Shown piece after piece: positions 1 to 64,000 of a stretch of DNA of 64,000 nt; the stretch's first letter is position 1; each line of letters opens with the position of its first letter. Location: the NCBI GenBank assembly GCA_025352225.1, contig JANXTT010000160.1:1-64000 (forward strand), read 5' to 3'. The notes under the pieces were generated by a model. That model searched no databases, was not told where the DNA came from, and was given only the letters and a program-made list of their open reading frames with translations. Source of the stretch: Mucilaginibacter sp. (GTDB lineage: Bacteria > Bacteroidota > Bacteroidia > Sphingobacteriales > Sphingobacteriaceae). Made by a program: the position numbers and the translations under genes.

Positions 1-197
1 CGGGCAAATCGACGCTGGCGAAGCAATTGCAGAAGCGGTTATTCGATAAGGGCTATCAGGTAGTGTGCCTTGACGGCGATAATATCCGCAAAGGCCTGTG
101 CAGCGATTTGGGCTTTTCGCCTGCTGACCGGACGGAAAATATCCGCCGGGTGAGCGAGGTGGCGGGGCTGTTTGCGCAAAGCGGGTTTCCCCGGTAA
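1..197 (+). pseudogene. Truncated adenylylsulfate (APS) kinase fragment
   Basis: The reading frame from base 3 is open from the window edge and encodes the middle of an APS kinase (CysC, or the C-terminal part of a CysNC fusion), which phosphorylates adenylyl sulfate to PAPS with ATP. Visible motifs are GKST (Walker A end), LDGDNIRKGL, DLGFSPADRTENIRR and the helix ending LFAQSGF. In the family the chain then continues through a beta strand and an ISP motif. Here it stops after two unrelated codons (TAA at 195-197). The 5' end lies outside the window. The break coincides with the truncation of the opposing DUF5916 gene, so this is a rearranged or chimeric end rather than an intact gene. Confidence 0.85.
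171..180. repeat. 10-base palindrome at a gene-gene junction
   Basis: TTTGCGCAAA is its own reverse complement. Read on the plus strand it encodes Phe-Ala-Gln of the APS kinase, and read on the minus strand it encodes Phe-Ala-Gln following the DUF5916 protein. Homology to each family ends within about 10 bases of it. Such a palindrome can act as microhomology for a fold-back or inversion joint. Confidence 0.7.
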
Positions 198-1374
198 CAG
201 AATCCTGGACGGTGGCTTCTGCCGATTGCGTGGTCGCATTAAACACACCAATGGCCAACCCGTTGGCCATACGCCCAGAAAGCTTTGTGGCATTAAGCAG
301 GCGTGTCTCGGATGGGTTCCTTATAATGGCCTCGTGTGGATGGAGCGGTACGGTATCATGGTCAATGGGTCGGCTGCCAATATTTCGGGAATAGAACAAG
401 TTGCCTTTATTAAAAAGCTCTGTACCCTCGGTAAAAAAAGGACGATTTTCATCATATTTTACCCTAAATGGAGTTAAATTTAAAATCTGGTTATCTGATT
501 GGACTTGTCCAAAATCCGGGATTAAGGTCATATCTAAAGTAAAGCTCTGGTTAATACCATATTTTACATCCATCCCTCCGTTAATTGACCCGGTTGTGTT
601 TTTAACTCCTGGAGTGTTGTATGGATAGTTATTTAAATAGGTAGAAAAATAAGGGTAAAATGCCAGACGTAGTGGCGGCGTTAGTTTTTCAATTCCGGTT
701 AATTGCCCTTCCTGATTGATAAAGCCGTTCTTTTTAGGGTCAAGTTCGTTCCAAAACAGTTGTTTTTGTTCTTGTTGCCTCTTTCTGATCATATTTAAGC
801 CCCAGTTCTGGATGTCCTTTTTAGGGAAACGCAGGGCTGAATAAGGAATTTTGAATTCAGCTGTCCATCCGTTATTGTCGGTCTTGACCACACTCTCCCA
901 TACGGCATTCCAGCTGGCATCTTCATTATTTCCATTAGCACTCGGAGCGTATTTAGCATCAAATTGAACGCCTGCAGCGGTAACATAAAAACCCGACGCG
1001 TTAATGCCATCCAAATAAGTATCCAGAACGATTCCAATAAAATCATCGTTAGAAATCTGATCTCTGGTTGTTAGCTCTTTCGATATCTTTGCTGCACTGG
1101 TCTCATACATCCTTGCTCCTATGTAGATGGCCGTATTATCATATAGTATCCTAACCTCAGTACGCTCTTCCGGTTTTTCGTGGCGGCCAGCTACCGGGTT
1201 TAACTCAATAAAGTCGGTTGCTATAGGCGCCGTTTTCCAAACATCTTCATCTAATACACCATCAATTTTAACCGGAGCGGTTATTTTTGTGGCTTTGAGT
1301 GTTTTTGCCGATGACTGGGCGAATGAGGGGGCATAGAACAGGCTTATAATAATTACAAGGTATAGATATTTCAT
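181..1374 (-). CDS. DUF5916 / CBM9-like outer-membrane protein, 3'-truncated
   Basis: A long minus-strand frame starts at ATG 1374 with a signal peptide (MKYLYLVIIISLFY..SFAQ) and runs without a stop to base 1. The first 398 codons look like the DUF5916 family: an N-terminal CBM9-like beta-sandwich (PVKIDGVLDEDVWKTAP, then YIGARMYE) and then the start of the membrane beta-barrel (FYPYFSTYLNN, MTLIPDFGQVQSD, NRPFFTEGTELF). Family members are about 700-800 residues, so roughly the C-terminal half of the barrel is missing. Codons beyond TGETR read antisense through the APS kinase fragment and are not real. The function in the family is unknown; binding or transport of a glycan at the cell surface is a guess. 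Confidence 0.85.
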
Positions 1375-1532
1375 GTTTATAAGTAATAGTAGATGACCAT
1401 ATGACGTGTAAAAATAGAAAACGTTACATCGGTTTTTTGTTAAACGAAAGTTAAAGGGGATTAACTTTAACAAAGTTTAACATGATCGTAAAAATCAGGG
1501 TTAACTTATATAGCCAGTTCGTTTCAAAATTA

Positions 1533-1540
1533 TAACTTTG
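1533..1540 (+). promoter_or_regulatory. Putative -7 element of ffh
   Basis: TAACTTTG matches the Bacteroidota -7 consensus TAnnTTTG and lies 37 bases before the ffh start. No convincing TTG -33 element is seen at the right spacing, so the call is moderate. Confidence 0.45.
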
Positions 1541-1577
1541 TGGGCTTAATTCAAGATTTTAAAAAGAATAAATAAAG

Positions 1578-2906
1578 ATGTTTGAAAATCTTTCAGATAA
1601 ACTAGACCGGGCGTTCAAAGTTCTTAAAGGACAAGGAACTATTACAGAAATAAACGTAGCTGAAACCATGAAGGAGATCCGTAAGGCCCTCCTCGATGCT
1701 GACGTTAACTATAAAACCGCAAAAGCGTTTACTGATGATGTAAGGCAAAAAGCTTTAGGTCAAAATGTGCTTACGTCCATATCGCCCGGACAGTTGCTCA
1801 CCAAGATCATGAACGATGAGTTAACCGGTTTAATGGGAGGCTCAACTGCCGAACTTACCTTTCCGGCTGTGCCTACCGTTATTTTAATTGCCGGTTTAAA
1901 CGGTGCCGGTAAAACCACCTTTACAGGAAAGCTAGCTAACTACTTAAAAACGCAGAAAGGAAAAAAACCCCTATTGGTAGCAGGTGATGTTTATCGCCCG
2001 GCCGCTATAGAGCAGTTAAAAGTTTTAGGCGAACAGATCGGCGTTCCTGTGTATGCCAATCTGGAATCGAAAGACCCTATAGCGATTGCACGCGAAGGCC
2101 TTGCATTGGCTAAGCAAAATGGCCATAATGTAGTAATTATAGATACCGCGGGCCGTTTATCTATTGATGAGGCCATGATGGTGGAGATTGAGCAGGTAAA
2201 AGCCGCTGTAAACCCACATGAAATATTATTTGTGGTTGACTCGATGACAGGACAAGACGCCGTTAATACCGCTAAAGTATTTAATGACCGGCTTGATTTT
2301 ACCGGTGTTGTTTTAACCAAGCTAGATGGCGATACCCGAGGCGGAGCTGCGCTTTCTATTAAATCGGTAGTTAATAAACCTATTAAGTTTATAGGTACCG
2401 GCGAAAAGATGGAGGCTTTGGATGTTTTCCACCCCGATCGTATGGCTTCGCGTATTTTGGGAATGGGCGATGTGGTATCATTGGTTGAGCGCGCCCAGCA
2501 GCAGTTTGATGAAAAAGAAGCGGCAGAACTGCAAAAGAAGATCCGCAAGAACAAGTTTGACTTTAATGATTTCTACAGCCAGATACAGCAAATCAAAAAA
2601 ATGGGTAACATGAAAGATTTGATGGGGATGATACCGGGTGTAGGAAAAGCAATGAAAGATGTTGAGATTGATGACGATGCCTTCAAATCAATAGAAGCCA
2701 TCATTCAATCGATGACCCCTTATGAAAAATCAAATCCCGACAGCATTAACCAAAGCAGGCGCAACCGGATTGCCAACGGCTCGGGCACTAATCTTACCGA
2801 AGTAAATCGTTTAATTAAGCAGTTTGACGATATGCGCAAGGTGATGAAGCAGATGAGTAATCCGGCTGCTATGGCAAGTATGATGAAAAGGATGCCTAAA
2901 ATGTAA
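1578..2906 (+). CDS. ffh: Signal recognition particle protein Ffh (SRP54)
   Basis: This is the GTPase of the signal recognition particle, which binds 4.5S RNA and signal peptides of inner-membrane proteins at the ribosome and docks on FtsY. The 442 residues show the N domain (1-90), P-loop GLNGAGKTT (106-114), DTAGR (189-193) and TKLD (247-250) of the G domain, and a methionine-rich M domain from about 330 to the end (KKMGNMKDLMGMIPG, then KVMKQMSNPAAMASMMKRM). The length is normal for the family. It stands alone, with its own upstream -7 element and 270 non-coding bases after it. Confidence 0.98.
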   Translation: MFENLSDKLDRAFKVLKGQGTITEINVAETMKEIRKALLDADVNYKTAKAFTDDVRQKALGQNVLTSISPGQLLTKIMNDELTGLMGGSTAELTFPAVPTVILIAGLNGAGKTTFTGKLANYLKTQKGKKPLLVAGDVYRPAAIEQLKVLGEQIGVPVYANLESKDPIAIAREGLALAKQNGHNVVIIDTAGRLSIDEAMMVEIEQVKAAVNPHEILFVVDSMTGQDAVNTAKVFNDRLDFTGVVLTKLDGDTRGGAALSIKSVVNKPIKFIGTGEKMEALDVFHPDRMASRILGMGDVVSLVERAQQQFDEKEAAELQKKIRKNKFDFNDFYSQIQQIKKMGNMKDLMGMIPGVGKAMKDVEIDDDAFKSIEAIIQSMTPYEKSNPDSINQSRRNRIANGSGTNLTEVNRLIKQFDDMRKVMKQMSNPAAMASMMKRMPKM

Positions 2907-3103
2907 CCTGTATAGAGATTCTCTTATAATATCATCAGATACCTTCACAACCATAGTGTTTATTTATAAGTGCAGTTTACTGCCCTTATGTATGGAAGAC
3001 TATCCACTTTTGCTCCAAAACAATACAGTGGTTTTTAGCAATTAAGCAAAAAACAGCCCTTTGGCATGTGCTTTGTTTTAAAATCAGAAATAAATCTGTT
3101 TTG

Positions 3104-3128
3104 AAAGCCTTAACGTATTTAAGGTTTT
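3104..3128. other. Hairpin upstream of the 3177 gene
   Basis: CCTTAA (3108-3113), five bases, then TTAAGG (3119-3124) form an inverted repeat flanked by A-rich and T-rich arms that extend the stem. It lies in the 270-base gap after ffh, about 50 bases before the next start codon, and could be the ffh terminator or a leader structure. I see no gene in the gap. Confidence 0.4.
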
Positions 3129-3176
3129 AAATCAGATTAATTTATTAACCCCATTTTAAAACTAAAGTACACAACA

Positions 3177-3851
3177 ATGAAAAAGCTAATTAAACCAATG
3201 TTATTTGCAGCCGCAGTTTTTGCCGCAAATTCAAGTTTTGCACAAGTTAATATTGGTGCCGCTACGGCCACAAGGACTGTAACTCAAGCTACGTTACCTT
3301 CTGCAAGTGCAGCGTCAGCAACAAAACAGGTTGTTGATCAAACTGCAAATACAACCAAGCAAATTACAGCACAAACACAAGCTGCAGCCCAAGCAGCAAA
3401 AGAGCATGCAACAAGCGCAAATGCAGCTGTTAACGCTAATGCCGCAGCGGGTTCAAATACGGTAATAAACACACCAACGGTTACTCAATCAGGAGATGCT
3501 ACCGTAACCGGTACTGCCGCTATTAATGCAAAAACTAACAAAACAGTTTCTACAGCAGAAAAGGGAGCAGATCAAACTTCGGCTAATGCTGAATCAAAGA
3601 AATCTGCAATGGTAGAAAAAACGCACCATTACGCATCAAAAACAAAAAGAGCTGCCAGAGAAACTAAAGTATCTGCAAACAACAGCTCAGAGGCTAATGG
3701 TTCTGCTGAGTCAACAACTACTTCTAAGAAGATGAATGTTAATGCCTCACATAGCTCAACCTCTAGCACTGATGTTAAAGCGGGTAAAAAAGAAGCACAT
3801 GTAAATACAACATCAACGTCAACAACAAGTGTTCAGACTTCAAGAAAATAA
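3177..3851 (+). CDS. Secreted Ala/Thr/Ser/Lys-rich low-complexity protein
   Basis: The 224-residue product has a clear signal peptide (MKKLIKPMLFAAAVFAANSSFAQ, cleavage after residue 22 or 23). The mature part is almost all Ala, Thr, Ser, Asn and Lys, with no Cys or Trp visible. Residues about 45-130 are Ala/Thr/Gln-rich with short imperfect heptad-like stretches (QTANTTKQITAQTQAAAQ), and residues about 145-224 are basic and Ser/Thr-rich. This suggests a mostly disordered or helical periplasmic or surface protein. I do not recognise a family and give no function. A strong terminator follows, and another secreted protein lies downstream. Confidence 0.75.
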   Translation: MKKLIKPMLFAAAVFAANSSFAQVNIGAATATRTVTQATLPSASAASATKQVVDQTANTTKQITAQTQAAAQAAKEHATSANAAVNANAAAGSNTVINTPTVTQSGDATVTGTAAINAKTNKTVSTAEKGADQTSANAESKKSAMVEKTHHYASKTKRAARETKVSANNSSEANGSAESTTTSKKMNVNASHSSTSSTDVKAGKKEAHVNTTSTSTTSVQTSRK

Positions 3852-3877
3852 TGGAGTCCTATTTAAATTAAACTAAT

Positions 3878-3901
3878 AAAAAGGCCGTGATTGGCCTTTT
3901 T
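3878..3901 (+). terminator. Rho-independent terminator
   Basis: A perfect stem, AAAAAGGCC (3878-3886) and GGCCTTTTT (3893-3901), with a six-base loop ends in a T-run. It lies 26 bases after the stop of the 3177 gene. Confidence 0.9.
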
Positions 3902-3937
3902 ATTTTATACCCCATTTAATATAGACAATATCATATT

Positions 3938-4870
3938 ATGAATAAATTTAATTTTATTGCGGCAATTTTATTTAGCGGATTAGGAGTAAATGCCGAAGCC
4001 CAGCAAGTAGCAGGGGATACTACAAAACCTATTAAATCGATTTTTGTTAATACTGGACTTCAATATATATCAAATTTGACGTACGCCGGCCGTAAGGACG
4101 ATTCAAGTGTTCCGATATTATTACCTACGGTAACGTTTATTTCTAAGCAGGGCTTTTTTTTAAGCGGAATAAGTTATTTTGACCTTTCCGGATCAAAAGC
4201 AAGTACCGAAGGCGTGAGTGTTACGCCGGGGTATGTATTTTCTTTAGACGATGCAAAAAAGTTTGGAGGGGCTGTCTCTGCCACACAGTATTTTATAACT
4301 GCTAAAAGTCCAATTATACTTTCTTCTTTTAAAACCACGTTTGATGGGCAACTAAGCTATAACCCCGGAATTGCCAAGTTAACATTAGGGGGAAGTTACC
4401 GACTTGGAAAAAGCAATAAAAACGATTTTGTTAACACTGCTGAGTTGTCAAAAGAAATTTCTGTATATAAACCCGAGGTCAATAAAAAAGATGGATTAAA
4501 AATAACACCTACTATAAATGCTTACGCGGGAACACAATCCTTCACGGAAACATATTATACAGATTCACAAGTCCAAAGAGCGGTAGATAACCCATCACCA
4601 TCTAACCCGCTTAACGTATTGTTTCCTAATCAACCAAACCAGCAAACAATTGTTAACCAAACAGTAACCGAAGAAAAGCAGCGGCAGGTTAACAAATATA
4701 ACTTGCTTTCTGTTACGGGGTCGGTCCCAGTAACCTATGCAATTAATAAATTCCAAATCAATTTTACGCCCTATTTTATTAAGCCATTTAATCAGGTTAA
4801 CTATGTAAATAATGCCCCAATGAATGGGCTTTATTTTATGTTTACAACAGGAATAAGTGCTACTTTTTAA
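3938..4870 (+). CDS. Predicted outer-membrane beta-barrel protein
   Basis: The 310-residue product starts with a signal peptide (MNKFNFIAAILFSGLGVNAEAQQ). The body has many alternating hydrophobic and polar strands rich in aromatic and Ser/Thr residues (FVNTGLQYISNLTYAGR, GFFLSGISYFDLSG, KFQINFTPYFIKPF). It ends in ...TGISATF, with the terminal Phe typical of outer-membrane barrels. The strand count suggests a small to mid-size barrel, perhaps with a polar loop near residues 210-245. No family is recognised. It has its own terminator-isolated transcription start region and is followed by a promoter for the next gene. Confidence 0.7.
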   Translation: MNKFNFIAAILFSGLGVNAEAQQVAGDTTKPIKSIFVNTGLQYISNLTYAGRKDDSSVPILLPTVTFISKQGFFLSGISYFDLSGSKASTEGVSVTPGYVFSLDDAKKFGGAVSATQYFITAKSPIILSSFKTTFDGQLSYNPGIAKLTLGGSYRLGKSNKNDFVNTAELSKEISVYKPEVNKKDGLKITPTINAYAGTQSFTETYYTDSQVQRAVDNPSPSNPLNVLFPNQPNQQTIVNQTVTEEKQRQVNKYNLLSVTGSVPVTYAINKFQINFTPYFIKPFNQVNYVNNAPMNGLYFMFTTGISATF

Positions 4871-4901
4871 TTTGAATTATTGATAAATAAAAAGCAGGAG
4901 C

Positions 4902-4932
4902 TTGCAAAATGCTAATATAATTAGTATTTTTG
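4902..4932 (+). promoter_or_regulatory. Promoter of the radical SAM gene (near-leaderless)
   Basis: TTG (4902-4904), 20 bases, then TATTTTTG (4925-4932) fit the Bacteroidota -33/-7 consensus very well. Transcription would begin at about 4938, essentially on the ATG at 4937, so the mRNA would have almost no leader. Confidence 0.65.
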
Positions 4933-4936
4933 TTGA

Positions 4937-6007
4937 ATGGGGCATGAAGATAATGCGGAGTATTTTAAAGGCAGAGGGGCACAGGTAAACACACATAATA
5001 AATTTTTAAAAAACAAATATGTATTAGAGCATGTAGAAGGGCTAGATGAACCTATGCTGGAGAACTCGGCCACGCAATTATTTGAAGAGCATCCTAAAAA
5101 GATAGTTAGCGAGTCTAATAGCCCCGATCTTCCCTTTATGTATTCTATAAACCCTTACCAGGGCTGCGAACATGGATGTATTTATTGTTATGCACGCAAC
5201 ACCCATGAGTATTATGGCTTTAGTGCCGGTTTGGATTTTGAAAGAAAAATTATTGTAAAAAGAATGGCACCTCAATTATTAGAGGAGTATTTCAATAAAA
5301 AGAATTATGAGCCCGTGGTAATTATGCTATCGGGAAATACCGATTGTTACCAGCCCATTGAACGTAAGCTAAAAATAACACGAGGTTTGTTGGAGGTGTT
5401 TTTAAAATATAAAAATCCGGTGAGCATAATTACCAAAAACAATGTAATACTACGTGATCTGGATATCCTTTCAGAGCTGGCCAAGCTGAACCTGGTCCAT
5501 GTGAGTGTGTCTATCACCTCGTTAGATGAACAATTGAGGCACAAGCTTGAGCCGCGCACCATAACAGCCTCGGGCAGGCTGGCGGTTATTAAAAAGCTTT
5601 CAATGTGTAATATACCCGTAAGGGTTATGGTGGCTCCCATTATCCCAGGCTTAAATAGTAACGAGGTTCCTAATATTATTAAAGCAGCCGCGGATGCTGG
5701 CGTCTTAGACGCTGGTTTTACAATAGTTAGATTAAACGGCAGCATTGCCGAGATTTTTACTGATTGGGTATACAAAGCCTTTCCGGCTCGGGCTGAAAAA
5801 GTTTTGAATATGGTAGCGGCATGCCATGGGGGTAACTTAAATGATAGCAGGTGGGGTACCCGAATGAGTGGCGAAGGTAATATTGCCGAATCCATTCATC
5901 AGCTTTTTAAGTTAGGGTGTACACGCTTTTTATCGGGCAGACAAATGCCCGAGTACGATTACGCTCATTTTACACCTTTGGCCGGGCGCCAGACGGAAAT
6001 GTTTTAA
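4937..6007 (+). CDS. PA0069-family radical SAM protein
   Basis: This is a radical S-adenosylmethionine enzyme of the PA0069/SplB-like group. The cluster motif CEHGCIYC gives Cys77, Cys81 and Cys84 for the [4Fe-4S] cluster. N-terminal GRGAQVN and downstream HPKKIV, NTHEYYGFSAGLDFE and IIPGLN also fit the family, so the ATG at 4937 is supported. The 356-residue length is typical. The substrate is not known for the family, although a relation to spore photoproduct lyase has been noted in databases. It converges with the next gene with zero bases between the two stop codons (6005-6007 and 6008-6010). Confidence 0.93.
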   Translation: MGHEDNAEYFKGRGAQVNTHNKFLKNKYVLEHVEGLDEPMLENSATQLFEEHPKKIVSESNSPDLPFMYSINPYQGCEHGCIYCYARNTHEYYGFSAGLDFERKIIVKRMAPQLLEEYFNKKNYEPVVIMLSGNTDCYQPIERKLKITRGLLEVFLKYKNPVSIITKNNVILRDLDILSELAKLNLVHVSVSITSLDEQLRHKLEPRTITASGRLAVIKKLSMCNIPVRVMVAPIIPGLNSNEVPNIIKAAADAGVLDAGFTIVRLNGSIAEIFTDWVYKAFPARAEKVLNMVAACHGGNLNDSRWGTRMSGEGNIAESIHQLFKLGCTRFLSGRQMPEYDYAHFTPLAGRQTEMF

Positions 6008-7495
6008 TTATTGTACTCCAATTCGTTTTAACCCATCCATGGCTTTTTGTTCCAGGCTGTTTTTAAACTGGCGGTTTTTAAAGGCAAAAACCATATTATA
6101 GGCATTGCGTGCCCGCTGATTATCTTTACGTTGTTCATAAATTAAGCCCGTACGGATAGCCGAAGATGCCGCGTAATGATAATTTGAGTTTTTACCAGTA
6201 TTTATAGCGTCCTGATAATATTTTATGGCTTCATTGTCGTTATCTACAGCATCGTAAATACGTCCCAATCTATAGTAATATTCTATTTTATCACGCTCCA
6301 GAGGAAAATCATTTGCGTTTTTATGTGCTAATATTGATAGGGCTTTCTCATAATAACCACCATCAAAGAATAACCTAACCCGTAAAAGGATAGTGTTTGG
6401 CGGAGGGTCATTGGCCTCTTCTAAAGCTTGTTTGTCTTTTTCGTTATATAAATAGCCATTCCTTTTCACTAGCTGTACAAAAGCTTTGTATCGTTGGTTG
6501 TCGCCGTCAAGTAAGGCACTCCACGCCAAATGCAGATAAGCATCTTTAATAAATGATGTGCCGCGTGTAGTTTGTAAAAATTTATTAAAATAATTGCTTG
6601 CGTCGTTGTCGGCCCGGTTCATTTTGGCAAGGGCATGCAAATAATCAAAGTTCGAATAGGTTTGATATTCGCTGCCATGATGTCTTTTCTCCAAAAAGTT
6701 AATGGCCTCGGTACTATGCCCCGTACGTAGGGCAACATACGAAGCGATGTAATCTCTTAACAAGCTGGATGTATCCATATTAGCTCTGAAACGGAGCATT
6801 TTTGTATATGCAGCCGGGTCATTAATAACGTCGGTTTGTATGTAGGTTAAATAATAAATCAGCTCATCATAATGATAGGCATATTCAGATCGTGGTAAAC
6901 TAGCCGAAAGGGTTTCGAGCATTTTTACACCGGTTTGCGTATCGCCCCTAACCCCAAAAAAGCCCAAAACACTTTTTAGCGCGCCATTGGGTAATGAGCC
7001 TAGTAATACATTAACAACACTTAACGGAATATTATCGGGTAAAAATAAGGGATAGCGTTTAGTGTTTTCCTGTAATAGGTGGTAGGCCCGGTTTATTTCT
7101 AACCCAGCTGCAGTATATTCGCCAAAACGGCTATGTACCAGAGCCCATTGCAGGTTTACCTGAGCAATGCAAAAGTTATAATAAGGAGATTTTTCATTTT
7201 CTTTTTCCAGACGATCAATCCTGACGGATTTATTTGATTTCAATTTATCAAAATCAGCTTTATTCTCGCTCGTTAATAACCAAAAAAAGTCGTAATAATT
7301 ATCTAGAAGTATGGTTATAGAGTTTTGCGGGTGCTGTGCTTTCTCCCTATCTATAAGCACCCTTCCTTCTGCTAAACGTAAGGCTATAATGCTTTTGTAG
7401 GCTTTTACGCAATTGCTGTTAAAATCAAAATTAGCAAATGCCTTTACGTTTAATCCCAGCAGGATAATAATTGATACAAATAGTTTACCAAACAT
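6008..7495 (-). CDS. Exported tetratricopeptide-repeat protein
   Basis: The 495-residue protein has a signal peptide (MFGKLFVSIIILLGLNVKAFA) and helical repeats along its length. Clear TPR units lie near the C terminus (about residues 370-490: YYEKALSILAHKN, YYRLGRIYDAVDNDNEAIKYYQDAI, GLIYEQRKDNQRARNAYNMVF). It is probably periplasmic and serves as a protein-interaction scaffold; no specific partner can be named. A strong terminator of the upstream zinc-ribbon gene lies between 7508 and 7530, so it is transcribed on its own. Confidence 0.8.
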   Translation of the reverse strand: MFGKLFVSIIILLGLNVKAFANFDFNSNCVKAYKSIIALRLAEGRVLIDREKAQHPQNSITILLDNYYDFFWLLTSENKADFDKLKSNKSVRIDRLEKENEKSPYYNFCIAQVNLQWALVHSRFGEYTAAGLEINRAYHLLQENTKRYPLFLPDNIPLSVVNVLLGSLPNGALKSVLGFFGVRGDTQTGVKMLETLSASLPRSEYAYHYDELIYYLTYIQTDVINDPAAYTKMLRFRANMDTSSLLRDYIASYVALRTGHSTEAINFLEKRHHGSEYQTYSNFDYLHALAKMNRADNDASNYFNKFLQTTRGTSFIKDAYLHLAWSALLDGDNQRYKAFVQLVKRNGYLYNEKDKQALEEANDPPPNTILLRVRLFFDGGYYEKALSILAHKNANDFPLERDKIEYYYRLGRIYDAVDNDNEAIKYYQDAINTGKNSNYHYAASSAIRTGLIYEQRKDNQRARNAYNMVFAFKNRQFKNSLEQKAMDGLKRIGVQ

Positions 7496-7507
7496 TGTTC
7501 AAAAAAA

Positions 7508-7530
7508 ATGGCGCCTTTTAAAGGCGCCAT
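7508..7530 (-). terminator. Terminator of the nif3/zinc-ribbon operon
   Basis: A perfect 11-base stem, ATGGCGCCTTT / AAAGGCGCCAT, around one loop base is followed on the minus strand by eight T residues. It lies 20 bases beyond the stop of the zinc-ribbon gene. Confidence 0.85.
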
Positions 7531-7549
7531 ATATCTTTATAACCAAAAA

Positions 7550-8293
7550 TTATACAGTTTCAGCTTCCAGTGCCATTTGTTCATCAACCAAAATACGGCC
7601 ACAATGTTCGCAAACAATAATTTTTTTGCGCTGGCGAATATCGGATTGCCTTTGTGGCGGGATTTGGTTAAAGCAGCCCGAACATGAATCGCGTTGAATG
7701 GTTACCACAGCTAAACCGTTTTTTGCATTTTGACGCAAACGGGTATAAGCAACCAATAAGCGTTCTTCAATGTTTTCTTTTGCTTTATTAGCATGGTCTG
7801 TTAACTCCTGCTCTTCTTTTTGAGTTTCGGAAGTAATGTTATCCAATTCGGCTTTTTTGATCTCCAGGTCTTTCTGACGGCCCTCTAAATCGGCAACAGC
7901 TTTTTCATATACCTGTGTTTTAGTTGTGATCTCAAAACCAAATTCTTTGATTTTCTTTTCACTCACTTGGATATCAAGCCCCTGTATTTCAACTTCTTTC
8001 GAAATCGCGTCATACTCCCGGTTGTTCTTAACGTCGTTAAGTTGGCCTTCGTATTTTTTGATATTGGCTTGCGCATCCCTGATCAGGTTCTTTCGGGTTA
8101 CGATTGAATCTTCCAAATCATCCAATTCATTTTTTATCTTTTCGATACGAGTTTCCAATCCTGCAACTTCATCTTCCAGATCCGAAACTTCCATTGGAAG
8201 TTCACCTCTTACCTGGCGTATTCTGTCAACCTTTGTGTGGATGGTCTGTAGGTCGTATAAAGCTTTCAGCTTTTGTTCTACGGTTTGTTCCAT
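7550..8293 (-). CDS. Coiled-coil zinc-ribbon protein (CdsZ / DUF164 type)
   Basis: The 247-residue protein consists of a long coiled coil (residues about 5-190, heptad-rich KIKNELDDLEDSIVTRK) and a C-terminal C4 zinc ribbon with the pairs CSGC and CEHC. This architecture is that of the CdsZ/DUF164 family, thought to act as a nucleic-acid or protein adaptor; the exact role is unknown. The start ATG overlaps the stop of the upstream Nif3-like gene by one base (TAATG), so the two are translationally coupled, a pairing seen in many Bacteroidota. Confidence 0.9.
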   Translation of the reverse strand: MEQTVEQKLKALYDLQTIHTKVDRIRQVRGELPMEVSDLEDEVAGLETRIEKIKNELDDLEDSIVTRKNLIRDAQANIKKYEGQLNDVKNNREYDAISKEVEIQGLDIQVSEKKIKEFGFEITTKTQVYEKAVADLEGRQKDLEIKKAELDNITSETQKEEQELTDHANKAKENIEERLLVAYTRLRQNAKNGLAVVTIQRDSCSGCFNQIPPQRQSDIRQRKKIIVCEHCGRILVDEQMALEAETV

Positions 8294-9390
8294 TAAATCA
8301 AATATTTGATGGGGTTTGTATTTACTTCTGTTAAACGGACCGCAAAGTTAGCAAATTTATTTTGAATAATTTCAGCTAATAAGTTTTGTGTAAATTGTTC
8401 ACTCTCAAAATGCCCAATATCTGCAATAATCAGGTGGTCTTCGGCGTCAAAAAACTCATGATATTTAAAGTCGGCGGTTATAAATACATCGGCTCCGGCC
8501 GCTATTGCCTGCTTCAGTAAAAAACTTCCTGATCCGCCGCATACAGCAACCTTTTTAACAGGTTTGCCACGCAATTTAGTGTGGCGAATAACCGTGGTGT
8601 TCATTTTGTATTTTACCAACTGTAAAAATTGGGCCTCATCCATAGGTTGTTCAAGCTCTCCCATCATGCCAGAGCCCACGTTTTGGTATTGATTAGTAAG
8701 CGGGTAAAGATCATATGCCACTTCTTCATAAGGGTGCTCCATAAAAAGGGCCATTAATATTTTACTCTCCAGGTTTGACGGATAAATGGTTTCCATTCTA
8801 ATTTCTGGCTCTAAATGACGTACGCCCTGTTCGCCAACAAATGGATTGGTGTTTTCATTCCCTTTAAATGAACCTGTTCCATTGGTATTAAAACTCACGT
8901 CGGTATAGTTGCCAATATTGCCCGCGCCCGCATTAAATAGGGCATCTCGCACACTGTCGGCATAATTTAACGGCACAAATGTAACCAGCTTTTTTAACAA
9001 ACCATGTTTTGGAACTAGTATGCGGCAATCTAGTAAGCCAATTGTTTTGCATATCCGGGCATTAACGCCGTTCATTACATTATCTAAATTTGTATGAATA
9101 GCATATAGGGCAATATCATGTTTAATGGCTTTTTCTAATACCCGTTCAATATAAGTTTTGCCATTTAGCTTTTTTAAACCACGGAACACAATAGGATGAT
9201 GCGAAATGATAACCTGGCAGCCGTGTGCTATTGCTTCGTCAACTACAGCCTCCGTACAGTCAAGAGATATAAGCGCCTGATGAACTTCCTTGTCCTGCCT
9301 GCCAACGATAAGGCCGGCGTTATCATAATCTTCCTGGTAGCTAAGCGGGGCAAGGCTTTCCAGGTGGGTAATTAATTCGGTTAGTTTCAT
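8293..9390 (-). CDS. Nif3-like dinuclear metal-centre protein
   Basis: This belongs to the Nif3/YqfO/YbgI family of toroidal hexamers with a dinuclear metal site. Signatures are SYQEDYDNAGLIVG near the N terminus, IISHHPIVFRGLKKL (His pair), YAIHTNLDN (His/Asp) and, near the end, FITADFKYHEFFDAE and ADIGHFESEQF. An insert of about 100 residues in the middle (YqfO domain) explains the roughly 365-residue length. The frame has an ATG at 9411, but the family begins at MKLTELITHLES, so the ATG at 9390 is preferred. The role is debated (GTP cyclohydrolase-like or metal-related). It overlaps the downstream zinc-ribbon gene. Confidence 0.92.
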   Translation of the reverse strand: MKLTELITHLESLAPLSYQEDYDNAGLIVGRQDKEVHQALISLDCTEAVVDEAIAHGCQVIISHHPIVFRGLKKLNGKTYIERVLEKAIKHDIALYAIHTNLDNVMNGVNARICKTIGLLDCRILVPKHGLLKKLVTFVPLNYADSVRDALFNAGAGNIGNYTDVSFNTNGTGSFKGNENTNPFVGEQGVRHLEPEIRMETIYPSNLESKILMALFMEHPYEEVAYDLYPLTNQYQNVGSGMMGELEQPMDEAQFLQLVKYKMNTTVIRHTKLRGKPVKKVAVCGGSGSFLLKQAIAAGADVFITADFKYHEFFDAEDHLIIADIGHFESEQFTQNLLAEIIQNKFANFAVRLTEVNTNPIKYLI

Positions 9391-9774
9391 AAATGAATGA
9401 TGGTGATCCAAAAATCATAATAAACATCAATATAATGTAACTTTAATTAAAGTAATGTAAATAAAAGCAATCCGATTGTTTGAAATAAAGTTTCGTTTAG
9501 ATAAAAAAACGTGCATGTTTTTCCCCCGATTTCCACAAACATTTCCCCAAAGAGATAGCCTATATTATTTAAAAGCGCATTTAAAAGCTATAAGAACTGT
9601 TTTGCTATTTGGTACTTTATTTGACATACAGTTATTATGATTTTAAATCTCTTTCCCTAAAATTGATTTTAAATACTGATTAACGATATAAATTTAAGGC
9701 TGCTGTTATTTATTATAGGCGGCCATTTATTTTAAATCAGCTTAGTAGCATTTTGCCATAATACAATTATGAGC
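9391..9774. other. AT-rich intergenic stretch without a recognised gene
   Basis: About 380 bases between the Nif3 start and the galM terminator are AT-rich, with stops in all frames at short intervals. I see no RNA gene, no repeat and no convincing -7 element for the Nif3 operon. Confidence 0.5.
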
Positions 9775-9813
9775 AAAAAAAATGGCGTATCCCTTGATGA
9801 GGAATACGCCATT
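9775..9813 (-). terminator. Terminator of the GH51-galM operon
   Basis: AATGGCGTAT(CCC) and (GGA)ATACGCCATT form a stem of about 12 pairs with one imperfect pair near the loop, followed on the minus strand by eight T residues. It lies 17 bases past the stop of the mutarotase gene. Confidence 0.85.
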
Positions 9814-9829
9814 AATATAAAACAGGATA

Positions 9830-10975
9830 CTATTTTCGTACAGTTACCTTGTAAATAGTAGTACTTTTAAAAGTTTCGCCGGGTTTTAATACTGTACTAG
9901 GAAACTCCGGTTTATTTGGAGAATCTGGATAATGTTGTGTTTCTAAACACAAGGCTGTATGCTGGTTAATTGGTTTGCCATCATCAGCCTTTAAAGTACC
10001 ATCTAAAAAGTTGCCAGTATAAAATTGTATTGCAGGCTGTGTTGTTAACACCTCCAACTGGCGGCCGCTTTTAGCGTCGTAAACAATAGCAGCCTGATGT
10101 AAGGTAGTATCAGCATTGTTCAGCACAAAATTATGATCATAACCAACCGGTTTGCCAGGTATTTGGTTAATGCGAGAGCCTATTTTTTCTGGTTTTGTAA
10201 AATCGAACGGTGTACCTTTTACCGCCTTTAATTCACCAGTAGGTATCAATCCATCATCAACAGGAGTATAACGATCAGCATTTATTTGCAATTCCTCATC
10301 CAAAATAGTGTTGGCATGGTCGCCAGTTAAATTGAAATAACTATGGTTAGTTAAATTTAAAACTGTTGCTTTATCAGTGGTAGCTGTGTAATCAATTTTC
10401 AATTCGTCGGCATCTGTAAGCGTATATTTTACAGTTACTTTTAAGTTACCTGGGTAGCCTTCTTCTCCATCTTTGCTAAGGTAGGTTAAAGTTAATGCCG
10501 ATATGGAATCTACCACGTTCTCGGCGGTCCATATTACCTTATCAAAGCCTTTATTGCCACCATGTAAATGGTTTTTACCATTATTCACGGCTAATGTATA
10601 TGCCGCATCTCCCAGTTTGAATTTACCTGCACCAATACGGTTACCATAACGGCCAATTATTGCGCCAAAATAAGGTACCGCAGGGGTGTATTTTTTTGCG
10701 CTGTCAAAGCCTAAAACTATATTAGCTTTTTTACCCTCCTTATCGGGAGTGATCCATGATGTAACTTTTCCACCATAGTTAGAAATTTTAACTTCTACTC
10801 CGTTTTTATTAGTAAGGGTATAGAGATCAATGTCATGTCCGTCTACTTTATCCCAGGCCGTTTTAACGATACCAACCTTTGTGGTCTCTTCTTTTTTATC
10901 TTGCATACACGATGTGAAAATTGAACTTATAAGCAGGATACTTAATAAGTGGGGCAAAACTATTATTTTTTTCAT
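9830..10975 (-). CDS. galM: Aldose 1-epimerase (mutarotase) lipoprotein
   Basis: The enzyme interconverts alpha and beta anomers of aldoses. The 381 residues start with a lipoprotein signal (…LLISSIFTSC, lipid-anchored Cys about residue 22), so it probably sits in the periplasm. GalM motifs are NYGGKVTSWITPD, GRYGNRIGAGKF, NNGKNHLHGGNKGFDKVIW (active-site His), NLTNHSYFNLTG (second His), GYDHNFVLN and CLETQHYPDSPN (catalytic Glu). It follows the GH51 gene by 72 bases on the same strand, so its likely natural substrate is L-arabinose released outside the cytoplasm. That substrate is inferred from context. Confidence 0.95.
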   Translation of the reverse strand: MKKIIVLPHLLSILLISSIFTSCMQDKKEETTKVGIVKTAWDKVDGHDIDLYTLTNKNGVEVKISNYGGKVTSWITPDKEGKKANIVLGFDSAKKYTPAVPYFGAIIGRYGNRIGAGKFKLGDAAYTLAVNNGKNHLHGGNKGFDKVIWTAENVVDSISALTLTYLSKDGEEGYPGNLKVTVKYTLTDADELKIDYTATTDKATVLNLTNHSYFNLTGDHANTILDEELQINADRYTPVDDGLIPTGELKAVKGTPFDFTKPEKIGSRINQIPGKPVGYDHNFVLNNADTTLHQAAIVYDAKSGRQLEVLTTQPAIQFYTGNFLDGTLKADDGKPINQHTALCLETQHYPDSPNKPEFPSTVLKPGETFKSTTIYKVTVRK

Positions 10976-11047
10976 AATTATTGATGGGTTTTATTGGTTT
11001 TTATACGGGTCTCTTTGGTGGTTTTATATTTTTAAAGCATCAAAATT

Positions 11048-12592
11048 CTATTTCAATTCCAAAACTACAATTGAATGTGCTGGCAGGTCAGCGACCAATT
11101 CGTTACCTTCCCTTTTAGCACCTGAAAAACCGGCTATCTTTAATTTACCCGGATTTTCGAATGTGTTAATATCAGTTAATTTATTCGAAGTTAGTATTTG
11201 TCCGCTTATAGTACTCCATTTTAAATCTTTTAATTCTGTGCGGATACGGATGCTCTTATTGGCGTCAAGGTTTACTAGCGAAATATGAATTGCTTTATTT
11301 GAATCAATAGATGCCGACACGTTGAGTGCAGGGATTTTATCATTGCCTTCTACATAATCTGGCGAGTTAAGTTTAATAGGTAAATATTTTGCATCCTGAT
11401 GCACCTTATATAGATCAAATACATGATAAGTTGGCGTAAGCAACATTTTTTCTTTATCTGTTAAAATTAAGGCTTGTAACACGTTAATGCTTTGTGCCAG
11501 GTTGGCCATTTTCACCCTATCACAGTGGTTATTAAAAATATTTAGCGTAGTACCAGCTATTAAAGCATCGCGTAAGCTATTTTGCTGGAATAGAAATCCG
11601 GCGTTTGTTCCGGGTTCAACATTTGTCCATATGCCCCACTCGTCAACTACCATGGCTACTTTCTTTTCAGGGTCGTACTTATCCATAATAGCGCCGTGTT
11701 TGGTCACCAGTTCTTCCATTTTCAAACAATTCTTCATCGTAGCAAAATATTCTTGCTCACTAAAATTAGTGGCTGACCCTTTATCACCCCAGCTTCCGGT
11801 TGGTATAGTATAATAGTGTAAAGTAAGCCCCCAAACCATTCCTAAACTAGCGTTTTTCATAAATGTCTCGGTCCAGTTATAATCAAAAGAGTTAGCACCG
11901 CTTGCTATTTTTTTTAATGGAGCACCCGGGTAGTTGCGTGCATAGGTTGCGTAACGCCTAAATTGGTCGGTATAAAACTGAGGTGTCATACTACCCCCGC
12001 AACCCCAGCTTTCGTTACCAACCCCTAAAAAGCTTACTTTAAATGGAGCTGGATGACCATTTAATTTGCGGATAGCTGTTGTTGGGCTTTCACCATCAAA
12101 ATTTAGATATTCTACCCATTTCGACATTTCTTCAACGGTACCGCTGCCTACGTTAGCAGAGATATACGGCTCGCATTTTAGCAATCCGCAGAGTTCTAAA
12201 AACTCGTGTGTGCCAAAACTATTGTCTTCCACAATGCCCCCCCAGTTGGTATTCACCATTTTAGGGCGTTGTGTACGTGGGCCAATACCATCCCTCCAAT
12301 GATATTCATCGGCAAAGCATCCGCCGGGCCAACGCAAATTGGGTATCTTGATCTTTTTTAAAGCATCAACGATATCTAACCTGATGCGATCCTGCTTTGC
12401 AACGGCAAGCTTCGGGTCAACCCAAAAGCCGCCATAAATACAGTGGCCCAAATGCTCAGAGAATTGGCCATAAATATGACGGCTAATGGTAAGCTTTGAA
12501 TTGTCATTGTTAATGGATATGGTAGCCACAGACTGGCAATAACCATACGAAACTGAAGTTGCTAAAATTAAAAGCGAAAAAAGCTTTTTCAT
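11048..12592 (-). CDS. GH51 alpha-L-arabinofuranosidase
   Basis: The exported enzyme (signal MKKLFSLLILATSVSYGYCQ) removes L-arabinofuranosyl side chains from arabinan, arabinoxylan or arabinogalactan. GH51 features are IYGQFSEHLGHCIYGGFW, RWPGGCFADEYHWRDGIG, the acid/base Glu in GNESWGCGG (about residue 194) and the nucleophile Glu in VVDEWG (about residue 317). Its 514-residue length is normal. It is the first gene of a two-gene operon with galM, transcribed divergently from the arabinose regulator. A candidate regulator site at 12668-12680 lies in the shared 196-base gap. Confidence 0.96.
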   Translation of the reverse strand: MKKLFSLLILATSVSYGYCQSVATISINNDNSKLTISRHIYGQFSEHLGHCIYGGFWVDPKLAVAKQDRIRLDIVDALKKIKIPNLRWPGGCFADEYHWRDGIGPRTQRPKMVNTNWGGIVEDNSFGTHEFLELCGLLKCEPYISANVGSGTVEEMSKWVEYLNFDGESPTTAIRKLNGHPAPFKVSFLGVGNESWGCGGSMTPQFYTDQFRRYATYARNYPGAPLKKIASGANSFDYNWTETFMKNASLGMVWGLTLHYYTIPTGSWGDKGSATNFSEQEYFATMKNCLKMEELVTKHGAIMDKYDPEKKVAMVVDEWGIWTNVEPGTNAGFLFQQNSLRDALIAGTTLNIFNNHCDRVKMANLAQSINVLQALILTDKEKMLLTPTYHVFDLYKVHQDAKYLPIKLNSPDYVEGNDKIPALNVSASIDSNKAIHISLVNLDANKSIRIRTELKDLKWSTISGQILTSNKLTDINTFENPGKLKIAGFSGAKREGNELVADLPAHSIVVLELK

Positions 12593-12667
12593 AAAAAAAT
12601 ATTAGGTTTATAATTTAGAAAAACGAGATGCTTTTCAAAAATCTAAGGTATAAATATTTTTAATAAA

Positions 12668-12680
12668 TGTCTATTTTACA
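12668..12680 (-). promoter_or_regulatory. Candidate AraR operator (GH51/araR side)
   Basis: Read on the minus strand, TGTAAAATAGACA matches TGTTAATTGGACA before araB at 10 of 13 positions. Both have TGT and ACA ends and lie in the two upstream regions expected to be controlled by the regulator. The match is by eye only. Confidence 0.4.
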
Positions 12681-12788
12681 ATTGTTTTTTTGCATCTTTA
12701 TATCCTGTACAAATTATAACCTGTTGGGCATATAAATTACCTTTATATATAATTTTATTACTTTAGCTTTTTCGATATTAAAAATTAA

Positions 12789-13496
12789 ATGATATACTCT
12801 GATCAAACCCGTATACTTATTGCTGTAGACTGCATTATATTTGGCTTTGATGGCGAAAACTTAAAGCTGTTATTGATTCACCGTGCGCTTGAACCAGAGA
12901 AAAACAAATGGAGCCTGATGGGTGGGTTTGTTCAGCCAGACGAAAGTTTGGAACTTGCAGCTAATACAATCTTAAATAAATTAACCGGCTTAGAAGGGGT
13001 ATATTTGGAACAGTTACAAGCTTTTGGAGAGTTAAAACGTGATCCAATTGAGCGTACCATAAGTATAGCATATTTTTCGCTTATAGATATTCATAAATAC
13101 GAAACCCAGATAAGCCATGAACACCATGCAGAATGGTTTCCTATAAAGGAAATACCCCATCTTATATTTGATCATAATGAAATGGTTGAAATGGCTAAGA
13201 AAAAATTACGCTATAAAGCCGCTCTTCACCCAATTCTATTTGAACTGTTGCCAGAAAAATTTACTATACCGCAATTGCAAAGTTTATATGAAGGTATTTA
13301 TGACAGTGAATTTGATAAACGGAACTTCAGCAGGAAAATATTGTCGACCGGTTTGCTGATCAAACAAAACGAAAAAGATAAATTGAATTCCAAAAAAGGA
13401 GCCTTTTATTATGTTTTGGATAAAGGTAAATACAGCGAAAACTTCCACGCGTTTTTGAATTTGATACCCAACCCAGACCACTTGCAGTTTGTTTAA
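12789..13496 (+). CDS. araR: Nudix-family arabinose regulator AraR (NrtR type)
   Basis: The 235-residue protein has an N-terminal Nudix fold (about 5-140) and a C-terminal winged helix (about 150-230). The Nudix box near residues 45-68 (GGFVQPDESLELAANTIL) lacks the REUXEE catalytic residues, which are replaced by NTILNKL. As known for the NrtR family, the domain probably binds a ligand rather than hydrolysing one. In Bacteroides an arabinose-responsive regulator of this family controls arabinose genes, and here it lies between the GH51-galM operon and araB. It therefore probably represses both units until L-arabinose binds. It ends 72 bases before araB. Confidence 0.88.
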   Translation: MIYSDQTRILIAVDCIIFGFDGENLKLLLIHRALEPEKNKWSLMGGFVQPDESLELAANTILNKLTGLEGVYLEQLQAFGELKRDPIERTISIAYFSLIDIHKYETQISHEHHAEWFPIKEIPHLIFDHNEMVEMAKKKLRYKAALHPILFELLPEKFTIPQLQSLYEGIYDSEFDKRNFSRKILSTGLLIKQNEKDKLNSKKGAFYYVLDKGKYSENFHAFLNLIPNPDHLQFV

Positions 13497-13541
13497 AAAG
13501 TGAATTTATTTTAAGTAAAATTTTTGATTGTGGAAAAATAA

Positions 13542-13556
13542 GTGTTAATTGGACAC
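13542..13556 (+). promoter_or_regulatory. Candidate AraR operator before araB
   Basis: GTGTTAATTGGACAC has GTGT and ACAC ends (imperfect palindrome) and ends 12 bases before the araB start, a position that could block transcription or initiation. It resembles the minus-strand site at 12668-12680. Confidence 0.45.
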
Positions 13557-13568
13557 GATTACTAAATT

Positions 13569-15248
13569 ATGAAGAAAGATACATTTGTTATTGGAGTTGA
13601 TTACGGTAGTGATTCCGTACGTTCTGTAATAGTTGACGCCCAAAATGGCCGTGAATTGGCTTCGTCGGTTTTTTATTACCCGCGCTGGCAAAAAGGCCTT
13701 TATTGTGATGCTCCGCAAAATCAGTTCAGGCAACATCCGTTGGATTACATCGAAGGATTAGAGCAGACTATTAAAGACTGCATCAAAAAAGCGGGAAATA
13801 CTGTGGCGGCGAATATTAAAGCCATATCGGTGGATACAACAGGCTCAACACCTGTAGCGGTTGATGCTAATGGAACACCCCTCGCCTTACTGCCCGGCTT
13901 TGAAACAAACCCACATGCCATGTTTGTGTTGTGGAAAGACCACACTGGCATTAAAGAAGCGGCAGAGATAAACGATCACGCTACAAAATTTAATATCAAC
14001 TATCTGCAGTATGTAGGGGGGATTTATTCGTCTGAATGGTTTTGGGCCAAGCTATTGCGAACCTTACGTGCCGATGAGCAAGTTAGAAAGGCCTGCCATA
14101 GCTGGGTTGAGCATTGCGACTGGATTCCGTTTTTATTAACTGGTGGCACAAACGCTGCCGATATTAAACGCGGACGCTGCTCGGCGGGGCATAAAGCACT
14201 TTGGTCTGCCGAATTTGGAGGGTTGCCTCCTGATGAATTTTTTTCCTCATTAGATCCTTTATTAAAAGGGATTACGGCTCGTCTATTTAAAGACACTTAT
14301 ACCTCAGACCAATCTGCCGGAACTTTGAGTAAAGAATGGGCAGAACGATTAGGTTTATCAACAGATGTGGTTATTGGTGTTGGCGCATTTGATGCACACA
14401 TGGGTGCCGTAGGCGGACAAATTGAACCATATCATTTGAGCAAGGTGATGGGTACATCAACCTGCGATATTTTAGTTGCGCCAACCATCGATCTTGAAGG
14501 GAAACTTATTAAAGGTATTTGCGGACAGGTTGATGGCTCCGTAATTCCGGGCATGTTAGGCATGGAAGCTGGGCAATCGGCATTTGGTGATACTTACGCA
14601 TGGTTCCGTAATTTGCTCGAATGGCCAATTCAAAACTTATTGGCTCAATCCACATTAATAGATGCCCAAACTGCAGCTGCTTTAAAGGATGAACTTTCCG
14701 GAAAAATCATTCCGGAACTCAGCCGTCAGGCCGCGTTGTTACCTATTGAAACCTATGGTGAATTGGCTGTTGATTGGTTTAATGGCCGCCGCACACCTGA
14801 TGCAAATCAGGAATTAAAAGGTGCAATTAGCGGATTGGGTTTAGGCAGTAATGCCCCAAGGGTATTTAAGGCTCTGGCCGAGGCTACCTGCTTTGGCGCT
14901 AAAAAAATTGTTGACCGTTTTAACAGCGAAGGCGTACCCGTTAAAGGATTAATAGGGATAGGCGGCGTGGCAAAAAAATCACCTTATATAATGCAAATGA
15001 TGGCGAATATTCTAAACATGCCAATCCGTATACATGCCTTTGAACATACTTGTGCCCTTGGAGCAGCCATGTTTGCAGCCACTGCGGCCGGTATTTATCC
15101 TAATGTAGAAGAAGCTATGGCTGCTATGGGTGCTGGTTTTGATCAGGAATACATCCCCGAAAAAGACATGGAAGCTATTTATAACATTCGTTACAAGCAA
15201 TACAGTCAGTTAGGTAACTTTATTGAACACCAAACCGCAGCTAAATAA
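13569..15248 (+). CDS. araB: L-ribulokinase
   Basis: AraB phosphorylates L-ribulose to L-ribulose 5-phosphate with ATP in the cytoplasm. The 559-residue FGGY-family protein shows the N-terminal phosphate-binding VIGVDYGSDSVRSVIVD, the ISVDTTGSTPV and HTGIKEAAEIN segments, CDWIPFLLTGG, VGAFDAHMGAVGG (catalytic Asp region) and the C-terminal IGGVAKKSPYIMQMMAN. The length is right for ribulokinases (about 550), longer than xylulokinases. It is the first gene of the plus-strand ara operon, with araD 12 bases after it. Confidence 0.97.
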   Translation: MKKDTFVIGVDYGSDSVRSVIVDAQNGRELASSVFYYPRWQKGLYCDAPQNQFRQHPLDYIEGLEQTIKDCIKKAGNTVAANIKAISVDTTGSTPVAVDANGTPLALLPGFETNPHAMFVLWKDHTGIKEAAEINDHATKFNINYLQYVGGIYSSEWFWAKLLRTLRADEQVRKACHSWVEHCDWIPFLLTGGTNAADIKRGRCSAGHKALWSAEFGGLPPDEFFSSLDPLLKGITARLFKDTYTSDQSAGTLSKEWAERLGLSTDVVIGVGAFDAHMGAVGGQIEPYHLSKVMGTSTCDILVAPTIDLEGKLIKGICGQVDGSVIPGMLGMEAGQSAFGDTYAWFRNLLEWPIQNLLAQSTLIDAQTAAALKDELSGKIIPELSRQAALLPIETYGELAVDWFNGRRTPDANQELKGAISGLGLGSNAPRVFKALAEATCFGAKKIVDRFNSEGVPVKGLIGIGGVAKKSPYIMQMMANILNMPIRIHAFEHTCALGAAMFAATAAGIYPNVEEAMAAMGAGFDQEYIPEKDMEAIYNIRYKQYSQLGNFIEHQTAAK

Positions 15249-15260
15249 TAAAATTATATC

Positions 15261-15959
15261 ATGAGTAAATATCAGCACATACAGGAAGAGGCATATCTCG
15301 CTAATATGGAGTTGCCTAAACTCAACCTGGTTATCTTCACTTTTGGGAATGTAAGTGCAGTTGATCGCGAAGCAGGGGTGTTTGCCATTAAACCAAGTGG
15401 GGTTCCTTACGAGGATCTGTCACCCGAAAAAATGGTGATTGTTGATTTTGATGGCAATACAGTAGATGGGGCATTAAGGCCATCATCAGACACTAAAACG
15501 CACGCGGTGTTATATAAGCATTGGGATAGCATAGGCGGGATAGTTCATACACACTCCACGTACGCAACGGCCTGGGCGCAATCGCAAAGGGATATACCAA
15601 TTTTTGGCACTACTCATGCCGATTATAATACAGTTGATATACCATGTGCCCCACCCATGGATGACCTGATGATCAAAGGCGACTATGAATATCAAACTGG
15701 TTTCCAAATCATGGAGTGCCTGCAAGCAAAAGGCATGAGTTACAAAGAGGTTGAAATGGTATTAGTTGGCAACCATGCCCCCTTTACCTGGGGTAAAAAC
15801 GCGCATAAAGCAGTTCATAACAGTGCCGTGCTTGAGGCTATTGCACAAATGGCGATACTAACCGAACAAATTAACCCTAACGCGCCACGACTTAAAAATG
15901 CGTTAATAAACAAACACTACGAACGTAAACATGGCGCAGGGAGTTATTATGGACAATAA
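15261..15959 (+). CDS. araD: L-ribulose-5-phosphate 4-epimerase
   Basis: AraD epimerises L-ribulose 5-phosphate to D-xylulose 5-phosphate, feeding the pentose phosphate pathway. The 232 residues carry the class II aldolase/AraD fold: FGNVSAVDREAGVFAIKPSG, GIVHTHSTYATAWAQ (zinc His pair), GTTHADY and LVGNHAPFTWG (third zinc His). Close packing (12 bases after araB, 23 bases before the GH27 gene) shows one operon. Confidence 0.97.
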   Translation: MSKYQHIQEEAYLANMELPKLNLVIFTFGNVSAVDREAGVFAIKPSGVPYEDLSPEKMVIVDFDGNTVDGALRPSSDTKTHAVLYKHWDSIGGIVHTHSTYATAWAQSQRDIPIFGTTHADYNTVDIPCAPPMDDLMIKGDYEYQTGFQIMECLQAKGMSYKEVEMVLVGNHAPFTWGKNAHKAVHNSAVLEAIAQMAILTEQINPNAPRLKNALINKHYERKHGAGSYYGQ

Positions 15960-15982
15960 TTAATAGTGTTAATTAAACTGAT

Positions 15983-17341
15983 ATGAAATTATCCAAAGTT
16001 GCTGCAGTATTTTTATTAACCATGTTGCTAACAGGCGGGCTTGCTTTTGCTCAGCAAAAAGATTTTCACCATTGGGCGGCAACACCCCCAATGGGTTGGA
16101 ATAGCTGGGATTGCTTTGGCCCTACCGTAGTAGAAGCCGAAGTAAAAGCCAATGCCGATTATATGGCCAAAAACTTAAAAGCCTTTGGATGGGAGTATAT
16201 TATTATTGATATACGGTGGTACGTAAGTAATGATAAAGCACATGGGTATAATGAAAAAAATGCCGATTATGTGCTGGATAATTATGGAAGGTTTCAACCC
16301 GCGGTAAACCGCTTTCCATCAGCCGCTAACGGCAAAGGCTTTAAACCCCTTGCAGGTTATATTCATAGTAAAGGACTGAAATTCGGCATTCACATTATGC
16401 GCGGCATACCTGTAGAAGCCGTTAAGCGTAACCTCCCTATATTAGGCAGTACGGCTACCGCCAAAGAGATTTACAGTACAGAGGGCCAATGCAGGTGGTT
16501 AAAAGACATGTACACCGTAGTAGGTGGCAAAGCGGGAGCTCAGGAATACTATAATTCACTTTTTAAACTCTACGCCTCATGGGGGTTAGACTTTGTAAAA
16601 GTGGATGATCTTTCGAGGCCTTACCATACCGAAGAGGTGGAGATGATTAGAAAAGCTATTGACCTTACGGGAAGAAAGATCGTGTTAAGCACTTCGCCGG
16701 GCGAAACACCTGTTGAAAGTGCGCCCCATGTACAAAATCATGCCAATATGTGGCGCACTGTTGATGACTTTTGGGATAAATGGGGCGAGCTTAAAGACCA
16801 TTTTACCGTTTTTGAACGTTGGAATCAATACCGTGCACCAGGCGCGTGGCCGGATGGGGATATGCTGCCATTAGGTAAAATAGGTATCCGTGCAGAGCGT
16901 GGTGATCCGCGTTTCACGTTATTTACCAAAGATGAACAATACACCCTGATGACCTTGTGGTGTATTTTCCGCTCACCATTAATGTTTGGCGGGGATTTGC
17001 CAAGCAATGATGCTTTTACCTTATCCTTATTGAACAATAAAGAGGTATTAGCGGTACTGCAAAAAAGCAGTAATAACAAAGAATTGTTTAGAGCCAATGA
17101 TTTGATAGGTTGGGTAGCCGATGATACTAAAACAGGCGATAAATATGTAGCCCTCTTTAATTCGGGCGATCAGGAAGAATGCGTTAAGGTGCCAGTTACG
17201 CTGAGTAGTTTAGGATTTAAATCAACGTGTAGGGTTAGGGACCTTTGGGCAAAAAAAGAGTTAGGGACGTTTAAGGGCGAGTTTGTCCCCGTTATAAACA
17301 AGCATGGCGCAGGCTTGTACCGTATTTCAGGTAGCAGGTAG
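15983..17341 (+). CDS. GH27 glycosidase (alpha-galactosidase / beta-L-arabinopyranosidase)
   Basis: The 452-residue exported protein (signal MKLSKVAAVFLLTMLLTGGLAFAQ) is a GH27 clan-D TIM barrel with TPPMGWNSWDCFG near residue 35, the nucleophile Asp in DFVKVDDLS (classical members have KYD) and the second catalytic Asp in the WRTVDDFWD region. A C-terminal beta domain follows (residues about 365-452). GH27 includes alpha-galactosidases and beta-L-arabinopyranosidases. Its place between araD and araA favours release of L-arabinopyranose, an inference from context. It is the only exported protein inside an otherwise cytoplasmic catabolic operon. Confidence 0.88.
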   Translation: MKLSKVAAVFLLTMLLTGGLAFAQQKDFHHWAATPPMGWNSWDCFGPTVVEAEVKANADYMAKNLKAFGWEYIIIDIRWYVSNDKAHGYNEKNADYVLDNYGRFQPAVNRFPSAANGKGFKPLAGYIHSKGLKFGIHIMRGIPVEAVKRNLPILGSTATAKEIYSTEGQCRWLKDMYTVVGGKAGAQEYYNSLFKLYASWGLDFVKVDDLSRPYHTEEVEMIRKAIDLTGRKIVLSTSPGETPVESAPHVQNHANMWRTVDDFWDKWGELKDHFTVFERWNQYRAPGAWPDGDMLPLGKIGIRAERGDPRFTLFTKDEQYTLMTLWCIFRSPLMFGGDLPSNDAFTLSLLNNKEVLAVLQKSSNNKELFRANDLIGWVADDTKTGDKYVALFNSGDQEECVKVPVTLSSLGFKSTCRVRDLWAKKELGTFKGEFVPVINKHGAGLYRISGSR

Positions 17342-17435
17342 CTGCATTATGATAAAAAGGCGTTTGTGCTATTGAGCGTTGCAGGAAAGTTGTATAGAAT
17401 ATAAACAATTATAAAATACGGAGTAAAAAAACAAG

Positions 17436-18941
17436 ATGATCAATTTAAAAGAACTAGAAGTTTGGTTTGTAACCGGGAGCCAGGATTTGTATGGTGAAGA
17501 AACCTTAAAACAAGTTGCAATACATTCGCAGCAAATAGCAAAATCATTAGATGGGGCAGCACAGATCCCTGTTCGTATCATATTTAAACCAACCGTAAAA
17601 TCAACAGAGGAAATTTATAGCATTTGTCAGGATGCAAATACAACTAAAAATTGTATAGGCATTGTAGCATGGATGCATACATTTTCGCCTGCCAAAATGT
17701 GGATCAGGGGGTTAAAAATTTTACAAAAGCCATTGTTGCACCTACATACCCAATTTAACAGCGACATCCCATGGAGTAGCATCGACATGGACTTTATGAA
17801 CCTAAACCAAAGTGCCCATGGCGACAGGGAGTTTGGTTTTATCATGTCGCGTATGCGGCTAAACCGTAAGGTAGTTGTTGGGCACTGGCAAGATGAGGCT
17901 GTACTTAGCCAAATTGGCGGGTGGACACGTGTAGCAGCCGGCTGGAACGATTGGCAGGGAGGTAAATTTGTCCGCTTTGGCGATAATATGCGTTATGTGG
18001 CGGTAACTGACGGGGATAAGGTGGAGGCCGAATTACGATTTGGTTACTCCGTAAACACCCATGGCGTTGGCGATCTGGTTAAGGTTATTAATGCGATATC
18101 TGATGCCGAGGTTGATAAACTTACTAAAGAATATGAAGAGCTATACGGCGTTGTTGCATCGCTACGCAAGGGTGGCGACCAATACAATTCATTACGAGAA
18201 GCGGCTAAAATAGAACTTGGACTAAAAGCATTTTTAGTAGATGGTAACTATAAAGGTTTTACAGATACCTTTGAGGACTTGCATGGCATGGCCCAGTTAC
18301 CAGGCATTGCGGCTCAACGTTTAATGGGACAAGGTTATGGATTTTCTGGCGAAGGTGACTGGAAAACGGCAGCTCTGGTACGCGCCATGAAAGTTATGGG
18401 TAGCGGACTTAAAGGGGGGAACTCTTTTATGGAAGATTATACTTACCATTTCAACCCATCAAACCCAATGGTTTTAGGGTCGCATATGCTTGAAATTTGC
18501 GAATCTATAGCAGCTGGAAAACCAGCTTGTGAGATACACCCTCTTGGTATTGGCGGCAAAGCAGATCCTGTACGTTTGGTATTTAATGTAGCTGGCGGGC
18601 CCGCTTTAAACGCGTCGTTGGTTGACATGGGTAACCGCTTCCGTTTATTGGTGAACGAAGTTGAAGCTGTTGCTCCTGAGCACGATTTGCCTAAACTGCC
18701 CGTAGCGCGTGTGTTATGGAAGCCAATGCCGGATATGAAAACCGGCTGTGCCGCATGGATATTAGCTGGCGGAGCCCACCATACTTCTTACAGCCAAAAT
18801 ATTTCTTCCGAACAATTATCAGACTTTGCCGAAATGGCCAATATTGAATTTGTGCTGATCGGGAAAGACACCAATCTATTGCAATTTAAAAACGAATTGA
18901 GATGGAGCGAAGCTTATTATCAAATGAATAAACAGTTCTAA
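17436..18941 (+). CDS. araA: L-arabinose isomerase
   Basis: AraA converts L-arabinose to L-ribulose. The 501 residues match the family throughout: [17 protein letters not shown] at the N terminus, [26 protein letters not shown], the metal ligands in [24 protein letters not shown] and [11 protein letters not shown], and the C-terminal GGAHHTSYS. It is last in the operon, 94 bases after the GH27 gene, and is followed by a strong terminator. Confidence 0.98.
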
Positions 18942-18958
18942 AACCGATAAATTAATAA

Positions 18959-19000
18959 ACTAAAAAACCCTCTCCCCCATACCGGAGAGGGTTTTTTAGT
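18959..19000. terminator. Bidirectional terminator between araA and yfhO-like gene
   Basis: A perfect 17-base stem, ACTAAAAAACCCTCTCC (18959-18975) and its complement (18984-19000), with an eight-base loop has T-runs on both strands. It serves both converging genes. Confidence 0.95.
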
Positions 19001-19001
19001 T

Positions 19002-21470
19002 TTATGATACAATGGGCTTACCTTCTTTTTTTTTATTCTCGAAAAACAATGCTCCGCAAATTGCAAGCACTAATAATACAGAACCCGCAAGCGATATGTT
19101 TTCGCCAACGTAATAAGAGTTTGGGTGAAAGATAAACTCAATTTTGTGATTGCCTGTCGGGATCTGTGCTGCACGCAATAAGTAGTCTGCCCGGAAATAA
19201 GGTTTCTCTTGACCGTCTATTAACATCTTCCAACCTTTATTGTAATATATTTCAGAAAACACAGCAACCTCTGGTGTAGTAGCACCGCTTTGATAAACCA
19301 TGTGATCAGGATTGTAGCTTATTAATTTAATAGTTCCTGAAGTGTCAAGTGCTGTTTGTTTTTCGTCTATAAGCTTAGCATATTGCTGATCAACAATGGC
19401 CTCGTCTTTAGGGCTAAAGCTACTGATAGCCTGCATTTCCTCATCGGCGTTTTTAGCATACTTTACATTTTTTACAAACCAGGCATTTCCGCAAGCTGTA
19501 GCATTAGCGTGCATAGTTACTCCTTGTGTTTTAGGGTCAACGGTAATAATGTATTTGGTATTAAGCATATCCAAAACGTCATGGTTAATGCTTTTGCTAA
19601 ACTGGCTGGTTATCAACTCGTCATAGCGTTTTAATTTGGCAGCATGGTATCCGCCAATTGATTTATGGAAGAATGAGGTATTGGCATTGCTAAACGGATC
19701 GCCGGTCGACATGTCAAACACTCTAAAATCAGGGTCTTTATCACGCAGGATAAAGCTGTCTACATCCTGCGCCTTAGGCTGCTGCGTGTCTTCTTTGGCA
19801 TTAAAGCGGGCATCATTTAGGTATCGTTTATCAACGCTCCACAAATCAACTAAAACCAGGGTCAATAGCCCAATTGATAATACTGTAACATTTATTTTTT
19901 GTTTAACAAATGCCCATATTATCCCGAAAGTTAAAATAATAAAAATCAATGATCTGATAGCGTCTGCCCGGGCTAGAGATATACGGTCTTGCACCAAGGC
20001 GTTTACAACCGCGTTGGCCATACCGCTATCGCCTTTAAAAGCCTGAGTTAACTGGTCAATCAATCCGGGGTTTGAGCTGTTTTTAAACGATAAAAACAGG
20101 TCGGGTAATATTGCAAGTATAAATGTTAAACCGCCGGTAATGTAAAATGCCAGCAGCAATTTTTTAAGTATAGGAGCTTTGTCTTTAGTTAAAATGATTT
20201 CGTTTATGGCTAAGAAGGCCAAAATAGGGAAACACAATTCCGTTACAGCCAAAATAGAATCGACAGATCTGAACTTATTATATAGCGGGAAGTAATTGAA
20301 AAACAGATCGGAAAAAAACGGAAGATTTTTTCCAAAGGAAAGGAGCGTAGTTAAGAGAATTGTACTTAGTAACCACCATTTAGTACGGCTTTTAACAAAT
20401 ATTAAACCGAAAACAAATAGAAAACATACTACTGCGCCAAAATAAACCGGCCCCTCTGTAAATGGTTTTTCTCCCCAGTAAAAAGGTAGTTGCTGGGCAA
20501 ACTGGTTTGCCTGACTGGGGTCTACTTGCTTCTCAATTAAAACTTTGGCAACTCTGGAATCCTCGGGTACCGTAGTACTTGACCCGCCTCCATAAATATT
20601 AGGCACTAAAAAGGTTAAGCTCTCGCCTACACCCTGGCTCCAGGCAAAAGCGTAATCTTTACTTAAGCCATTACTTGGCTGTGTTGTATGTTGTGTGAGG
20701 TTTGATTTTCCGCGGTTGGTTTCCTGCCCGTACTCATAGGTGGTCCATAGCATAGAAGCATTTACCGCTAAAGCCAGCAGGGTTGCTGCAAAAAGGTAAG
20801 TTAAGGCTTTAGTAAAGGAGGGTAAACTTTTGTTTTTTACAGCGTGGTATAATTCAATGCCCATTAATATTAAAATGGAAAACATCAAATAATAGGTCAT
20901 TTGAATATGGTTCGACCTGATTTCCATCGACAGGAAAAGTGCTGTTAATGCGCCGCCCAGAAAATATCGCCCGCGGAGGGTTAATATAATACCCGCTATA
21001 ATAGGCGCAAAAAAGGTGATGGCAAAAGCCTGGTTAGCATGCCCTGCATCCAGCAAAATAATATTATAGGAAGAAAAAGTAAACGCCAATGCCCCCGCCG
21101 CTGCAAGCCATGGGTTTAGTTTCAATACGCAGAAGAGCAAATAGGCACCCAATAAAAACAAGAGTACCGTATCAATTGGGTTTGGAAAAGTAATTTTGAG
21201 TATATTAACAATATGTGTAGTTATATTATGCGGATAGGGTACCCATACCTGGAAGGCAGGCATCCCGCCAAATAGCTGGTTTGTCCATAATATGGTAGTA
21301 TCCTTGGCGTGATAGTCCATAATTTCTTTTTGTGTGCCTTGCGCACGCGTAACATCGCCCTGGCTAAGCACTTTCCCCTGAAATGCCGGAGTAAAATAAA
21401 CAAAGCAAATTGCGAAAAAGATCCCGATTATGGCCAGATGAATGCCATTTTGTTTAAACCAATTGTTCAT
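19002..21470 (-). CDS. YfhO-family polytopic membrane protein
   Basis: The 822-residue protein is rich in membrane segments: one at residues about 10-30, many between about 100 and 560, and one near the C terminus (about 790-812). Between them lies a large soluble region of about 220 residues. This is the layout of YfhO, a GT-C-like glycosyltransferase family implicated in lipoteichoic-acid glycosylation in Bacillus; in Bacteroidota its substrate is unknown. It is the last gene after the DUF4834 and small membrane genes on the same strand, with a 71-base gap. Confidence 0.85.
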   Translation of the reverse strand: MNNWFKQNGIHLAIIGIFFAICFVYFTPAFQGKVLSQGDVTRAQGTQKEIMDYHAKDTTILWTNQLFGGMPAFQVWVPYPHNITTHIVNILKITFPNPIDTVLLFLLGAYLLFCVLKLNPWLAAAGALAFTFSSYNIILLDAGHANQAFAITFFAPIIAGIILTLRGRYFLGGALTALFLSMEIRSNHIQMTYYLMFSILILMGIELYHAVKNKSLPSFTKALTYLFAATLLALAVNASMLWTTYEYGQETNRGKSNLTQHTTQPSNGLSKDYAFAWSQGVGESLTFLVPNIYGGGSSTTVPEDSRVAKVLIEKQVDPSQANQFAQQLPFYWGEKPFTEGPVYFGAVVCFLFVFGLIFVKSRTKWWLLSTILLTTLLSFGKNLPFFSDLFFNYFPLYNKFRSVDSILAVTELCFPILAFLAINEIILTKDKAPILKKLLLAFYITGGLTFILAILPDLFLSFKNSSNPGLIDQLTQAFKGDSGMANAVVNALVQDRISLARADAIRSLIFIILTFGIIWAFVKQKINVTVLSIGLLTLVLVDLWSVDKRYLNDARFNAKEDTQQPKAQDVDSFILRDKDPDFRVFDMSTGDPFSNANTSFFHKSIGGYHAAKLKRYDELITSQFSKSINHDVLDMLNTKYIITVDPKTQGVTMHANATACGNAWFVKNVKYAKNADEEMQAISSFSPKDEAIVDQQYAKLIDEKQTALDTSGTIKLISYNPDHMVYQSGATTPEVAVFSEIYYNKGWKMLIDGQEKPYFRADYLLRAAQIPTGNHKIEFIFHPNSYYVGENISLAGSVLLVLAICGALFFENKKKEGKPIVS

Positions 21471-21541
21471 TAAATTGAGTATATGATTTTCAAAAATAGG
21501 AATTTGAATGAGAATGGAAAGGATTAGTTTTTTTTAGCTTG

Positions 21542-21832
21542 TTAACAAGGCTTGGAGCCAGATCTGAAAGCAAAAAACATAAATACTAAGCCTAATAAAC
21601 TTATAATATAGGCGATGATCTTTACCTTATTATATTCTTCACGCTCGCGGCGTATCTGGTAAAAATTGTACAATGCTAATAATGCTATACTGATCCAAAA
21701 AAGCGAATTTATTTGTTTGCAGCTAGCAAAAAGCTCAAAGGCTATTGCCACCACAACATAGTTTACCGTTATCAAAAAAAACGATTCGGGGGTGTTAAAA
21801 TGCCTGCGTTTAAATACTTCTTCGGGAAGCAT
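21542..21832 (-). CDS. Small membrane protein of unknown function
   Basis: The 96-residue protein has two or three hydrophobic helices (about 18-36, 44-58 and 70-88) with a charged linker (QIRREREEYNKVK). I do not recognise a family. It starts three bases after the DUF4834 stop and precedes the YfhO-like gene, so it belongs to that operon. Confidence 0.75.
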   Translation of the reverse strand: MLPEEVFKRRHFNTPESFFLITVNYVVVAIAFELFASCKQINSLFWISIALLALYNFYQIRREREEYNKVKIIAYIISLLGLVFMFFAFRSGSKPC

Positions 21833-21835
21833 AGG

Positions 21836-22078
21836 TTATTTTATTTCTTCATAATCGATAAAATCCCCTTCAGAGTCGGGTATAGCGCTTTTTGTTTTAG
21901 GGGCATAATCAACCTTTATCTTGCTTTCGGCGCGGCGTGGCTCGCGGTATTGCTGCTGACCTTGTTGCTGTGCCTTATTCATTAACTTCTGGAAAATCAT
22001 TGGCAAAAACATGCGGATTAGCATACGTAAGAAATAGTATACGCATGCCGAGATAACTAAAAATTCAATTATTGGCAT
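21836..22078 (-). CDS. DUF4834 small membrane-anchored protein
   Basis: The 80-residue protein has one N-terminal hydrophobic helix (IIEFLVISACVYYFLRML) and a Gln/Arg-rich polar tail (MNKAQQQGQQQYREPRR) ending in acidic residues (DSEGDFIDYEEIK). This matches DUF4834, a Bacteroidota family without known function. It is the first gene of the operon leading into the YfhO-like gene; a promoter is seen just upstream. Confidence 0.85.
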   Translation of the reverse strand: MPIIEFLVISACVYYFLRMLIRMFLPMIFQKLMNKAQQQGQQQYREPRRAESKIKVDYAPKTKSAIPDSEGDFIDYEEIK

Positions 22079-22097
22079 CTTATCTTAAAATAAACTA

Positions 22098-22105
22098 CAA
22101 ATATA
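22098..22105 (-). promoter_or_regulatory. Putative -7 element of the DUF4834 operon
   Basis: On the minus strand TATATTTG matches TAnnTTTG and lies 19 bases before the DUF4834 start. The -33 side is not clear. Confidence 0.45.
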
Positions 22106-22256
22106 ACTAAATAACGATAAAACAGTTTGTTTATGACTAGCGACTTTTTTTATTGTTACAAGGATGGATCAGGAATAAATTTAGTAATATTAATTCTAAA
22201 ATGTTAGCGGAAATTAGATAACCAATCAGGCATTAAAATTTAAATAGAAATATAAA

Positions 22257-22967
22257 ATGAAAGTAAAAATAATTGAGCTTTTTGAAGCTTACAAATCACA
22301 AGTGAACGAAACACCTAATGTAGCAGATGTTTTTTCTAAATCAGGGATGGTCAATAGGGTTAAAGAATTAGATTATGGATTTTTTCCATTGGGTTCAGGC
22401 ATCCTTACAAAAAAATGTAAAGTTGAAGAAGCGGAAATTGAAGATCGTGGTATTATGGTTTTAGGAAACGATTTTGGTACTTGTGAATATTTATCAACTA
22501 AATGTGAAAACAAACGAGAAAATGAAAAAAATCCTACAATAAACAATTTAAAAACAATTGGGTTAGAAATTGAAAAAACGTTTTTTAGTAATTTCTTTTT
22601 AGGGCTCAGGATAACTGGAAAAATGTGCGACAATAGGACATCTCTTGAAGATTATAAATCATTTTGCAATAAATTTTTCCTCACGCAATTAAAAATGATA
22701 AATCCGAGTATCGTTATTTGTTTAGGAAAACCTGTACGATTTATTTTGTGTGATTTCTTTGAAGGCGCTTTCTCAGAAGATATTAAAAGAAAGAACATGA
22801 CTTATAAAGAGCTGTTTAAAAATGATAAGCATTTAGTGAAAATTGATGATCCGAAATTAGGTAAAAGGTTGTTTGTTTTTATTCCTCATCCATCTTGGGC
22901 TCATAGAAATTGGCCAGAGGATATATTATCCAAAATTAAACTTTCAGTAAAAAATGAGGCTAAATAG
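22257..22967 (+). CDS. Uracil-DNA glycosylase-like protein, low GC
   Basis: The 236-residue protein has the outline of the uracil-DNA glycosylase superfamily: IMVLGNDFGT (66-75, at the place of the GxDPG motif 1), NFFLGLR (a TNxxxLR-like strand), MINPSIVICLGKPVR and IPHPSWAHRNW (an HPSxxxRN motif 2 near the C terminus). The usual catalytic Asp or Glu next to Pro is not obvious in motif 1, so enzyme activity is uncertain. The gene is Lys- and AT-rich compared with its neighbours and borders a decayed region, suggesting an accessory, recently gained gene. It stands alone. Confidence 0.7.
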   Translation: MKVKIIELFEAYKSQVNETPNVADVFSKSGMVNRVKELDYGFFPLGSGILTKKCKVEEAEIEDRGIMVLGNDFGTCEYLSTKCENKRENEKNPTINNLKTIGLEIEKTFFSNFFLGLRITGKMCDNRTSLEDYKSFCNKFFLTQLKMINPSIVICLGKPVRFILCDFFEGAFSEDIKRKNMTYKELFKNDKHLVKIDDPKLGKRLFVFIPHPSWAHRNWPEDILSKIKLSVKNEAK

Positions 22968-23077
22968 TATGTAAAATTTAACGGTAATAATCAACATTTT
23001 TTAATTTGAATATGAGTATTAGAACCGCGGATTTATTTTTATTGTTATTTTCCATTTATAATCGCACAACAATAATT

Positions 23078-23323
23078 TTATTGAATTAGCTGTGGGCTAG
23101 CGCTGTCTTTTAAAAAAACGCCACATGAATAGCCTGTATGCTCCTCCCAATTTTTTGCCTTTAGTAAAAGGTAAGCTTTCGTTTGTTACTGACTGCCATT
23201 GGCGCTGATTAGATTATAAAAATAATCAACCAAATACTCCTTATCCTTGTTGATATTATTAAAAAAGGAAGCTGAGTCTTCTGGTTGATACGGTCTTAAT
23301 AAAAGTCGTTCCGTAGTGATCAT
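23078..23323 (-). pseudogene. Decayed GNAT acetyltransferase
   Basis: A minus-strand frame starting at ATG 23323 reads MITTERLLLRPYQPEDSASFF, the usual N terminus of a RimJ/RimL-type GNAT acetyltransferase. A TAA (23186-23188) interrupts it after 45 codons. The same frame then continues with family-like sequence (KNWEEHTGYSCGVFLKDSAS) and stops at 23078-23080. The acetyl-CoA-binding half is missing. One internal stop plus a lost C terminus make this a pseudogene; the remaining sequence is recognisable, so decay is fairly recent. Confidence 0.75.
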
Positions 23324-23459
23324 ATCGATGATGTCTCAAATTATAAAGATCTTAATTTTTCGATAATATACTGAGGACCTTTGATTACATATGACGATCA
23401 TCGCGTTTGGATAAAGCAGATGAAGTTCCTGCGGGTGGTTATGGCTCTAGATAGCCAGC

Positions 23460-23582
23460 ATAGATGACGGACACGGATTTCTGTCATTTCATGAAAAAGC
23501 ACATTTGGGAACTACTATATCTATAAAGAAGAGAGTAACAAACGTAAATATGGACTATCTAACCATTGAAAAAATATTATAA
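23460..23582 (+). pseudogene. Probable remnant of a sensor histidine kinase ATPase domain
   Basis: The plus-strand frame encodes IDDGHGFLSFHEKAHLGTTI followed by SIKKRVTNVN and ends at TAA 23580-23582. The order (D-D-G-x-G-F, then a Gly-Thr-containing stretch, then I-x-x-R-V) resembles the G1 and G2 boxes of LuxR-partner (HisKA_3) kinases. Upstream the frame has stops and no start codon, so only the 3' end of a gene seems to remain. The similarity was judged by eye over about 35 residues. Confidence 0.5.
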
Positions 23583-23614
23583 AAAGTGATATTAACGAAT
23601 ATAGCATTATCATA

Positions 23615-23917
23615 ATGATTTACTACACACAGCTTATTTTTATAAAACCCGGACGCGAGCAAGAGTTTCATGCGTTTGAGGAAAAAGTATTACCACTATT
23701 GAAAAGCCATAACGCAGAGTTGGTTTATCGCATACGGCCTAATGAAAAAGCGTTTGTAGAAGCCAGCGCGGAACTGCCCTATGAAATACATTTAGTGTCC
23801 TTTGGCAGTAAAGACGATTTTAAGGCTTATGCGGCAAATCCGAAGAGGTTAGCGTTTATAGAGATGAAAAACAATTCCGTGGAGAAGATGATTTTAATTG
23901 AAGGCGTTGCTTTGTAA
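23615..23917 (+). CDS. DUF1330-like ferredoxin-fold protein
   Basis: The 100-residue protein has the beta-alpha-beta pattern of a dimeric alpha-beta barrel: YYTQLIFIKPGREQEFHAFEEKVLPLL, then YEIHLVSFGSKDDFKAYAAN and a terminal KMILIEGVAL strand. DUF1330 and antibiotic-biosynthesis monooxygenase-like proteins look like this. No catalytic role can be assigned. It lies alone between the decayed stretch and the tRNA. Confidence 0.65.
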   Translation: MIYYTQLIFIKPGREQEFHAFEEKVLPLLKSHNAELVYRIRPNEKAFVEASAELPYEIHLVSFGSKDDFKAYAANPKRLAFIEMKNNSVEKMILIEGVAL

Positions 23918-23994
23918 TTGCTTAAAATAGCTTTGCGGTATTGTTTTTCGACAGCGTAAAACACATTAAAACCTAGCCAAGGTATTGTACCTAA

Positions 23995-24031
23995 ATCAAA
24001 GCCTTATGAATTCAATTCATAAGGCTTTGAT
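23995..24031 (-). terminator. Hairpin downstream of tRNA-Pro
   Basis: A perfect 16-base stem (23995-24010 with 24016-24031) around a five-base centre lies eight bases after the tRNA 3' end on the minus strand. The T-run after it is weak. It may also end the plus-strand gene at 23615. The rest of the 329-base gap (23918-24246) holds only the tRNA and its promoter. Confidence 0.7.
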
Positions 24032-24038
24032 AATCAAG

Positions 24039-24112
24039 TCGGGATGAGAAGATTCGAACTTCCGACCTCCAGCACCCCATGCTGGCGCGATACCGGGCTA
24101 CGCTACATCCCG
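24039..24112 (-). tRNA. tRNA-Pro (GGG)
   Basis: The minus strand folds into a full cloverleaf. The acceptor is CGGGATG / CATCCCG with discriminator A, the anticodon stem is CCAGC / GCTGG with loop ATGGGGT giving anticodon GGG, and the T loop is TTCGAAT. The 3' CCA is not encoded. Confidence 0.97.
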
Positions 24113-24122
24113 AAGCGAGTTT

Positions 24123-24130
24123 CAAATTTA
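24123..24130 (-). promoter_or_regulatory. Putative -7 element of tRNA-Pro
   Basis: TAAATTTG on the minus strand matches TAnnTTTG and ends 10 bases before the mature tRNA 5' end, the expected spacing for a tRNA transcript. No clear TTG is seen 20 bases further up. Confidence 0.5.
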
Positions 24131-24246
24131 AAAAAAATAACGATTAGGTAATCATAAAATGTGCTCAATATCATTACAATTACCTGCCATTAAATAGCGT
24201 TATACTTTAGAATGTTTATTACATTAGCTCATTAAATACAACCCAT

Positions 24247-27200
24247 TTGAATAATAATAATTATAATTTGCTGATTGAAAAGATAGATACTTTTACCCGC
24301 AAGTATTATTTAAATAAATTACTACGTGGGGTTGTGTTTTTCGGTGGTACATTATTTTGTGGTTATGTAGTTATCATTTTAAGCGAATACTGGGGACACT
24401 TTAGCACATTATTGCGAGGGGTCTTATTTTATGGTTATATACTAATTAATATGAGTGTATTTGGCTGGCTTGTTTTGCCGCCATTGCTGGCCTACTTTAA
24501 GCTAGGTAAAATTATTAGCCATGCCGAAGCTGCCCAAATTATAGGGACTCATTTTACCGACGTTAAGGATAAACTGCTTAATACCCTTCAGCTTAAACAG
24601 CTTGCCGACGAAAACCCGAATCATAGGTTATTAATAGAAGCTAGTATTGATCAAAAAATATTTTCGCTTAAAACTATTAGTTTTCCATCCGCTATTCGCA
24701 TAAAAGAGAATATGCGGTATGTGAAATGGGCCGCCATCCCATTTGGTGTAATAATTATATTGGCGTTTACTGCACCGGCCATTTTAAAAGATAGTACAGA
24801 GCGGCTCATCAAGCATAACAAGTATTTTGAGCCTGTGTCGCCTTTTCAATTTGTAATTGTAAATCCTTCGTTATCGGTTGTGCAGGGCGACGATTTAAAG
24901 CTCGACCTTAAATTAATTGGCGATAAATTTCCTAACGAAGTTTATTTGGAAATAGGAAATAATACTTTTAAACTGGATAAAGAAAGCATTAGTAGGTTCC
25001 ATTATTCGTTTTCGAACTTGCAAAAAACGGTTCATTTCAAATTTATAGGAGGCGATTTTTCTTCACGCGAGTATGACGTTATTGTAAATCTTAAACCATC
25101 TTTGCTGCGGTTTGATGTTGATTTGCAATACCCGGCGTATCTGCATAAAAAAAACGAAACACTGAATAACGCGGGCGATTTAACCATACCAGCCGGAACA
25201 ACCGTACACTGGGCCATGCATACCCAAAATGCCAGCGAAGTGCTGTTTAAAATGAACGCTTCTAACACATATATTAAAGGGGCTGATAATACTTTTTTGC
25301 ACACAGCTAGGATACTAAAAACCAGTAATTATACCCTCAAAGCAATAAATGCACTAGTTACAAATGGTGATTCGGCTATTTACCATATTAATGTTGTTGC
25401 TGACGAACCTCCAACAATAACCGTATACAACAAGCCCGATTCGGCAAGTTCAAAAGCCATTTATTTTAATGGTACAATACAAGATGACCACGGATTTTCA
25501 GGGTTAATGTTTCATTATACAATCTCTGGGAACAAGAATGAAAAAGCGCGTGCTTTTACCAAAATGGTAAAGGCTGATTTGAATACCAACCAAGCCTCTT
25601 TTTTTTACTTTTGGGATTTAAATGAATTAAACGCAAAACCAGGAGAGCAAGTTAAGTATTACTTTGAAGTAGCGGATAACGATGCGGTAATAGGCCCTAA
25701 AAAAACACGATCAACAGCGCAAGTATTGAATGTACCAACCGAGCAGGAGATCAGCAAGCAATTGGATGTAGGCACTCAATCTGTTAAACAAAAAATGCAA
25801 TCGGCTATTAAACTCTCGGCGCAGATTGAACGCGAATCTCAAAAACTTACACAATTGTTAATTAATAAAAATACACTTTCGTTCGACGAAAAGAAACAAG
25901 TAGAAGACCTGTTACAGAAACGGAAGGAATTAGAAAGCCTTGTAAAGGATATACAGAAGGAGAACAAGCAAAACCAGTTAAACCGCCAGGAAAACACCAA
26001 GCAAGACGAGGCGATTTTAGAAAAGCAAAAGCAGATTGAAGAGTTGTTTAACAATGTACTTGATGAGAAAACACGCGAATTGTTAAAAAATTTGCAGCAA
26101 ATGCTTGAAAAAAATCAGAAAGAGCTTACTCAGGATGCGGTATCAAAGATGCAAATGGATAGCAAATCATTAAAAAAGGAACTTGACCGCGTATTGGAAT
26201 TATATAAAAAACTGGAGTTTGACCAAAAGCTTAACGAAAGCATTGAACAACTAAATAAATTAGCTCAGAAACTTGAGCAATTGTCATTGGAAAGTAAACA
26301 GGCCAAAAGTGATCAAAAATCACTACAGCAGCAGCAAGAGCAATTGAATAAAGAGTTTAAAGATTTGGAAAAATCAATGGACGATTTAAAACAAAAAAAC
26401 GAACAACTTGATCCCCCAGGTAATTTTGAGAACCCTACGCAAGATGAGAAAAACATTAAAGAGCAACTGGATAAAAGTGCTGACGAATTGAATAAAAATA
26501 ACAAAGGAAAAGCATCGCAATCACAGCAACAAGCGGCTAAACAGATGCAGCAGTTATCACAAAAACTGAAACAAAGTGAGCAACAAGGGGAGGAAAGTGC
26601 TAATCAGATCAATATAAATCAACTGAGAGAAATTGTTAAGCATTTGATTAATAGTTCTTTAAATCAAGAAAACATTATGGAAACGATGCGGGGACTAAGT
26701 ACTGCAGATCCTGGATATGTTACCTGGACCCAAAAGCAAATGGATATAAAAAGTAATATGAAAAATGTGGAAGATAGTCTATATTCGTTAAGTAAACGTG
26801 TTCCGCAAATACAATCAACAGTTAATAAAGAAATTGCCATAATTAATACTAATTTAGATCAGTCTATTGCAAATTTAGCCGACCGTAAAACATCGGAAGC
26901 TAATCGTAATCAGCAATACACCATGACAAGTATGAATAATTTGGCATTGATGTTGTCTGAAGCGCTGGAACAAATGCAGAAGGCGATGAAAAATGCTAAG
27001 CCAGGCAAAGGCAAGCAGCCCTCTCTATCGCAATTGGGCCAAATGCAGCAACAGCTTAATCAGAATATGCAAAAAATGCGTGAACAAATGCAAGAAGGTA
27101 ATAAAGGCAAGCCGCAACAAGGTAACATGAGTGAGCAATTAGCTAAAATGGCCCGGCAACAGCAGTCAATCAGGCAGGCGTTACAGCAAATTAACAAACA

Positions 27201-27555
27201 GGAAAACAAAGACGGGCGCAAAGGGTTAGGAGATTTGGATAAAATTGCAAAGGAAATGGAACAAACTGAAAGGGATCTCGTAAACAAGCAGATATTTGAT
27301 GAAACCCTAAAAAGGCAACAACAAATTCATACACGGCTTTTAGAGGCAGAACGGGCAGATCAGCAGCGCGACCAAGATCAGCAACGGGAAAGCAATGCTG
27401 GCAAAACTCCCCCCCCTGGTTATATAAAAGCACTGCAATATTACCAGCAGATGAGCAATAAGCAAACAGAACAAATACATACTGTATCACCTGCTTTAAA
27501 TTTTTATTATAAAAATAAAGTGAAAATATATTTTGATCAAATTAATGGTAAATAA
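24247..27555 (+). CDS. DUF4175 membrane protein with long coiled coil
   Basis: The 1102-residue protein starts with TTG (NNNNYNLLIEKIDTF.. is the usual DUF4175 N terminus, and no ATG is available before it). It has membrane helices at about 25-45, 55-80 and 155-172, then a beta-rich extracytoplasmic region (about 190-490). From about 510 to 1060 it is Gln/Lys/Glu-rich coiled coil (MDDLKQKNEQLDPPG, QMQQQLNQNMQKMREQMQ). DUF4175 is common in Bacteroidota and its role is unknown. It is followed two bases later by an anti-sigma-kinase-like gene and then ybeY. Confidence 0.85.
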   Translation: MNNNNYNLLIEKIDTFTRKYYLNKLLRGVVFFGGTLFCGYVVIILSEYWGHFSTLLRGVLFYGYILINMSVFGWLVLPPLLAYFKLGKIISHAEAAQIIGTHFTDVKDKLLNTLQLKQLADENPNHRLLIEASIDQKIFSLKTISFPSAIRIKENMRYVKWAAIPFGVIIILAFTAPAILKDSTERLIKHNKYFEPVSPFQFVIVNPSLSVVQGDDLKLDLKLIGDKFPNEVYLEIGNNTFKLDKESISRFHYSFSNLQKTVHFKFIGGDFSSREYDVIVNLKPSLLRFDVDLQYPAYLHKKNETLNNAGDLTIPAGTTVHWAMHTQNASEVLFKMNASNTYIKGADNTFLHTARILKTSNYTLKAINALVTNGDSAIYHINVVADEPPTITVYNKPDSASSKAIYFNGTIQDDHGFSGLMFHYTISGNKNEKARAFTKMVKADLNTNQASFFYFWDLNELNAKPGEQVKYYFEVADNDAVIGPKKTRSTAQVLNVPTEQEISKQLDVGTQSVKQKMQSAIKLSAQIERESQKLTQLLINKNTLSFDEKKQVEDLLQKRKELESLVKDIQKENKQNQLNRQENTKQDEAILEKQKQIEELFNNVLDEKTRELLKNLQQMLEKNQKELTQDAVSKMQMDSKSLKKELDRVLELYKKLEFDQKLNESIEQLNKLAQKLEQLSLESKQAKSDQKSLQQQQEQLNKEFKDLEKSMDDLKQKNEQLDPPGNFENPTQDEKNIKEQLDKSADELNKNNKGKASQSQQQAAKQMQQLSQKLKQSEQQGEESANQININQLREIVKHLINSSLNQENIMETMRGLSTADPGYVTWTQKQMDIKSNMKNVEDSLYSLSKRVPQIQSTVNKEIAIINTNLDQSIANLADRKTSEANRNQQYTMTSMNNLALMLSEALEQMQKAMKNAKPGKGKQPSLSQLGQMQQQLNQNMQKMREQMQEGNKGKPQQGNMSEQLAKMARQQQSIRQALQQINKQENKDGRKGLGDLDKIAKEMEQTERDLVNKQIFDETLKRQQQIHTRLLEAERADQQRDQDQQRESNAGKTPPPGYIKALQYYQQMSNKQTEQIHTVSPALNFYYKNKVKIYFDQINGK

Positions 27556-27556
27556 T

Positions 27557-27979
27557 ATGGAACAGGCCAATATTGAAACCAATAAATTATTTACATTGCA
27601 ACTACCATCAAAAATGGAGAGCCTAACATCGCTCGAAAACTTGATTGAGGAGTTGGCAGACACTTACAAAATTAGTGATGATACTTTTGCAAACATGATG
27701 ACATGTTTAAACGAAGTATTTATTAATGCTATTGTACATGGCAATAAATTACAAGAAGATAAAAAAGTAATTATAAATGCTGAAGTAGATAATAGGCGTA
27801 TAATATGGACAGTAACCGACCAAGGGCCAGGTTTTGACTATAGTAAACTGCCGGACCCAACAGCGCCAGAAAATATTGAAAGCCTTACAGGCCGCGGTGT
27901 TTTTATTATAAAACAACTGGCAGACCAGTGTGTTTTTAATGCGTTGGGTAACGAGGTTGAGCTACATTTTAAAATCTAG
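27557..27979 (+). CDS. RsbW/SpoIIAB-like ATP-binding anti-sigma regulator
   Basis: The protein of about 140 residues is a stand-alone GHKL ATPase: N-box EVFINAIVHGN, G1 box VTDQGPGFD, G2 box GRGVFIIKQLAD. Such proteins are serine kinases that hold an anti-sigma-antagonist (STAS) protein or a sigma factor. The frame has an ATG at 27533 overlapping the previous gene; the ATG at 27557, one base after that stop, gives the family start (MEQANIETNKLF). A STAS protein is encoded at 34809-35192 and could be a partner, which is inference only. ybeY starts one base after this gene. Confidence 0.88.
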   Translation: MEQANIETNKLFTLQLPSKMESLTSLENLIEELADTYKISDDTFANMMTCLNEVFINAIVHGNKLQEDKKVIINAEVDNRRIIWTVTDQGPGFDYSKLPDPTAPENIESLTGRGVFIIKQLADQCVFNALGNEVELHFKI

Positions 27980-27980
27980 T

Positions 27981-28409
27981 ATGGCTATACCTGTTTTTTT
28001 TTTTGAAGAGGATATTTTATTCAAACCTAAAAAAAAAGCGAATTTACGTACGTGGATAAAACACACCATTATAGCAGAGGGGAAGAGCTTAAAAGAGCTA
28101 AATTATATTTTTTGCTCAGATCAATATCTTATTCAAATCAATCAGCAATATTTAAATCACGATACTTATACTGATATTATTACGTTTGATAATGCTGAAA
28201 TAGACGGTGTTATACAGGGTGATATTTTTATTTCGGTTGAAAGGATAAAAGAGAATGCCGCTAGTTTTTCTGGAAATGAAACAGACGAACTGCACCGGGT
28301 AATGATTCATGGTGTATTGCATTTGTTGGGGTATAAGGATAAAACCAAAAGTGACAAAAGCCTGATGACCCAAAAGGAAGATTTTTATCTTTCTGAACGG
28401 CTTATGTAA
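27981..28409 (+). CDS. ybeY: Endoribonuclease YbeY
   Basis: YbeY is the metal-dependent RNase for 16S rRNA 3'-end maturation and ribosome quality control. The protein (about 142 residues) has TDIITFD, QGDIFISVERI and the motif MIHGVLHLLGYKDKT. Two ligand His residues are present; the third position, His in E. coli (GYDH), is Asp here. The start ATG 27981 follows the preceding stop by one base; an in-frame ATG at 27930 would overlap and is less likely. Third gene of the DUF4175 operon. Confidence 0.95.
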   Translation: MAIPVFFFEEDILFKPKKKANLRTWIKHTIIAEGKSLKELNYIFCSDQYLIQINQQYLNHDTYTDIITFDNAEIDGVIQGDIFISVERIKENAASFSGNETDELHRVMIHGVLHLLGYKDKTKSDKSLMTQKEDFYLSERLM

Positions 28410-28477
28410 AATTTATATTGTTTTACGAAATATTAAGAAAATCTACTTACAATTGTTCCATAAATAATTAAAACTCC

Positions 28478-28987
28478 ATGAAAACTTTAGCTTTAGTGCT
28501 CTCATTAATGTTTATTTCGCCATCATCAGTTTATGATTTTAAACTAAAAACGATAGACGGCAAAAAATTCAGCCTATCTAAATACAAAGGAAAAAAAATA
28601 TTAGTAGTTAATACAGCTTCAATGTGTGGATATACGCCACAGTATGCAGAGTTGCAAAAATTAGCAGACAAGTATAAAGACAAACTTGTTGTGGTGGGCT
28701 TTCCGGCTAATAATTTTGGTGGGCAAGAGCCGGGCACCAATACATTAATTAAAGAGTTTTGTTTAAAAAATTATGGTGTAACATTTCCGCTTAGCGAAAA
28801 AGTTAGCGTAAAGGGAGATGATATGGATCCACTGTTTAAATATTTAACATCGGCTCCAAACCCTGATTTTACCGGCGAAATTAAATGGAACTTTGAGAAG
28901 TTTTTAATAGATGAAAACGGGAATTTAATTCATCGTTACCGGTCAAGTACCACTCCATTATCAGAAGATATTACTAAGGAATTGTAA
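28478..28987 (+). CDS. Glutathione peroxidase-like thiol peroxidase
   Basis: The 169-residue protein reduces peroxides with thioredoxin-like reductants in most bacteria. Catalytic positions are Cys50 (NTASMCGYT), Gln83 (NNFGGQEPG) and Trp/Asn of KWNFEKF. The N terminus (MKTLALVLSLMFISPSSVYD) looks like a signal sequence, so it is probably periplasmic. The normal GPx length is about 160. It ends before a shared terminator. Confidence 0.95.
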   Translation: MKTLALVLSLMFISPSSVYDFKLKTIDGKKFSLSKYKGKKILVVNTASMCGYTPQYAELQKLADKYKDKLVVVGFPANNFGGQEPGTNTLIKEFCLKNYGVTFPLSEKVSVKGDDMDPLFKYLTSAPNPDFTGEIKWNFEKFLIDENGNLIHRYRSSTTPLSEDITKEL

Positions 28988-29037
28988 AATCAATCGGTAA
29001 CTATATCTAATTTACAATCAGGATCTACCCATTATGT

Positions 29038-29076
29038 AAACGCAGAAGAGGCCATTTTGGGGCTTCTTCTGCGTTT
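29038..29076. terminator. Bidirectional terminator
   Basis: Stem AAACGCAGAAGA-G-GCC (29038-29053) pairs with GGC-T-TCTTCTGCGTTT with one G-U wobble on the plus strand. T-rich sequence follows on the plus strand and A-rich sequence precedes it, serving the peroxidase and the converging M13 gene. Confidence 0.8.
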
Positions 29077-29084
29077 ATAAATAC

Positions 29085-31142
29085 TTACCAAACCTGTATC
29101 CGTTGATTTTCAGGCCTATAAAGCGTATCTCCGGGCTTAACATTAAAGGCTTTATAAAACTCGGGCATATTAGACAAGGGCCCATTAACCCTAAACATTT
29201 CAGGCGAGTGCGGGTCTCCGCTTATGCGCATTCTCATGGTTTCATCACGATCCTTTATTCTCCATACCTGGCCAAAAGATAAAAAGAAGCGTTGATCTGG
29301 TGTAAATCCGTCAATTTTTTTATCCCCCTTACCTTGCGCTGTATTTTTAAAAGCCTCGTACGCAATAGCTAAGCCCCCTATATCTGCTAAGTTTTCACCT
29401 TGAGTAAGGCTTCCGTTAACATGCAAATTATTTAATATAATGTATTTATTGTACTGATCAATAACAACTTGCACTTTCGCTTTAAATTTTGCCGCGTCAA
29501 GGGCGTTCCACCAATCTTTCAAATTTCCTGCTTTATCATATTGGCGGCCCTGATCGTCAAACCCGTGAGTCATTTCATGTCCTATAATACTGCCAATTGC
29601 GCCATAATTAATTGCATCATCAGCATTTTTATCAAAGAAAGGGAATTGTAATATTCCGGCCGGGAAAACAATTTCATTAAAAGCGGGATTGTAATAGGCG
29701 TTTACCGTGGGTGGGGTCATTCCCCATTCTGTCTTGTCAACAGGTTTGCCCATTTTGTTAATCATTTCCTTGTAATCATGTTTGGCTATTGATTGCAGAT
29801 TTTTGTAATATGTGCCTTTGTAAATAGTTACATCATCGTAATTTTTCCATTTGTTAGGATAACCTATTTTTTTTGTGAAAGCATCTAGTTTTTCGATGGC
29901 TCGCTTTTTTGTTTCGGGGCTCATCCAATCTAACCGTTCAATACGTTTATGATAAACGGCTTGCAGATTATTAACCAAATCAAGCATCCGTTTTTTTGCT
30001 TCTGCCGGGAAATATTGCTCCACATATAACTGTCCCAGTAGTTCGCCTAAACCACCATCAACATTGGCAACCATTTTTTTCCATCGCTCTTTTTGCTGCT
30101 TTTGTCCACTTAGGGTTTTGCCAAAAAAATCAAACCGGGCATCTCTAAAGTTTTTACTAAGTGAGTTAGCCGCATTATCTAAAGCATCTAATTTTAATTT
30201 ATCTTTCCAAATTTCTATGGGCTGTGTTTTAAGCAAAACATCTAAAGCTTGGTAATATTTGGGCTGTCCAACCAATATAGTATCCGTTTTTACCTGTAAT
30301 CTGCTTAATAAATCTTTTACATTAATATCTGGCACCTGTTTCTGAAAATCAGCTATTGTAAACTTATGGTAGTTGGCTATCGGATCACGTAATTCAACCG
30401 GAGTTGAGTGCGATTTCGCAATTTCGGTTTCGAGCTTCAATACATCAGCGGCACGCTTTGCCGCAGTTGGAGCGTCAGCCCCGGTTAAGGTAAATAACTT
30501 GGCAATATATTTAACATATTGCTTGCGAATGTTCTGGCTAACGCTGTCCGTTTTAAAATAATAATCTCTGTTAGGCAAACCTAAACCAGCCTGACCAAAA
30601 TTAACGGCGTTTTTAGTGCTTATTCTATCGTCTGGTGCTACACTAAAGCCAAATAAAAAACCATTCCCTCCCTTAAAACCATCAGCAGCTAAGCGAATTA
30701 ATTGCTTATAATCCTTTATACCGTCAATTTGTGAAAGTAATGGCTTTACAGGCTCGTAACCTAGTTTTTCAATAGAAACGGTATCCATGCCGCTAGTAAA
30801 TAGGTCGGCAACCTTTTGTTCTTTGCTGCCTGCGGTAGTATTAGTTGCGGCAAGCTGAGTTAATATTTTATGAAGCGTTATTTGATTATCATCATATAAA
30901 GTATAAAACGACCCCCAACCTGTTTGTGATGCCGGTATCTGAGTTTTTTTCATCCAGTTACCACTGGTATATAAAAAGAAATTGTCTCCGGGTTTAACGG
31001 TTGTATCCATCCCGTTTTTATCAAAAAAAACAGTCCTGGCTGGTAAGGCATCCACCGCTTCCGTTTTTGATTTGCTAGTACATGAAACTGCCAGAAAAGC
31101 AGGGAGAGACAGATATAAAAAACAAGAATGTATCTTCATCAT
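29085..31142 (-). CDS. M13 family zinc metallopeptidase (neprilysin/PepO type) lipoprotein
   Basis: The 685-residue protein is a lipoprotein (SLPAFLAVSC, Cys near residue 21) with a long M13 N domain (about 45-430) and the C-terminal catalytic domain: VNAYYNPAFNEIVFPAGILQ, HEMTH zinc motif (about 522) in GHEMTHGFDDQG, and ENLADIGGL (about 587) giving the third ligand Glu. It cleaves oligopeptides outside the cytoplasm. It stands alone between a terminator and a divergent membrane gene. Confidence 0.96.
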   Translation of the reverse strand: MMKIHSCFLYLSLPAFLAVSCTSKSKTEAVDALPARTVFFDKNGMDTTVKPGDNFFLYTSGNWMKKTQIPASQTGWGSFYTLYDDNQITLHKILTQLAATNTTAGSKEQKVADLFTSGMDTVSIEKLGYEPVKPLLSQIDGIKDYKQLIRLAADGFKGGNGFLFGFSVAPDDRISTKNAVNFGQAGLGLPNRDYYFKTDSVSQNIRKQYVKYIAKLFTLTGADAPTAAKRAADVLKLETEIAKSHSTPVELRDPIANYHKFTIADFQKQVPDINVKDLLSRLQVKTDTILVGQPKYYQALDVLLKTQPIEIWKDKLKLDALDNAANSLSKNFRDARFDFFGKTLSGQKQQKERWKKMVANVDGGLGELLGQLYVEQYFPAEAKKRMLDLVNNLQAVYHKRIERLDWMSPETKKRAIEKLDAFTKKIGYPNKWKNYDDVTIYKGTYYKNLQSIAKHDYKEMINKMGKPVDKTEWGMTPPTVNAYYNPAFNEIVFPAGILQFPFFDKNADDAINYGAIGSIIGHEMTHGFDDQGRQYDKAGNLKDWWNALDAAKFKAKVQVVIDQYNKYIILNNLHVNGSLTQGENLADIGGLAIAYEAFKNTAQGKGDKKIDGFTPDQRFFLSFGQVWRIKDRDETMRMRISGDPHSPEMFRVNGPLSNMPEFYKAFNVKPGDTLYRPENQRIQVW

Positions 31143-31300
31143 AATTAATATTTAACTGCTAAAATTTAAAAATACAAAAAAGAAAAGGAAATATAAGATA
31201 GCGTATTTAACTTATATGTAAATCAAGTGATATAAACACTGCTTCAATTCAAGTTGTAAATTATTTAACTTCGCAGCAATTGGCTCACCAGAATTAATGT

Positions 31301-32812
31301 ATGCTAAATTTGATGTTAAAAAACTTTTTAATCCGCCACTTTGATGCCTTAATAGCAGCAATAATCGGCTTTTTTGTACTTAGTTTGTTTACAAAATATG
31401 GGGGCATCGGTATCTCGCCTGATTCGGTAATGTATATTAGCGGGGCACGAAATATTTACGCGCACCAAGTTTTTTTTTATTTTGGACATCAAGCGTTGGT
31501 CGCATTTCCTTTATTCTACCCCACGTTTCTGAGCACTATACTATTTATTACAGGTATTGATCCGGTAATAATCGGGCCAACTTTAAATGGATTACTTTTC
31601 GCCCTTCTTATTTTCCTTTCGGGCATAGTAATGGAACGTTTTATCTTTCCATCCAAATGGTATAAATGGTTTATTTTATTGGCCATAGCGTTAAGTCCTT
31701 CACTCCTAGAGATATATTCTATGCTTTGGTCAGAGACGCTGTTCATGGTATGGACATTGGTGTTTATGATTGCGTATAAGCGTTATATGAGCACCCATTC
31801 TTTACGCTCGCTTATGTTAGTAGCGGGCATTACGGCATTGGCTTGCGTTACCCGGTATGCAGGGGTAACATTAATAGGTGCCGGAGGGTTGCTTTTACTT
31901 TTTGATCTGAACCTAAATATCAGAAAAAAGATAGGCCATATCCTCATATTTGGGCTGATCAGTATATCGTTGCTCGTAACCAACCTGGTACGCAATTCGT
32001 TGGTTACACATACAGGTACCGGCCCCCGTTATAAGTCGCTCACCTCGTTGTACGATAATATGCACTATGCCGGTACTGTATTATGCGATTGGCTAACCCT
32101 TACTGAGCAACAATATGGTTTAGCATTTACCATAACATTATTAACCGTGCTGGCCTTTATCATCGCTTTTTTGCTTAACACGTTCCGGAACAGAGCCAGA
32201 TATTTTACTTACGAGCAAATTGCCCTGGCATTTTTTATTGTATACGCGCTCTTTATGATCATATCGGCCACAATATCCCGGTACGAGCGAATAAACAACA
32301 GGTTGTTATCGCCCATGTTTATCCCTTTTTTATTGGGGTGTACCTATTGGATTCCATTGGCTATACGCGAGCAAGCCTCCAAAGTGAGAATATTTGCCAC
32401 CGTAATAGCCGCAGTACTGGCACTCGGCTTTTTGTATGGCGAAATCAAGAATGATACGCAACGTTATGACGATCAAGGCGATTATGGCGTACCCGGTTAT
32501 ACCGACGATAGTTGGAATAAGTCTGATCTTATAAAATTGTTAAAGCGTAACCCGGGCATGTTTAAACAGGGTTACCCTATATATAATAACGCATGCGAGG
32601 CTTTTTATTTCTTTACTGGAAAGGGCTCTGCCTATATACCTAAACCAACGGATGTAAAACGCATGCAAAGTTTTGACGCCCAACCTCATGGATACATTGT
32701 AATTTTTGACCAACTGCCAGATCCTACCTTGCTTCCGCTGCAAAAAATATTGCTGTATAAACCACTAAAGCAATTGTATAAATTTGCCGATGGTGGTGTT
32801 TATATGTGGTAA
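31301..32812 (+). CDS. GT-C-like polytopic glycosyltransferase
   Basis: The 503-residue protein has about ten membrane helices and an acidic motif in the first loop (GIGISPDSVMYISGARN), as in polyprenol-phosphate-sugar-dependent GT-C/ArnT-like enzymes. Conserved Arg-Tyr (CVTRYAGV) follows helix seven or so. The C-terminal about 110 residues are soluble. No acceptor or donor can be named. The start at 31301 could also be the next ATG at 31313. It converges with the esterase gene, four bases between stops. Confidence 0.65.
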   Translation: MLNLMLKNFLIRHFDALIAAIIGFFVLSLFTKYGGIGISPDSVMYISGARNIYAHQVFFYFGHQALVAFPLFYPTFLSTILFITGIDPVIIGPTLNGLLFALLIFLSGIVMERFIFPSKWYKWFILLAIALSPSLLEIYSMLWSETLFMVWTLVFMIAYKRYMSTHSLRSLMLVAGITALACVTRYAGVTLIGAGGLLLLFDLNLNIRKKIGHILIFGLISISLLVTNLVRNSLVTHTGTGPRYKSLTSLYDNMHYAGTVLCDWLTLTEQQYGLAFTITLLTVLAFIIAFLLNTFRNRARYFTYEQIALAFFIVYALFMIISATISRYERINNRLLSPMFIPFLLGCTYWIPLAIREQASKVRIFATVIAAVLALGFLYGEIKNDTQRYDDQGDYGVPGYTDDSWNKSDLIKLLKRNPGMFKQGYPIYNNACEAFYFFTGKGSAYIPKPTDVKRMQSFDAQPHGYIVIFDQLPDPTLLPLQKILLYKPLKQLYKFADGGVYMW

Positions 32813-32816
32813 GCAA

Positions 32817-33902
32817 TTAACGCCAACCGGTAATTTGCCTGATATAAGCCGTTAACTCCCCGGCAATTTGCTTGTGTTCATCCATATCCGGGTGGCCACC
32901 ACAGCCTTTGTGGTACTGTTTGCTAAAAAAATAACGGGTTACTTTTTTATCGCCCTGTTGTTTCACCGCGTTAATTATGCCATCAATATACCTTTTCAAA
33001 ACCGGAGTGAGGTTATTATCGCCCATGGGGCTAGTGAGGCAAATAATATTAGCCAGCGGGTAGTGTTTGCGTACGTCGCTTATAAATTTAATGTATGCCT
33101 TACAAAACAGGGAGGAGTCTTGTACGCCATCATTCTGCCCAAGGCAAACGGTTACTACATCGGGCTGGTAGCGTTTAAAATCCCAGGGAATGGTATCGGT
33201 ACGTAAATTTAATTTATCAAACACCTGCGGCATTGTAACGGTCATTCCGCAGCAGCTATGAATAAGCCCAATGCCCGATACTGATGTTAAATGCCATTGC
33301 GCATTTAAATTACGGGCTGTACGTGCGCCGTAACTGAGGTAAGCATTATGCTGGAGATACCAATCGCCAACATTGCAAGGCGCTACCGACAGATCCATAC
33401 CTGTACCGCAGGTAATGGAATTGCCGATAAATTCAATTTTATGAGCCGGGCTGGCGGGAGCGGGGAATAATTGCTGGCATTTTATGCTAACAAACTCCAG
33501 GTAACCAATTCCTGATTCCGTATCCTTACAAATGGTAACAGTATGTGCTTTGTTGGATAAATTTCCGCCAATTTTTATGGTGTTAACTTTGCCTGTAGTT
33601 TGTATGCGGTAAGGTTGCTGATCGTCAATAACGATCTCAATAAAGTTATGCGATTTGCCGTATAGCTCCTCATCGTTAATAACAACCTCACAGCCAGTGC
33701 CTTTAAATTTTGCCTTTATGTATACACCCGGCGACCAGAAACGCGGCTTTAGCGGGTTGGAGAAGTCTATTCGGCCAGTATATTGCAGATATGGATTATT
33801 TGCTTCATAAACTTTTTCGGACGATAAGGGTTTACCTTTCGCTGATAGGGTAAAAGAGGCCGTTGTTATTAAAACAAATAAGCAAATGATAACTTTTTTC
33901 AT
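32817..33902 (-). CDS. SGNH/GDSL esterase with N-terminal beta-sandwich (CE2-like)
   Basis: The 361-residue exported protein has a signal peptide from ATG 33902 (MKKVIICLFVLITTASFTLS); an upstream ATG at 33923 adds seven residues and is less likely. Residues about 30-145 form a jelly-roll like that of CE2 acetylxylan esterases. The SGNH domain follows with IEFIGNSITCGTG (Ser near 162), CLGQND and the GGHPD His (about 337). It probably deacetylates plant polysaccharides, fitting the nearby glycosidases; the substrate is inferred. Confidence 0.85.
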   Translation of the reverse strand: MKKVIICLFVLITTASFTLSAKGKPLSSEKVYEANNPYLQYTGRIDFSNPLKPRFWSPGVYIKAKFKGTGCEVVINDEELYGKSHNFIEIVIDDQQPYRIQTTGKVNTIKIGGNLSNKAHTVTICKDTESGIGYLEFVSIKCQQLFPAPASPAHKIEFIGNSITCGTGMDLSVAPCNVGDWYLQHNAYLSYGARTARNLNAQWHLTSVSGIGLIHSCCGMTVTMPQVFDKLNLRTDTIPWDFKRYQPDVVTVCLGQNDGVQDSSLFCKAYIKFISDVRKHYPLANIICLTSPMGDNNLTPVLKRYIDGIINAVKQQGDKKVTRYFFSKQYHKGCGGHPDMDEHKQIAGELTAYIRQITGWR

Positions 33903-34010
33903 GAGATTGAAATGATTAGGCACAATAAAATTTTGATAGCCGAAATAAAATATAAAGCTATTTATTAGTAAACAACAGGTGTAATACTATTATAACAATA
34001 GTTTGTATAC

Positions 34011-34673
34011 CTAGCCCATTAACTCTTTCATTAGTTTATCAAATGCAACTTTCAAATCGGCCAGTTCTAGCTCGACGATGCTGAGCCTCGTTTCCAGGTC
34101 GGTTATTATTAAACGAGTTCCGGTAGCGGGCTCATCAATTACATCATCGTCTAAAATGTCGGGGATGCCACTTAATAAATGGGCGTATCGAACTTCTTTT
34201 TGGCCTGTTCGGCGAGGTAATTGCTGTACAAATGGAGGCTCCGTAGCGGCAAGTCTTTCTAATACCGCTTGTACTTCGTCAAGGGTTTCAAACTCGTACA
34301 TGCGGCCCGAATTGGTGTTGATTTCGCCGGGAGTTTGCGGGCCCCGTAACATTAACAAACAAATTACGGCAACCTCGGCGGGTACAACCGGAAACACAAT
34401 GGCAAAGTTATGTTTATATTTTACTGAACGTATTGAGCCGCCTGTAGCGGTTGATATTAGGCCCCGCTTTTTAAGCATGTCTAAAGCTACAACCACGGTT
34501 TCGTCAGTATATTGAACTACTGGCTTACGTGATGTTTTTTGATTGCAAGCCGCTGTGAGGCTATTGATCGTCATGGGATAATAGTCGGGCGTGGTTTTAC
34601 ACTTTTCCATTAAAGTACCCAGCACCCGAAGCTCGGGAGCGTCTAATATGGGTAAAGTTTGCGGGGAAGACAT
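34011..34673 (-). CDS. yceH: YceH family protein (DUF480)
   Basis: The 220-residue protein carries the DUF480 signature PILDAPELRVLGTLMEKCKT and TPDYYPMTINSLTAACNQK at its N terminus, two tandem winged-helix regions and a short coiled-coil C terminus (LETRLSIVELELADLKVAF). The family's function is not firmly known. It is transcribed in the same direction as the STAS gene but separated by a hairpin. Confidence 0.93.
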   Translation of the reverse strand: MSSPQTLPILDAPELRVLGTLMEKCKTTPDYYPMTINSLTAACNQKTSRKPVVQYTDETVVVALDMLKKRGLISTATGGSIRSVKYKHNFAIVFPVVPAEVAVICLLMLRGPQTPGEINTNSGRMYEFETLDEVQAVLERLAATEPPFVQQLPRRTGQKEVRYAHLLSGIPDILDDDVIDEPATGTRLIITDLETRLSIVELELADLKVAFDKLMKELMG

Positions 34674-34715
34674 TAGTATCGGCGGTTTAAATATTAAATA
34701 AGAGTAGTGTAATTG

Positions 34716-34760
34716 AAACTATAGCGCACGGTATAAACCATACATTGCGCGCTATAGTTT
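34716..34760 (-). terminator. Long hairpin between STAS gene and yceH
   Basis: A perfect 12-base stem (AAACTATAGCGC, 34716-34727, with GCGCTATAGTTT, 34749-34760) encloses a small inner hairpin (GTAT / ATAC). On the minus strand a short T-rich stretch follows. It likely ends the STAS transcript. Confidence 0.65.
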
Positions 34761-34808
34761 TGCACTGGCAATAACAATGAATGGTTAAATAAGCAATACG
34801 GAACTTAG

Positions 34809-35192
34809 TTATTCAGCCGTTTTTTGATGCTGTTTTTCTTGTTCAATGGCGGCCTTAATGAGTAATTCTTTAGCGTCTTTTAACGTTGGTACAATGGTTA
34901 AAACATCGTTTAGCTGCGCAATATTTACCAGTTTTGAAACATGCTCGTCAAGCCCGGTTAAAATTAATGAGCCTTGAGAATAATTACATAACCGATGCCC
35001 TACCAATAAACTGCTCAAACCCGATGAATCAATAAACTTAACGGAAGAAAGGTCCATAATAATATTTTTATGGCCATCAGAATGGATAACCATAAATTGT
35101 GATTTTAAATCCAAAGCCTCTATCGCGTTTAATTTTGGTTCTTTAAGCTTTAGGAATAAAAACTTGTCATGTGTTTCTAAAATGTATTTCAT
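34809..35192 (-). CDS. STAS-domain protein (anti-sigma factor antagonist type)
   Basis: The 127-residue protein has a STAS fold: NIIMDLSSVKFIDSSGLSSLL places the phosphorylatable Ser in the expected DSSGL loop (about residues 54-58). The last about 15 residues are polar (EQEKQHQKTAE). Such proteins switch partner by phosphorylation by an RsbW-type kinase; the candidate here is the ATPase at 27557-27979. No sigma factor or phosphatase is next to it, so its pathway is unknown. Confidence 0.9.
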   Translation of the reverse strand: MKYILETHDKFLFLKLKEPKLNAIEALDLKSQFMVIHSDGHKNIIMDLSSVKFIDSSGLSSLLVGHRLCNYSQGSLILTGLDEHVSKLVNIAQLNDVLTIVPTLKDAKELLIKAAIEQEKQHQKTAE

Positions 35193-35298
35193 TGCAGCAG
35201 TCTGGTTTATTGATATTATTAGTCAGCGTCTTTGGCATTTAAAATGATAAAGATTAGCTACGGATACATGAAAGTATTACAAATAATTCGTATTAAGA

Positions 35299-35337
35299 AA
35301 TTAGTTAAACTAATTATACCCTAAAGTTAAACTAATT
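35299..35337. repeat. Palindrome and direct repeat after the GH42 gene
   Basis: GTTAAACTAATT occurs at 35304-35315 and again at 35326-35337, just past the GH42 stop. The first copy is part of a hairpin (AATTAGTT-A-AACTAATT, 35299-35315). It may act as a weak terminator. Confidence 0.5.
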
Positions 35338-35338
35338 T

Positions 35339-37453
35339 TCACTCTGTCCAAACAACAACTTCGGCTGGTTTAAGTTCGCGCTGGCCAAAAATCACTTTTG
35401 CATTAGCCGGAATAGGTACAGTTAAAGTCTTTTCGGAATGGTAGTTTATGGCTACCCAAAAGCCGTCTCTCCAATCTAATATCATGCCCTCTGGCAACTC
35501 AACCGCTTTGATTTTAGCGTACACGCAAACCTTTTTAATGATGTCTTTTTCCAGTTTGCCATCGTCTGTATCGGGGCCAATATAAGTTACAGACCCGGTT
35601 CCCCATTTTCTAAGGGTGGCTGCAACTTTGTTTTTATAATATTGATTAGTATAGCGGGCTAAGGTTTCGGTGCCGGGTTGCGGTTCTAAAACATCGGCCC
35701 AATCTTTCCAATTGTAACTTTTGTCGTCTAAAGTAACACTTCCGTTTACGTTGACTGGCAGAACGTCATAAAAAAGCACACGCGCCCCTGTCAACGGTTT
35801 AATCATATTACTGTAAGCTTGTTCCCATAAATGTCCGTTACGGTCTTTTTGGCCCGTTCTGGGGGTTAAAACCAAGTTGCCCCCTGCTTGTACATATTGT
35901 GTGAGTTTGGTAATCAGTTTTTCATCCAGCAGTTGATACATGGGCATCACAACCATTTTGTACCCGCTTATATCCATGTCTTCTGAAACAAAATCAACTT
36001 TACAGCCCAGAGCCTTTAATGCCGCGTGGTATTTAAAAATTATCTTTTCGGGATTCCATTGGTCTGTTTGGGGTTGAATCTGTGTATCCCAATAGTTATC
36101 AAAGTTCCATAGTATGGCTACCTTGCGGGATGCATAATTAGCAGGAACCGGCGTATTAGGCGAAAAGTTTTTACGCAGCAGCTTAATCTCGCTCATAAAT
36201 TTACTATACTCTAAGCCCCCAACAGAAGGGGTAACTCCATCGGGGCCAATCATCGCATTATGATATTGCTCACCTCCATATAGCGGTTGGCGGAACCTAT
36301 AAGAGCAGGCTATGCTACAGCCGCCTACATAGGAGTTCCATAGCCATGCGCGGATAACTCCGGGGTATGGTTGAGGGTTATATAAGCCCCAGTTAACCTG
36401 CCCGGGCTGCAGCTCCATAACACCTGTAAAGTCTTTTTTATACCTGAAAAAATCGTTGGGGAAGGCCATTCTACTTGGGAGGCCTATTCTAAAGCCCTGA
36501 TTGCCTAAACCACCTACATTGGTATAGCCGCCACCTACGGGATACATGGTATAGGTAATAAAATCAAGGTCTTTATCATTTAGCCATGGGTCAACCCGAT
36601 CATGAAAATGCATAAAATTTGTGGTTACCCATTGCGATAATGGAATATTCTTTTTTAATAACCGTGCATTAAACCGTACAAAATCGGCACATTCTTCGGC
36701 ATTGAAACGTCTGAAATCTAATAATTCATGCGGATCAACCTCAGCGATATTAGTTTTTTGATTAGGCAATGCCACGTCTTCAAAGGAAGGGTAGGTAATG
36801 CTCCAGAACATAGTGCCCCATGCGCGGTTCAACTCCTCAACAGTTTGATACTTTGCCTTGAGCCATTGCTGAAAATGAGCTTTTACCTCATTGCCAAAAT
36901 CTTCTTCGCCATAATGCGATGGCTCGTTGTCTATCTGCCAACCCATAATATTAGGGTTATTTGCATAGTGCCTGGCCATCGCGGTTACTATTCTCTCGGT
37001 TAGCTCCCGGTATTTAGCACTCGACCATGAAAAAAATTGCCGCCCGCCGTGCGTCGCGGTTAAGCCGTTTTCTTTAACCAATAATACTTCGGGGTACTTT
37101 TTTGTTAGCCATAACGGGGGGGTAGCAGTAGGGGTACACATAATTACCTTTAAGCCGTGTCGGCCGGCGATGTTAACGGCCTCGTCAAGCCAATCAAAAT
37201 CAAACTTACCTTCTTCTGGCTCTAGCCTGGCCCAGGCAAACTCGGCCATGTGGGTGTACTCAAAACCCATATCGGCCATTTTTTTTAAGTCCCTATCCCA
37301 TTGGCTTTTATCCCATTGTTCGGGATAATAATAGACCCCGGTTTTTATCAGGTCGGCTTTGTGAAAATATGGCTCCTGTGCCGAAACCTGGTTAATATTA
37401 ATAATAGCCAGAAATAATCCAATGGCTAATATTTTGGCTTTAATTATTTTCAT
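35339..37453 (-). CDS. GH42 beta-galactosidase
   Basis: The exported 704-residue enzyme (signal ending in ININQVSAQ) releases galactose from beta-galactosides. It has the GH42 barrel (KTGVYYYPEQWDKSQWDRDL), the acid/base Glu in GWQIDNEPSHYG (about residue 176), the nucleophile Glu in GVMELQPGQVNWG (about 346), the trimerisation/glutamine-amidotransferase-like domain (about 440-620) and a C-terminal beta domain. It is 19 bases downstream of the GH2 gene in one operon. Galactan or arabinogalactan is a likely substrate, inferred from neighbours. Confidence 0.95.
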   Translation of the reverse strand: MKIIKAKILAIGLFLAIININQVSAQEPYFHKADLIKTGVYYYPEQWDKSQWDRDLKKMADMGFEYTHMAEFAWARLEPEEGKFDFDWLDEAVNIAGRHGLKVIMCTPTATPPLWLTKKYPEVLLVKENGLTATHGGRQFFSWSSAKYRELTERIVTAMARHYANNPNIMGWQIDNEPSHYGEEDFGNEVKAHFQQWLKAKYQTVEELNRAWGTMFWSITYPSFEDVALPNQKTNIAEVDPHELLDFRRFNAEECADFVRFNARLLKKNIPLSQWVTTNFMHFHDRVDPWLNDKDLDFITYTMYPVGGGYTNVGGLGNQGFRIGLPSRMAFPNDFFRYKKDFTGVMELQPGQVNWGLYNPQPYPGVIRAWLWNSYVGGCSIACSYRFRQPLYGGEQYHNAMIGPDGVTPSVGGLEYSKFMSEIKLLRKNFSPNTPVPANYASRKVAILWNFDNYWDTQIQPQTDQWNPEKIIFKYHAALKALGCKVDFVSEDMDISGYKMVVMPMYQLLDEKLITKLTQYVQAGGNLVLTPRTGQKDRNGHLWEQAYSNMIKPLTGARVLFYDVLPVNVNGSVTLDDKSYNWKDWADVLEPQPGTETLARYTNQYYKNKVAATLRKWGTGSVTYIGPDTDDGKLEKDIIKKVCVYAKIKAVELPEGMILDWRDGFWVAINYHSEKTLTVPIPANAKVIFGQRELKPAEVVVWTE

Positions 37454-37472
37454 AATATGATAATGAGCGCAC

Positions 37473-39908
37473 TTATTTATTGTTTAAAGTTATGGTTTTT
37501 GATAGCAAGCCCGGCGACGATAGTGTTATTTTTACTGTCCCAGGGTTGTGTTTCCATTGTATATAAGCTAAAAGTTTGCCATGCAGGGCATTGCGTTTAG
37601 CTGCTTTATAATCTTCATGGCTGGTTGAGCTACCGCTCTCCAATCCAATTAGCTCGGCTGGGCCCTCTACCTTTACGCTAACCTCGTTCTCCGCATTAAA
37701 TACCAGGGTGCCTTTTTGGTCGGTTATATCCAATACCACTTGCGCCAGGCTTTTTGTTCGGGCAAAAGCGCTAATATCTGCCGATGCTTTAATTGCATAA
37801 GCCTTGCCTGCGGTAACTAATTGATGTTCGCTAACAGGTTTGCCGTTTTTATAGCCTTTTACCGTCAATGCTCCCGGTGAAAAAGGCACCTCCCAGTTAA
37901 TAACCCGCCCGGTTGCTGTTGCTAAATCCTTTTTACCAATGGATTTTCCATTTAAAAACAGCTCGGCTTCATCGCAATTGGTATAGCATGATACCTTAAT
38001 CGGTTTACCTAATAGCCAATTCCAGGTAGGTGCCGCGGTTATTCTGCCCCTGCCTGTTTTTTTAGTCTCTTCATCGTTAATTTCTTCCGTACATAGGTAA
38101 GCCATCGGCTTATCAGACCATAAACTTTCTCTGAAATAATAAGCCGGCTTTTTAAACCCCGCTAAATCAATTAAGCCAGGGCTGCTGCTTCTGCCCGGCC
38201 ATTGGTGCGCCTCGCCCAGGTAATCAACCCCTGTCCAGAGGTACTGGCCCGAAATATACTCATTATCGGCTACTGCGTTCCATGCTTCAAGTTGGCTGCC
38301 ATTTTCGCTGCCGTAGATAATACGGTTAGGGTATTTTTTATGATCATCGGCATACCTAAACTCCTGGTAATTATAGCCCACAATATCTAATTCTTCTGGG
38401 TAACCTACTTCGTTAGACATAACTACCCCAGCCAAGGCAGCGGTTACTGGCCGGGTAGTATCAAATTGTTTAACCACGGCAACCAAGCGTTTGGCAATTG
38501 GTGTCATCAGGCTTGCAAGCGGGTGGCCGGCTGTAAAGCCTTTGCCATAGATTTGCGGGTTTTTTCCGGTATTCAAAACTTCGTTAGTGTAAGGGTCATT
38601 GGGGTAATCTATTTCATTGCCAATACTCCACAGTATGATAGATGGATGGTTCCTATCCCGCTTCACCATATCGCCCAGGTCGCGGTCGGCCCATTCTCTA
38701 AAATATTGGTGATAACCATCATTGCCTGGTTTGCCTATATTCCAGCCTTTTATCCATTTGTTTTTACCAATTTCCCATTCGTCAAAAGCTTCATCCATTA
38801 CCAGCAACCCAAGCTTATCACATAGGTTGTACAGATAATCGGCATGTGGGTTATGGCTTAGGCGCAGGGAGTTTGTACCGCCTTCTTTTAATATTTTTAA
38901 ACGTCTTTCCCATACAGCTTCGGGTACGGCAACGCCCAATGCCCCGGCGTCATCATGAATACAAACCCCTTTAAGCTTTAAGCTCTTTCCGTTTAAAAAG
39001 AAGCCTTTATCTTTATCAAATGTAGCTGTGCGGATGCCCACTTCTTGCACAACATCATCGGTTTTTTTGCCATTAACTGTTAAAGATACCTCAAGTTTAT
39101 ATAGCTCTGGATGCTCCACCGACCATAGCAATGGCTTTGCCACGCCGAAAGTTAGTTTAGCATCTTGATGTTCTCCGCTAATCACTTTTACCACCTGCCT
39201 GGCAGAACCCACAACCTGGCCTCCCTTTTTAAACAATGTGGCATTAACAAGCACACCAGCAGGATTAACCGAATAGTTGGTTAAACTAACATTCACATTC
39301 ACGGAGGCGTTTTCCGCAGATACTTCTGGTGTAGAAAAAGCTATTCCCCAAACATCTACGCTGATATCATTAGTTGCAATTAGATATACATTACGGTATA
39401 TGCCGGAGCCCGTGTACCATCTTGAGTCGCCAAACTCGGTATGATCGGCCTTTACGGCTACAATATTTTTGCCGGTTTTATTTATATACTGCGTTATCTC
39501 GTATTGAAATGGGATAAAGCCATTGGGGCGCTTTCCCAGCGAATGCCCGTTTATCCAAACTTCACTGTTTTTATAGATCCCATCAAAGTAGAGGGAAACT
39601 TTTTTATTACGCATATCTGGTTGTACTGTAAATGTTTTACGATACCAACCTATGCCAGTTGGTAAATACGCCGTGCTGCTGGCCCATTGTTCATCAAAGG
39701 GCCCTTCAATGCTCCAATCGTGCGGTAGCATTATATTTCTCCATGCTTTGTCGTCAAAAGTAGTTTGGTCAGCATTGGCAATATCACCTTTGTAAAACTT
39801 CCAGTTATCATTAAACAGAATAGTTTGCCGTGTATTCTGGGCAAACAGGTTTAAGCTAAATAGCATAAAAAAAACAAATACCGGATATTGCACTTTGTAG
39901 AATTTCAT
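37473..39908 (-). CDS. GH2 beta-galactosidase
   Basis: The 811-residue exported enzyme (signal MKFYKVQYPVFVFFMLFSLNLFAQ) has the GH2 layout: sugar-binding domain (about 30-190, with NWKFYKGD and MLPHDWSIEGPF), Ig-like domain, TIM barrel with LRLSHNPHADYLYNLCDKLG, acid/base Glu in WSIGNEIDYP (about 428) and nucleophile Glu in IYGSENGS (about 535), and a C-terminal extra domain resembling DUF4982/Ig. It is the first gene of an operon with GH42. Confidence 0.95.
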   Translation of the reverse strand: MKFYKVQYPVFVFFMLFSLNLFAQNTRQTILFNDNWKFYKGDIANADQTTFDDKAWRNIMLPHDWSIEGPFDEQWASSTAYLPTGIGWYRKTFTVQPDMRNKKVSLYFDGIYKNSEVWINGHSLGKRPNGFIPFQYEITQYINKTGKNIVAVKADHTEFGDSRWYTGSGIYRNVYLIATNDISVDVWGIAFSTPEVSAENASVNVNVSLTNYSVNPAGVLVNATLFKKGGQVVGSARQVVKVISGEHQDAKLTFGVAKPLLWSVEHPELYKLEVSLTVNGKKTDDVVQEVGIRTATFDKDKGFFLNGKSLKLKGVCIHDDAGALGVAVPEAVWERRLKILKEGGTNSLRLSHNPHADYLYNLCDKLGLLVMDEAFDEWEIGKNKWIKGWNIGKPGNDGYHQYFREWADRDLGDMVKRDRNHPSIILWSIGNEIDYPNDPYTNEVLNTGKNPQIYGKGFTAGHPLASLMTPIAKRLVAVVKQFDTTRPVTAALAGVVMSNEVGYPEELDIVGYNYQEFRYADDHKKYPNRIIYGSENGSQLEAWNAVADNEYISGQYLWTGVDYLGEAHQWPGRSSSPGLIDLAGFKKPAYYFRESLWSDKPMAYLCTEEINDEETKKTGRGRITAAPTWNWLLGKPIKVSCYTNCDEAELFLNGKSIGKKDLATATGRVINWEVPFSPGALTVKGYKNGKPVSEHQLVTAGKAYAIKASADISAFARTKSLAQVVLDITDQKGTLVFNAENEVSVKVEGPAELIGLESGSSTSHEDYKAAKRNALHGKLLAYIQWKHNPGTVKITLSSPGLLSKTITLNNK

Positions 39909-39985
39909 AGTTATGAGCTGCGTTTACTTAATTGGATCTTGGAGTAACAATAATAATGAATATATTGATGACGGATATAACTAAC

Positions 39986-40006
39986 TTGTTACAAAGGGTA
40001 TAACAA
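39986..40006. promoter_or_regulatory. Candidate operator upstream of the GH2-GH42 operon
   Basis: TTGTTA, nine bases, then TAACAA form an inverted repeat in the 213-base divergent gap, about 80 bases before the GH2 start. A CTTTG sequence lies inside it on the minus strand and might be part of a promoter. No regulator gene is adjacent. Confidence 0.35.
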
Positions 40007-40121
40007 ATAAATTCATTTAAAAATAACAACAATGCCAAACCTCAAAATATAATATCACAATTAGTTAATGTAATATTAATATTAATCCGGCTAATTTTAT
40101 GGTCGCATAACTACGTATTAT

Positions 40122-41318
40122 ATGTCCCTAATTAATTTTATAAAAAAACATGCCCCTTTAGTTAAGCTTCTGAGGGCTAGTTTTGTTATGATACTAAGCT
40201 TTCAAACTACCTACGGGCAAACATCAAACGGGCCGGTTATAAATATGATTTTTACTTCTGATGCGCATTATGGCATTACGCGTAATAAATTCAGGGGCGA
40301 TACCGATGTGAACAGCCATATAGTAAACGCGGCTATGATACGCCAGATGAATACAATACCTAACGTTATGCTGCCTGCTGATGGCGGCGTTAATGCCGAC
40401 AAGGTAGTTGGCCCGGTAGATTATATGATACAAACAGGCGATATTGCCAACCGTATGGAAATCCCAATTCAAAGTGCGGCGGCATCGTGGGCGCAGTTTG
40501 AAGCCGACTATTTACACAGCCTTACCTTAAAGGGCCGTGATGGCCGCACGGCTAAATTATTGCTCGCCCCGGGAAATCATGATATTTCAAACGCGATTGG
40601 GTTTTCTAAACCTATGTACCCATTAACAGATCCCACGGCGATGGTTAAAATATATAACCTGGTGTTAAAGCCGCAAAAGCCCATGACTAACGCCGTTTAT
40701 AATTATGAAAAGGATAAAATTAATTATTCGCTCAACACGGGAGGCGTTCATTTAATGTTTATTACCTTATGGCCCGACTCTGCAGAGCGGATCTGGATGC
40801 AAAAAGACCTGGATACGGTTTCGAAAACAACCCCTGTTATTATTTTTACGCATGACCAGCCCACCTGTGAGGCGAAGCATTTTACCAACCCGCTGCCGCC
40901 ACATACAATGACCCGGCAAAACAAATTTGAAAATCTGACGGCAGAATATTATAAAGAAGGCTATATTGCATCTAAGGATGGCGGAGCTACCGATATAGAA
41001 CAACGTGGCTGGGTAAAATTTTTAAAGGCACATGCCAATATTAAAGCCTATTTTCATGGCAACAGCAACTGGAACGAATTTTATGTTTACAATGGTCCCG
41101 ATAATGATGTTAACTTAAATGTTTTCCGGGTAGATTCGCCGATGAAAGGTAAATACTCTGCCGAAAATGAGCAACTTTTATCGTTTCTGCTGCTCTCTCT
41201 TGACCCTAAAAACCAACGACTTAGTGTACGAGAATGTTTATGGAATACGCAGCCGTTAAACAAGTCGGCCAAAATTACCTTTGGTAAAAGCGCAACAATA
41301 TCTCTTAAAGTATATTAA
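40122..41318 (+). CDS. Exported calcineurin-like metallophosphoesterase
   Basis: The 398-residue protein has an N-terminal hydrophobic export segment (LLRASFVMILSFQTTYGQ) and phosphoesterase motifs: TSDAHYG (Asp47, His49), QTGDIANRME, APGNHDIS (about 150) and FTHDQP. The usual GHxH at the end is HGNSNWNEF here, lacking both His of that motif. Substrate unknown. It is divergent from the GH2 gene. Confidence 0.8.
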   Translation: MSLINFIKKHAPLVKLLRASFVMILSFQTTYGQTSNGPVINMIFTSDAHYGITRNKFRGDTDVNSHIVNAAMIRQMNTIPNVMLPADGGVNADKVVGPVDYMIQTGDIANRMEIPIQSAAASWAQFEADYLHSLTLKGRDGRTAKLLLAPGNHDISNAIGFSKPMYPLTDPTAMVKIYNLVLKPQKPMTNAVYNYEKDKINYSLNTGGVHLMFITLWPDSAERIWMQKDLDTVSKTTPVIIFTHDQPTCEAKHFTNPLPPHTMTRQNKFENLTAEYYKEGYIASKDGGATDIEQRGWVKFLKAHANIKAYFHGNSNWNEFYVYNGPDNDVNLNVFRVDSPMKGKYSAENEQLLSFLLLSLDPKNQRLSVRECLWNTQPLNKSAKITFGKSATISLKVY

Positions 41319-41545
41319 TAGTTTCCGTTATATATATCACCGGAGCTGTTAATAAAGGCTTGCGGGCATTATTCATGTTTCATTTTTTGAAAACTAAACC
41401 TTTTTACCTATCTTTAAGCACCATTTATAAGCCAACCCTAAGATTATGGTATTTTACAAAGCAGGCTAACGCTTTTTTAGTTAAATGGCGATGTTTATAA
41501 AGCACATTTGCATTAACAGTGTTATTGGGGCCGACCAATTTTTAT

Positions 41546-44329
41546 ATGTACTATAAATCCCCTTCTGGTATAAAGCAAAAATACAGCATAGTTATTTGTA
41601 TTGCCCTATTAACACTGTTAGTTAGGTATAACGGCTATGCACAAAGCTTAGGCGACCCTATTGTTAATATTACATTTGGTGCAGGCACAGGCCAATTTGC
41701 AGGATCGTTACCTGCCGATTCAGGATCTACCACTTATACGTATATTAATGGCACCCCAAGTGATGGCTTATATACAATTGCTAACTCAACCAACGGAATG
41801 TATACTGGCTGGTGGCGAACTTCGGACCATACCGGAAACCCGGGTGGCTATATGATGATAGTTAATTGTGACTACGCCCCAGGTATATTTTATACTCGAA
41901 AAGTAAAGGGCTTATGCGGCAATACGAAATACCAGTTTGCCGCATGGATTAAAAATTTATTAAATTATGTTGGCAAACCATCTAATATCAAGTTTTCTAT
42001 CGAGACAACCAACGGAGTCCTCCTGGGCTCTGACAGTACAGGTATTATCCCCTTAAAGGATGAATGGAAACAATATCCTTTTACTTTTAGTACACCTGCA
42101 GGCATAGATAGTATTGTTATTAAAATGAATAATATTGCCCCGGGAGGCAATGGTAATGATGTTGCTATTGATGATATCACTTTTAGGCCTTACGGCGACC
42201 CTGTAGCTGTAGTTTTTGATAAGGCAACAACCCAAAGCATCTGCGCGGGTAGCCCTAAAACAATTAACATTAATCCTACAACTACTCTTTCTACAGGCTA
42301 CGCGCTTAAGCTTCAGCAGATGATAAACGGGGTTTGGACAGATCAGGGAACACCATTTACAAACTCGGCGGCTAGTTTTTTATCGCCAACCGCCGCAGGT
42401 ACATATAGTTACCGGGTTGTATCGGCCCTGGCAGGCAATATAGCTGCGGCACAGTGTGTAGTGTCGTCAAATATACTAACCTTAACAGTTGCGCCTTTGC
42501 CCGATACAACCTTTACCGCGCCGGCTAAAACTTGCCTGGGTGATTCGACTTTTTTTACCGCTCCTGCAGAGCCAAGCGGCACTATTTGGCTATGGAATTT
42601 TGGGGATGGGGGCACGTCTGCCAAGCAAAACCCAGCTCATTTATATTCATCGCCCGGCGATTATACCGTAATGCTAACCGTTACCAATGCAAGCGGCTGC
42701 CCTTTAACCGGAACAAAAAAGATACACATCGCTAAGCTCCCCACCGCAAAATTTACCTATTCATCGCCGGACTGCGAAACCCGTGCAGTAATATTTACGG
42801 ATCTGTCGGCGCCCAACGAAGGCATAATTACAAAATGGGTGTGGGACTATGGAGATGGTAGCTTGCCAGACATCCGTACAGATAATATTAAACCATTCCA
42901 GCATACTTATACACCCGGCTCATATACAGTAAAGTTATCAGTTACCAACACCAATGGCTGCTTATCAACGGCAACACAGTCTTTTATAGTTAGCCCACTC
43001 CCCGTAGTTGATTTTATTTTGCCAGCCGCATGCGTTTCTGATAAGGTAACGTTTATAGATAATTCAAAAATAAGTGATAATTCGGAGAGTAGCTTTACCT
43101 ATTTATGGAACTTTGGCGACGCTGCAAACGCAACACCTGCAAATCCAAATACATCAAATTTAAAAAACCCAACACATAAATATAATACCGCATCAACCTA
43201 CCCGGTTAGCCTTACTATAACCTCAAATAACAATTGCGCGGTTACCACAACTAAAACATTTATTGTAAATGGTGCTACCCCTGTTGCCAACTTTGCCGTA
43301 TTGAATCCAAATACGTTATGCAGCAACAGAGAAGTTTATTTTATTAATAATTCTTCTGTCGACTTTGGGAATGCCACCAGAATTGACTGGTATTTTGACA
43401 TGATCAATAATCCCACTGTAGTGGTAACAGATAACAGCCCGTATCCTGGCAAACAGTATCGCCATACCTATCCGGAGTTTCATAGCCCGGCTTCAATTGA
43501 CTATACCGTACGAATGGTGGTTTACTCAGGTGCCATATGCTTTTCACCCAAGTTAGATCAGGTTATAACCTTGCGTGCAACACCCCACTTAACATTTAGT
43601 ACCCAATTACCCCTTTGCCAAAATAATGCACCGGTGCAGCTATCGGTATTGGAAGACAGCGGTATACAAGGCGGGGGTATATATTTAGGCACGGGGGTAA
43701 ATACTACTGGATTATTCGACCCTGCGGTTTCGGGCTCGGGAACGTTCCCCATCAAATATATTTACACAGCCAGCACTACCGGTGCTTGCGCAGATACAGT
43801 AAGCCAGAATATTGTGGTAAATCCCTATCCCCAAATAAACGCAGGTAGTGATATTACGATACTGGCTGGCGGGGCTTCGCAATTGCATGCTACTACTACA
43901 AGCAATGGCAATCTAACTTACTCCTGGTCTCCGGCCAGCGGGTTAAGCAGCACATCCATACCCAATCCAATTGCCTCACCCGCTATAAATACAACATATA
44001 CGTTAACTGCAACAAATAGTAATGGGTGCAGTGCAACAAGCAAGGTTAATGTGGTTGTATTACAAGCACCCACAGTACCCAATGCCTTTACCCCTAATGG
44101 CGACAGTATTAACGATGTGTGGAAAATATTATACCTTGATACCTATTCGGGTTGTACAATTGAAGTATTTAATCGCTCAGGTAAAAAGGTATTTTCGTCA
44201 ATAGGATATCCCATTCCGTGGGATGGGAGGTTCAATGGCGCTGATCTGCCTGTAGGCGTATACTATTATATTATTAATCCGAAACACGGGCGGAGTATGA
44301 TATCAGGTTCGGTAACTATAATACGGTAA
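41546..44329 (+). CDS. PKD-repeat protein with type IX secretion (type B) C-terminal domain
   Basis: This secreted protein of about 927 residues starts at ATG 41546 (MYYKSPSGIKQKYSIVICIALL, signal to NGYAQ); a GTG nine codons upstream is not needed. It has an N-terminal galactose-binding-like sandwich (about 25-220), an Ig-like segment, and three or more PKD domains (WNFGDGGTSAKQNPAHLYSSP, WDYGDGSLP, WNFGDAAN). The C-terminal tail is typical of gliding/T9SS type B substrates (FTPNGDSINDVWKI, ending VYYYIINPKHGRSMISGSVTIIR-like). It is exported to the surface by T9SS. The two protease genes follow. Confidence 0.88.
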   Translation: MYYKSPSGIKQKYSIVICIALLTLLVRYNGYAQSLGDPIVNITFGAGTGQFAGSLPADSGSTTYTYINGTPSDGLYTIANSTNGMYTGWWRTSDHTGNPGGYMMIVNCDYAPGIFYTRKVKGLCGNTKYQFAAWIKNLLNYVGKPSNIKFSIETTNGVLLGSDSTGIIPLKDEWKQYPFTFSTPAGIDSIVIKMNNIAPGGNGNDVAIDDITFRPYGDPVAVVFDKATTQSICAGSPKTININPTTTLSTGYALKLQQMINGVWTDQGTPFTNSAASFLSPTAAGTYSYRVVSALAGNIAAAQCVVSSNILTLTVAPLPDTTFTAPAKTCLGDSTFFTAPAEPSGTIWLWNFGDGGTSAKQNPAHLYSSPGDYTVMLTVTNASGCPLTGTKKIHIAKLPTAKFTYSSPDCETRAVIFTDLSAPNEGIITKWVWDYGDGSLPDIRTDNIKPFQHTYTPGSYTVKLSVTNTNGCLSTATQSFIVSPLPVVDFILPAACVSDKVTFIDNSKISDNSESSFTYLWNFGDAANATPANPNTSNLKNPTHKYNTASTYPVSLTITSNNNCAVTTTKTFIVNGATPVANFAVLNPNTLCSNREVYFINNSSVDFGNATRIDWYFDMINNPTVVVTDNSPYPGKQYRHTYPEFHSPASIDYTVRMVVYSGAICFSPKLDQVITLRATPHLTFSTQLPLCQNNAPVQLSVLEDSGIQGGGIYLGTGVNTTGLFDPAVSGSGTFPIKYIYTASTTGACADTVSQNIVVNPYPQINAGSDITILAGGASQLHATTTSNGNLTYSWSPASGLSSTSIPNPIASPAINTTYTLTATNSNGCSATSKVNVVVLQAPTVPNAFTPNGDSINDVWKILYLDTYSGCTIEVFNRSGKKVFSSIGYPIPWDGRFNGADLPVGVYYYIINPKHGRSMISGSVTIIR

Positions 44330-44402
44330 TGGAGACTAGGTAAAACTATATTTTGAGTTCTGCTTGTATAATAAAAGGATAATTATTAAACTTATACTTT
44401 AT

Positions 44403-45830
44403 ATGTATAAACTTAAATTTTGCTGCATTTTATTTTTTTTGCTAGGTTTTGGTGATGGATTATATGCTCAGCAACATGCCCGCGGTATGGACGTTGATGA
44501 TCAGGCGTATCAAAAGGCACCAAAAAAAGCCCGGTTAACCCGCGCGCTTGATATATTGCCATCCAAGGCTTCTATAAAGGCTTATGCCCCTTATCCAAAA
44601 AGCCAGGAACAGTTTGGTACTTGTGCAGCATGGGCCAGTGCTTACTGCGGGCGTACCATGATTGACGCTATAAAAAACAACTGGACCGACAGAGATTTTA
44701 TTACCAAAAATGCGTATTCGCCCGCTTTCCTGTTTCGGCTTTTACGCCCGGATGATGGATCGTGCGTTGGTGGCTCTGTAATTGAATATGCTTTCCAGAT
44801 CATGAAAACCAAAGGAAGCATCCCATTCAATAGCTTGCCGGTTTTATGTGTGCCCAGTATAGATGAAACGCAGCTAGCTACCGCGGGGGAATCAAAACTA
44901 AAGGACTACGCCCGTTTATTTGATGTTGGCGCATCCGAAAGCTTTAAGATCCAAGCGGTAAAGAAATCCCTGTCAGAAAAAAAGCCGGTTGTTATAGGCA
45001 TGTTATGCCCCTCTTCTTTTGATTACGCTGTAAACTGCTGGCAGCCAACTGAGCAGCCATTAAGCTCATTAGGAGGCCATGCCATGTGTGTTATTGGCTA
45101 TGACGATGAGCAATATGGTGGCGCATTTGAAATTCAAAATAGCTGGGGTTTAAACTGGGGTAATAAAGGCTATATCTGGATTAAGTATAGCGATTTTGCC
45201 CGGTTTGTAAAATATGCATACGAGTTTGTTGATTTGCCAGATGTTAAACCAGATGTGCCTGACTTGGCGGGCGCGGTTAAATTGGTGCTTTCTACTGGCG
45301 AACAAATGCCGGTTAACCTATTGGTCTCAACCCGGGGATTAAAGGTAGTTACGGCGGCGTCTACTAATCAACCGCTTACCATTTACAGAACGGCCGATTC
45401 TTATAATTCAGGCACTAATTTCAGAATTTATATCTCCAATAATCAACCGGCGTATGTATACGCCATCAGTTCTGACCTGAGCAACCAGGTAACCAAAATA
45501 TTCCCTTACGACGACAATACCAGCGCGGCCCTTACTTATAAAAAAAACGATGTAGCCTTGCCTGACGAAGATCACTATGTGCAGTTTGATAACCAAAGCG
45601 GGAAAGATTTTTTATGTGTATTATATAGCCGGAACGAGTTAAATATTAACGACCTGATTACAGCGATAGGTACTAAAGCCGGGACATTTAACCAACGGAT
45701 ATACAGTGTTTTAACCGATAAGATAACCGACCCTGCAAACATTACATTTAGTAGTGATAACATATCCTTTAAAGGAAAGACCAACGGAAAAGATATAGTG
45801 GCACTAATGGTTGAAATGGATCATAAATAA
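44403..45830 (+). CDS. Papain-like (C1) peptidase with DUF4384-like domain
   Basis: This 475-residue exported protein is best started at ATG 44403, giving a signal peptide (MYKLKFCCILFFLLGFGDGLYAQ); the frame could open at TTG 44364. The C1 fold is complete: Gln70 and Cys74 in SQEQFGTCAAWASAYC, His226 in GGHAMCVIGYDD, Asn246 in IQNSWGLNWG. After about residue 285 follows a DUF4384-like domain (FRIYISNNQPAYVYAIS, then KIFPYDDN). There is no obvious propeptide of papain type. It ends four bases before the caspase-like gene, so both are co-translated. Confidence 0.88.
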   Translation: MYKLKFCCILFFLLGFGDGLYAQQHARGMDVDDQAYQKAPKKARLTRALDILPSKASIKAYAPYPKSQEQFGTCAAWASAYCGRTMIDAIKNNWTDRDFITKNAYSPAFLFRLLRPDDGSCVGGSVIEYAFQIMKTKGSIPFNSLPVLCVPSIDETQLATAGESKLKDYARLFDVGASESFKIQAVKKSLSEKKPVVIGMLCPSSFDYAVNCWQPTEQPLSSLGGHAMCVIGYDDEQYGGAFEIQNSWGLNWGNKGYIWIKYSDFARFVKYAYEFVDLPDVKPDVPDLAGAVKLVLSTGEQMPVNLLVSTRGLKVVTAASTNQPLTIYRTADSYNSGTNFRIYISNNQPAYVYAISSDLSNQVTKIFPYDDNTSAALTYKKNDVALPDEDHYVQFDNQSGKDFLCVLYSRNELNINDLITAIGTKAGTFNQRIYSVLTDKITDPANITFSSDNISFKGKTNGKDIVALMVEMDHK

Positions 45831-45834
45831 AGAT

Positions 45835-48099
45835 ATGAACACAATTTACAAAATGCTTATTGTAATATTTGTATGCCTGCATGCTGTAGGCTTAAATGCG
45901 CAAAACTTACTATATTACAACAACTTTACTGTAGCGCAAGCGGGATGGAGGGATTTTGAGGATGATTTGAGCAAATCCAGAATTTCTGGCAGCCAATATA
46001 TTCTTACCCATAAACAGCATTCATCATCTGTAATGTCAAGTATTATCCCGGTTGATTATAGCCGCAATTTTGCCATTGAAACTACGGTTACACACCTTGA
46101 CGGCGACAATTTTCCAATAGGTATAACCTTTCAGGGACAAGATTCATTTAACCTCAATTATTTTGCAATTTCTCATACCGGGCAGTTTATTGTGGCTGCT
46201 TTTGAACAAGGCACAAGCAAAATAATTGTAAACTACACCGTTTCATCTGCTATACACCCAGGGTCGGAAGCTAATAAATTACGGGTAGAAAAATCTGACA
46301 ACCAGTTTAAGTATTTTATAAATAATACAGAAGTGGCTCACACCGCAGTTTTACAACGCTATGGCGATGCTATAGGTGTTTTAGTAGGCGGCCAGCAAAC
46401 AGCCGCGTTTGATTACCTCAAGGTGGCCTATACAAACCCGGTTGTTAACCATATCGAAAAAGCTGTTAAGGTAGTAAATACTGACATTACCGAAATGGCT
46501 TATCATACCGATTTTGAACACGACGACGAGAACGAATGGGTGCTACCGCCCACCGACTCGGTAAAGACAGCATTAGCTAATGGCCGTTTTACCATATCGC
46601 GCAGTGCAAAAGGTGGTTTTACAGCGTCGGTAACCGGCCTGAACACTAAAATAGACTTCCACCGCGATTATTTGATCGAAACATCTGCCATACATTATAG
46701 CGGTACATTAAATTACGGTTATGGGTTGGATTTTGATACCGATAGCATACGTCAGTACCATTTTTGGCTTGCCTCCGGGTATTATAGCATTGGTTACACA
46801 CATAACGGTGTATACAACAGTATGATCCCCTGGACGGAATCAGACGCGATTAATAAAACCGCCCTGAGCGCAAACAAGTTAAGCATAATGCACAAAGGCG
46901 GGCAGCTCAGCTTTTATATCAACGATCAACTGGCCACCACGTATCCCGAAACTAAACCTACCGGCCATCGGTTCGGGCTGTCTGTTAGCGCCAATCAAAA
47001 GGTAAGCTTTAAATATTTGACCTATGGTTATCTGGATAAAGCGTCGCATATTGAAGTGCCGGGCCAGGCCGATGTTACCCCTCCGGAAATAACCGTTATT
47101 TCGCCGCAGGTTACGCGTGGCTTAAAAGTGGTTCAAAGCAGCGATGTATTACATGTGGCTGGCATAGCCAAAGATGCCAGCGGCATATTTTCGGTAGTTG
47201 TAAATGGCATACAAGCCACTGTAGATAAAAGCGGGAACTTTATTGTTGATGTACCTATGGCTCTTGGCGATAATCCGCTGATGATAGTAGCTACCGACAT
47301 GAATATGAACAAGGGGACATATAAATTCAATATTGTACGTAATAATGTTCCGGTAAGCGCGCAAGCTACCATCACCCAGGCAGCATCGCATGGTAAGTTC
47401 TATGCATTGCTTATCGGCGTTCAAGATTATAAAGACCAAACTATTCAAAGTCTGGAAGGGCCTATAGGCGATGCTACTACATTATTGCAAGCATTGGCCA
47501 GCCATTACACTTTTCAATCTGAGGATATTACGCTATTGAAAAACCCCACAAGAGCTGATTTTTTCCATGCACTTGATGAGGTCTCCGGTAAAATAAAAAG
47601 CGAAGATAACCTGGTTATATTTTATGCAGGCCATGGTTTTTATGATGAGGGCCGGCACCAGGGTTATTGGTTTCCGGCTGATGCTGATCGCCAGCATAGG
47701 GATACATGGATATCAAACGCCGACCTGATAGATTACATTACCGCCATCAAATCAAAGCATACCTTACTCATTAGTGATGCATGTTTCTCTGGCAGCATAT
47801 TCAAAACACGATCTATTGAAATGGCGCCGAAAGATATACAGGAACTATATAAGTTACCCAGCCGCAAAGCCATGACCAGCGGAAACATGAAGGAAGTGCC
47901 TGATAAGAGTGTTTTTATGCATTATTTGGTGGAAAGGCTTAACCAAAACACAGATAAGTTTTTACCTGCTGAACAGCTTTTTTCAAGCTTTAGGGCAGCG
48001 GTTATCAATAATAGCCCCAATCAGCAAATACCCCAGTTTGGCGAAATCAGAGAATCGGGAGATGAGGGCGGCGACTTTATATTTATTAAGAAAGAGTAA
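45835..48099 (+). CDS. Caspase-fold (C14) peptidase with LamG-like and Ig-like domains
   Basis: The 754-residue exported protein (ATG 45835, signal MNTIYKMLIVIFVCLHAVGLNAQ) has two concanavalin/LamG-like beta domains (about 20-200 and 220-405) and an Ig-like domain (about 415-505). A C-terminal caspase domain follows: FYALLIGVQDYKDQ, His600 in YAGHGFYDEG and Cys650 in LLISDACFSGS. The dyad is intact, so it should be an active cysteine protease, probably with Arg/Lys specificity as in bacterial orthocaspases. The 45811 ATG overlaps the previous gene and is less likely. A terminator follows. Confidence 0.9.
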   Translation: MNTIYKMLIVIFVCLHAVGLNAQNLLYYNNFTVAQAGWRDFEDDLSKSRISGSQYILTHKQHSSSVMSSIIPVDYSRNFAIETTVTHLDGDNFPIGITFQGQDSFNLNYFAISHTGQFIVAAFEQGTSKIIVNYTVSSAIHPGSEANKLRVEKSDNQFKYFINNTEVAHTAVLQRYGDAIGVLVGGQQTAAFDYLKVAYTNPVVNHIEKAVKVVNTDITEMAYHTDFEHDDENEWVLPPTDSVKTALANGRFTISRSAKGGFTASVTGLNTKIDFHRDYLIETSAIHYSGTLNYGYGLDFDTDSIRQYHFWLASGYYSIGYTHNGVYNSMIPWTESDAINKTALSANKLSIMHKGGQLSFYINDQLATTYPETKPTGHRFGLSVSANQKVSFKYLTYGYLDKASHIEVPGQADVTPPEITVISPQVTRGLKVVQSSDVLHVAGIAKDASGIFSVVVNGIQATVDKSGNFIVDVPMALGDNPLMIVATDMNMNKGTYKFNIVRNNVPVSAQATITQAASHGKFYALLIGVQDYKDQTIQSLEGPIGDATTLLQALASHYTFQSEDITLLKNPTRADFFHALDEVSGKIKSEDNLVIFYAGHGFYDEGRHQGYWFPADADRQHRDTWISNADLIDYITAIKSKHTLLISDACFSGSIFKTRSIEMAPKDIQELYKLPSRKAMTSGNMKEVPDKSVFMHYLVERLNQNTDKFLPAEQLFSSFRAAVINNSPNQQIPQFGEIRESGDEGGDFIFIKKE

Positions 48100-48161
48100 G
48101 TGTGTTTTTACAGACTCTGAAATTTTAACATCAAAGCTAGTACCCCCTTCTATATCATAAA

Positions 48162-48191
48162 AAAACACAGCCGATATAATGGCCGTGTTTT
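48162..48191. terminator. Terminator between caspase-like gene and lipoprotein gene
   Basis: AAAACACAGCC (48162-48172) and GGCCGTGTTTT (48181-48191) form an 11-base stem with one mismatch, A-rich before and T-rich after. It can serve both converging genes. Confidence 0.8.
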
Positions 48192-48216
48192 ATTCACATT
48201 ATTTATTATAGAACTA

Positions 48217-48924
48217 TCAATTTACTTTAAACTGAAAAATGCCCGAGTCGGAGGCGTTGCCATGCGTGTCTTTAGTAATTACTTTCCAGTAGTATGTGGT
48301 ATTGGTAAGTATCTGTACGCCGTTTAAAAACATATCTGTAATACCGCCTTGCAACAATGGCGGTGTTGTTGTTGTGCCAAAATAAACATCATATCCGGAG
48401 ATGTTGTTATCTACACTACTGCCGGTCCAGGTAAGATTTACAGTTCCAGCTCCTAAATTAATACTCTGGCCAAAAGTAGGCGCGGTTATGGTAGCCGGGA
48501 AAGGCGCATACGATAGTGTACCTTGCCCGGCGTTATAAAATTTCCATGTATCACTTTGGGTAGTGGTTGTAGTAGTGGTTGATTTTGATATCACAAACCA
48601 CGAGTAGGGTGTATTGCGCAACAGCGTTACCGAGAGCTGATTGGTAGCTGAGGTTTGGCTTGTTGTTGCACCTGTTAACAGGTTTTTAATGTCGAGCTCA
48701 TAGCTGTCGGTATTGGCTGTACTGTTCCAATTGAAAACAATTGTACTCTGGGTATTTGATACGATGGTTCCGCTGGTGCAGGCAGCATTTTGTGCAGGGA
48801 ATATTAAGCCCGCTTTCGCCGGCGATGGTGGTTGTGGTGTTGGTGTATCCTTTTTTCCACCGCATCCAGTTACGATCAGTATTAGCACCGGCAATATCAG
48901 CAGTTTTATTATTTGTGTTCTCAT
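48217..48924 (-). CDS. Lipoprotein with two Fn3/Ig-like domains
   Basis: The 235-residue protein has a lipobox (ILIVTGCGGK, Cys21) and two fibronectin-III-like beta domains (about 40-130 and 140-235; WNSTANTDSYELDIKN, ISGYDVYFGTTTTPP, YYWKVITKDTHGNASDSG). It starts 32 bases after the GH74 gene on the same strand, so it may be an outer-surface binding partner of that enzyme (inference). Confidence 0.75.
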   Translation of the reverse strand: MRTQIIKLLILPVLILIVTGCGGKKDTPTPQPPSPAKAGLIFPAQNAACTSGTIVSNTQSTIVFNWNSTANTDSYELDIKNLLTGATTSQTSATNQLSVTLLRNTPYSWFVISKSTTTTTTTQSDTWKFYNAGQGTLSYAPFPATITAPTFGQSINLGAGTVNLTWTGSSVDNNISGYDVYFGTTTTPPLLQGGITDMFLNGVQILTNTTYYWKVITKDTHGNASDSGIFQFKVN

Positions 48925-48956
48925 TTTGTGTTTCTTAAATTCTGTCCTAATACTGT

Positions 48957-51900
48957 TTATTTCTTTATTATTTTAAAGGCCGTCTCTTTATTATCCGCCG
49001 TTAAATTCAGCATATATACACCGGGTACTAATCCCGATAGGTTAATCTCTACCACTCCAGACGCATTAGCGTAATTGCCCGAATAAACCAAGCGGCTATA
49101 CAAATCGTAAACATGGATGGTTGCAACCTTTATATTATCTTTCCCCAGGTTCACCTTTATAGTCGTTTCAAATGGGTTTGGATAAACCAGCTTATCATCA
49201 GAAATTACAATGTTTTCTGTAAATTCTCCCTGGCATAGTTTATCGGTACTAACCGAAATAGTGTTGCTTCCTTTGTTCAAAGTTAAGGTTAACTGGCCGG
49301 AGGTAGTTGTAATCGCCTTGCCGTTTAAACTTACATTATAAGCGTTTGATCCGCTCATTGATAATACTACCTGGTTAGTGCCTTTAATAGTTGCTGTATA
49401 AACAGACAGGTCTTTGGGCTCGGTTATTACTGCAATAAAGCATTGCTGGTAGGTGGGCTGCCCGGTTACGGTTAAACATACGTTATAAGTTCCGGCTGCC
49501 AGGTTATTAATTCGCACCGAATCTGTAAAAGTATAAGGTGTATTTAAACCCGTGGCGGTTATTGTTGCGGTATAGTTTAAATGTTGGGCGGCGGTTATAT
49601 TTATTGATCCGTTGCTGGTGCCTTTACAGGTAGCGCTCAAATCGCTAACTTTAAAATTGTTTGTTGGCAGGCCAAACATCACACTCATAACAGTAGCCGC
49701 CGATGTCTGTTGAAGGCCGTTAAGGCTGATACTTACCGTATACGACCCCGCTAAAGTAGCCGTATAGCTAGCATTGGTTGCTCCGCTTATATTTACACCA
49801 TCTTTAATCCATTGATAAGTATAACCAGTGCCCGGCATGGCTGTTAGCATAATGCTACCGCCCGAAGGAATACTTTTACTGCCGGTGCTTATGGTTGGTA
49901 CGGGTACATAGTTAAACCCCGCCAGCGTACCTGTTCCTAACGGTGTAGTTACACCTACATTTCCGTTACCACCCGCTCCAACTACAGCCGTTATACTTGT
50001 TGGCGAAACTAACGTAAAAGAAGTGGCAGCAACTCCGCCAAAACTAACGGCGGTTGTACCAGTAAAGTCAGTACCTGTAATGGTAACTGTTGTGCCGGCT
50101 ATTGCTGTGGTAGGGCTTACTGAAGTAACCGCAGGTGCCGATGGGTTAGTAACGGATGTGCCATTTTGAGAGACAGAGACAGTTTTTGTTATGTTGCCTC
50201 CAATAAGTGTAAGTGTTGCTGTACGCGCAGCCGAACCTGTATTTGCCGTTGCAGCAACAGTAAACGAACCATTACCGTTTCCACCTGTGGCAGATAAGGT
50301 GAGCCAGGTTTGATCGGCAGTTACCGTCCAGGTTTGATTAGCGGTTACTGTTAACAATTGCGAAGAAGCACCAGACGAGTAATTAAGGCTACCCGGCGAA
50401 ACAAGCAGAGAGGCTACTGTTGAGCCATACGCAATGCCCCGGCCCGCAGTACTAAGGTAAACCCGGCCATAAATATTTTTATCGCCCATTACAAATTGGC
50501 CATTAGCAGGGCCGCCATACTGGTGCGCGTCGTCATTTACACGAACCCAGGTTACCCCTTTATCTGTTGAACGATGTAAGCCTGTTACACCGCCCACTGT
50601 TCCCCAAATAAAAATAGTTTCGTAACCGCCTACAGTAAGGGCCTTGCCCATGCCCACGGCACTACAAGTGGTTACCCCGTTTATTTTTTGAAATGGAGTA
50701 GCACCGCCATCTTCGGTGTATGCTAGGCCCCCGTTATATAAGGCAACCCATACAGTACCTTCTCTGCCAGGGATAGTCCTTATTATTCGTGAACCATAAC
50801 TATTTGTACTATTAGCAGCGGCATTAAATGATACACCTCCATCGGTACTCACCATTAAACTGCCATCATTATTATTATAGGCATAAAATTTGTTTGAATT
50901 TGAGCCATCGGCAACTGGCCGGGCGTTATTGATATTAAGCCCGGTTACGGTAGTCCAGGTTGAGCCATTGTCGGTTGAGCGGTAGGTGGTAGTAGAGTTG
51001 TCCGGGCAATGTAATAGTACACTTCCATCTGCTGATAAAGCCACCTGCCCACCTGTACCCTTTAATACGGCAACTTTTGTCCAGGTTATACCCTGGTCAT
51101 TTGAATAATACATCGAGCCACCTACACGTACTAATTTATTGCTGTTGTTTACCGCATAATCTAACCCGCCGGTTGATCCCATTCGTGGGTTATGTATAGG
51201 TGCATATTGTGCCGCGTCTGTATGCCTGAAACCATCATAATCGCCAATAACAGAAAAAAACGGACCGTTTTTAATGCTTATAATATTGAGCGGAACGGTT
51301 TCTTCGAGGCCTTTAACATTAAACTTCCAAATGCCTGCACTAGCATTAATATCCTCATTTACATATAACCCATTACCCGATACTACATATACTTTATTTG
51401 TATTTGATGGATCAAACTCAACACAAGCCGCCCAATGGATAGACTGCCCCGGTACCCATGTAATGCCATTAGCATCTACACTAAAACCCCTTGCTACAAC
51501 ATCTGTCCAGTTTGAACCGCCGTCTGTAGAATAATAGATCTTATCGCCATAAGTAGAACCGTATTGCAAATCGTAAGTATTGGTGGTAGAGGCTACTAAA
51601 CGGCTAGGGTTATTAGGGTCAACACTAATACCGCAATAAGCTTTGTTTACCCGGCTAGCTCCTGATAGTGGTGTGATATTGGTCCAGGATCCATCGGCAA
51701 GGGTGTATTTCCATATCTCCCCTGCATTACAAGGTTCGGCGGTTGTGCCATAAGGGCCGGAGCCATTTGCATAAGTGATAAATAATGATGCATTATTGCC
51801 AGATAACACGGCCCTCAGAGGCATTAAACCCGCGCCCAGATTAGGATTGATCAACGCTGAGAAGGTTGAGCCGCCATCTTCGCTTTTGTACAAGTTATTG

Positions 51901-52604
51901 CTGCTGCCTGTGCGGGATATTCCGGCAAATATTCGTTGCGTAGTGCCGCCAGAAGCGCTTGATTTATCCAGTACAACAAAACTTATTCCGTTGCCATTAG
52001 CCGTAGTAGTTACATTAAGCGAAGAAACATTGCTCCAGGTAGAGCCCGAGTTTGTACTTTTAAATAAACCATTTGACTGGGTTCCGCAATATAAAACAGA
52101 ACTGTTGTTTGGGTCAACCTGCAGCTTTTCGCCGGTACCCCGCCCAAGCGCGTTCCCGTTGATCTTAAATTGAGAAGTAACATCGGTAACTGTAAATGTA
52201 GCACCGTAATCGGCAGATCGCATAATATAACTTTTACCGCCATTAAAATAAGAGATACCTGCCGCGATATAAACAATACTAGGCGATAGCGGATCGGTGG
52301 CCAAAGATTGTACGCCTAAATACCCTTGAGTGTTTTCGCTGGCAAAATCTACTAATGGTATCCATTTGCTATTTGCTATGTCCCATCGATAGGCTCCGCC
52401 CACATCGGTGCGCGCATACATCAGCCCGGGCTGGGTTTTACTGGTAATAATACCCGATACAAAGCCGCCACCCCCAATGGCCACATTGCCCCAGCTATAA
52501 GGCTCTGTTGTTTGCGCCTTAGCAACATTGGTACAAAACAGATAATACATACATACCTGTAAAATTATTATAGCTCTACAGTTTACTGATAAAAGTTTTC
52601 TCAT
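48957..52604 (-). CDS. GH74-like xyloglucanase with BACON, IPT and T9SS domains
   Basis: This secreted protein of about 1215 residues starts at ATG 52604 (signal ...NVAKAQ). Residues about 35-740 form the double seven-bladed propeller of GH74, with the catalytic-type Asp in MYARTDVGGAYRWD, Asp-box-like repeats (YSTDGGSNWTDV, YSNDQGITWTKV) and a late Asp in VRVNDDAHQYGG. Next come a BACON domain (SYSSG.. NQTWTVTADQTWLTLSA), an IPT/TIG domain (VTSVSPTTAIAGTTVTITG), further Ig-like repeats, and the T9SS type A sorting tail (LVYPNPFET...). It probably cuts xyloglucan outside the cell. Confidence 0.88.
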   Translation of the reverse strand: MRKLLSVNCRAIIILQVCMYYLFCTNVAKAQTTEPYSWGNVAIGGGGFVSGIITSKTQPGLMYARTDVGGAYRWDIANSKWIPLVDFASENTQGYLGVQSLATDPLSPSIVYIAAGISYFNGGKSYIMRSADYGATFTVTDVTSQFKINGNALGRGTGEKLQVDPNNSSVLYCGTQSNGLFKSTNSGSTWSNVSSLNVTTTANGNGISFVVLDKSSASGGTTQRIFAGISRTGSSNNLYKSEDGGSTFSALINPNLGAGLMPLRAVLSGNNASLFITYANGSGPYGTTAEPCNAGEIWKYTLADGSWTNITPLSGASRVNKAYCGISVDPNNPSRLVASTTNTYDLQYGSTYGDKIYYSTDGGSNWTDVVARGFSVDANGITWVPGQSIHWAACVEFDPSNTNKVYVVSGNGLYVNEDINASAGIWKFNVKGLEETVPLNIISIKNGPFFSVIGDYDGFRHTDAAQYAPIHNPRMGSTGGLDYAVNNSNKLVRVGGSMYYSNDQGITWTKVAVLKGTGGQVALSADGSVLLHCPDNSTTTYRSTDNGSTWTTVTGLNINNARPVADGSNSNKFYAYNNNDGSLMVSTDGGVSFNAAANSTNSYGSRIIRTIPGREGTVWVALYNGGLAYTEDGGATPFQKINGVTTCSAVGMGKALTVGGYETIFIWGTVGGVTGLHRSTDKGVTWVRVNDDAHQYGGPANGQFVMGDKNIYGRVYLSTAGRGIAYGSTVASLLVSPGSLNYSSGASSQLLTVTANQTWTVTADQTWLTLSATGGNGNGSFTVAATANTGSAARTATLTLIGGNITKTVSVSQNGTSVTNPSAPAVTSVSPTTAIAGTTVTITGTDFTGTTAVSFGGVAATSFTLVSPTSITAVVGAGGNGNVGVTTPLGTGTLAGFNYVPVPTISTGSKSIPSGGSIMLTAMPGTGYTYQWIKDGVNISGATNASYTATLAGSYTVSISLNGLQQTSAATVMSVMFGLPTNNFKVSDLSATCKGTSNGSINITAAQHLNYTATITATGLNTPYTFTDSVRINNLAAGTYNVCLTVTGQPTYQQCFIAVITEPKDLSVYTATIKGTNQVVLSMSGSNAYNVSLNGKAITTTSGQLTLTLNKGSNTISVSTDKLCQGEFTENIVISDDKLVYPNPFETTIKVNLGKDNIKVATIHVYDLYSRLVYSGNYANASGVVEINLSGLVPGVYMLNLTADNKETAFKIIKK

Positions 52605-52852
52605 AATATTTAATAGCTTGTATCTTGGTTTTAACATCCCATTAATTGCATAGCAGTTTTATGCAGCGGTGTAATAATAGCTGTTGCATAAAAGTTTATA
52701 CTATTACGGGCTTGTAAAAGTTTCTTTTCTACAAATTTAGCTTTAAATAAAGGGAGATATGTGCAATTATAGGGTAACAAATGTTAACATTTTACCCCAT
52801 AATTCTCGTTTTTATAAAAAGTAACGACTAAAAACAGATGTTTATTAAATTG

Positions 52853-53923
52853 TTAAATGTAATGGTTATTTGGCCTGAACTTAATTCGAAGTTTATTAAA
52901 AGGCATTTCAATAAAATAAAAACTAAAAAGGGATAAAATAGCAGTAAGTAATGTTGCTGCTAAAAAATACAGAAATAGATGCCCGCTTGTTTTAATAAAA
53001 ACTAATGAAGTTAGGGCTATCATATGCATTAAATAGATAGAGTAACTAAGTTTGCCAATAAATACGATTATGCGGTTACAAAGGATAGTTTTTACCCTTG
53101 CATAAGGCTCCATATTAATAATAGCCGGCACTATAATAAATAAAGCGATGCCTTGAAGCGAATAACGGATACTATTTCTAAAGGTAGCGTTTCTAAATAA
53201 CAGGCAGCTCACAAGCACCATTAATGCGGTAGTAAATATAAGTTTGTTTGATAAGATGGCTTGATAAGTTTTGGTTCCATATACTTTAAAAACAAGGCTT
53301 GATAAGCATCCATATAAAATAGAGTCGAACCGGGTATGGGTCAAAACGTAGCAATACCGTTCTGTCATATCTGTAGAATACGCATATTTATACAATCCCC
53401 AAAAACGAAAAATGAGCGGGATGAAAATTAAAATGACTAAAATAACAATCATTTTTTTTGGGGTTTTAAACAACACTAGAAAAATAAGAGGAAACAGCAG
53501 GTAAAAATGCTCTTCAACAGCCAGCGACCATAAAATTCTGTAAATGCTGGAGTTATTACCCGAACCGTAAAAAAAGTAATAGTTCTCATAAAAAAACAAA
53601 CATGCAAATCCTTCGTGAATGTTAATGGGTTTATGGATGTATATATTATACGAATAAAACAACCCGATCATTAAAAGCAAGGCCGGGTAAAGCCGCAAAA
53701 ACCTACGGATATAAAAAAGGTTTAAATTAAGCTTACCCGTATGTTGATACTCGTCAATCAACAAATTAGTTATAATATAACCGCTTATAAAAAAGAAAAT
53801 AGTTACACCCAAACCACCTGGTATTATTTTTTCGAACCCCATATGGGCAATAAATACCAGAATAATTGATAGCCCTCTTAATCCATCTAAAGCTGGTATG
53901 TATTTGGAAGATGATTTGATCAC
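52853..53923 (-). CDS. Acyltransferase 3 family membrane protein
   Basis: The 356-residue protein has about ten membrane helices and the family motifs ALDGLRGLSIILVFIAHMG (catalytic His in helix one), GGLGVTIFFFISGYIITNLL, FYIRRFLRLYPALLL and ILWSLAVEEHFYLLFPL. Such OafA-like proteins O-acetylate or succinylate surface glycans. The target is unknown; it stands alone. Confidence 0.93.
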   Translation of the reverse strand: MIKSSSKYIPALDGLRGLSIILVFIAHMGFEKIIPGGLGVTIFFFISGYIITNLLIDEYQHTGKLNLNLFYIRRFLRLYPALLLMIGLFYSYNIYIHKPINIHEGFACLFFYENYYFFYGSGNNSSIYRILWSLAVEEHFYLLFPLIFLVLFKTPKKMIVILVILIFIPLIFRFWGLYKYAYSTDMTERYCYVLTHTRFDSILYGCLSSLVFKVYGTKTYQAILSNKLIFTTALMVLVSCLLFRNATFRNSIRYSLQGIALFIIVPAIINMEPYARVKTILCNRIIVFIGKLSYSIYLMHMIALTSLVFIKTSGHLFLYFLAATLLTAILSLFSFYFIEMPFNKLRIKFRPNNHYI

Positions 53924-54010
53924 TTAATATATTGCTCCTCGTATTTTTACCTTTAAGTTACAAAAAGAACAAATTACTTGGCAATAATTATGCCGGATAA
54001 CCAAAATAAC

Positions 54011-54108
54011 ACATGGGTATTTGTGGGTATTTTTAATTAGTATCAAGCCTTTTTTCAAAGTCTAGCTACGTGATCAAAAACGGGACATGGGTATTTGTGG
54101 GTATTTTT
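54011..54108. repeat. 24-base direct repeat, each with two GGGTATTT units
   Basis: The 24 bases at 54011-54034 recur without change at 54085-54108, 74 bases on. Each copy holds two tandem GGGTATTT words 10 bases apart, preceded by ACAT. The rest of the 392-base gap (53924-54315) is AT-rich and holds no gene I can recognise. Confidence 0.85.
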
Positions 54109-54315
54109 GTTTTATCAAATCGTTGGTATCGGTTATCAATGATGTTTTCCAAGTTGCGCTACTTAATACTCAATATATAATCAAGTTGCTGTTAGCAAAC
54201 AAGATAGCGAAAATTATCGAGAAAAGGAAGGCTTTTTTTCATTAAGTATATGGTATTGACAAAGTATGTTGTACCTCATTAAGCAAAACGTAGCATCAAC
54301 TTTACATCACGATTT

Positions 54316-54888
54316 TTATCTGTACAAACCCTTGCTTTCAATAAATTTCAAAACGGTGTCGGGTACAAAAAACTGCACGTTTTTCTTTTGAGAGATGGAT
54401 GTACGGATAAACGTTGCCGAAAGCTCCATTAATGGTGTCATTGTAATACTTACAGACGGGTGTGTAGCCAGGTCGGTGTTTTCATAACCGGGACGGGGGT
54501 AAACATAAATGCGGTAATCACGCAGAATAAGCTTATAGTTTTTCCATTTATGTAACGATACCAGATTGTCCGATCCCATAATAATGGCAAACTCATGTTC
54601 GGGATATTTCTCTTTCAGATGGGTTAATGTATCAATAGTATACGAAGGTTGTGGTAATTTTAACTCCACATCGCTTACTTGTATATTATCGCTATTATCT
54701 GTGGCCAGTTTAGCCATTTCAAGCCGATCATAAGTGTTGATCAGATCGCCGTATTTTTTCAAAGGGTTTTGTGGTGATATCACCAGCCAAACTTTATCCA
54801 GGTCGGTATGGTTTGCCATGTAGTTAGCAATGATCAAATGCCCGATATGCACAGGATTAAAGGACCCAAATAATAAACCTATCTTCAT
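54316..54888 (-). CDS. nadD: Nicotinate-nucleotide adenylyltransferase
   Basis: NadD adenylates nicotinate mononucleotide in NAD synthesis. The 190 residues show the nucleotidyltransferase motif GLLFGSFNPVHIGHLIIAN (HxGH), WLVISPQNPLK, FAIIMGSDNLVSLHKWKNY and the ISATxIR-like ending ELSATFIRTSI. It follows gmk by 30 bases. Confidence 0.97.
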   Translation of the reverse strand: MKIGLLFGSFNPVHIGHLIIANYMANHTDLDKVWLVISPQNPLKKYGDLINTYDRLEMAKLATDNSDNIQVSDVELKLPQPSYTIDTLTHLKEKYPEHEFAIIMGSDNLVSLHKWKNYKLILRDYRIYVYPRPGYENTDLATHPSVSITMTPLMELSATFIRTSISQKKNVQFFVPDTVLKFIESKGLYR

Positions 54889-54918
54889 TCCCCTCCTTTC
54901 CCCGTAAAGGAAAACGAA

Positions 54919-55491
54919 TTATTTTTTTAAAAAATCAATTACTAACTGTTTTGCCTCTTTGCAAGCCGTTTCAAGATCGTAATTTTTTAGGATGATATCA
55001 AATTGCGGAGCATAATTTAGTTCTTTTTCTGCTTTTGCAAAACGTTCCTTCAATTTTTCGGGGCTATCGGTTCCTCGGCCGGTTAAGCGTTCCTTCAAAA
55101 CGTCAAGAGATGGGGGCTGTACAAATATTGCCAGCGCGTGTTCTTCGTATTTTCGCTTTAAATGCAGGCCGCCTTCAACGTCTATATCAAATATCACATG
55201 TTTGCCACTATCCCAAATGCGTTGTATCTCTGAGCGGAGCGTGCCATAAAAAGTTCCGGAATATACCTCTTCAAACTCAACAAATTGTTTTTTAGCTATC
55301 CGGTGTAAAAACTCTTCGTTAGATATAAAGTAATAATCAATACCATTTCTTTCATCGCCCCGCGCCTCCCTGGTTGTTGCCGAAATAGAAAATGCCAGAT
55401 CGTTAGCCAACTGCCCCAATAAATAATGTACGATAGTTGTTTTACCGGCTCCTGATGGGGCAGAAAATATGATGAGTTTCCCTTGGGTCAT
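54919..55491 (-). CDS. gmk: Guanylate kinase
   Basis: Gmk phosphorylates GMP to GDP. The 190 residues carry the P-loop FSAPSGAGKTTIV, SISATTREARGDERNGIDYYF, FVEFEEVYSGTFYGTLRSEI and VIFDIDVEGGLHLK. It lies between yicC and nadD in the same direction. Confidence 0.97.
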   Translation of the reverse strand: MTQGKLIIFSAPSGAGKTTIVHYLLGQLANDLAFSISATTREARGDERNGIDYYFISNEEFLHRIAKKQFVEFEEVYSGTFYGTLRSEIQRIWDSGKHVIFDIDVEGGLHLKRKYEEHALAIFVQPPSLDVLKERLTGRGTDSPEKLKERFAKAEKELNYAPQFDIILKNYDLETACKEAKQLVIDFLKK

Positions 55492-55498
55492 GTAGGTA

Positions 55499-55547
55499 TT
55501 AAGTTATTATTTATTAAGTTATTGGTTTGTTATCGGGTTAAGTTATT
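55499..55547. repeat. Three TTAAGTTATT direct repeats before gmk
   Basis: TTAAGTTATT occurs at 55499-55508, 55514-55523 and 55538-55547, and an imperfect hairpin (TTGGTT..ATC region with GATAACCAA) overlaps the end. It fills the 89-base gap between yicC and gmk and could be a terminator or slippage product. Confidence 0.5.
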
Positions 55548-55580
55548 GTAAAGCCTGATAACCAATCACCAGTTAACTAT

Positions 55581-56456
55581 CTACAAAACATTCAGCAATT
55601 GTTCTTTTATCTTTTCCAACTCTTCTTTCATACCAACAACTAATTTCTGTATGTTGGCATCGTTAGCCTTTGAGCCTAATGTATTTACCTCCCTACCTAT
55701 TTCCTGCGAAATAAAGCCCAGCTTTTTGCCATTGGCATCCGCGTTTTTTAAGGTTTCAACAAAATAATCGCAATGAGCCTTGAGGCGTATTTTTTCTTCT
55801 GTTATATCCAGCTTGTCAATATAATAAATCAGCTCTTGCTCAAACCGGTTTTGATCCATGTTTTCGCGGCCAACGCTTTCTGTTAAAAATTGATTTAGCC
55901 GTTCGCGGATAACAATAATGCGTTTAGGCTCTTCCACTTCAACTTTTTCAAGGTTTTGTAATATAATACCAATACGAAATTTTATATCCTGTTCCAGCAC
56001 ATTGCCTTCGTCAAGCCTGAATTGTTGAAAAGCCGCTATAGCTTTTTGGAAGGTTTGTTCAACAATTTTCCATTCTTCTTCTGATACGGTTTCTTCGTCG
56101 TATTTAACCACCTCGGGTAAACCCAATGCCAGTTGAAATAAATTTGTGGCGGGCTCATTAAGGTCAATACTTACAGCTTTAAGCTGTTGGAAATAATGTT
56201 TTAATAAAACAGTATCAATGCCAGCGGCTTTAACGGTTTGGTTAACTTGTTCTATGTTTATGGATAAGTTAACCTTACCCCGCTCTATTTGCTTGCTGCA
56301 TTCGTTACGAAGTTGGAACTCTTTGTCTGAAAACGACTTAGGTATGCGGAGGCCCAGTTCCAAAAATTTACTGTTCAGGGATTTGATTTCGACGGTATAC
56401 TTTGTGCTGCCCGAATCATAGGTAGCCAGTCCGTACCCTGTCATAGATTTTATCAT
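55581..56456 (-). CDS. yicC: YicC family endoribonuclease-like protein
   Basis: The 291-residue protein starts at the family Met (MIKSMTGYGLATYDSG, ATG 56456); an ATG two codons upstream at 56462 is possible. Conserved parts are VEIKSLNSKFLELGLRIP at the N terminus and the C-terminal DUF1732 (ELIYYIDKLDITEEKIRLKAHCDYF, LGFISQEIGREVNTLGSKAN). YicC is reported as an RNase affecting small RNAs in E. coli. It lies upstream of gmk-nadD. Confidence 0.95.
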   Translation of the reverse strand: MIKSMTGYGLATYDSGSTKYTVEIKSLNSKFLELGLRIPKSFSDKEFQLRNECSKQIERGKVNLSINIEQVNQTVKAAGIDTVLLKHYFQQLKAVSIDLNEPATNLFQLALGLPEVVKYDEETVSEEEWKIVEQTFQKAIAAFQQFRLDEGNVLEQDIKFRIGIILQNLEKVEVEEPKRIIVIRERLNQFLTESVGRENMDQNRFEQELIYYIDKLDITEEKIRLKAHCDYFVETLKNADANGKKLGFISQEIGREVNTLGSKANDANIQKLVVGMKEELEKIKEQLLNVL

Positions 56457-56459
56457 GCG

Positions 56460-56467
56460 CAAAGATA
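56460..56467 (-). promoter_or_regulatory. Putative -7 element of yicC (leaderless)
   Basis: TATCTTTG on the minus strand matches TAnnTTTG; transcription would begin at about 56454, on or next to the ATG at 56456. The -33 part is not evident. Confidence 0.4.
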
Positions 56468-56560
56468 AAAATTTATTCAGGATTAGATAAATGCCCTAAA
56501 CGCCGGATATTTAACAACCTTTTAACACTTTTTAAAAAGCGAATTAGTAATTTTACTCCA

Positions 56561-57313
56561 TTGAAATCATTTGTAAATACCCCTGTTTATTATATCAGGC
56601 AATGGCTTTTTATTTTACTTGCAAGTTGGAGCACAGCCGCCTTTGCCCAAAAAAAGGAGTTTATTTTAACGGGGGTAACTTTTAAAAAGACAATCTCCGC
56701 ATCGAGGGTAGCTAATGTGCTTGTAGCTAACTTAGCCAACAACGCTATTTCAATTACTGATGATCTGGGCAGTTTCCGCATTAAATGTTCAATTGGAGAT
56801 ACCCTGTTATTTAAGCAAAAAGATTATACAGATTTGAAAGTAGCGATCATTAACGAAAGTGATTTAATGGTATCCTTACAACCTGTAATTAACTTATTCA
56901 CGGTAAATATCCGCGATGTTAGCAAAAAGCAGGAGTTGCAGCAAATTATGAATGATTATAGTAAACAGGGCGTTTACAATAATGGAAAACCACAACTATT
57001 GTCTGTTCTTAAAAGCCCTTTAAATGGGCTGTTTGATTTTTTTGGCAGCGGGCCCAAACGCGCCCGCAGGTTTCAGCAATACTCAGCCAGGGAATTAGAA
57101 CAAATGGAAGTCGACCGTCGTTTCACCAAAACACTGGTAGCACAAACTACAGGATATGAGGGCAATAAGCTGCAAAAATTTGTTGAGCAATATAAGCCGG
57201 CATACGAAGACATTAAAAAATGGAACTCCTACGATTTAATCAGCTACATTAAAAAGTCGTATAAAGATTATGAGCAAAATGGTGATAGGCCGGGACTGCA
57301 AAAATTGTATTGA
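56561..57313 (+). CDS. Exported CarboxypepD_reg-like protein
   Basis: The 250-residue protein starts at TTG 56561; no ATG precedes the signal peptide (YIRQWLFILLASWSTAAFAQ). Residues about 30-110 look like a carboxypeptidase regulatory-like beta-sandwich (GVTFKKTISASRVANVLVAN, then DDLGSFRIKCSIGDTLLF). The rest is helical and basic (KRARRFQQYSARELEQMEVDRRF). Function is unknown. It converges with rnc, 13 bases between stops. Confidence 0.75.
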   Translation: MKSFVNTPVYYIRQWLFILLASWSTAAFAQKKEFILTGVTFKKTISASRVANVLVANLANNAISITDDLGSFRIKCSIGDTLLFKQKDYTDLKVAIINESDLMVSLQPVINLFTVNIRDVSKKQELQQIMNDYSKQGVYNNGKPQLLSVLKSPLNGLFDFFGSGPKRARRFQQYSARELEQMEVDRRFTKTLVAQTTGYEGNKLQKFVEQYKPAYEDIKKWNSYDLISYIKKSYKDYEQNGDRPGLQKLY

Positions 57314-57326
57314 TTAATTTCTGTTT

Positions 57327-58052
57327 TTAAATACTTAAAGCCTCGCAAGCCTTTTCTGCAGCTAACTTTTCTGCATTCTTTTTATTGAACTCTTTGCCAG
57401 TACCCAAAACTTCGCCGTCAATACTAGCCTGCACAGTAAATAATTTCAGGCTTTCGCCATCCTCATTAGTGGTTAGCTCAAAAGAAATATCTTTACCATG
57501 GCGTTGGCACCATTCAATCAGCTTACTTTTAAAATTAGTTTCTGTTTGCTCCAGCTTGTGAATATCAATATGCGATTTGATAATATGGTTTATCAGGAAG
57601 CCTTTTGTAAAGTTATATCCTTTATCAAGATAAACCGCTCCTACAAGGGCCTCAAAAGCATCGCCTAATAAAGAGCCTTGCCTGGCTGAGTTTACCGCGC
57701 GGTTATCATATTCTATTAACTGCTCTAAGCCCAACTTACGCGCCAACTGATTTAAATTTACCCTGCTCACAATTTTTGAGCGGAGCTCGGTTAAAAAACC
57801 CTCATCTTCATAAGGGTAGAGTTTAAAAAGCACCTCAGCAACCACACTTCCCAGTACGGCGTCGCCTAAAAACTCCAAACGTTCATTGCTGTTTTTTACA
57901 CCTTTTTTAACATTTTGGGCAACAGATTTATGCCGGAACGCTAAACGGTATAAAGACAAATTGCCCGGCACAAAGCCGAGCAAATTTTTTAATGATTTTA
58001 CATATTTCCGGTGTGGTGAAAAATGCAGCTTATAGAACTGGAGTATTGGCAT
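57327..58052 (-). CDS. rnc: Ribonuclease III
   Basis: RNase III cleaves double-stranded RNA in rRNA and mRNA processing. The 241 residues have the signature NERLEFLGDAVLGSVVAE (about 45-62), GDAFEALVGAVYLDKG with the second catalytic Asp/Glu, and a C-terminal dsRNA-binding domain (KSKLIEWCQRHGKDI, KNAEKLAAEKACEAL). It starts eight bases after fabF. Confidence 0.97.
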   Translation of the reverse strand: MPILQFYKLHFSPHRKYVKSLKNLLGFVPGNLSLYRLAFRHKSVAQNVKKGVKNSNERLEFLGDAVLGSVVAEVLFKLYPYEDEGFLTELRSKIVSRVNLNQLARKLGLEQLIEYDNRAVNSARQGSLLGDAFEALVGAVYLDKGYNFTKGFLINHIIKSHIDIHKLEQTETNFKSKLIEWCQRHGKDISFELTTNEDGESLKLFTVQASIDGEVLGTGKEFNKKNAEKLAAEKACEALSI

Positions 58053-58060
58053 CCAACTAA

Positions 58061-59314
58061 TTAATCCTGGTACTTGGTAAAAATAACTGATGCATTATGC
58101 CCGCCAAACCCAAAAGTATTACTTTGAGCCGTTCTAACTAAACGCTCCTGAGCCTTATTGAAAGTGAAATTCAACTTTGGGTCTATTTCAAGGTCGTCAG
58201 TAAAATGATTTATTGTAGGCGGTATAATGTTGTTTTTAACTGCAAGTATAGCTGCAATAGCCTCAATAGCTCCTGCGGCACCTAATAAGTGCCCCGTCAT
58301 TGATTTTGTTGAGCTGATATTAAGCTTGTAAGCATCTTCGCCAAAAAGGTTAACAATTGCTTTTGTTTCGCTAATATCTCCCAGCGGAGTGGATGTTCCA
58401 TGGACATTAATATAATCAATGTCGCCTGTTTTAAGGCCTGCGTCCTTAAGTGCTCCGGTCATTACTAACCTTGCACCTAAACCTTCGGGATGGGGTGCTG
58501 TGATATGATTAGCGTCCGCACTCATGCCGCCGCCAATTAATTCAGCATAAATTTTTGCTCCCCGGGCTTTCGCGTGTTCTAACTCTTCCAAAACAATACA
58601 ACCCGCGCCTTCTCCAGCAACAAAACCATCCCGGTCTTTATCAAAAGGGCGCGATGCGGTTGAGGGGGAATCGTTTCGGGTTGATAAGGCGTGCATAGCG
58701 TTAAACCCGCCCATACCCGCTTCATTAATAATAGCTTCTGAGCCACCAGAGATAATAATATCACTAATGCCTAGGCGTAAATAATTAAAGGCATCTATCA
58801 GCGCGTTGGTGGATGATGCGCAGGCAGAAACTGTAGAAAAGTTAGGGCCACGTAAACCATGTTTAATTGAGATATGCCCTGGAGCAATATCTGCAATCAT
58901 CTTCGGAATAAAAAACGGATTAAAGCGTGGGGTTCCGTCTCCTTTAGCAAAGTTTATCACTTCGTCCATAAAAGTTTTTAAACCACCAATGCCTGACCCC
59001 CATATTACACCAATACGATTTGTGTCTAGTTTTTTAAAATCCAAACCAGCATCAACAATGGCTTCATCACTTGCAAATAATGCATACTGCACAAAAGGAT
59101 CCAGCTTTCGTGCTTCTTTTCTTCCTAAATAACCGTCGGCATCAAAATTCTTTACTTCGCAGGCAAATTTTGTTTTGAACTTCGAAGTATCAAAACTTTT
59201 GATAAAATCCGCACCACTTACCCCCTTGATCAGCGAGTCCCAATACTCAGGGACATTGTTGCCAATGGGTGTAAGTGCGCCGAGCCCGGTTACTACAACT
59301 CTTTTGAACTCCAT
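58061..59314 (-). CDS. fabF: Beta-ketoacyl-ACP synthase II
   Basis: FabF extends acyl-ACP in fatty-acid synthesis. The 417 residues show the active Cys in STVSACASSTNAL, the His in INVHGTSTPLGD, and KSMTGHLLGAAGAIE with the second His. It follows acpP by 19 bases; the acpP-fabF-rnc order is conserved in Bacteroidota. Confidence 0.98.
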   Translation of the reverse strand: MEFKRVVVTGLGALTPIGNNVPEYWDSLIKGVSGADFIKSFDTSKFKTKFACEVKNFDADGYLGRKEARKLDPFVQYALFASDEAIVDAGLDFKKLDTNRIGVIWGSGIGGLKTFMDEVINFAKGDGTPRFNPFFIPKMIADIAPGHISIKHGLRGPNFSTVSACASSTNALIDAFNYLRLGISDIIISGGSEAIINEAGMGGFNAMHALSTRNDSPSTASRPFDKDRDGFVAGEGAGCIVLEELEHAKARGAKIYAELIGGGMSADANHITAPHPEGLGARLVMTGALKDAGLKTGDIDYINVHGTSTPLGDISETKAIVNLFGEDAYKLNISSTKSMTGHLLGAAGAIEAIAAILAVKNNIIPPTINHFTDDLEIDPKLNFTFNKAQERLVRTAQSNTFGFGGHNASVIFTKYQD

Positions 59315-59333
59315 CTAATTGTAGTAGTGGAAT

Positions 59334-59570
59334 TTACTTAACGTTTTTTTCCAGGTAAGCAATAGCTTGACCTACCGTACCAATTGTTTCCGCCTGATCA
59401 TCAGGAATAGCAACGTTAAACTCTTTTTCAAACTCCATGATTAATTCCACGGTGTCTAATGAGTCTGCGCCAAGATCGTTGGTGAAACTAGCTTCTGGTG
59501 TAACTTCACTTTCGTCAACACCTAATTTTTCTACGATAATAGCTTTTACTCTTGAAGCGATATCAGACAT
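59334..59570 (-). CDS. acpP: Acyl carrier protein
   Basis: The 78-residue acidic four-helix protein has the phosphopantetheine site Ser in [16 protein letters not shown] (about residue 38). First gene of the acpP-fabF-rnc operon. Confidence 0.98.
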
Positions 59571-59630
59571 AGTCTTATAGTTTAATGATTAATAAATTCT
59601 GTGCAAAGAAAAATAAATTCCGTCAAATAA

Positions 59631-59638
59631 CAAATCTA
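59631..59638 (-). promoter_or_regulatory. Putative -7 element of acpP operon
   Basis: TAGATTTG on the minus strand matches TAnnTTTG, about 60 bases before the acpP start. A -33 element is not clear. Confidence 0.4.
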
Positions 59639-59762
59639 ATTATTTTAGGTAAACATAACACTTTTTACCACGTTAGAGTTTTATAGTTATCATTATTATT
59701 TTTTATACCATTATAAAAAGTTCGCGTAATTCTTTTTTTGTTCAATTATGCAATAAATATTG

Positions 59763-59792
59763 TTGCATAAGGCTGTTTGATTTGTATTTTTA
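59763..59792 (+). promoter_or_regulatory. Putative promoter of the IPExxxVDY gene
   Basis: TTG (59763-59765), 19 bases, then TATTTTTA (one mismatch to TAnnTTTG) give a Bacteroidota-type promoter. The start would be near 59799, seven bases before the short ATG frame at 59806. Confidence 0.45.
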
Positions 59793-59813
59793 TGCCATTA
59801 AAGTTATGAAATT

Positions 59814-60233
59814 TTGAATAAGAAAGCACTAAAATTTGAGATTGATCTTGATTTTGTGCTGATCGCTATCACCTCATCATTAAAAGATTACCGTCTTTGT
59901 TATCTTATCAACCGCGAACTTAATTTTAATTTCATAAAAGCGGATGATTTATACCTGGATCCTAATCATGGTGATAACCCTGCCTATTTTTCATTGTATA
60001 AATATAGTTGGGAAAGTAGCGAGACCGATTTTTACTTTATATCGAATAAAGGGTCGGAAGGCTATCTTATCCCCGAAATGAACAAAACGGATTATTTATT
60101 GATGATTAAAAATTATATGGACGAAGATGACCTTGAAAAAGCACTTACAGGGCTTAACGGGATACAAGAAATTATAGCCGCCGTAAAGGTTGATCCAAAA
60201 AAAATAAAATCACGAGAAAATCTGCTATTTTAG
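59814..60233 (+). CDS. IPExxxVDY family protein
   Basis: The 139-residue protein belongs to a Bacteroidota family named for its motif; here it reads LIPEMNKTDYLLMIK (about residue 90). The N terminus (LKFEIDLDFVLIAITSSLKDYRLCYLIN) fits the family, so the TTG at 59814 is the likely start. A three-codon frame ATG-AAA-TTT-TGA (59806-59817) overlaps the TTG and might couple translation. Function unknown. It lies just before pyk, 67 bases apart. Confidence 0.88.
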   Translation: MNKKALKFEIDLDFVLIAITSSLKDYRLCYLINRELNFNFIKADDLYLDPNHGDNPAYFSLYKYSWESSETDFYFISNKGSEGYLIPEMNKTDYLLMIKNYMDEDDLEKALTGLNGIQEIIAAVKVDPKKIKSRENLLF

Positions 60234-60249
60234 CGGCAGATTTTAAATG

Positions 60250-60264
60250 GTGTAATTAGTACAC
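60250..60264. promoter_or_regulatory. Inverted repeat before pyk
   Basis: GTGTA, five bases (ATTAG), TACAC form a perfect inverted repeat 36 bases before the pyk start. It resembles the GTGT...ACAC element before araB and could be an operator; it might also be a short terminator stem of the previous gene, though no T-run follows. Confidence 0.35.
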
Positions 60265-60300
60265 TATTGCATAAATGAGTCAAAGAACTTTAAAAATATT

Positions 60301-61731
60301 ATGAAAATTTCAAACAACAGAACTAAAATTGTAGCAACCTTAGGGCCTGCATCTGTAAAAAAAGACGTTTTACTATCGCTGATCAAGGCTGGAGTTAATG
60401 TTTGCCGCCTTAATTTTTCGCATGGAAAAGCAGAAGATCATCAAGTTGCCATTGACACTATTCGGGAAATTAACGAAAAGTATAAAATAAATGTGGGCAT
60501 CCTTGCCGATTTGCAAGGCCCCAAAATACGTATCGGCCTTGTTAAGGATGGGGGTATCCATTTAATTAATGGTACACGTATAAATATAACTACCAAAGAG
60601 TGCATTGGTGATGATAATCAGATTTATATTACATACGATACCTTTCCTCAGGATGTTCATGCCGGTGAAATTATTTTACTGGATGACGGTAAGCTGCAAA
60701 TGAAGGTTATAGAAACCAACAGAAAAGATACCGTGATTTGCGAAGTTATGCATGGCGGAATTTTAACCTCGCGTAAGGGCGTTAACTTACCAAACACCAA
60801 AGTATCTATCCCAAGTTTAACCGAAGAGGATTTAATAAACCTTGATTTTGCTTTAAAAAATGATGTAGAGTGGATAGGGTTATCATTTGTGCGCACAGCT
60901 GAAGATATTGTTGAACTTAAACGCATCATAAGCCGCAGCGGTAAATCATCAAGGGTTATAGCCAAAATTGAAAAGCCAGAAGCCATAATGAATATTGATG
61001 CCATTATTGCCGCTACAGATGGTGTAATGGTTGCCCGTGGAGATTTGGGTGTTGAAATGCCTTTAGAGGAAGTTCCATTATTGCAAAAAATGATTGCCCG
61101 TAAATGTCGTGCAGCATCTAAGCCTGTTATTATTGCTACCCAAATGCTGGAGTCAATGATTACAACACCGCGCCCTACACGTGCAGAGGTAAATGATGTG
61201 GCCAACTCCGTACTTGATGGCGCAGACGCGGTTATGCTAAGCGGCGAAACGTCTGTAGGAGAATTTCCGTTAATAGTTATTGAAACAATGGCCAAAATAG
61301 TTCACAATGTTGAGGAGTTAGGCTATCCGTTTAATACGCCAAAAGAACCGTATGGTAATAATGCTAATCAAATTGGTGATGCCGTTTGCAGTTCGGCAGT
61401 GTATTTATCAGAACAAACCAATGCGGTTGGAATTGTATCTATGACGGTTTCCGGATATACCGCTTTTGAAATTTCAAGCCACAGGCCTAAGGCAAATACG
61501 TATATTTTTACGTCAAACCGTAATTTGCTTAATGCATTAAGTTTGGTTTGGGGGGTTAAAGCCTTTTATTATGATAAACTGGAAAGCACAGATAAAACTA
61601 TTAGCGAAGTAAATAATATTTTAAAAACCGAAAGCTTAATAGAAGATGGTGATATAGTAATTAACACAGCCGCCATTCCTATTGCAAAACAAGGGAAAAC
61701 CAATATGCTTAAAGTAACGGTTGTAGAGTAA
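60301..61731 (+). CDS. pyk: Pyruvate kinase
   Basis: Pyk makes pyruvate and ATP from phosphoenolpyruvate. The 476 residues include TKIVATLGPAS, INVGILADLQGPKIRIG, IGLSFVRTAEDI, IAKIEKPEAIMNIDAII (catalytic Lys), MVARGDLGVEMPLE, ATQMLESM and SGETSVGEFP, plus the C-terminal regulatory domain. Length is normal. Confidence 0.98.
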   Translation: MKISNNRTKIVATLGPASVKKDVLLSLIKAGVNVCRLNFSHGKAEDHQVAIDTIREINEKYKINVGILADLQGPKIRIGLVKDGGIHLINGTRINITTKECIGDDNQIYITYDTFPQDVHAGEIILLDDGKLQMKVIETNRKDTVICEVMHGGILTSRKGVNLPNTKVSIPSLTEEDLINLDFALKNDVEWIGLSFVRTAEDIVELKRIISRSGKSSRVIAKIEKPEAIMNIDAIIAATDGVMVARGDLGVEMPLEEVPLLQKMIARKCRAASKPVIIATQMLESMITTPRPTRAEVNDVANSVLDGADAVMLSGETSVGEFPLIVIETMAKIVHNVEELGYPFNTPKEPYGNNANQIGDAVCSSAVYLSEQTNAVGIVSMTVSGYTAFEISSHRPKANTYIFTSNRNLLNALSLVWGVKAFYYDKLESTDKTISEVNNILKTESLIEDGDIVINTAAIPIAKQGKTNMLKVTVVE

Positions 61732-61982
61732 TACTTATAAATTTAAGTCAATATAATAAGTATTAATATATTTAAATGATCGTATTTAATTTGTTGTCAT
61801 AACAATTGCATTAAGCTATAATTTATTGCAAATAAAATTTTGATAATTAAACCTATACCGTTATTTTTATAACTTAAGATTAAACACCTGTGCAACTTTG
61901 CATTTTTATGATACCAGCTTAAAAGGGTATTGATGTTTCAGGCTTTAATATTGATTTTTTTAATTGTTAATTTTTTTGGGAA

Positions 61983-62008
61983 AGGCCGCTTGCATTTACA
62001 AGCGGCCT
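61983..62008. terminator. Terminator near the DHA2 gene end
   Basis: AGGCCGCTTG (61983-61992) and CAAGCGGCCT (61999-62008) form a perfect 10-base stem with a six-base loop. T-rich sequence follows on the plus strand and a short TTT on the minus strand, 11 bases past the DHA2 stop. The other 250 bases after pyk are AT-rich with no gene seen. Confidence 0.8.
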
Positions 62009-62019
62009 CTTTGTTTTAG

Positions 62020-63567
62020 TTAGTGTGCATCCGCAGGTAAGCTAACACTTTTTTTAAATGGCTGTAAATATATAAGTGGAATGCTAAACAACATAATTAA
62101 ACCGGCAACCCAATAGGCATCATTATAGGTCAATAATAAAGTTTGTTTAATTACCTTTCCGTCCATCGCTTTCATCGCCATAGTAGTGGCATCTAAAATA
62201 CTAAACCCTTTGGCTTTAAAATTACCTATCAATAGTTGCTGCTGCTGAATAAATGCCGGATTATAGGGGTTAATATTTGAAATTAAGTTACTGCGATGCG
62301 ATGCTTGCCGGATATGAATAAGCGTTGTTAACGCCGCTATGCCAAACGATCCGCCTAGTTGCCTCATCATGTTGTTTAAGCCTGTGCCCTGCCCTAATTC
62401 GGGGCCTTTAAGGTCTTGTATGGCAAGCGTGGTTAGTGGCACAAATAACAATGCCATCCCAACACCCCTGATAACAAGTGGCCAATAGAAATTACCCGGG
62501 CCTGATTCGAGCGTGGAATGACTGAGCATCGTTGTAAAAACAAAAAATAAAAACATACCACCTGTTGCCATATATTGAGCCGGAATACCGCCTTTTAAAG
62601 CTTTACCTATAAAGGGCATCATAATAATGGTACACATCCCACCGGGAAATAGTAATTCGCCGGTTTGCTGGGGAGAAAACCCTAATAAACTCTGGCAAAA
62701 TATAGGGAACACAAATACTGAACCATATAAACCAAAGCCCAGAATAAATGACGTAAACATGCCAACCGCAAAACTACGGTGCCGCAAAATTTTAAAATTC
62801 ACAATCGGGAATTCAAATGTCATCTCGCGCCATATAAAGAAAAACAGCCCCAATATTGCCGAAATAGTTAGCAACAGAATATATGTTTTTGAAAACCAGT
62901 CTTCGCTTTCTCCTTTTTCCAAAATAGTTTGCAAACTACCAACCGCTACAGCCAGCAGCCCAATACCCCACCAGTCAACAGGTTTGCCTTTAGCATCCTT
63001 TGGTGTTTCTTTAACAAAGGTAACGGTTAGAAATGCCGCAAGCGCGCCAACCGGAATGTTTACATAAAATATCCACGGCCACGAATGGTGCTCTGTAATA
63101 TATCCGCCAATAGTAGGGCCAACGGTAGGGCCAAATACGGCTCCTAAGCCAAACAATGCCGTGGCGGTTCCTATTTCTTCACGCGGCCAGGTCTCAATCA
63201 ATATAGCTTGCCCGGTTGATATTAACCCTCCGCCAGCAAGCCCCTGTAAAATACGGAATAACACCAATTCGTCTAACCCGGTAGCGTTTCCACATAAAAA
63301 CGACGCTACTGTAAAAACGATAATGGAGGTTAAAAAATAATTTTTCCGGCCAAAGCGGCTGCCTAACCAACCCGACATTGGTAGCACAATAACGTTGGCA
63401 ACCGCATACCCTGTAACCACCCAGGCAACATCTTCCAGGGTTGCACCAAGGTTTCCCTGGATATCCGGAAGAGAAACATTCACAATCGTGGTATCAATCA
63501 GCTCCAATAAGGCTGCTATGATAACCGTGATGGTGATGATCCATTTCCTAAAACCTGTTTCTGCCAT
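62020..63567 (-). CDS. DHA2-family (EmrB-like) drug:H+ antiporter
   Basis: The 515-residue protein has 14 membrane helices and the DHA2 motifs LDTTIVNVSLPDIQGNLG-like (LIDTTIVNVSLPDI), SGWLGSRFGRKNYF, RILQGLAGGGLIS and GPTVGPTIGGYI. It exports drugs or other amphiphiles by proton antiport and works with an HlyD/EmrA-like adaptor, whose gene is four bases upstream in the operon. Confidence 0.95.
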   Translation of the reverse strand: MAETGFRKWIITITVIIAALLELIDTTIVNVSLPDIQGNLGATLEDVAWVVTGYAVANVIVLPMSGWLGSRFGRKNYFLTSIIVFTVASFLCGNATGLDELVLFRILQGLAGGGLISTGQAILIETWPREEIGTATALFGLGAVFGPTVGPTIGGYITEHHSWPWIFYVNIPVGALAAFLTVTFVKETPKDAKGKPVDWWGIGLLAVAVGSLQTILEKGESEDWFSKTYILLLTISAILGLFFFIWREMTFEFPIVNFKILRHRSFAVGMFTSFILGFGLYGSVFVFPIFCQSLLGFSPQQTGELLFPGGMCTIIMMPFIGKALKGGIPAQYMATGGMFLFFVFTTMLSHSTLESGPGNFYWPLVIRGVGMALLFVPLTTLAIQDLKGPELGQGTGLNNMMRQLGGSFGIAALTTLIHIRQASHRSNLISNINPYNPAFIQQQQLLIGNFKAKGFSILDATTMAMKAMDGKVIKQTLLLTYNDAYWVAGLIMLFSIPLIYLQPFKKSVSLPADAH

Positions 63568-63571
63568 TTTT

Positions 63572-64000
63572 TTAATTTTTATATATTACAGATACATTTG
63601 CGCTCATACCCGGCCTAAGCTTTTCCATAATGTCTTTGCCTGCTTTGATCTTTATTTTAACGGGTACGCGCTGAACCACTTTTACATAATTTCCGGTTGC
63701 GTTATCTGGTGGAAGCAAAGAAAACCGTGCACCTGTTGCCGGAGAAAAGTTATAAACTTCGCCTTCTATTTTTTGACCAGGTAAACCATCAACTTCTATA
63801 TTTACCTTTTCGCCGGTTTTTAAGTTAACTAACTGTGTTTCTTTAAAGTTTGCCGTAATAAATAAATTACTATTGTTAACAATGGAAAACAGCGTTTGTC
63901 CGGGTTGTACCAATTGGCCCCTTTGAATGTTCTTTTTTGATACTATACCCGTTGCCGGGGATACGATATTTGTATAAGTTAATTGCAGCTTTGCATAATC
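63572..64000 (-). CDS. HlyD/EmrA-like membrane fusion protein, partial
   Basis: The 143 codons visible, from the window edge, are the C-terminal part of an HlyD-family adaptor: YTNIVSPATGIVSKKNIQRG (lipoyl half), GQTLFSIVNNSNLFITANFK, VNIEVDGLPGQKIEG and KVVQRVPVKIKIK with the ending RPGMSANVSVIYKN. It links EmrB-like pumps to an outer-membrane channel. The N terminus is outside the window. Confidence 0.93.
   Translation of the reverse strand, partial: DYAKLQLTYTNIVSPATGIVSKKNIQRGQLVQPGQTLFSIVNNSNLFITANFKETQLVNLKTGEKVNIEVDGLPGQKIEGEVYNFSPATGARFSLLPPDNATGNYVKVVQRVPVKIKIKAGKDIMEKLRPGMSANVSVIYKN

Follow-up and report, generated by a model that had tools for sequence, protein, structure and literature searches.

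Why are two proteases of different families, both apparently exported, encoded side by side in a Mucilaginibacter genome, and do they act on one another? The locus lies in a 64,000-nucleotide stretch of DNA (the window), where the stop codon of the first gene (A) and the start codon of the second (B) are separated by four bases on the same strand. A sequence-only reading of the window had noted this tight spacing, the difference in protease family, and the intact active sites, and all three observations hold: A encodes a C1 papain that carries DUF4384, and B a caspase-like protein (C14). The features of gene A are as follows.

44403-45830, plus strand: gene A, predicted exported papain-like protease with C-terminal DUF4384, 475 aa (Pfam; conserved in linked loci)
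44403-44468, plus strand: predicted Sec-type signal peptide of A, residues 1-22 (hydropathy heuristic; end, ...LYA-QQ, placed by eye)
44541-44543, plus strand: codon of Arg47, proposed activation cut site of pro-A, KKARLTR↓ALDILP (invariant in 14/14 caspase-linked papains, alignment A2)
44547-45257, plus strand: papain catalytic domain of A, about residues 49-285, with His226 and Asn246 intact
44622-44624, plus strand: codon of catalytic Cys74
45399-45635, plus strand: DUF4384 domain of A, residues 333-411 (Pfam)

Both Pfam assignments of A lie above cut-off (Peptidase_C1, E 7.9e-11, 42.9 bits against 20.7; DUF4384, E 1.2e-9). The Gln-Cys-His-Asn catalytic set of C1 is present as Q68, C74, H226, and N246, and it is invariant in all 18 aligned papains. 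This set is common to the cathepsins, and the best solved relatives of A are cathepsin K chains; however, A has a short region of about 25 residues ahead of the catalytic domain, a C-terminal DUF4384, and a caspase neighbor, whereas enzymes of family C1 usually have large inhibitory pro-domains. Residue 59 of A aligns with residue 10 of cathepsin K chain 1atk_A, and the alignment to the cathepsin K structure places Arg47 near the expected border between pro- and mature enzyme. An AlphaFold model of A from a four-row alignment had a pLDDT of 47.9, with higher values in the DUF4384 part (blocks mostly 70-87), and when the PDB was searched for similar folds with this low-pLDDT model, nothing matched at E 0.001.

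The features of gene B, and of the end of the pair, are the following.

45835-48099, plus strand: gene B, predicted exported caspase-like protein (C14, paracaspase-related), 754 aa
45904-46449, plus strand: first LamG-like region of B, approximate bounds (sub-threshold 3keto-disac_hyd)
46507-47049, plus strand: second LamG-like region of B, approximate bounds (sub-threshold 3keto-disac_hyd)
47083-47343, plus strand: Ig-like domain of B (Pfam Glucodextran_B; aligned in 23 rows of alignment A3)
47395-48096, plus strand: caspase domain of B, with the codons of His600 (47632-47634) and Cys650 (47782-47784), the aligned S1 acids Asp546 and Asp648, and Arg659
48162-48191, minus-strand call: terminator-like stem following the pair, between convergent genes (consensus match only)

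The His/Cys dyad of C14 is present in B as H600/C650 and is invariant in all 23 aligned caspases; across 51 caspase rows, both residues occur in 46, and of the remaining five, four are truncated and one (L102) has no His. PF00656, the Pfam caspase family, matched neither B nor anything else in its own genome (0 matches), and relatives of B in the same alignment do reach it. With a profile built from 20 caspase domains, the match to MALT1 had an E of 1.3e-19 and that to metacaspase-1 an E of 7e-10. As judged from these comparisons, B is closest to the paracaspases within C14. D546 and D648 align with acids of the S1 pocket of MALT1 (Asp365 and Asp462, identified by motif position) and of TbMC2 (Asp95 and Asp211), whose roles are given in the passages on these enzymes in PMC4357240 and PMC6426788. 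From this alignment, we infer that B is Arg-specific. The front end of B had been read as two LamG-like domains plus an Ig-like domain. The Ig-like domain stands, but as a borderline call (Glucodextran_B, 27.5 bits against a cut-off of 27; among 12 caspases scanned, 4 exceed it), and the LamG-like domains are weaker than claimed, with 3keto-disac_hyd covering two stretches at 18.6 bits against 26.8. The AlphaFold model of B, also from a four-row alignment, had a pLDDT of 37.2, and neither model is good enough to serve as structural support.

Both A and B look Sec-exported by heuristic criteria, the call for A coming from hydropathy. Of the proposed location at the surface or periplasm, the simplest reading to survive is Sec export to the periplasm, whereas T9SS export is not supported: Pfam and NCBIfam revealed no T9SS C-terminal domain (CHU_C or Por_Secre_tail type) in A or B, and the PKD neighbor has one.

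We found the same gene pair elsewhere, which contradicts the possibility that it occurs only here. An intact caspase gene lies on the same strand within 2.8 kb at 24 of 26 exported papain-DUF4384 loci, compared with 1 of 35 other papain loci, and both gene orders occur among the linked loci (Fisher p 1.3e-13 overall and 1.8e-6 for ten loci of the phylum outside the search-profile set, phylogeny ignored). The long-flank follow-up covered all but the weaker matches L013-L030 (L013's locus being kept) and L041-L060. A general linkage of papains to caspases was considered and rejected, given 0 of 10 loci in a second papain-DUF4384 clade and 1 of 25 papains without DUF4384. Within the family, the spread is patchy (12 loci in 11 of 301 genomes), and linkage also appears in MAGs titled Chlorobiota and Thioploca. 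Because the linkage is conserved, in these MAGs as well, functional coupling of the two proteases, as the sequence-only reading had envisaged, is well supported. In the plasmid collection, 13 of 72,556 records matched, and two Persicobacter records covered more than 80% of the query. Of these two, the record that has annotation lists no caspase. In the viral collection, for the best 80 of 260 relatives and among the matches listed, only L126's covers most of both domains.

The pair in the window is, judging by these loci, the minimal form of a conserved and predicted extracytoplasmic protease module. In relatives, one papain stands beside 1 to 9 tandem caspases, which resemble one another in the caspase end, whereas their front ends are swapped (LamG-like, TPR, WD40, or MORN); in six arrays, the front ends are on average 22-55% identical and the caspase ends 46-90%. 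In four genomes, genes for a CHASE2-like membrane protein and for a small, predicted exported protein come after the module. Altogether, the recurrence of the pairing in distant bacteria, arrays included, points to a cell-envelope relay of proteases that is as yet undescribed.

A candidate point of contact between the two enzymes is Arg47 of A. From the end of the signal peptide up to P53, only this residue and G28 are invariant in the 14 linked papains. Arg occupies the site in 22 of 24 caspase-linked papain-DUF4384 rows (the two others being L094 and one of two papains in L091) as opposed to 0 of 12 rows without an intact caspase, and it is absent from both exported papains that have no intact caspase, which form long branches. 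This evidence is less specific because, in the other clade, 9 of the 10 papain-DUF4384 rows that lack a caspase have Lys 3-5 residues before the LP-type border, another possible target for a caspase with Lys/Arg specificity, and because four DUF4384-less papains without a caspase (L114, L121, L123, and L125) have Arg in the aligned column. In addition, an Arg at this site could serve any trypsin-like protease. On the tree, with Arg and linkage labels set by hand from the locus, site, and caspase rows, we obtained one independent pair on well supported branches and three on all branches, too few for a test. Motifs at the papain site and in the Arg659 loop of the caspase are alike (KTR↓S, LTR↓S) but show no joint change, and covariation is not claimed.

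A cascade between A and B is plausible, and for its direction and cut site we propose the following. B would be an Arg-specific, paracaspase-like sensor protease outside the cytoplasm, whose swapped front end (here two LamG-like domains) would bind a periplasmic or surface signal and thereby release the caspase domain. The active caspase would then cut the short pro-peptide of A after Arg47 (x-L-T-R↓A/S/G; LTR↓S-type), and the resulting mature papain would act as the common downstream effector. We assign this relay from B to A a probability of about 0.38. The placement of the papain downstream fits with the occurrence of B-type caspases without a papain in the fetched stretch (L076, L077, and L083) and with the rarity of exported papains without a caspase. 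In the larger forms, one papain would serve up to nine caspases with different fronts, along with the CHASE2-like membrane protein. That this amounts to an extracytoplasmic zymogen cascade, in which diversified arrays of sensor caspases converge on one papain with a CHASE2-type receptor in the larger forms, is a tentative extension that we hold to be somewhat doubtful.

The two proteases might instead attack one target outside the cytoplasm with no cleavage of one by the other, and the caspases would be directed to different targets by their front ends. The resemblance of these front ends to binding modules and the apparent export of both proteins suit such parallel action; however, it does not account for the caspase found almost always next to this clade's exported papains or for the conservation of Arg at the border between pro- and mature enzyme, and we consider it unlikely. 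Reversing the order, papain A would cut B, or each caspase of an array, to activate the caspase domains as effectors. A single papain per array would also suit one common activator, but the B-type caspases with no papain in the fetched stretch speak against this order, which also leaves the Arg in A unexplained; we judge it to be likewise unlikely. A role in immunity or cell death is less probable still: the front ends would recognize attack or envelope damage, the papain would kill the cell or the attacker, and the arrays would diversify by conflict. The patchy spread, the diversified fronts with conserved ends, and the broken members (a remnant in L074 and a split gene in L080) would agree with it. 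A PADLOC scan of A and B as single proteins likewise matched B (E 3.9e-14) and gave no match for A; yet the match is to one generic caspase model, and export argues against cytoplasmic sensing of phage DNA.

The pair had also been tied to the PKD surface protein encoded before it. This gene is real (41519-44329, PKD/CHU_C by Pfam), but the tie is not conserved: at four further loci checked, its place is taken by ispG (G279 and G264, the two nearest relatives), a sugar transferase (G260), or a pyridine-nucleotide oxidoreductase (G021). In G264, the PKD homologue is on contig C86 and the protease pair on C55, and we therefore rejected the PKD gene as a conserved part of the module. The ispG of the window's own genome is on contig C49. 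Two observations run counter to this rejection: in G229 (cluster c22), some 7 kb separate the module from a PKD/CHU_C-like fragment beyond it, and in G141, the module adjoins a large gene of T9SS type. T9SS-type genes are common in these genomes, with 20 match rows in G279 alone. Since the preceding gene differs among the five loci, the genome position of the module is not fixed, as might be expected if A and B were chance or passenger neighbors with no joint role, a very improbable reading that the linkage survey, with 24 of 26 loci in both gene orders, already contradicts.

The proposed relay from B to A resembles several known systems in part. MALT1 and the metacaspases (C14B) share with B the His/Cys dyad and the two aligned S1 acids, but this module adds a signal peptide, swapped binding fronts, and tandem arrays beside a papain. 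The EACC1-associated bacterial caspases (NCBIfam caspase_w_EACC1, NF047832) are modular like B, which matches them at E 1.9e-20 with 73.2 bits, below the family cut-off of 140. Their systems are, reportedly from the work of Kaur and colleagues in 2020, intracellular. Gingipains carry a pro-domain with autoprocessing sites and are exported by the T9SS. As described in the part of PMC4357240 on their zymogens (C25, clan CD), they are Arg proteases activated by cuts at Arg, as we propose here, except that theirs is a single protein. Kaur et al. 2020 is named in a passage of PMC8195603. The operon section in the main text of PMC3501461 reports prokaryotic metacaspase operons, some with several caspases (Bacteroidetes included) but at most three per operon, and 23 operons with other proteolysis domains; that section names no papain-caspase module, and extracellular roles for bacterial caspases are already proposed in the article.

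We found no description of a papain-caspase module in the open-access literature searched. A single conserved gene group brings a predicted exported bacterial caspase together with a partner that is also its candidate substrate, and with a candidate site for the cut. If the proposal is true, the module would be the periplasmic equivalent of a protease relay from initiator to effector, and the arrays of up to nine swapped-front caspases beside one papain would represent a many-sensors-one-effector design outside the cytoplasm.

The two proteases lie four bases apart on the plus strand of the window:

44403-45830, plus strand: gene A, papain-family protease, 475 aa
45835-48099, plus strand: gene B, caspase-domain protein, 754 aa

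Gene A matches Peptidase_C1 at 42.9 bits (Pfam cut-off, 20.7) and carries a Pfam DUF4384 domain at its C-terminal side. The caspase domain of B is matched by an NCBIfam model (1.9e-20, under its cut-off), by a PADLOC model (3.9e-14), and, among PDB entries, by metacaspase-1 (E 0.0046); the Pfam caspase model found no match in B itself when B and its own genome were scanned. A profile built from 20 such caspase domains has the paracaspase MALT1 as its best match (E 1.3e-19) and metacaspase-1 as its second (7e-10). Alignment confirms the sequence-only reading that both proteases have intact catalytic residues (Q68, C74, H226, and N246 in A; H600 and C650 in B). The LamG-like and Ig-like domains that it assigned to B hold in part: the Ig-like domain (Glucodextran_B) is barely over the Pfam cut-off, and both LamG-like stretches are sub-threshold. 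A simple hydropathy heuristic predicts a Sec-type signal at the N-terminus of A and B, as well as in 48 of 51 caspase rows and in every one of the 26 rows from the exported papain clade, and neither A nor B has a T9SS tail in Pfam and NCBIfam scans.

The pair recurs well beyond the window. Among 301 genomes of the window's family, sampled evenly out of a larger group, relatives of A occur in 38 and relatives of B in 46. The exported papain-DUF4384 type, to which A belongs, was found at 12 loci in 11 of these genomes, the window included, and at all 12 a caspase gene lies on the same strand, at most 134 bases away. The phylum survey covered 395 genomes, with matches in 88; 40 stretches were taken (20 from among the strongest places and 20 weaker ones, a subset of all rows), and they yielded ten new exported-type loci. 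Eight of these have an intact same-strand caspase, with gaps from 0 to 2,775 bases, the largest (in genome G422) holding two intervening frames. Of the other two, L102 has a neighboring caspase-like gene without the His, and L093 has no caspase; PF00656 gave no match in the L093 genome, but this model also misses B. Further loci came from a scan of genome contigs (five loci) and from IMG/VR (one contig, L126). Three of the contig-scan loci have DUF4384 and run caspase then papain, in MAGs titled Bacteroidales, Chlorobiota, and Thioploca; the two without a DUF4384 match were counted as comparison papains, from which L112 was dropped for lack of a papain frame.

In total, 24 of 26 exported papain-DUF4384 loci have an intact same-strand caspase, which contradicts the possibility that the pair exists only here. 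Linkage was seen at none of ten loci of a second papain-DUF4384 clade and in one of 25 papains without DUF4384 (L098, opposite strand). With phylogeny ignored, Fisher's test gives p 1.3e-13 for the exported clade against the comparison papains, and p 1.8e-6 for the ten phylum loci, which lay outside the search profile. Altogether, these results suggest that A and B belong to a single functional module, with a probability of about 0.9.

Members of the second clade mostly have a glycine-rich start and a membrane helix, the latter predicted in two members tested. This clade, separate from the exported one, takes in L078, L079, L084, L085, L095, L096, L097, L099, and L100, with no caspase in the stretch examined; L101 deviates and has Ser in place of the catalytic Cys. 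In L078, L079, L084, and L085, the papain sits after a gene that, in L085, gives a match to DinB/YfiT bacillithiol transferase.

The gene upstream of the module varies among the five loci compared. Therefore, the PKD surface-protein gene preceding A in the window, to which the pair had been tied, is not a conserved part of the module. Elsewhere in the window, the minus strand holds two tandem frames of equal length (190 aa) at 54316-55491 and, at 48957-52637, a 1226-aa protein that, judged by eye only, shows BNR-like motif repeats and a T9SS-like tail.

Several relatives are arrays. In G021 (326940-351350), a papain gene, nine caspase genes, and then the genes of a CHASE2-like protein and of a small exported protein all lie on one strand; these final two genes, at 46-73% identity, also follow four caspases in G029, two in G260, and one in G046. 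The CHASE2 match, in the single such protein scanned, is slightly below the Pfam cut-off (25.3 vs 26.3), and a weaker relative in G252 gave no match in the domain scan. The small protein (261-273 aa, hydrophobic start) follows the CHASE2-like gene in four operons; Pfam gave no hit for either of two members scanned, and the protein presumably resembles a FecR-like domain:

L070:6299-7084, small protein after CHASE2-like gene
L072:4431-5249, small protein after CHASE2-like gene
L073:18738-19559, small protein after CHASE2-like gene
L209:8941-9741, small protein after CHASE2-like gene

A second array form has three to six longer caspases in tandem (G279:C2, G261, and G422); WD40 repeats were matched in one and are probably present in the others of that cluster. 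L126 carries a papain interrupted by the end of the contig and FGE-type caspases: a caspase-FGE and, past a lipoprotein-like gene, a second caspase. A small DUF4384 protein and a CHASE2-cyclase come after them. This contig (IMGVR_UViG_2509601030_000018) is catalogued as viral; by eye, it resembles a bacterial chromosome rather than virus genes.

Caspase front ends are LamG-like, TPR, WD40, or MORN. Across six arrays (seven of the nine G021 caspases used; the L077 array without papain), mean identity is 22-55% for the fronts and 46-90% for the caspase ends. Among 12 caspases scanned, the Ig-like domain is over the cut-off in four, under it in four, and not found in the WD40 form, L083, or either L126 caspase. 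His and Cys are both kept in 46 of 51 caspase rows, the other five being four truncated rows and L102. Degraded copies include a split caspase in L080 and a 126-aa remnant in L074 (8440-8820), just before the papain, where a signal peptide runs straight into the final portion of a caspase, which looks like a deletion of the middle. Array members thus seem to be born and lost.

The individual families are already known; as far as open-access searches go, the module, the arrays, and the activation relay proposed below are undescribed. No description of a papain-caspase module was found in searches of the open-access PMC literature. One survey gives a maximum of three caspases per operon and counts 23 operons in which caspases accompany other proteolysis domains (PMC3501461); since that section does not itemize them, its tables may include individual examples of this pair.

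How might the two proteases act together? Animal caspases excepted, the C14 enzymes characterized to date cleave on the C-terminal side of Arg or Lys (PMC5756287), a specificity fixed by acids such as Asp365 and Asp462 of MALT1 (PMC4357240), with Asp95 and Asp211 in the same role in TbMC2 (PMC6426788). D546 and D648 of B align with these acids. Ahead of its papain domain, A has a short region. Its residue 59 lines up with position 10 in a cathepsin K chain, so the mature end of A is expected near residue 50, three residues after Arg47 (KKARLTR|ALDILP). Predicted structure models were of poor quality.

Arg47 is invariant in all 14 papains of the first set; it occurs in 22 of 24 caspase-linked rows (the exceptions being L094 and one L091 papain) and in none of the 12 papain-DUF4384 rows that lack an intact caspase. 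The two exceptions count against a caspase cut at this Arg, as do a Lys near the pro/mature border in nine of ten second-clade rows and an Arg at the aligned column in four papains with neither DUF4384 nor caspase (L114, L121, L123, and L125). On the tree, the association of Arg with linkage comes down to one independent contrast on well-supported branches and three in all, which gives no power, because all ten rows of the second clade group together.

A caspase-to-papain direction is favored because exported papains seldom occur without a caspase, and B-type caspases may occur without a papain; at three loci (L076, L077, and L083), no papain lies within the stretch examined. Our tentative proposal, the likeliest single mechanism though held at somewhat under even odds, is that caspase B, like A exported according to the heuristic, would cut the pro-peptide of papain A after Arg47 and thereby activate it.
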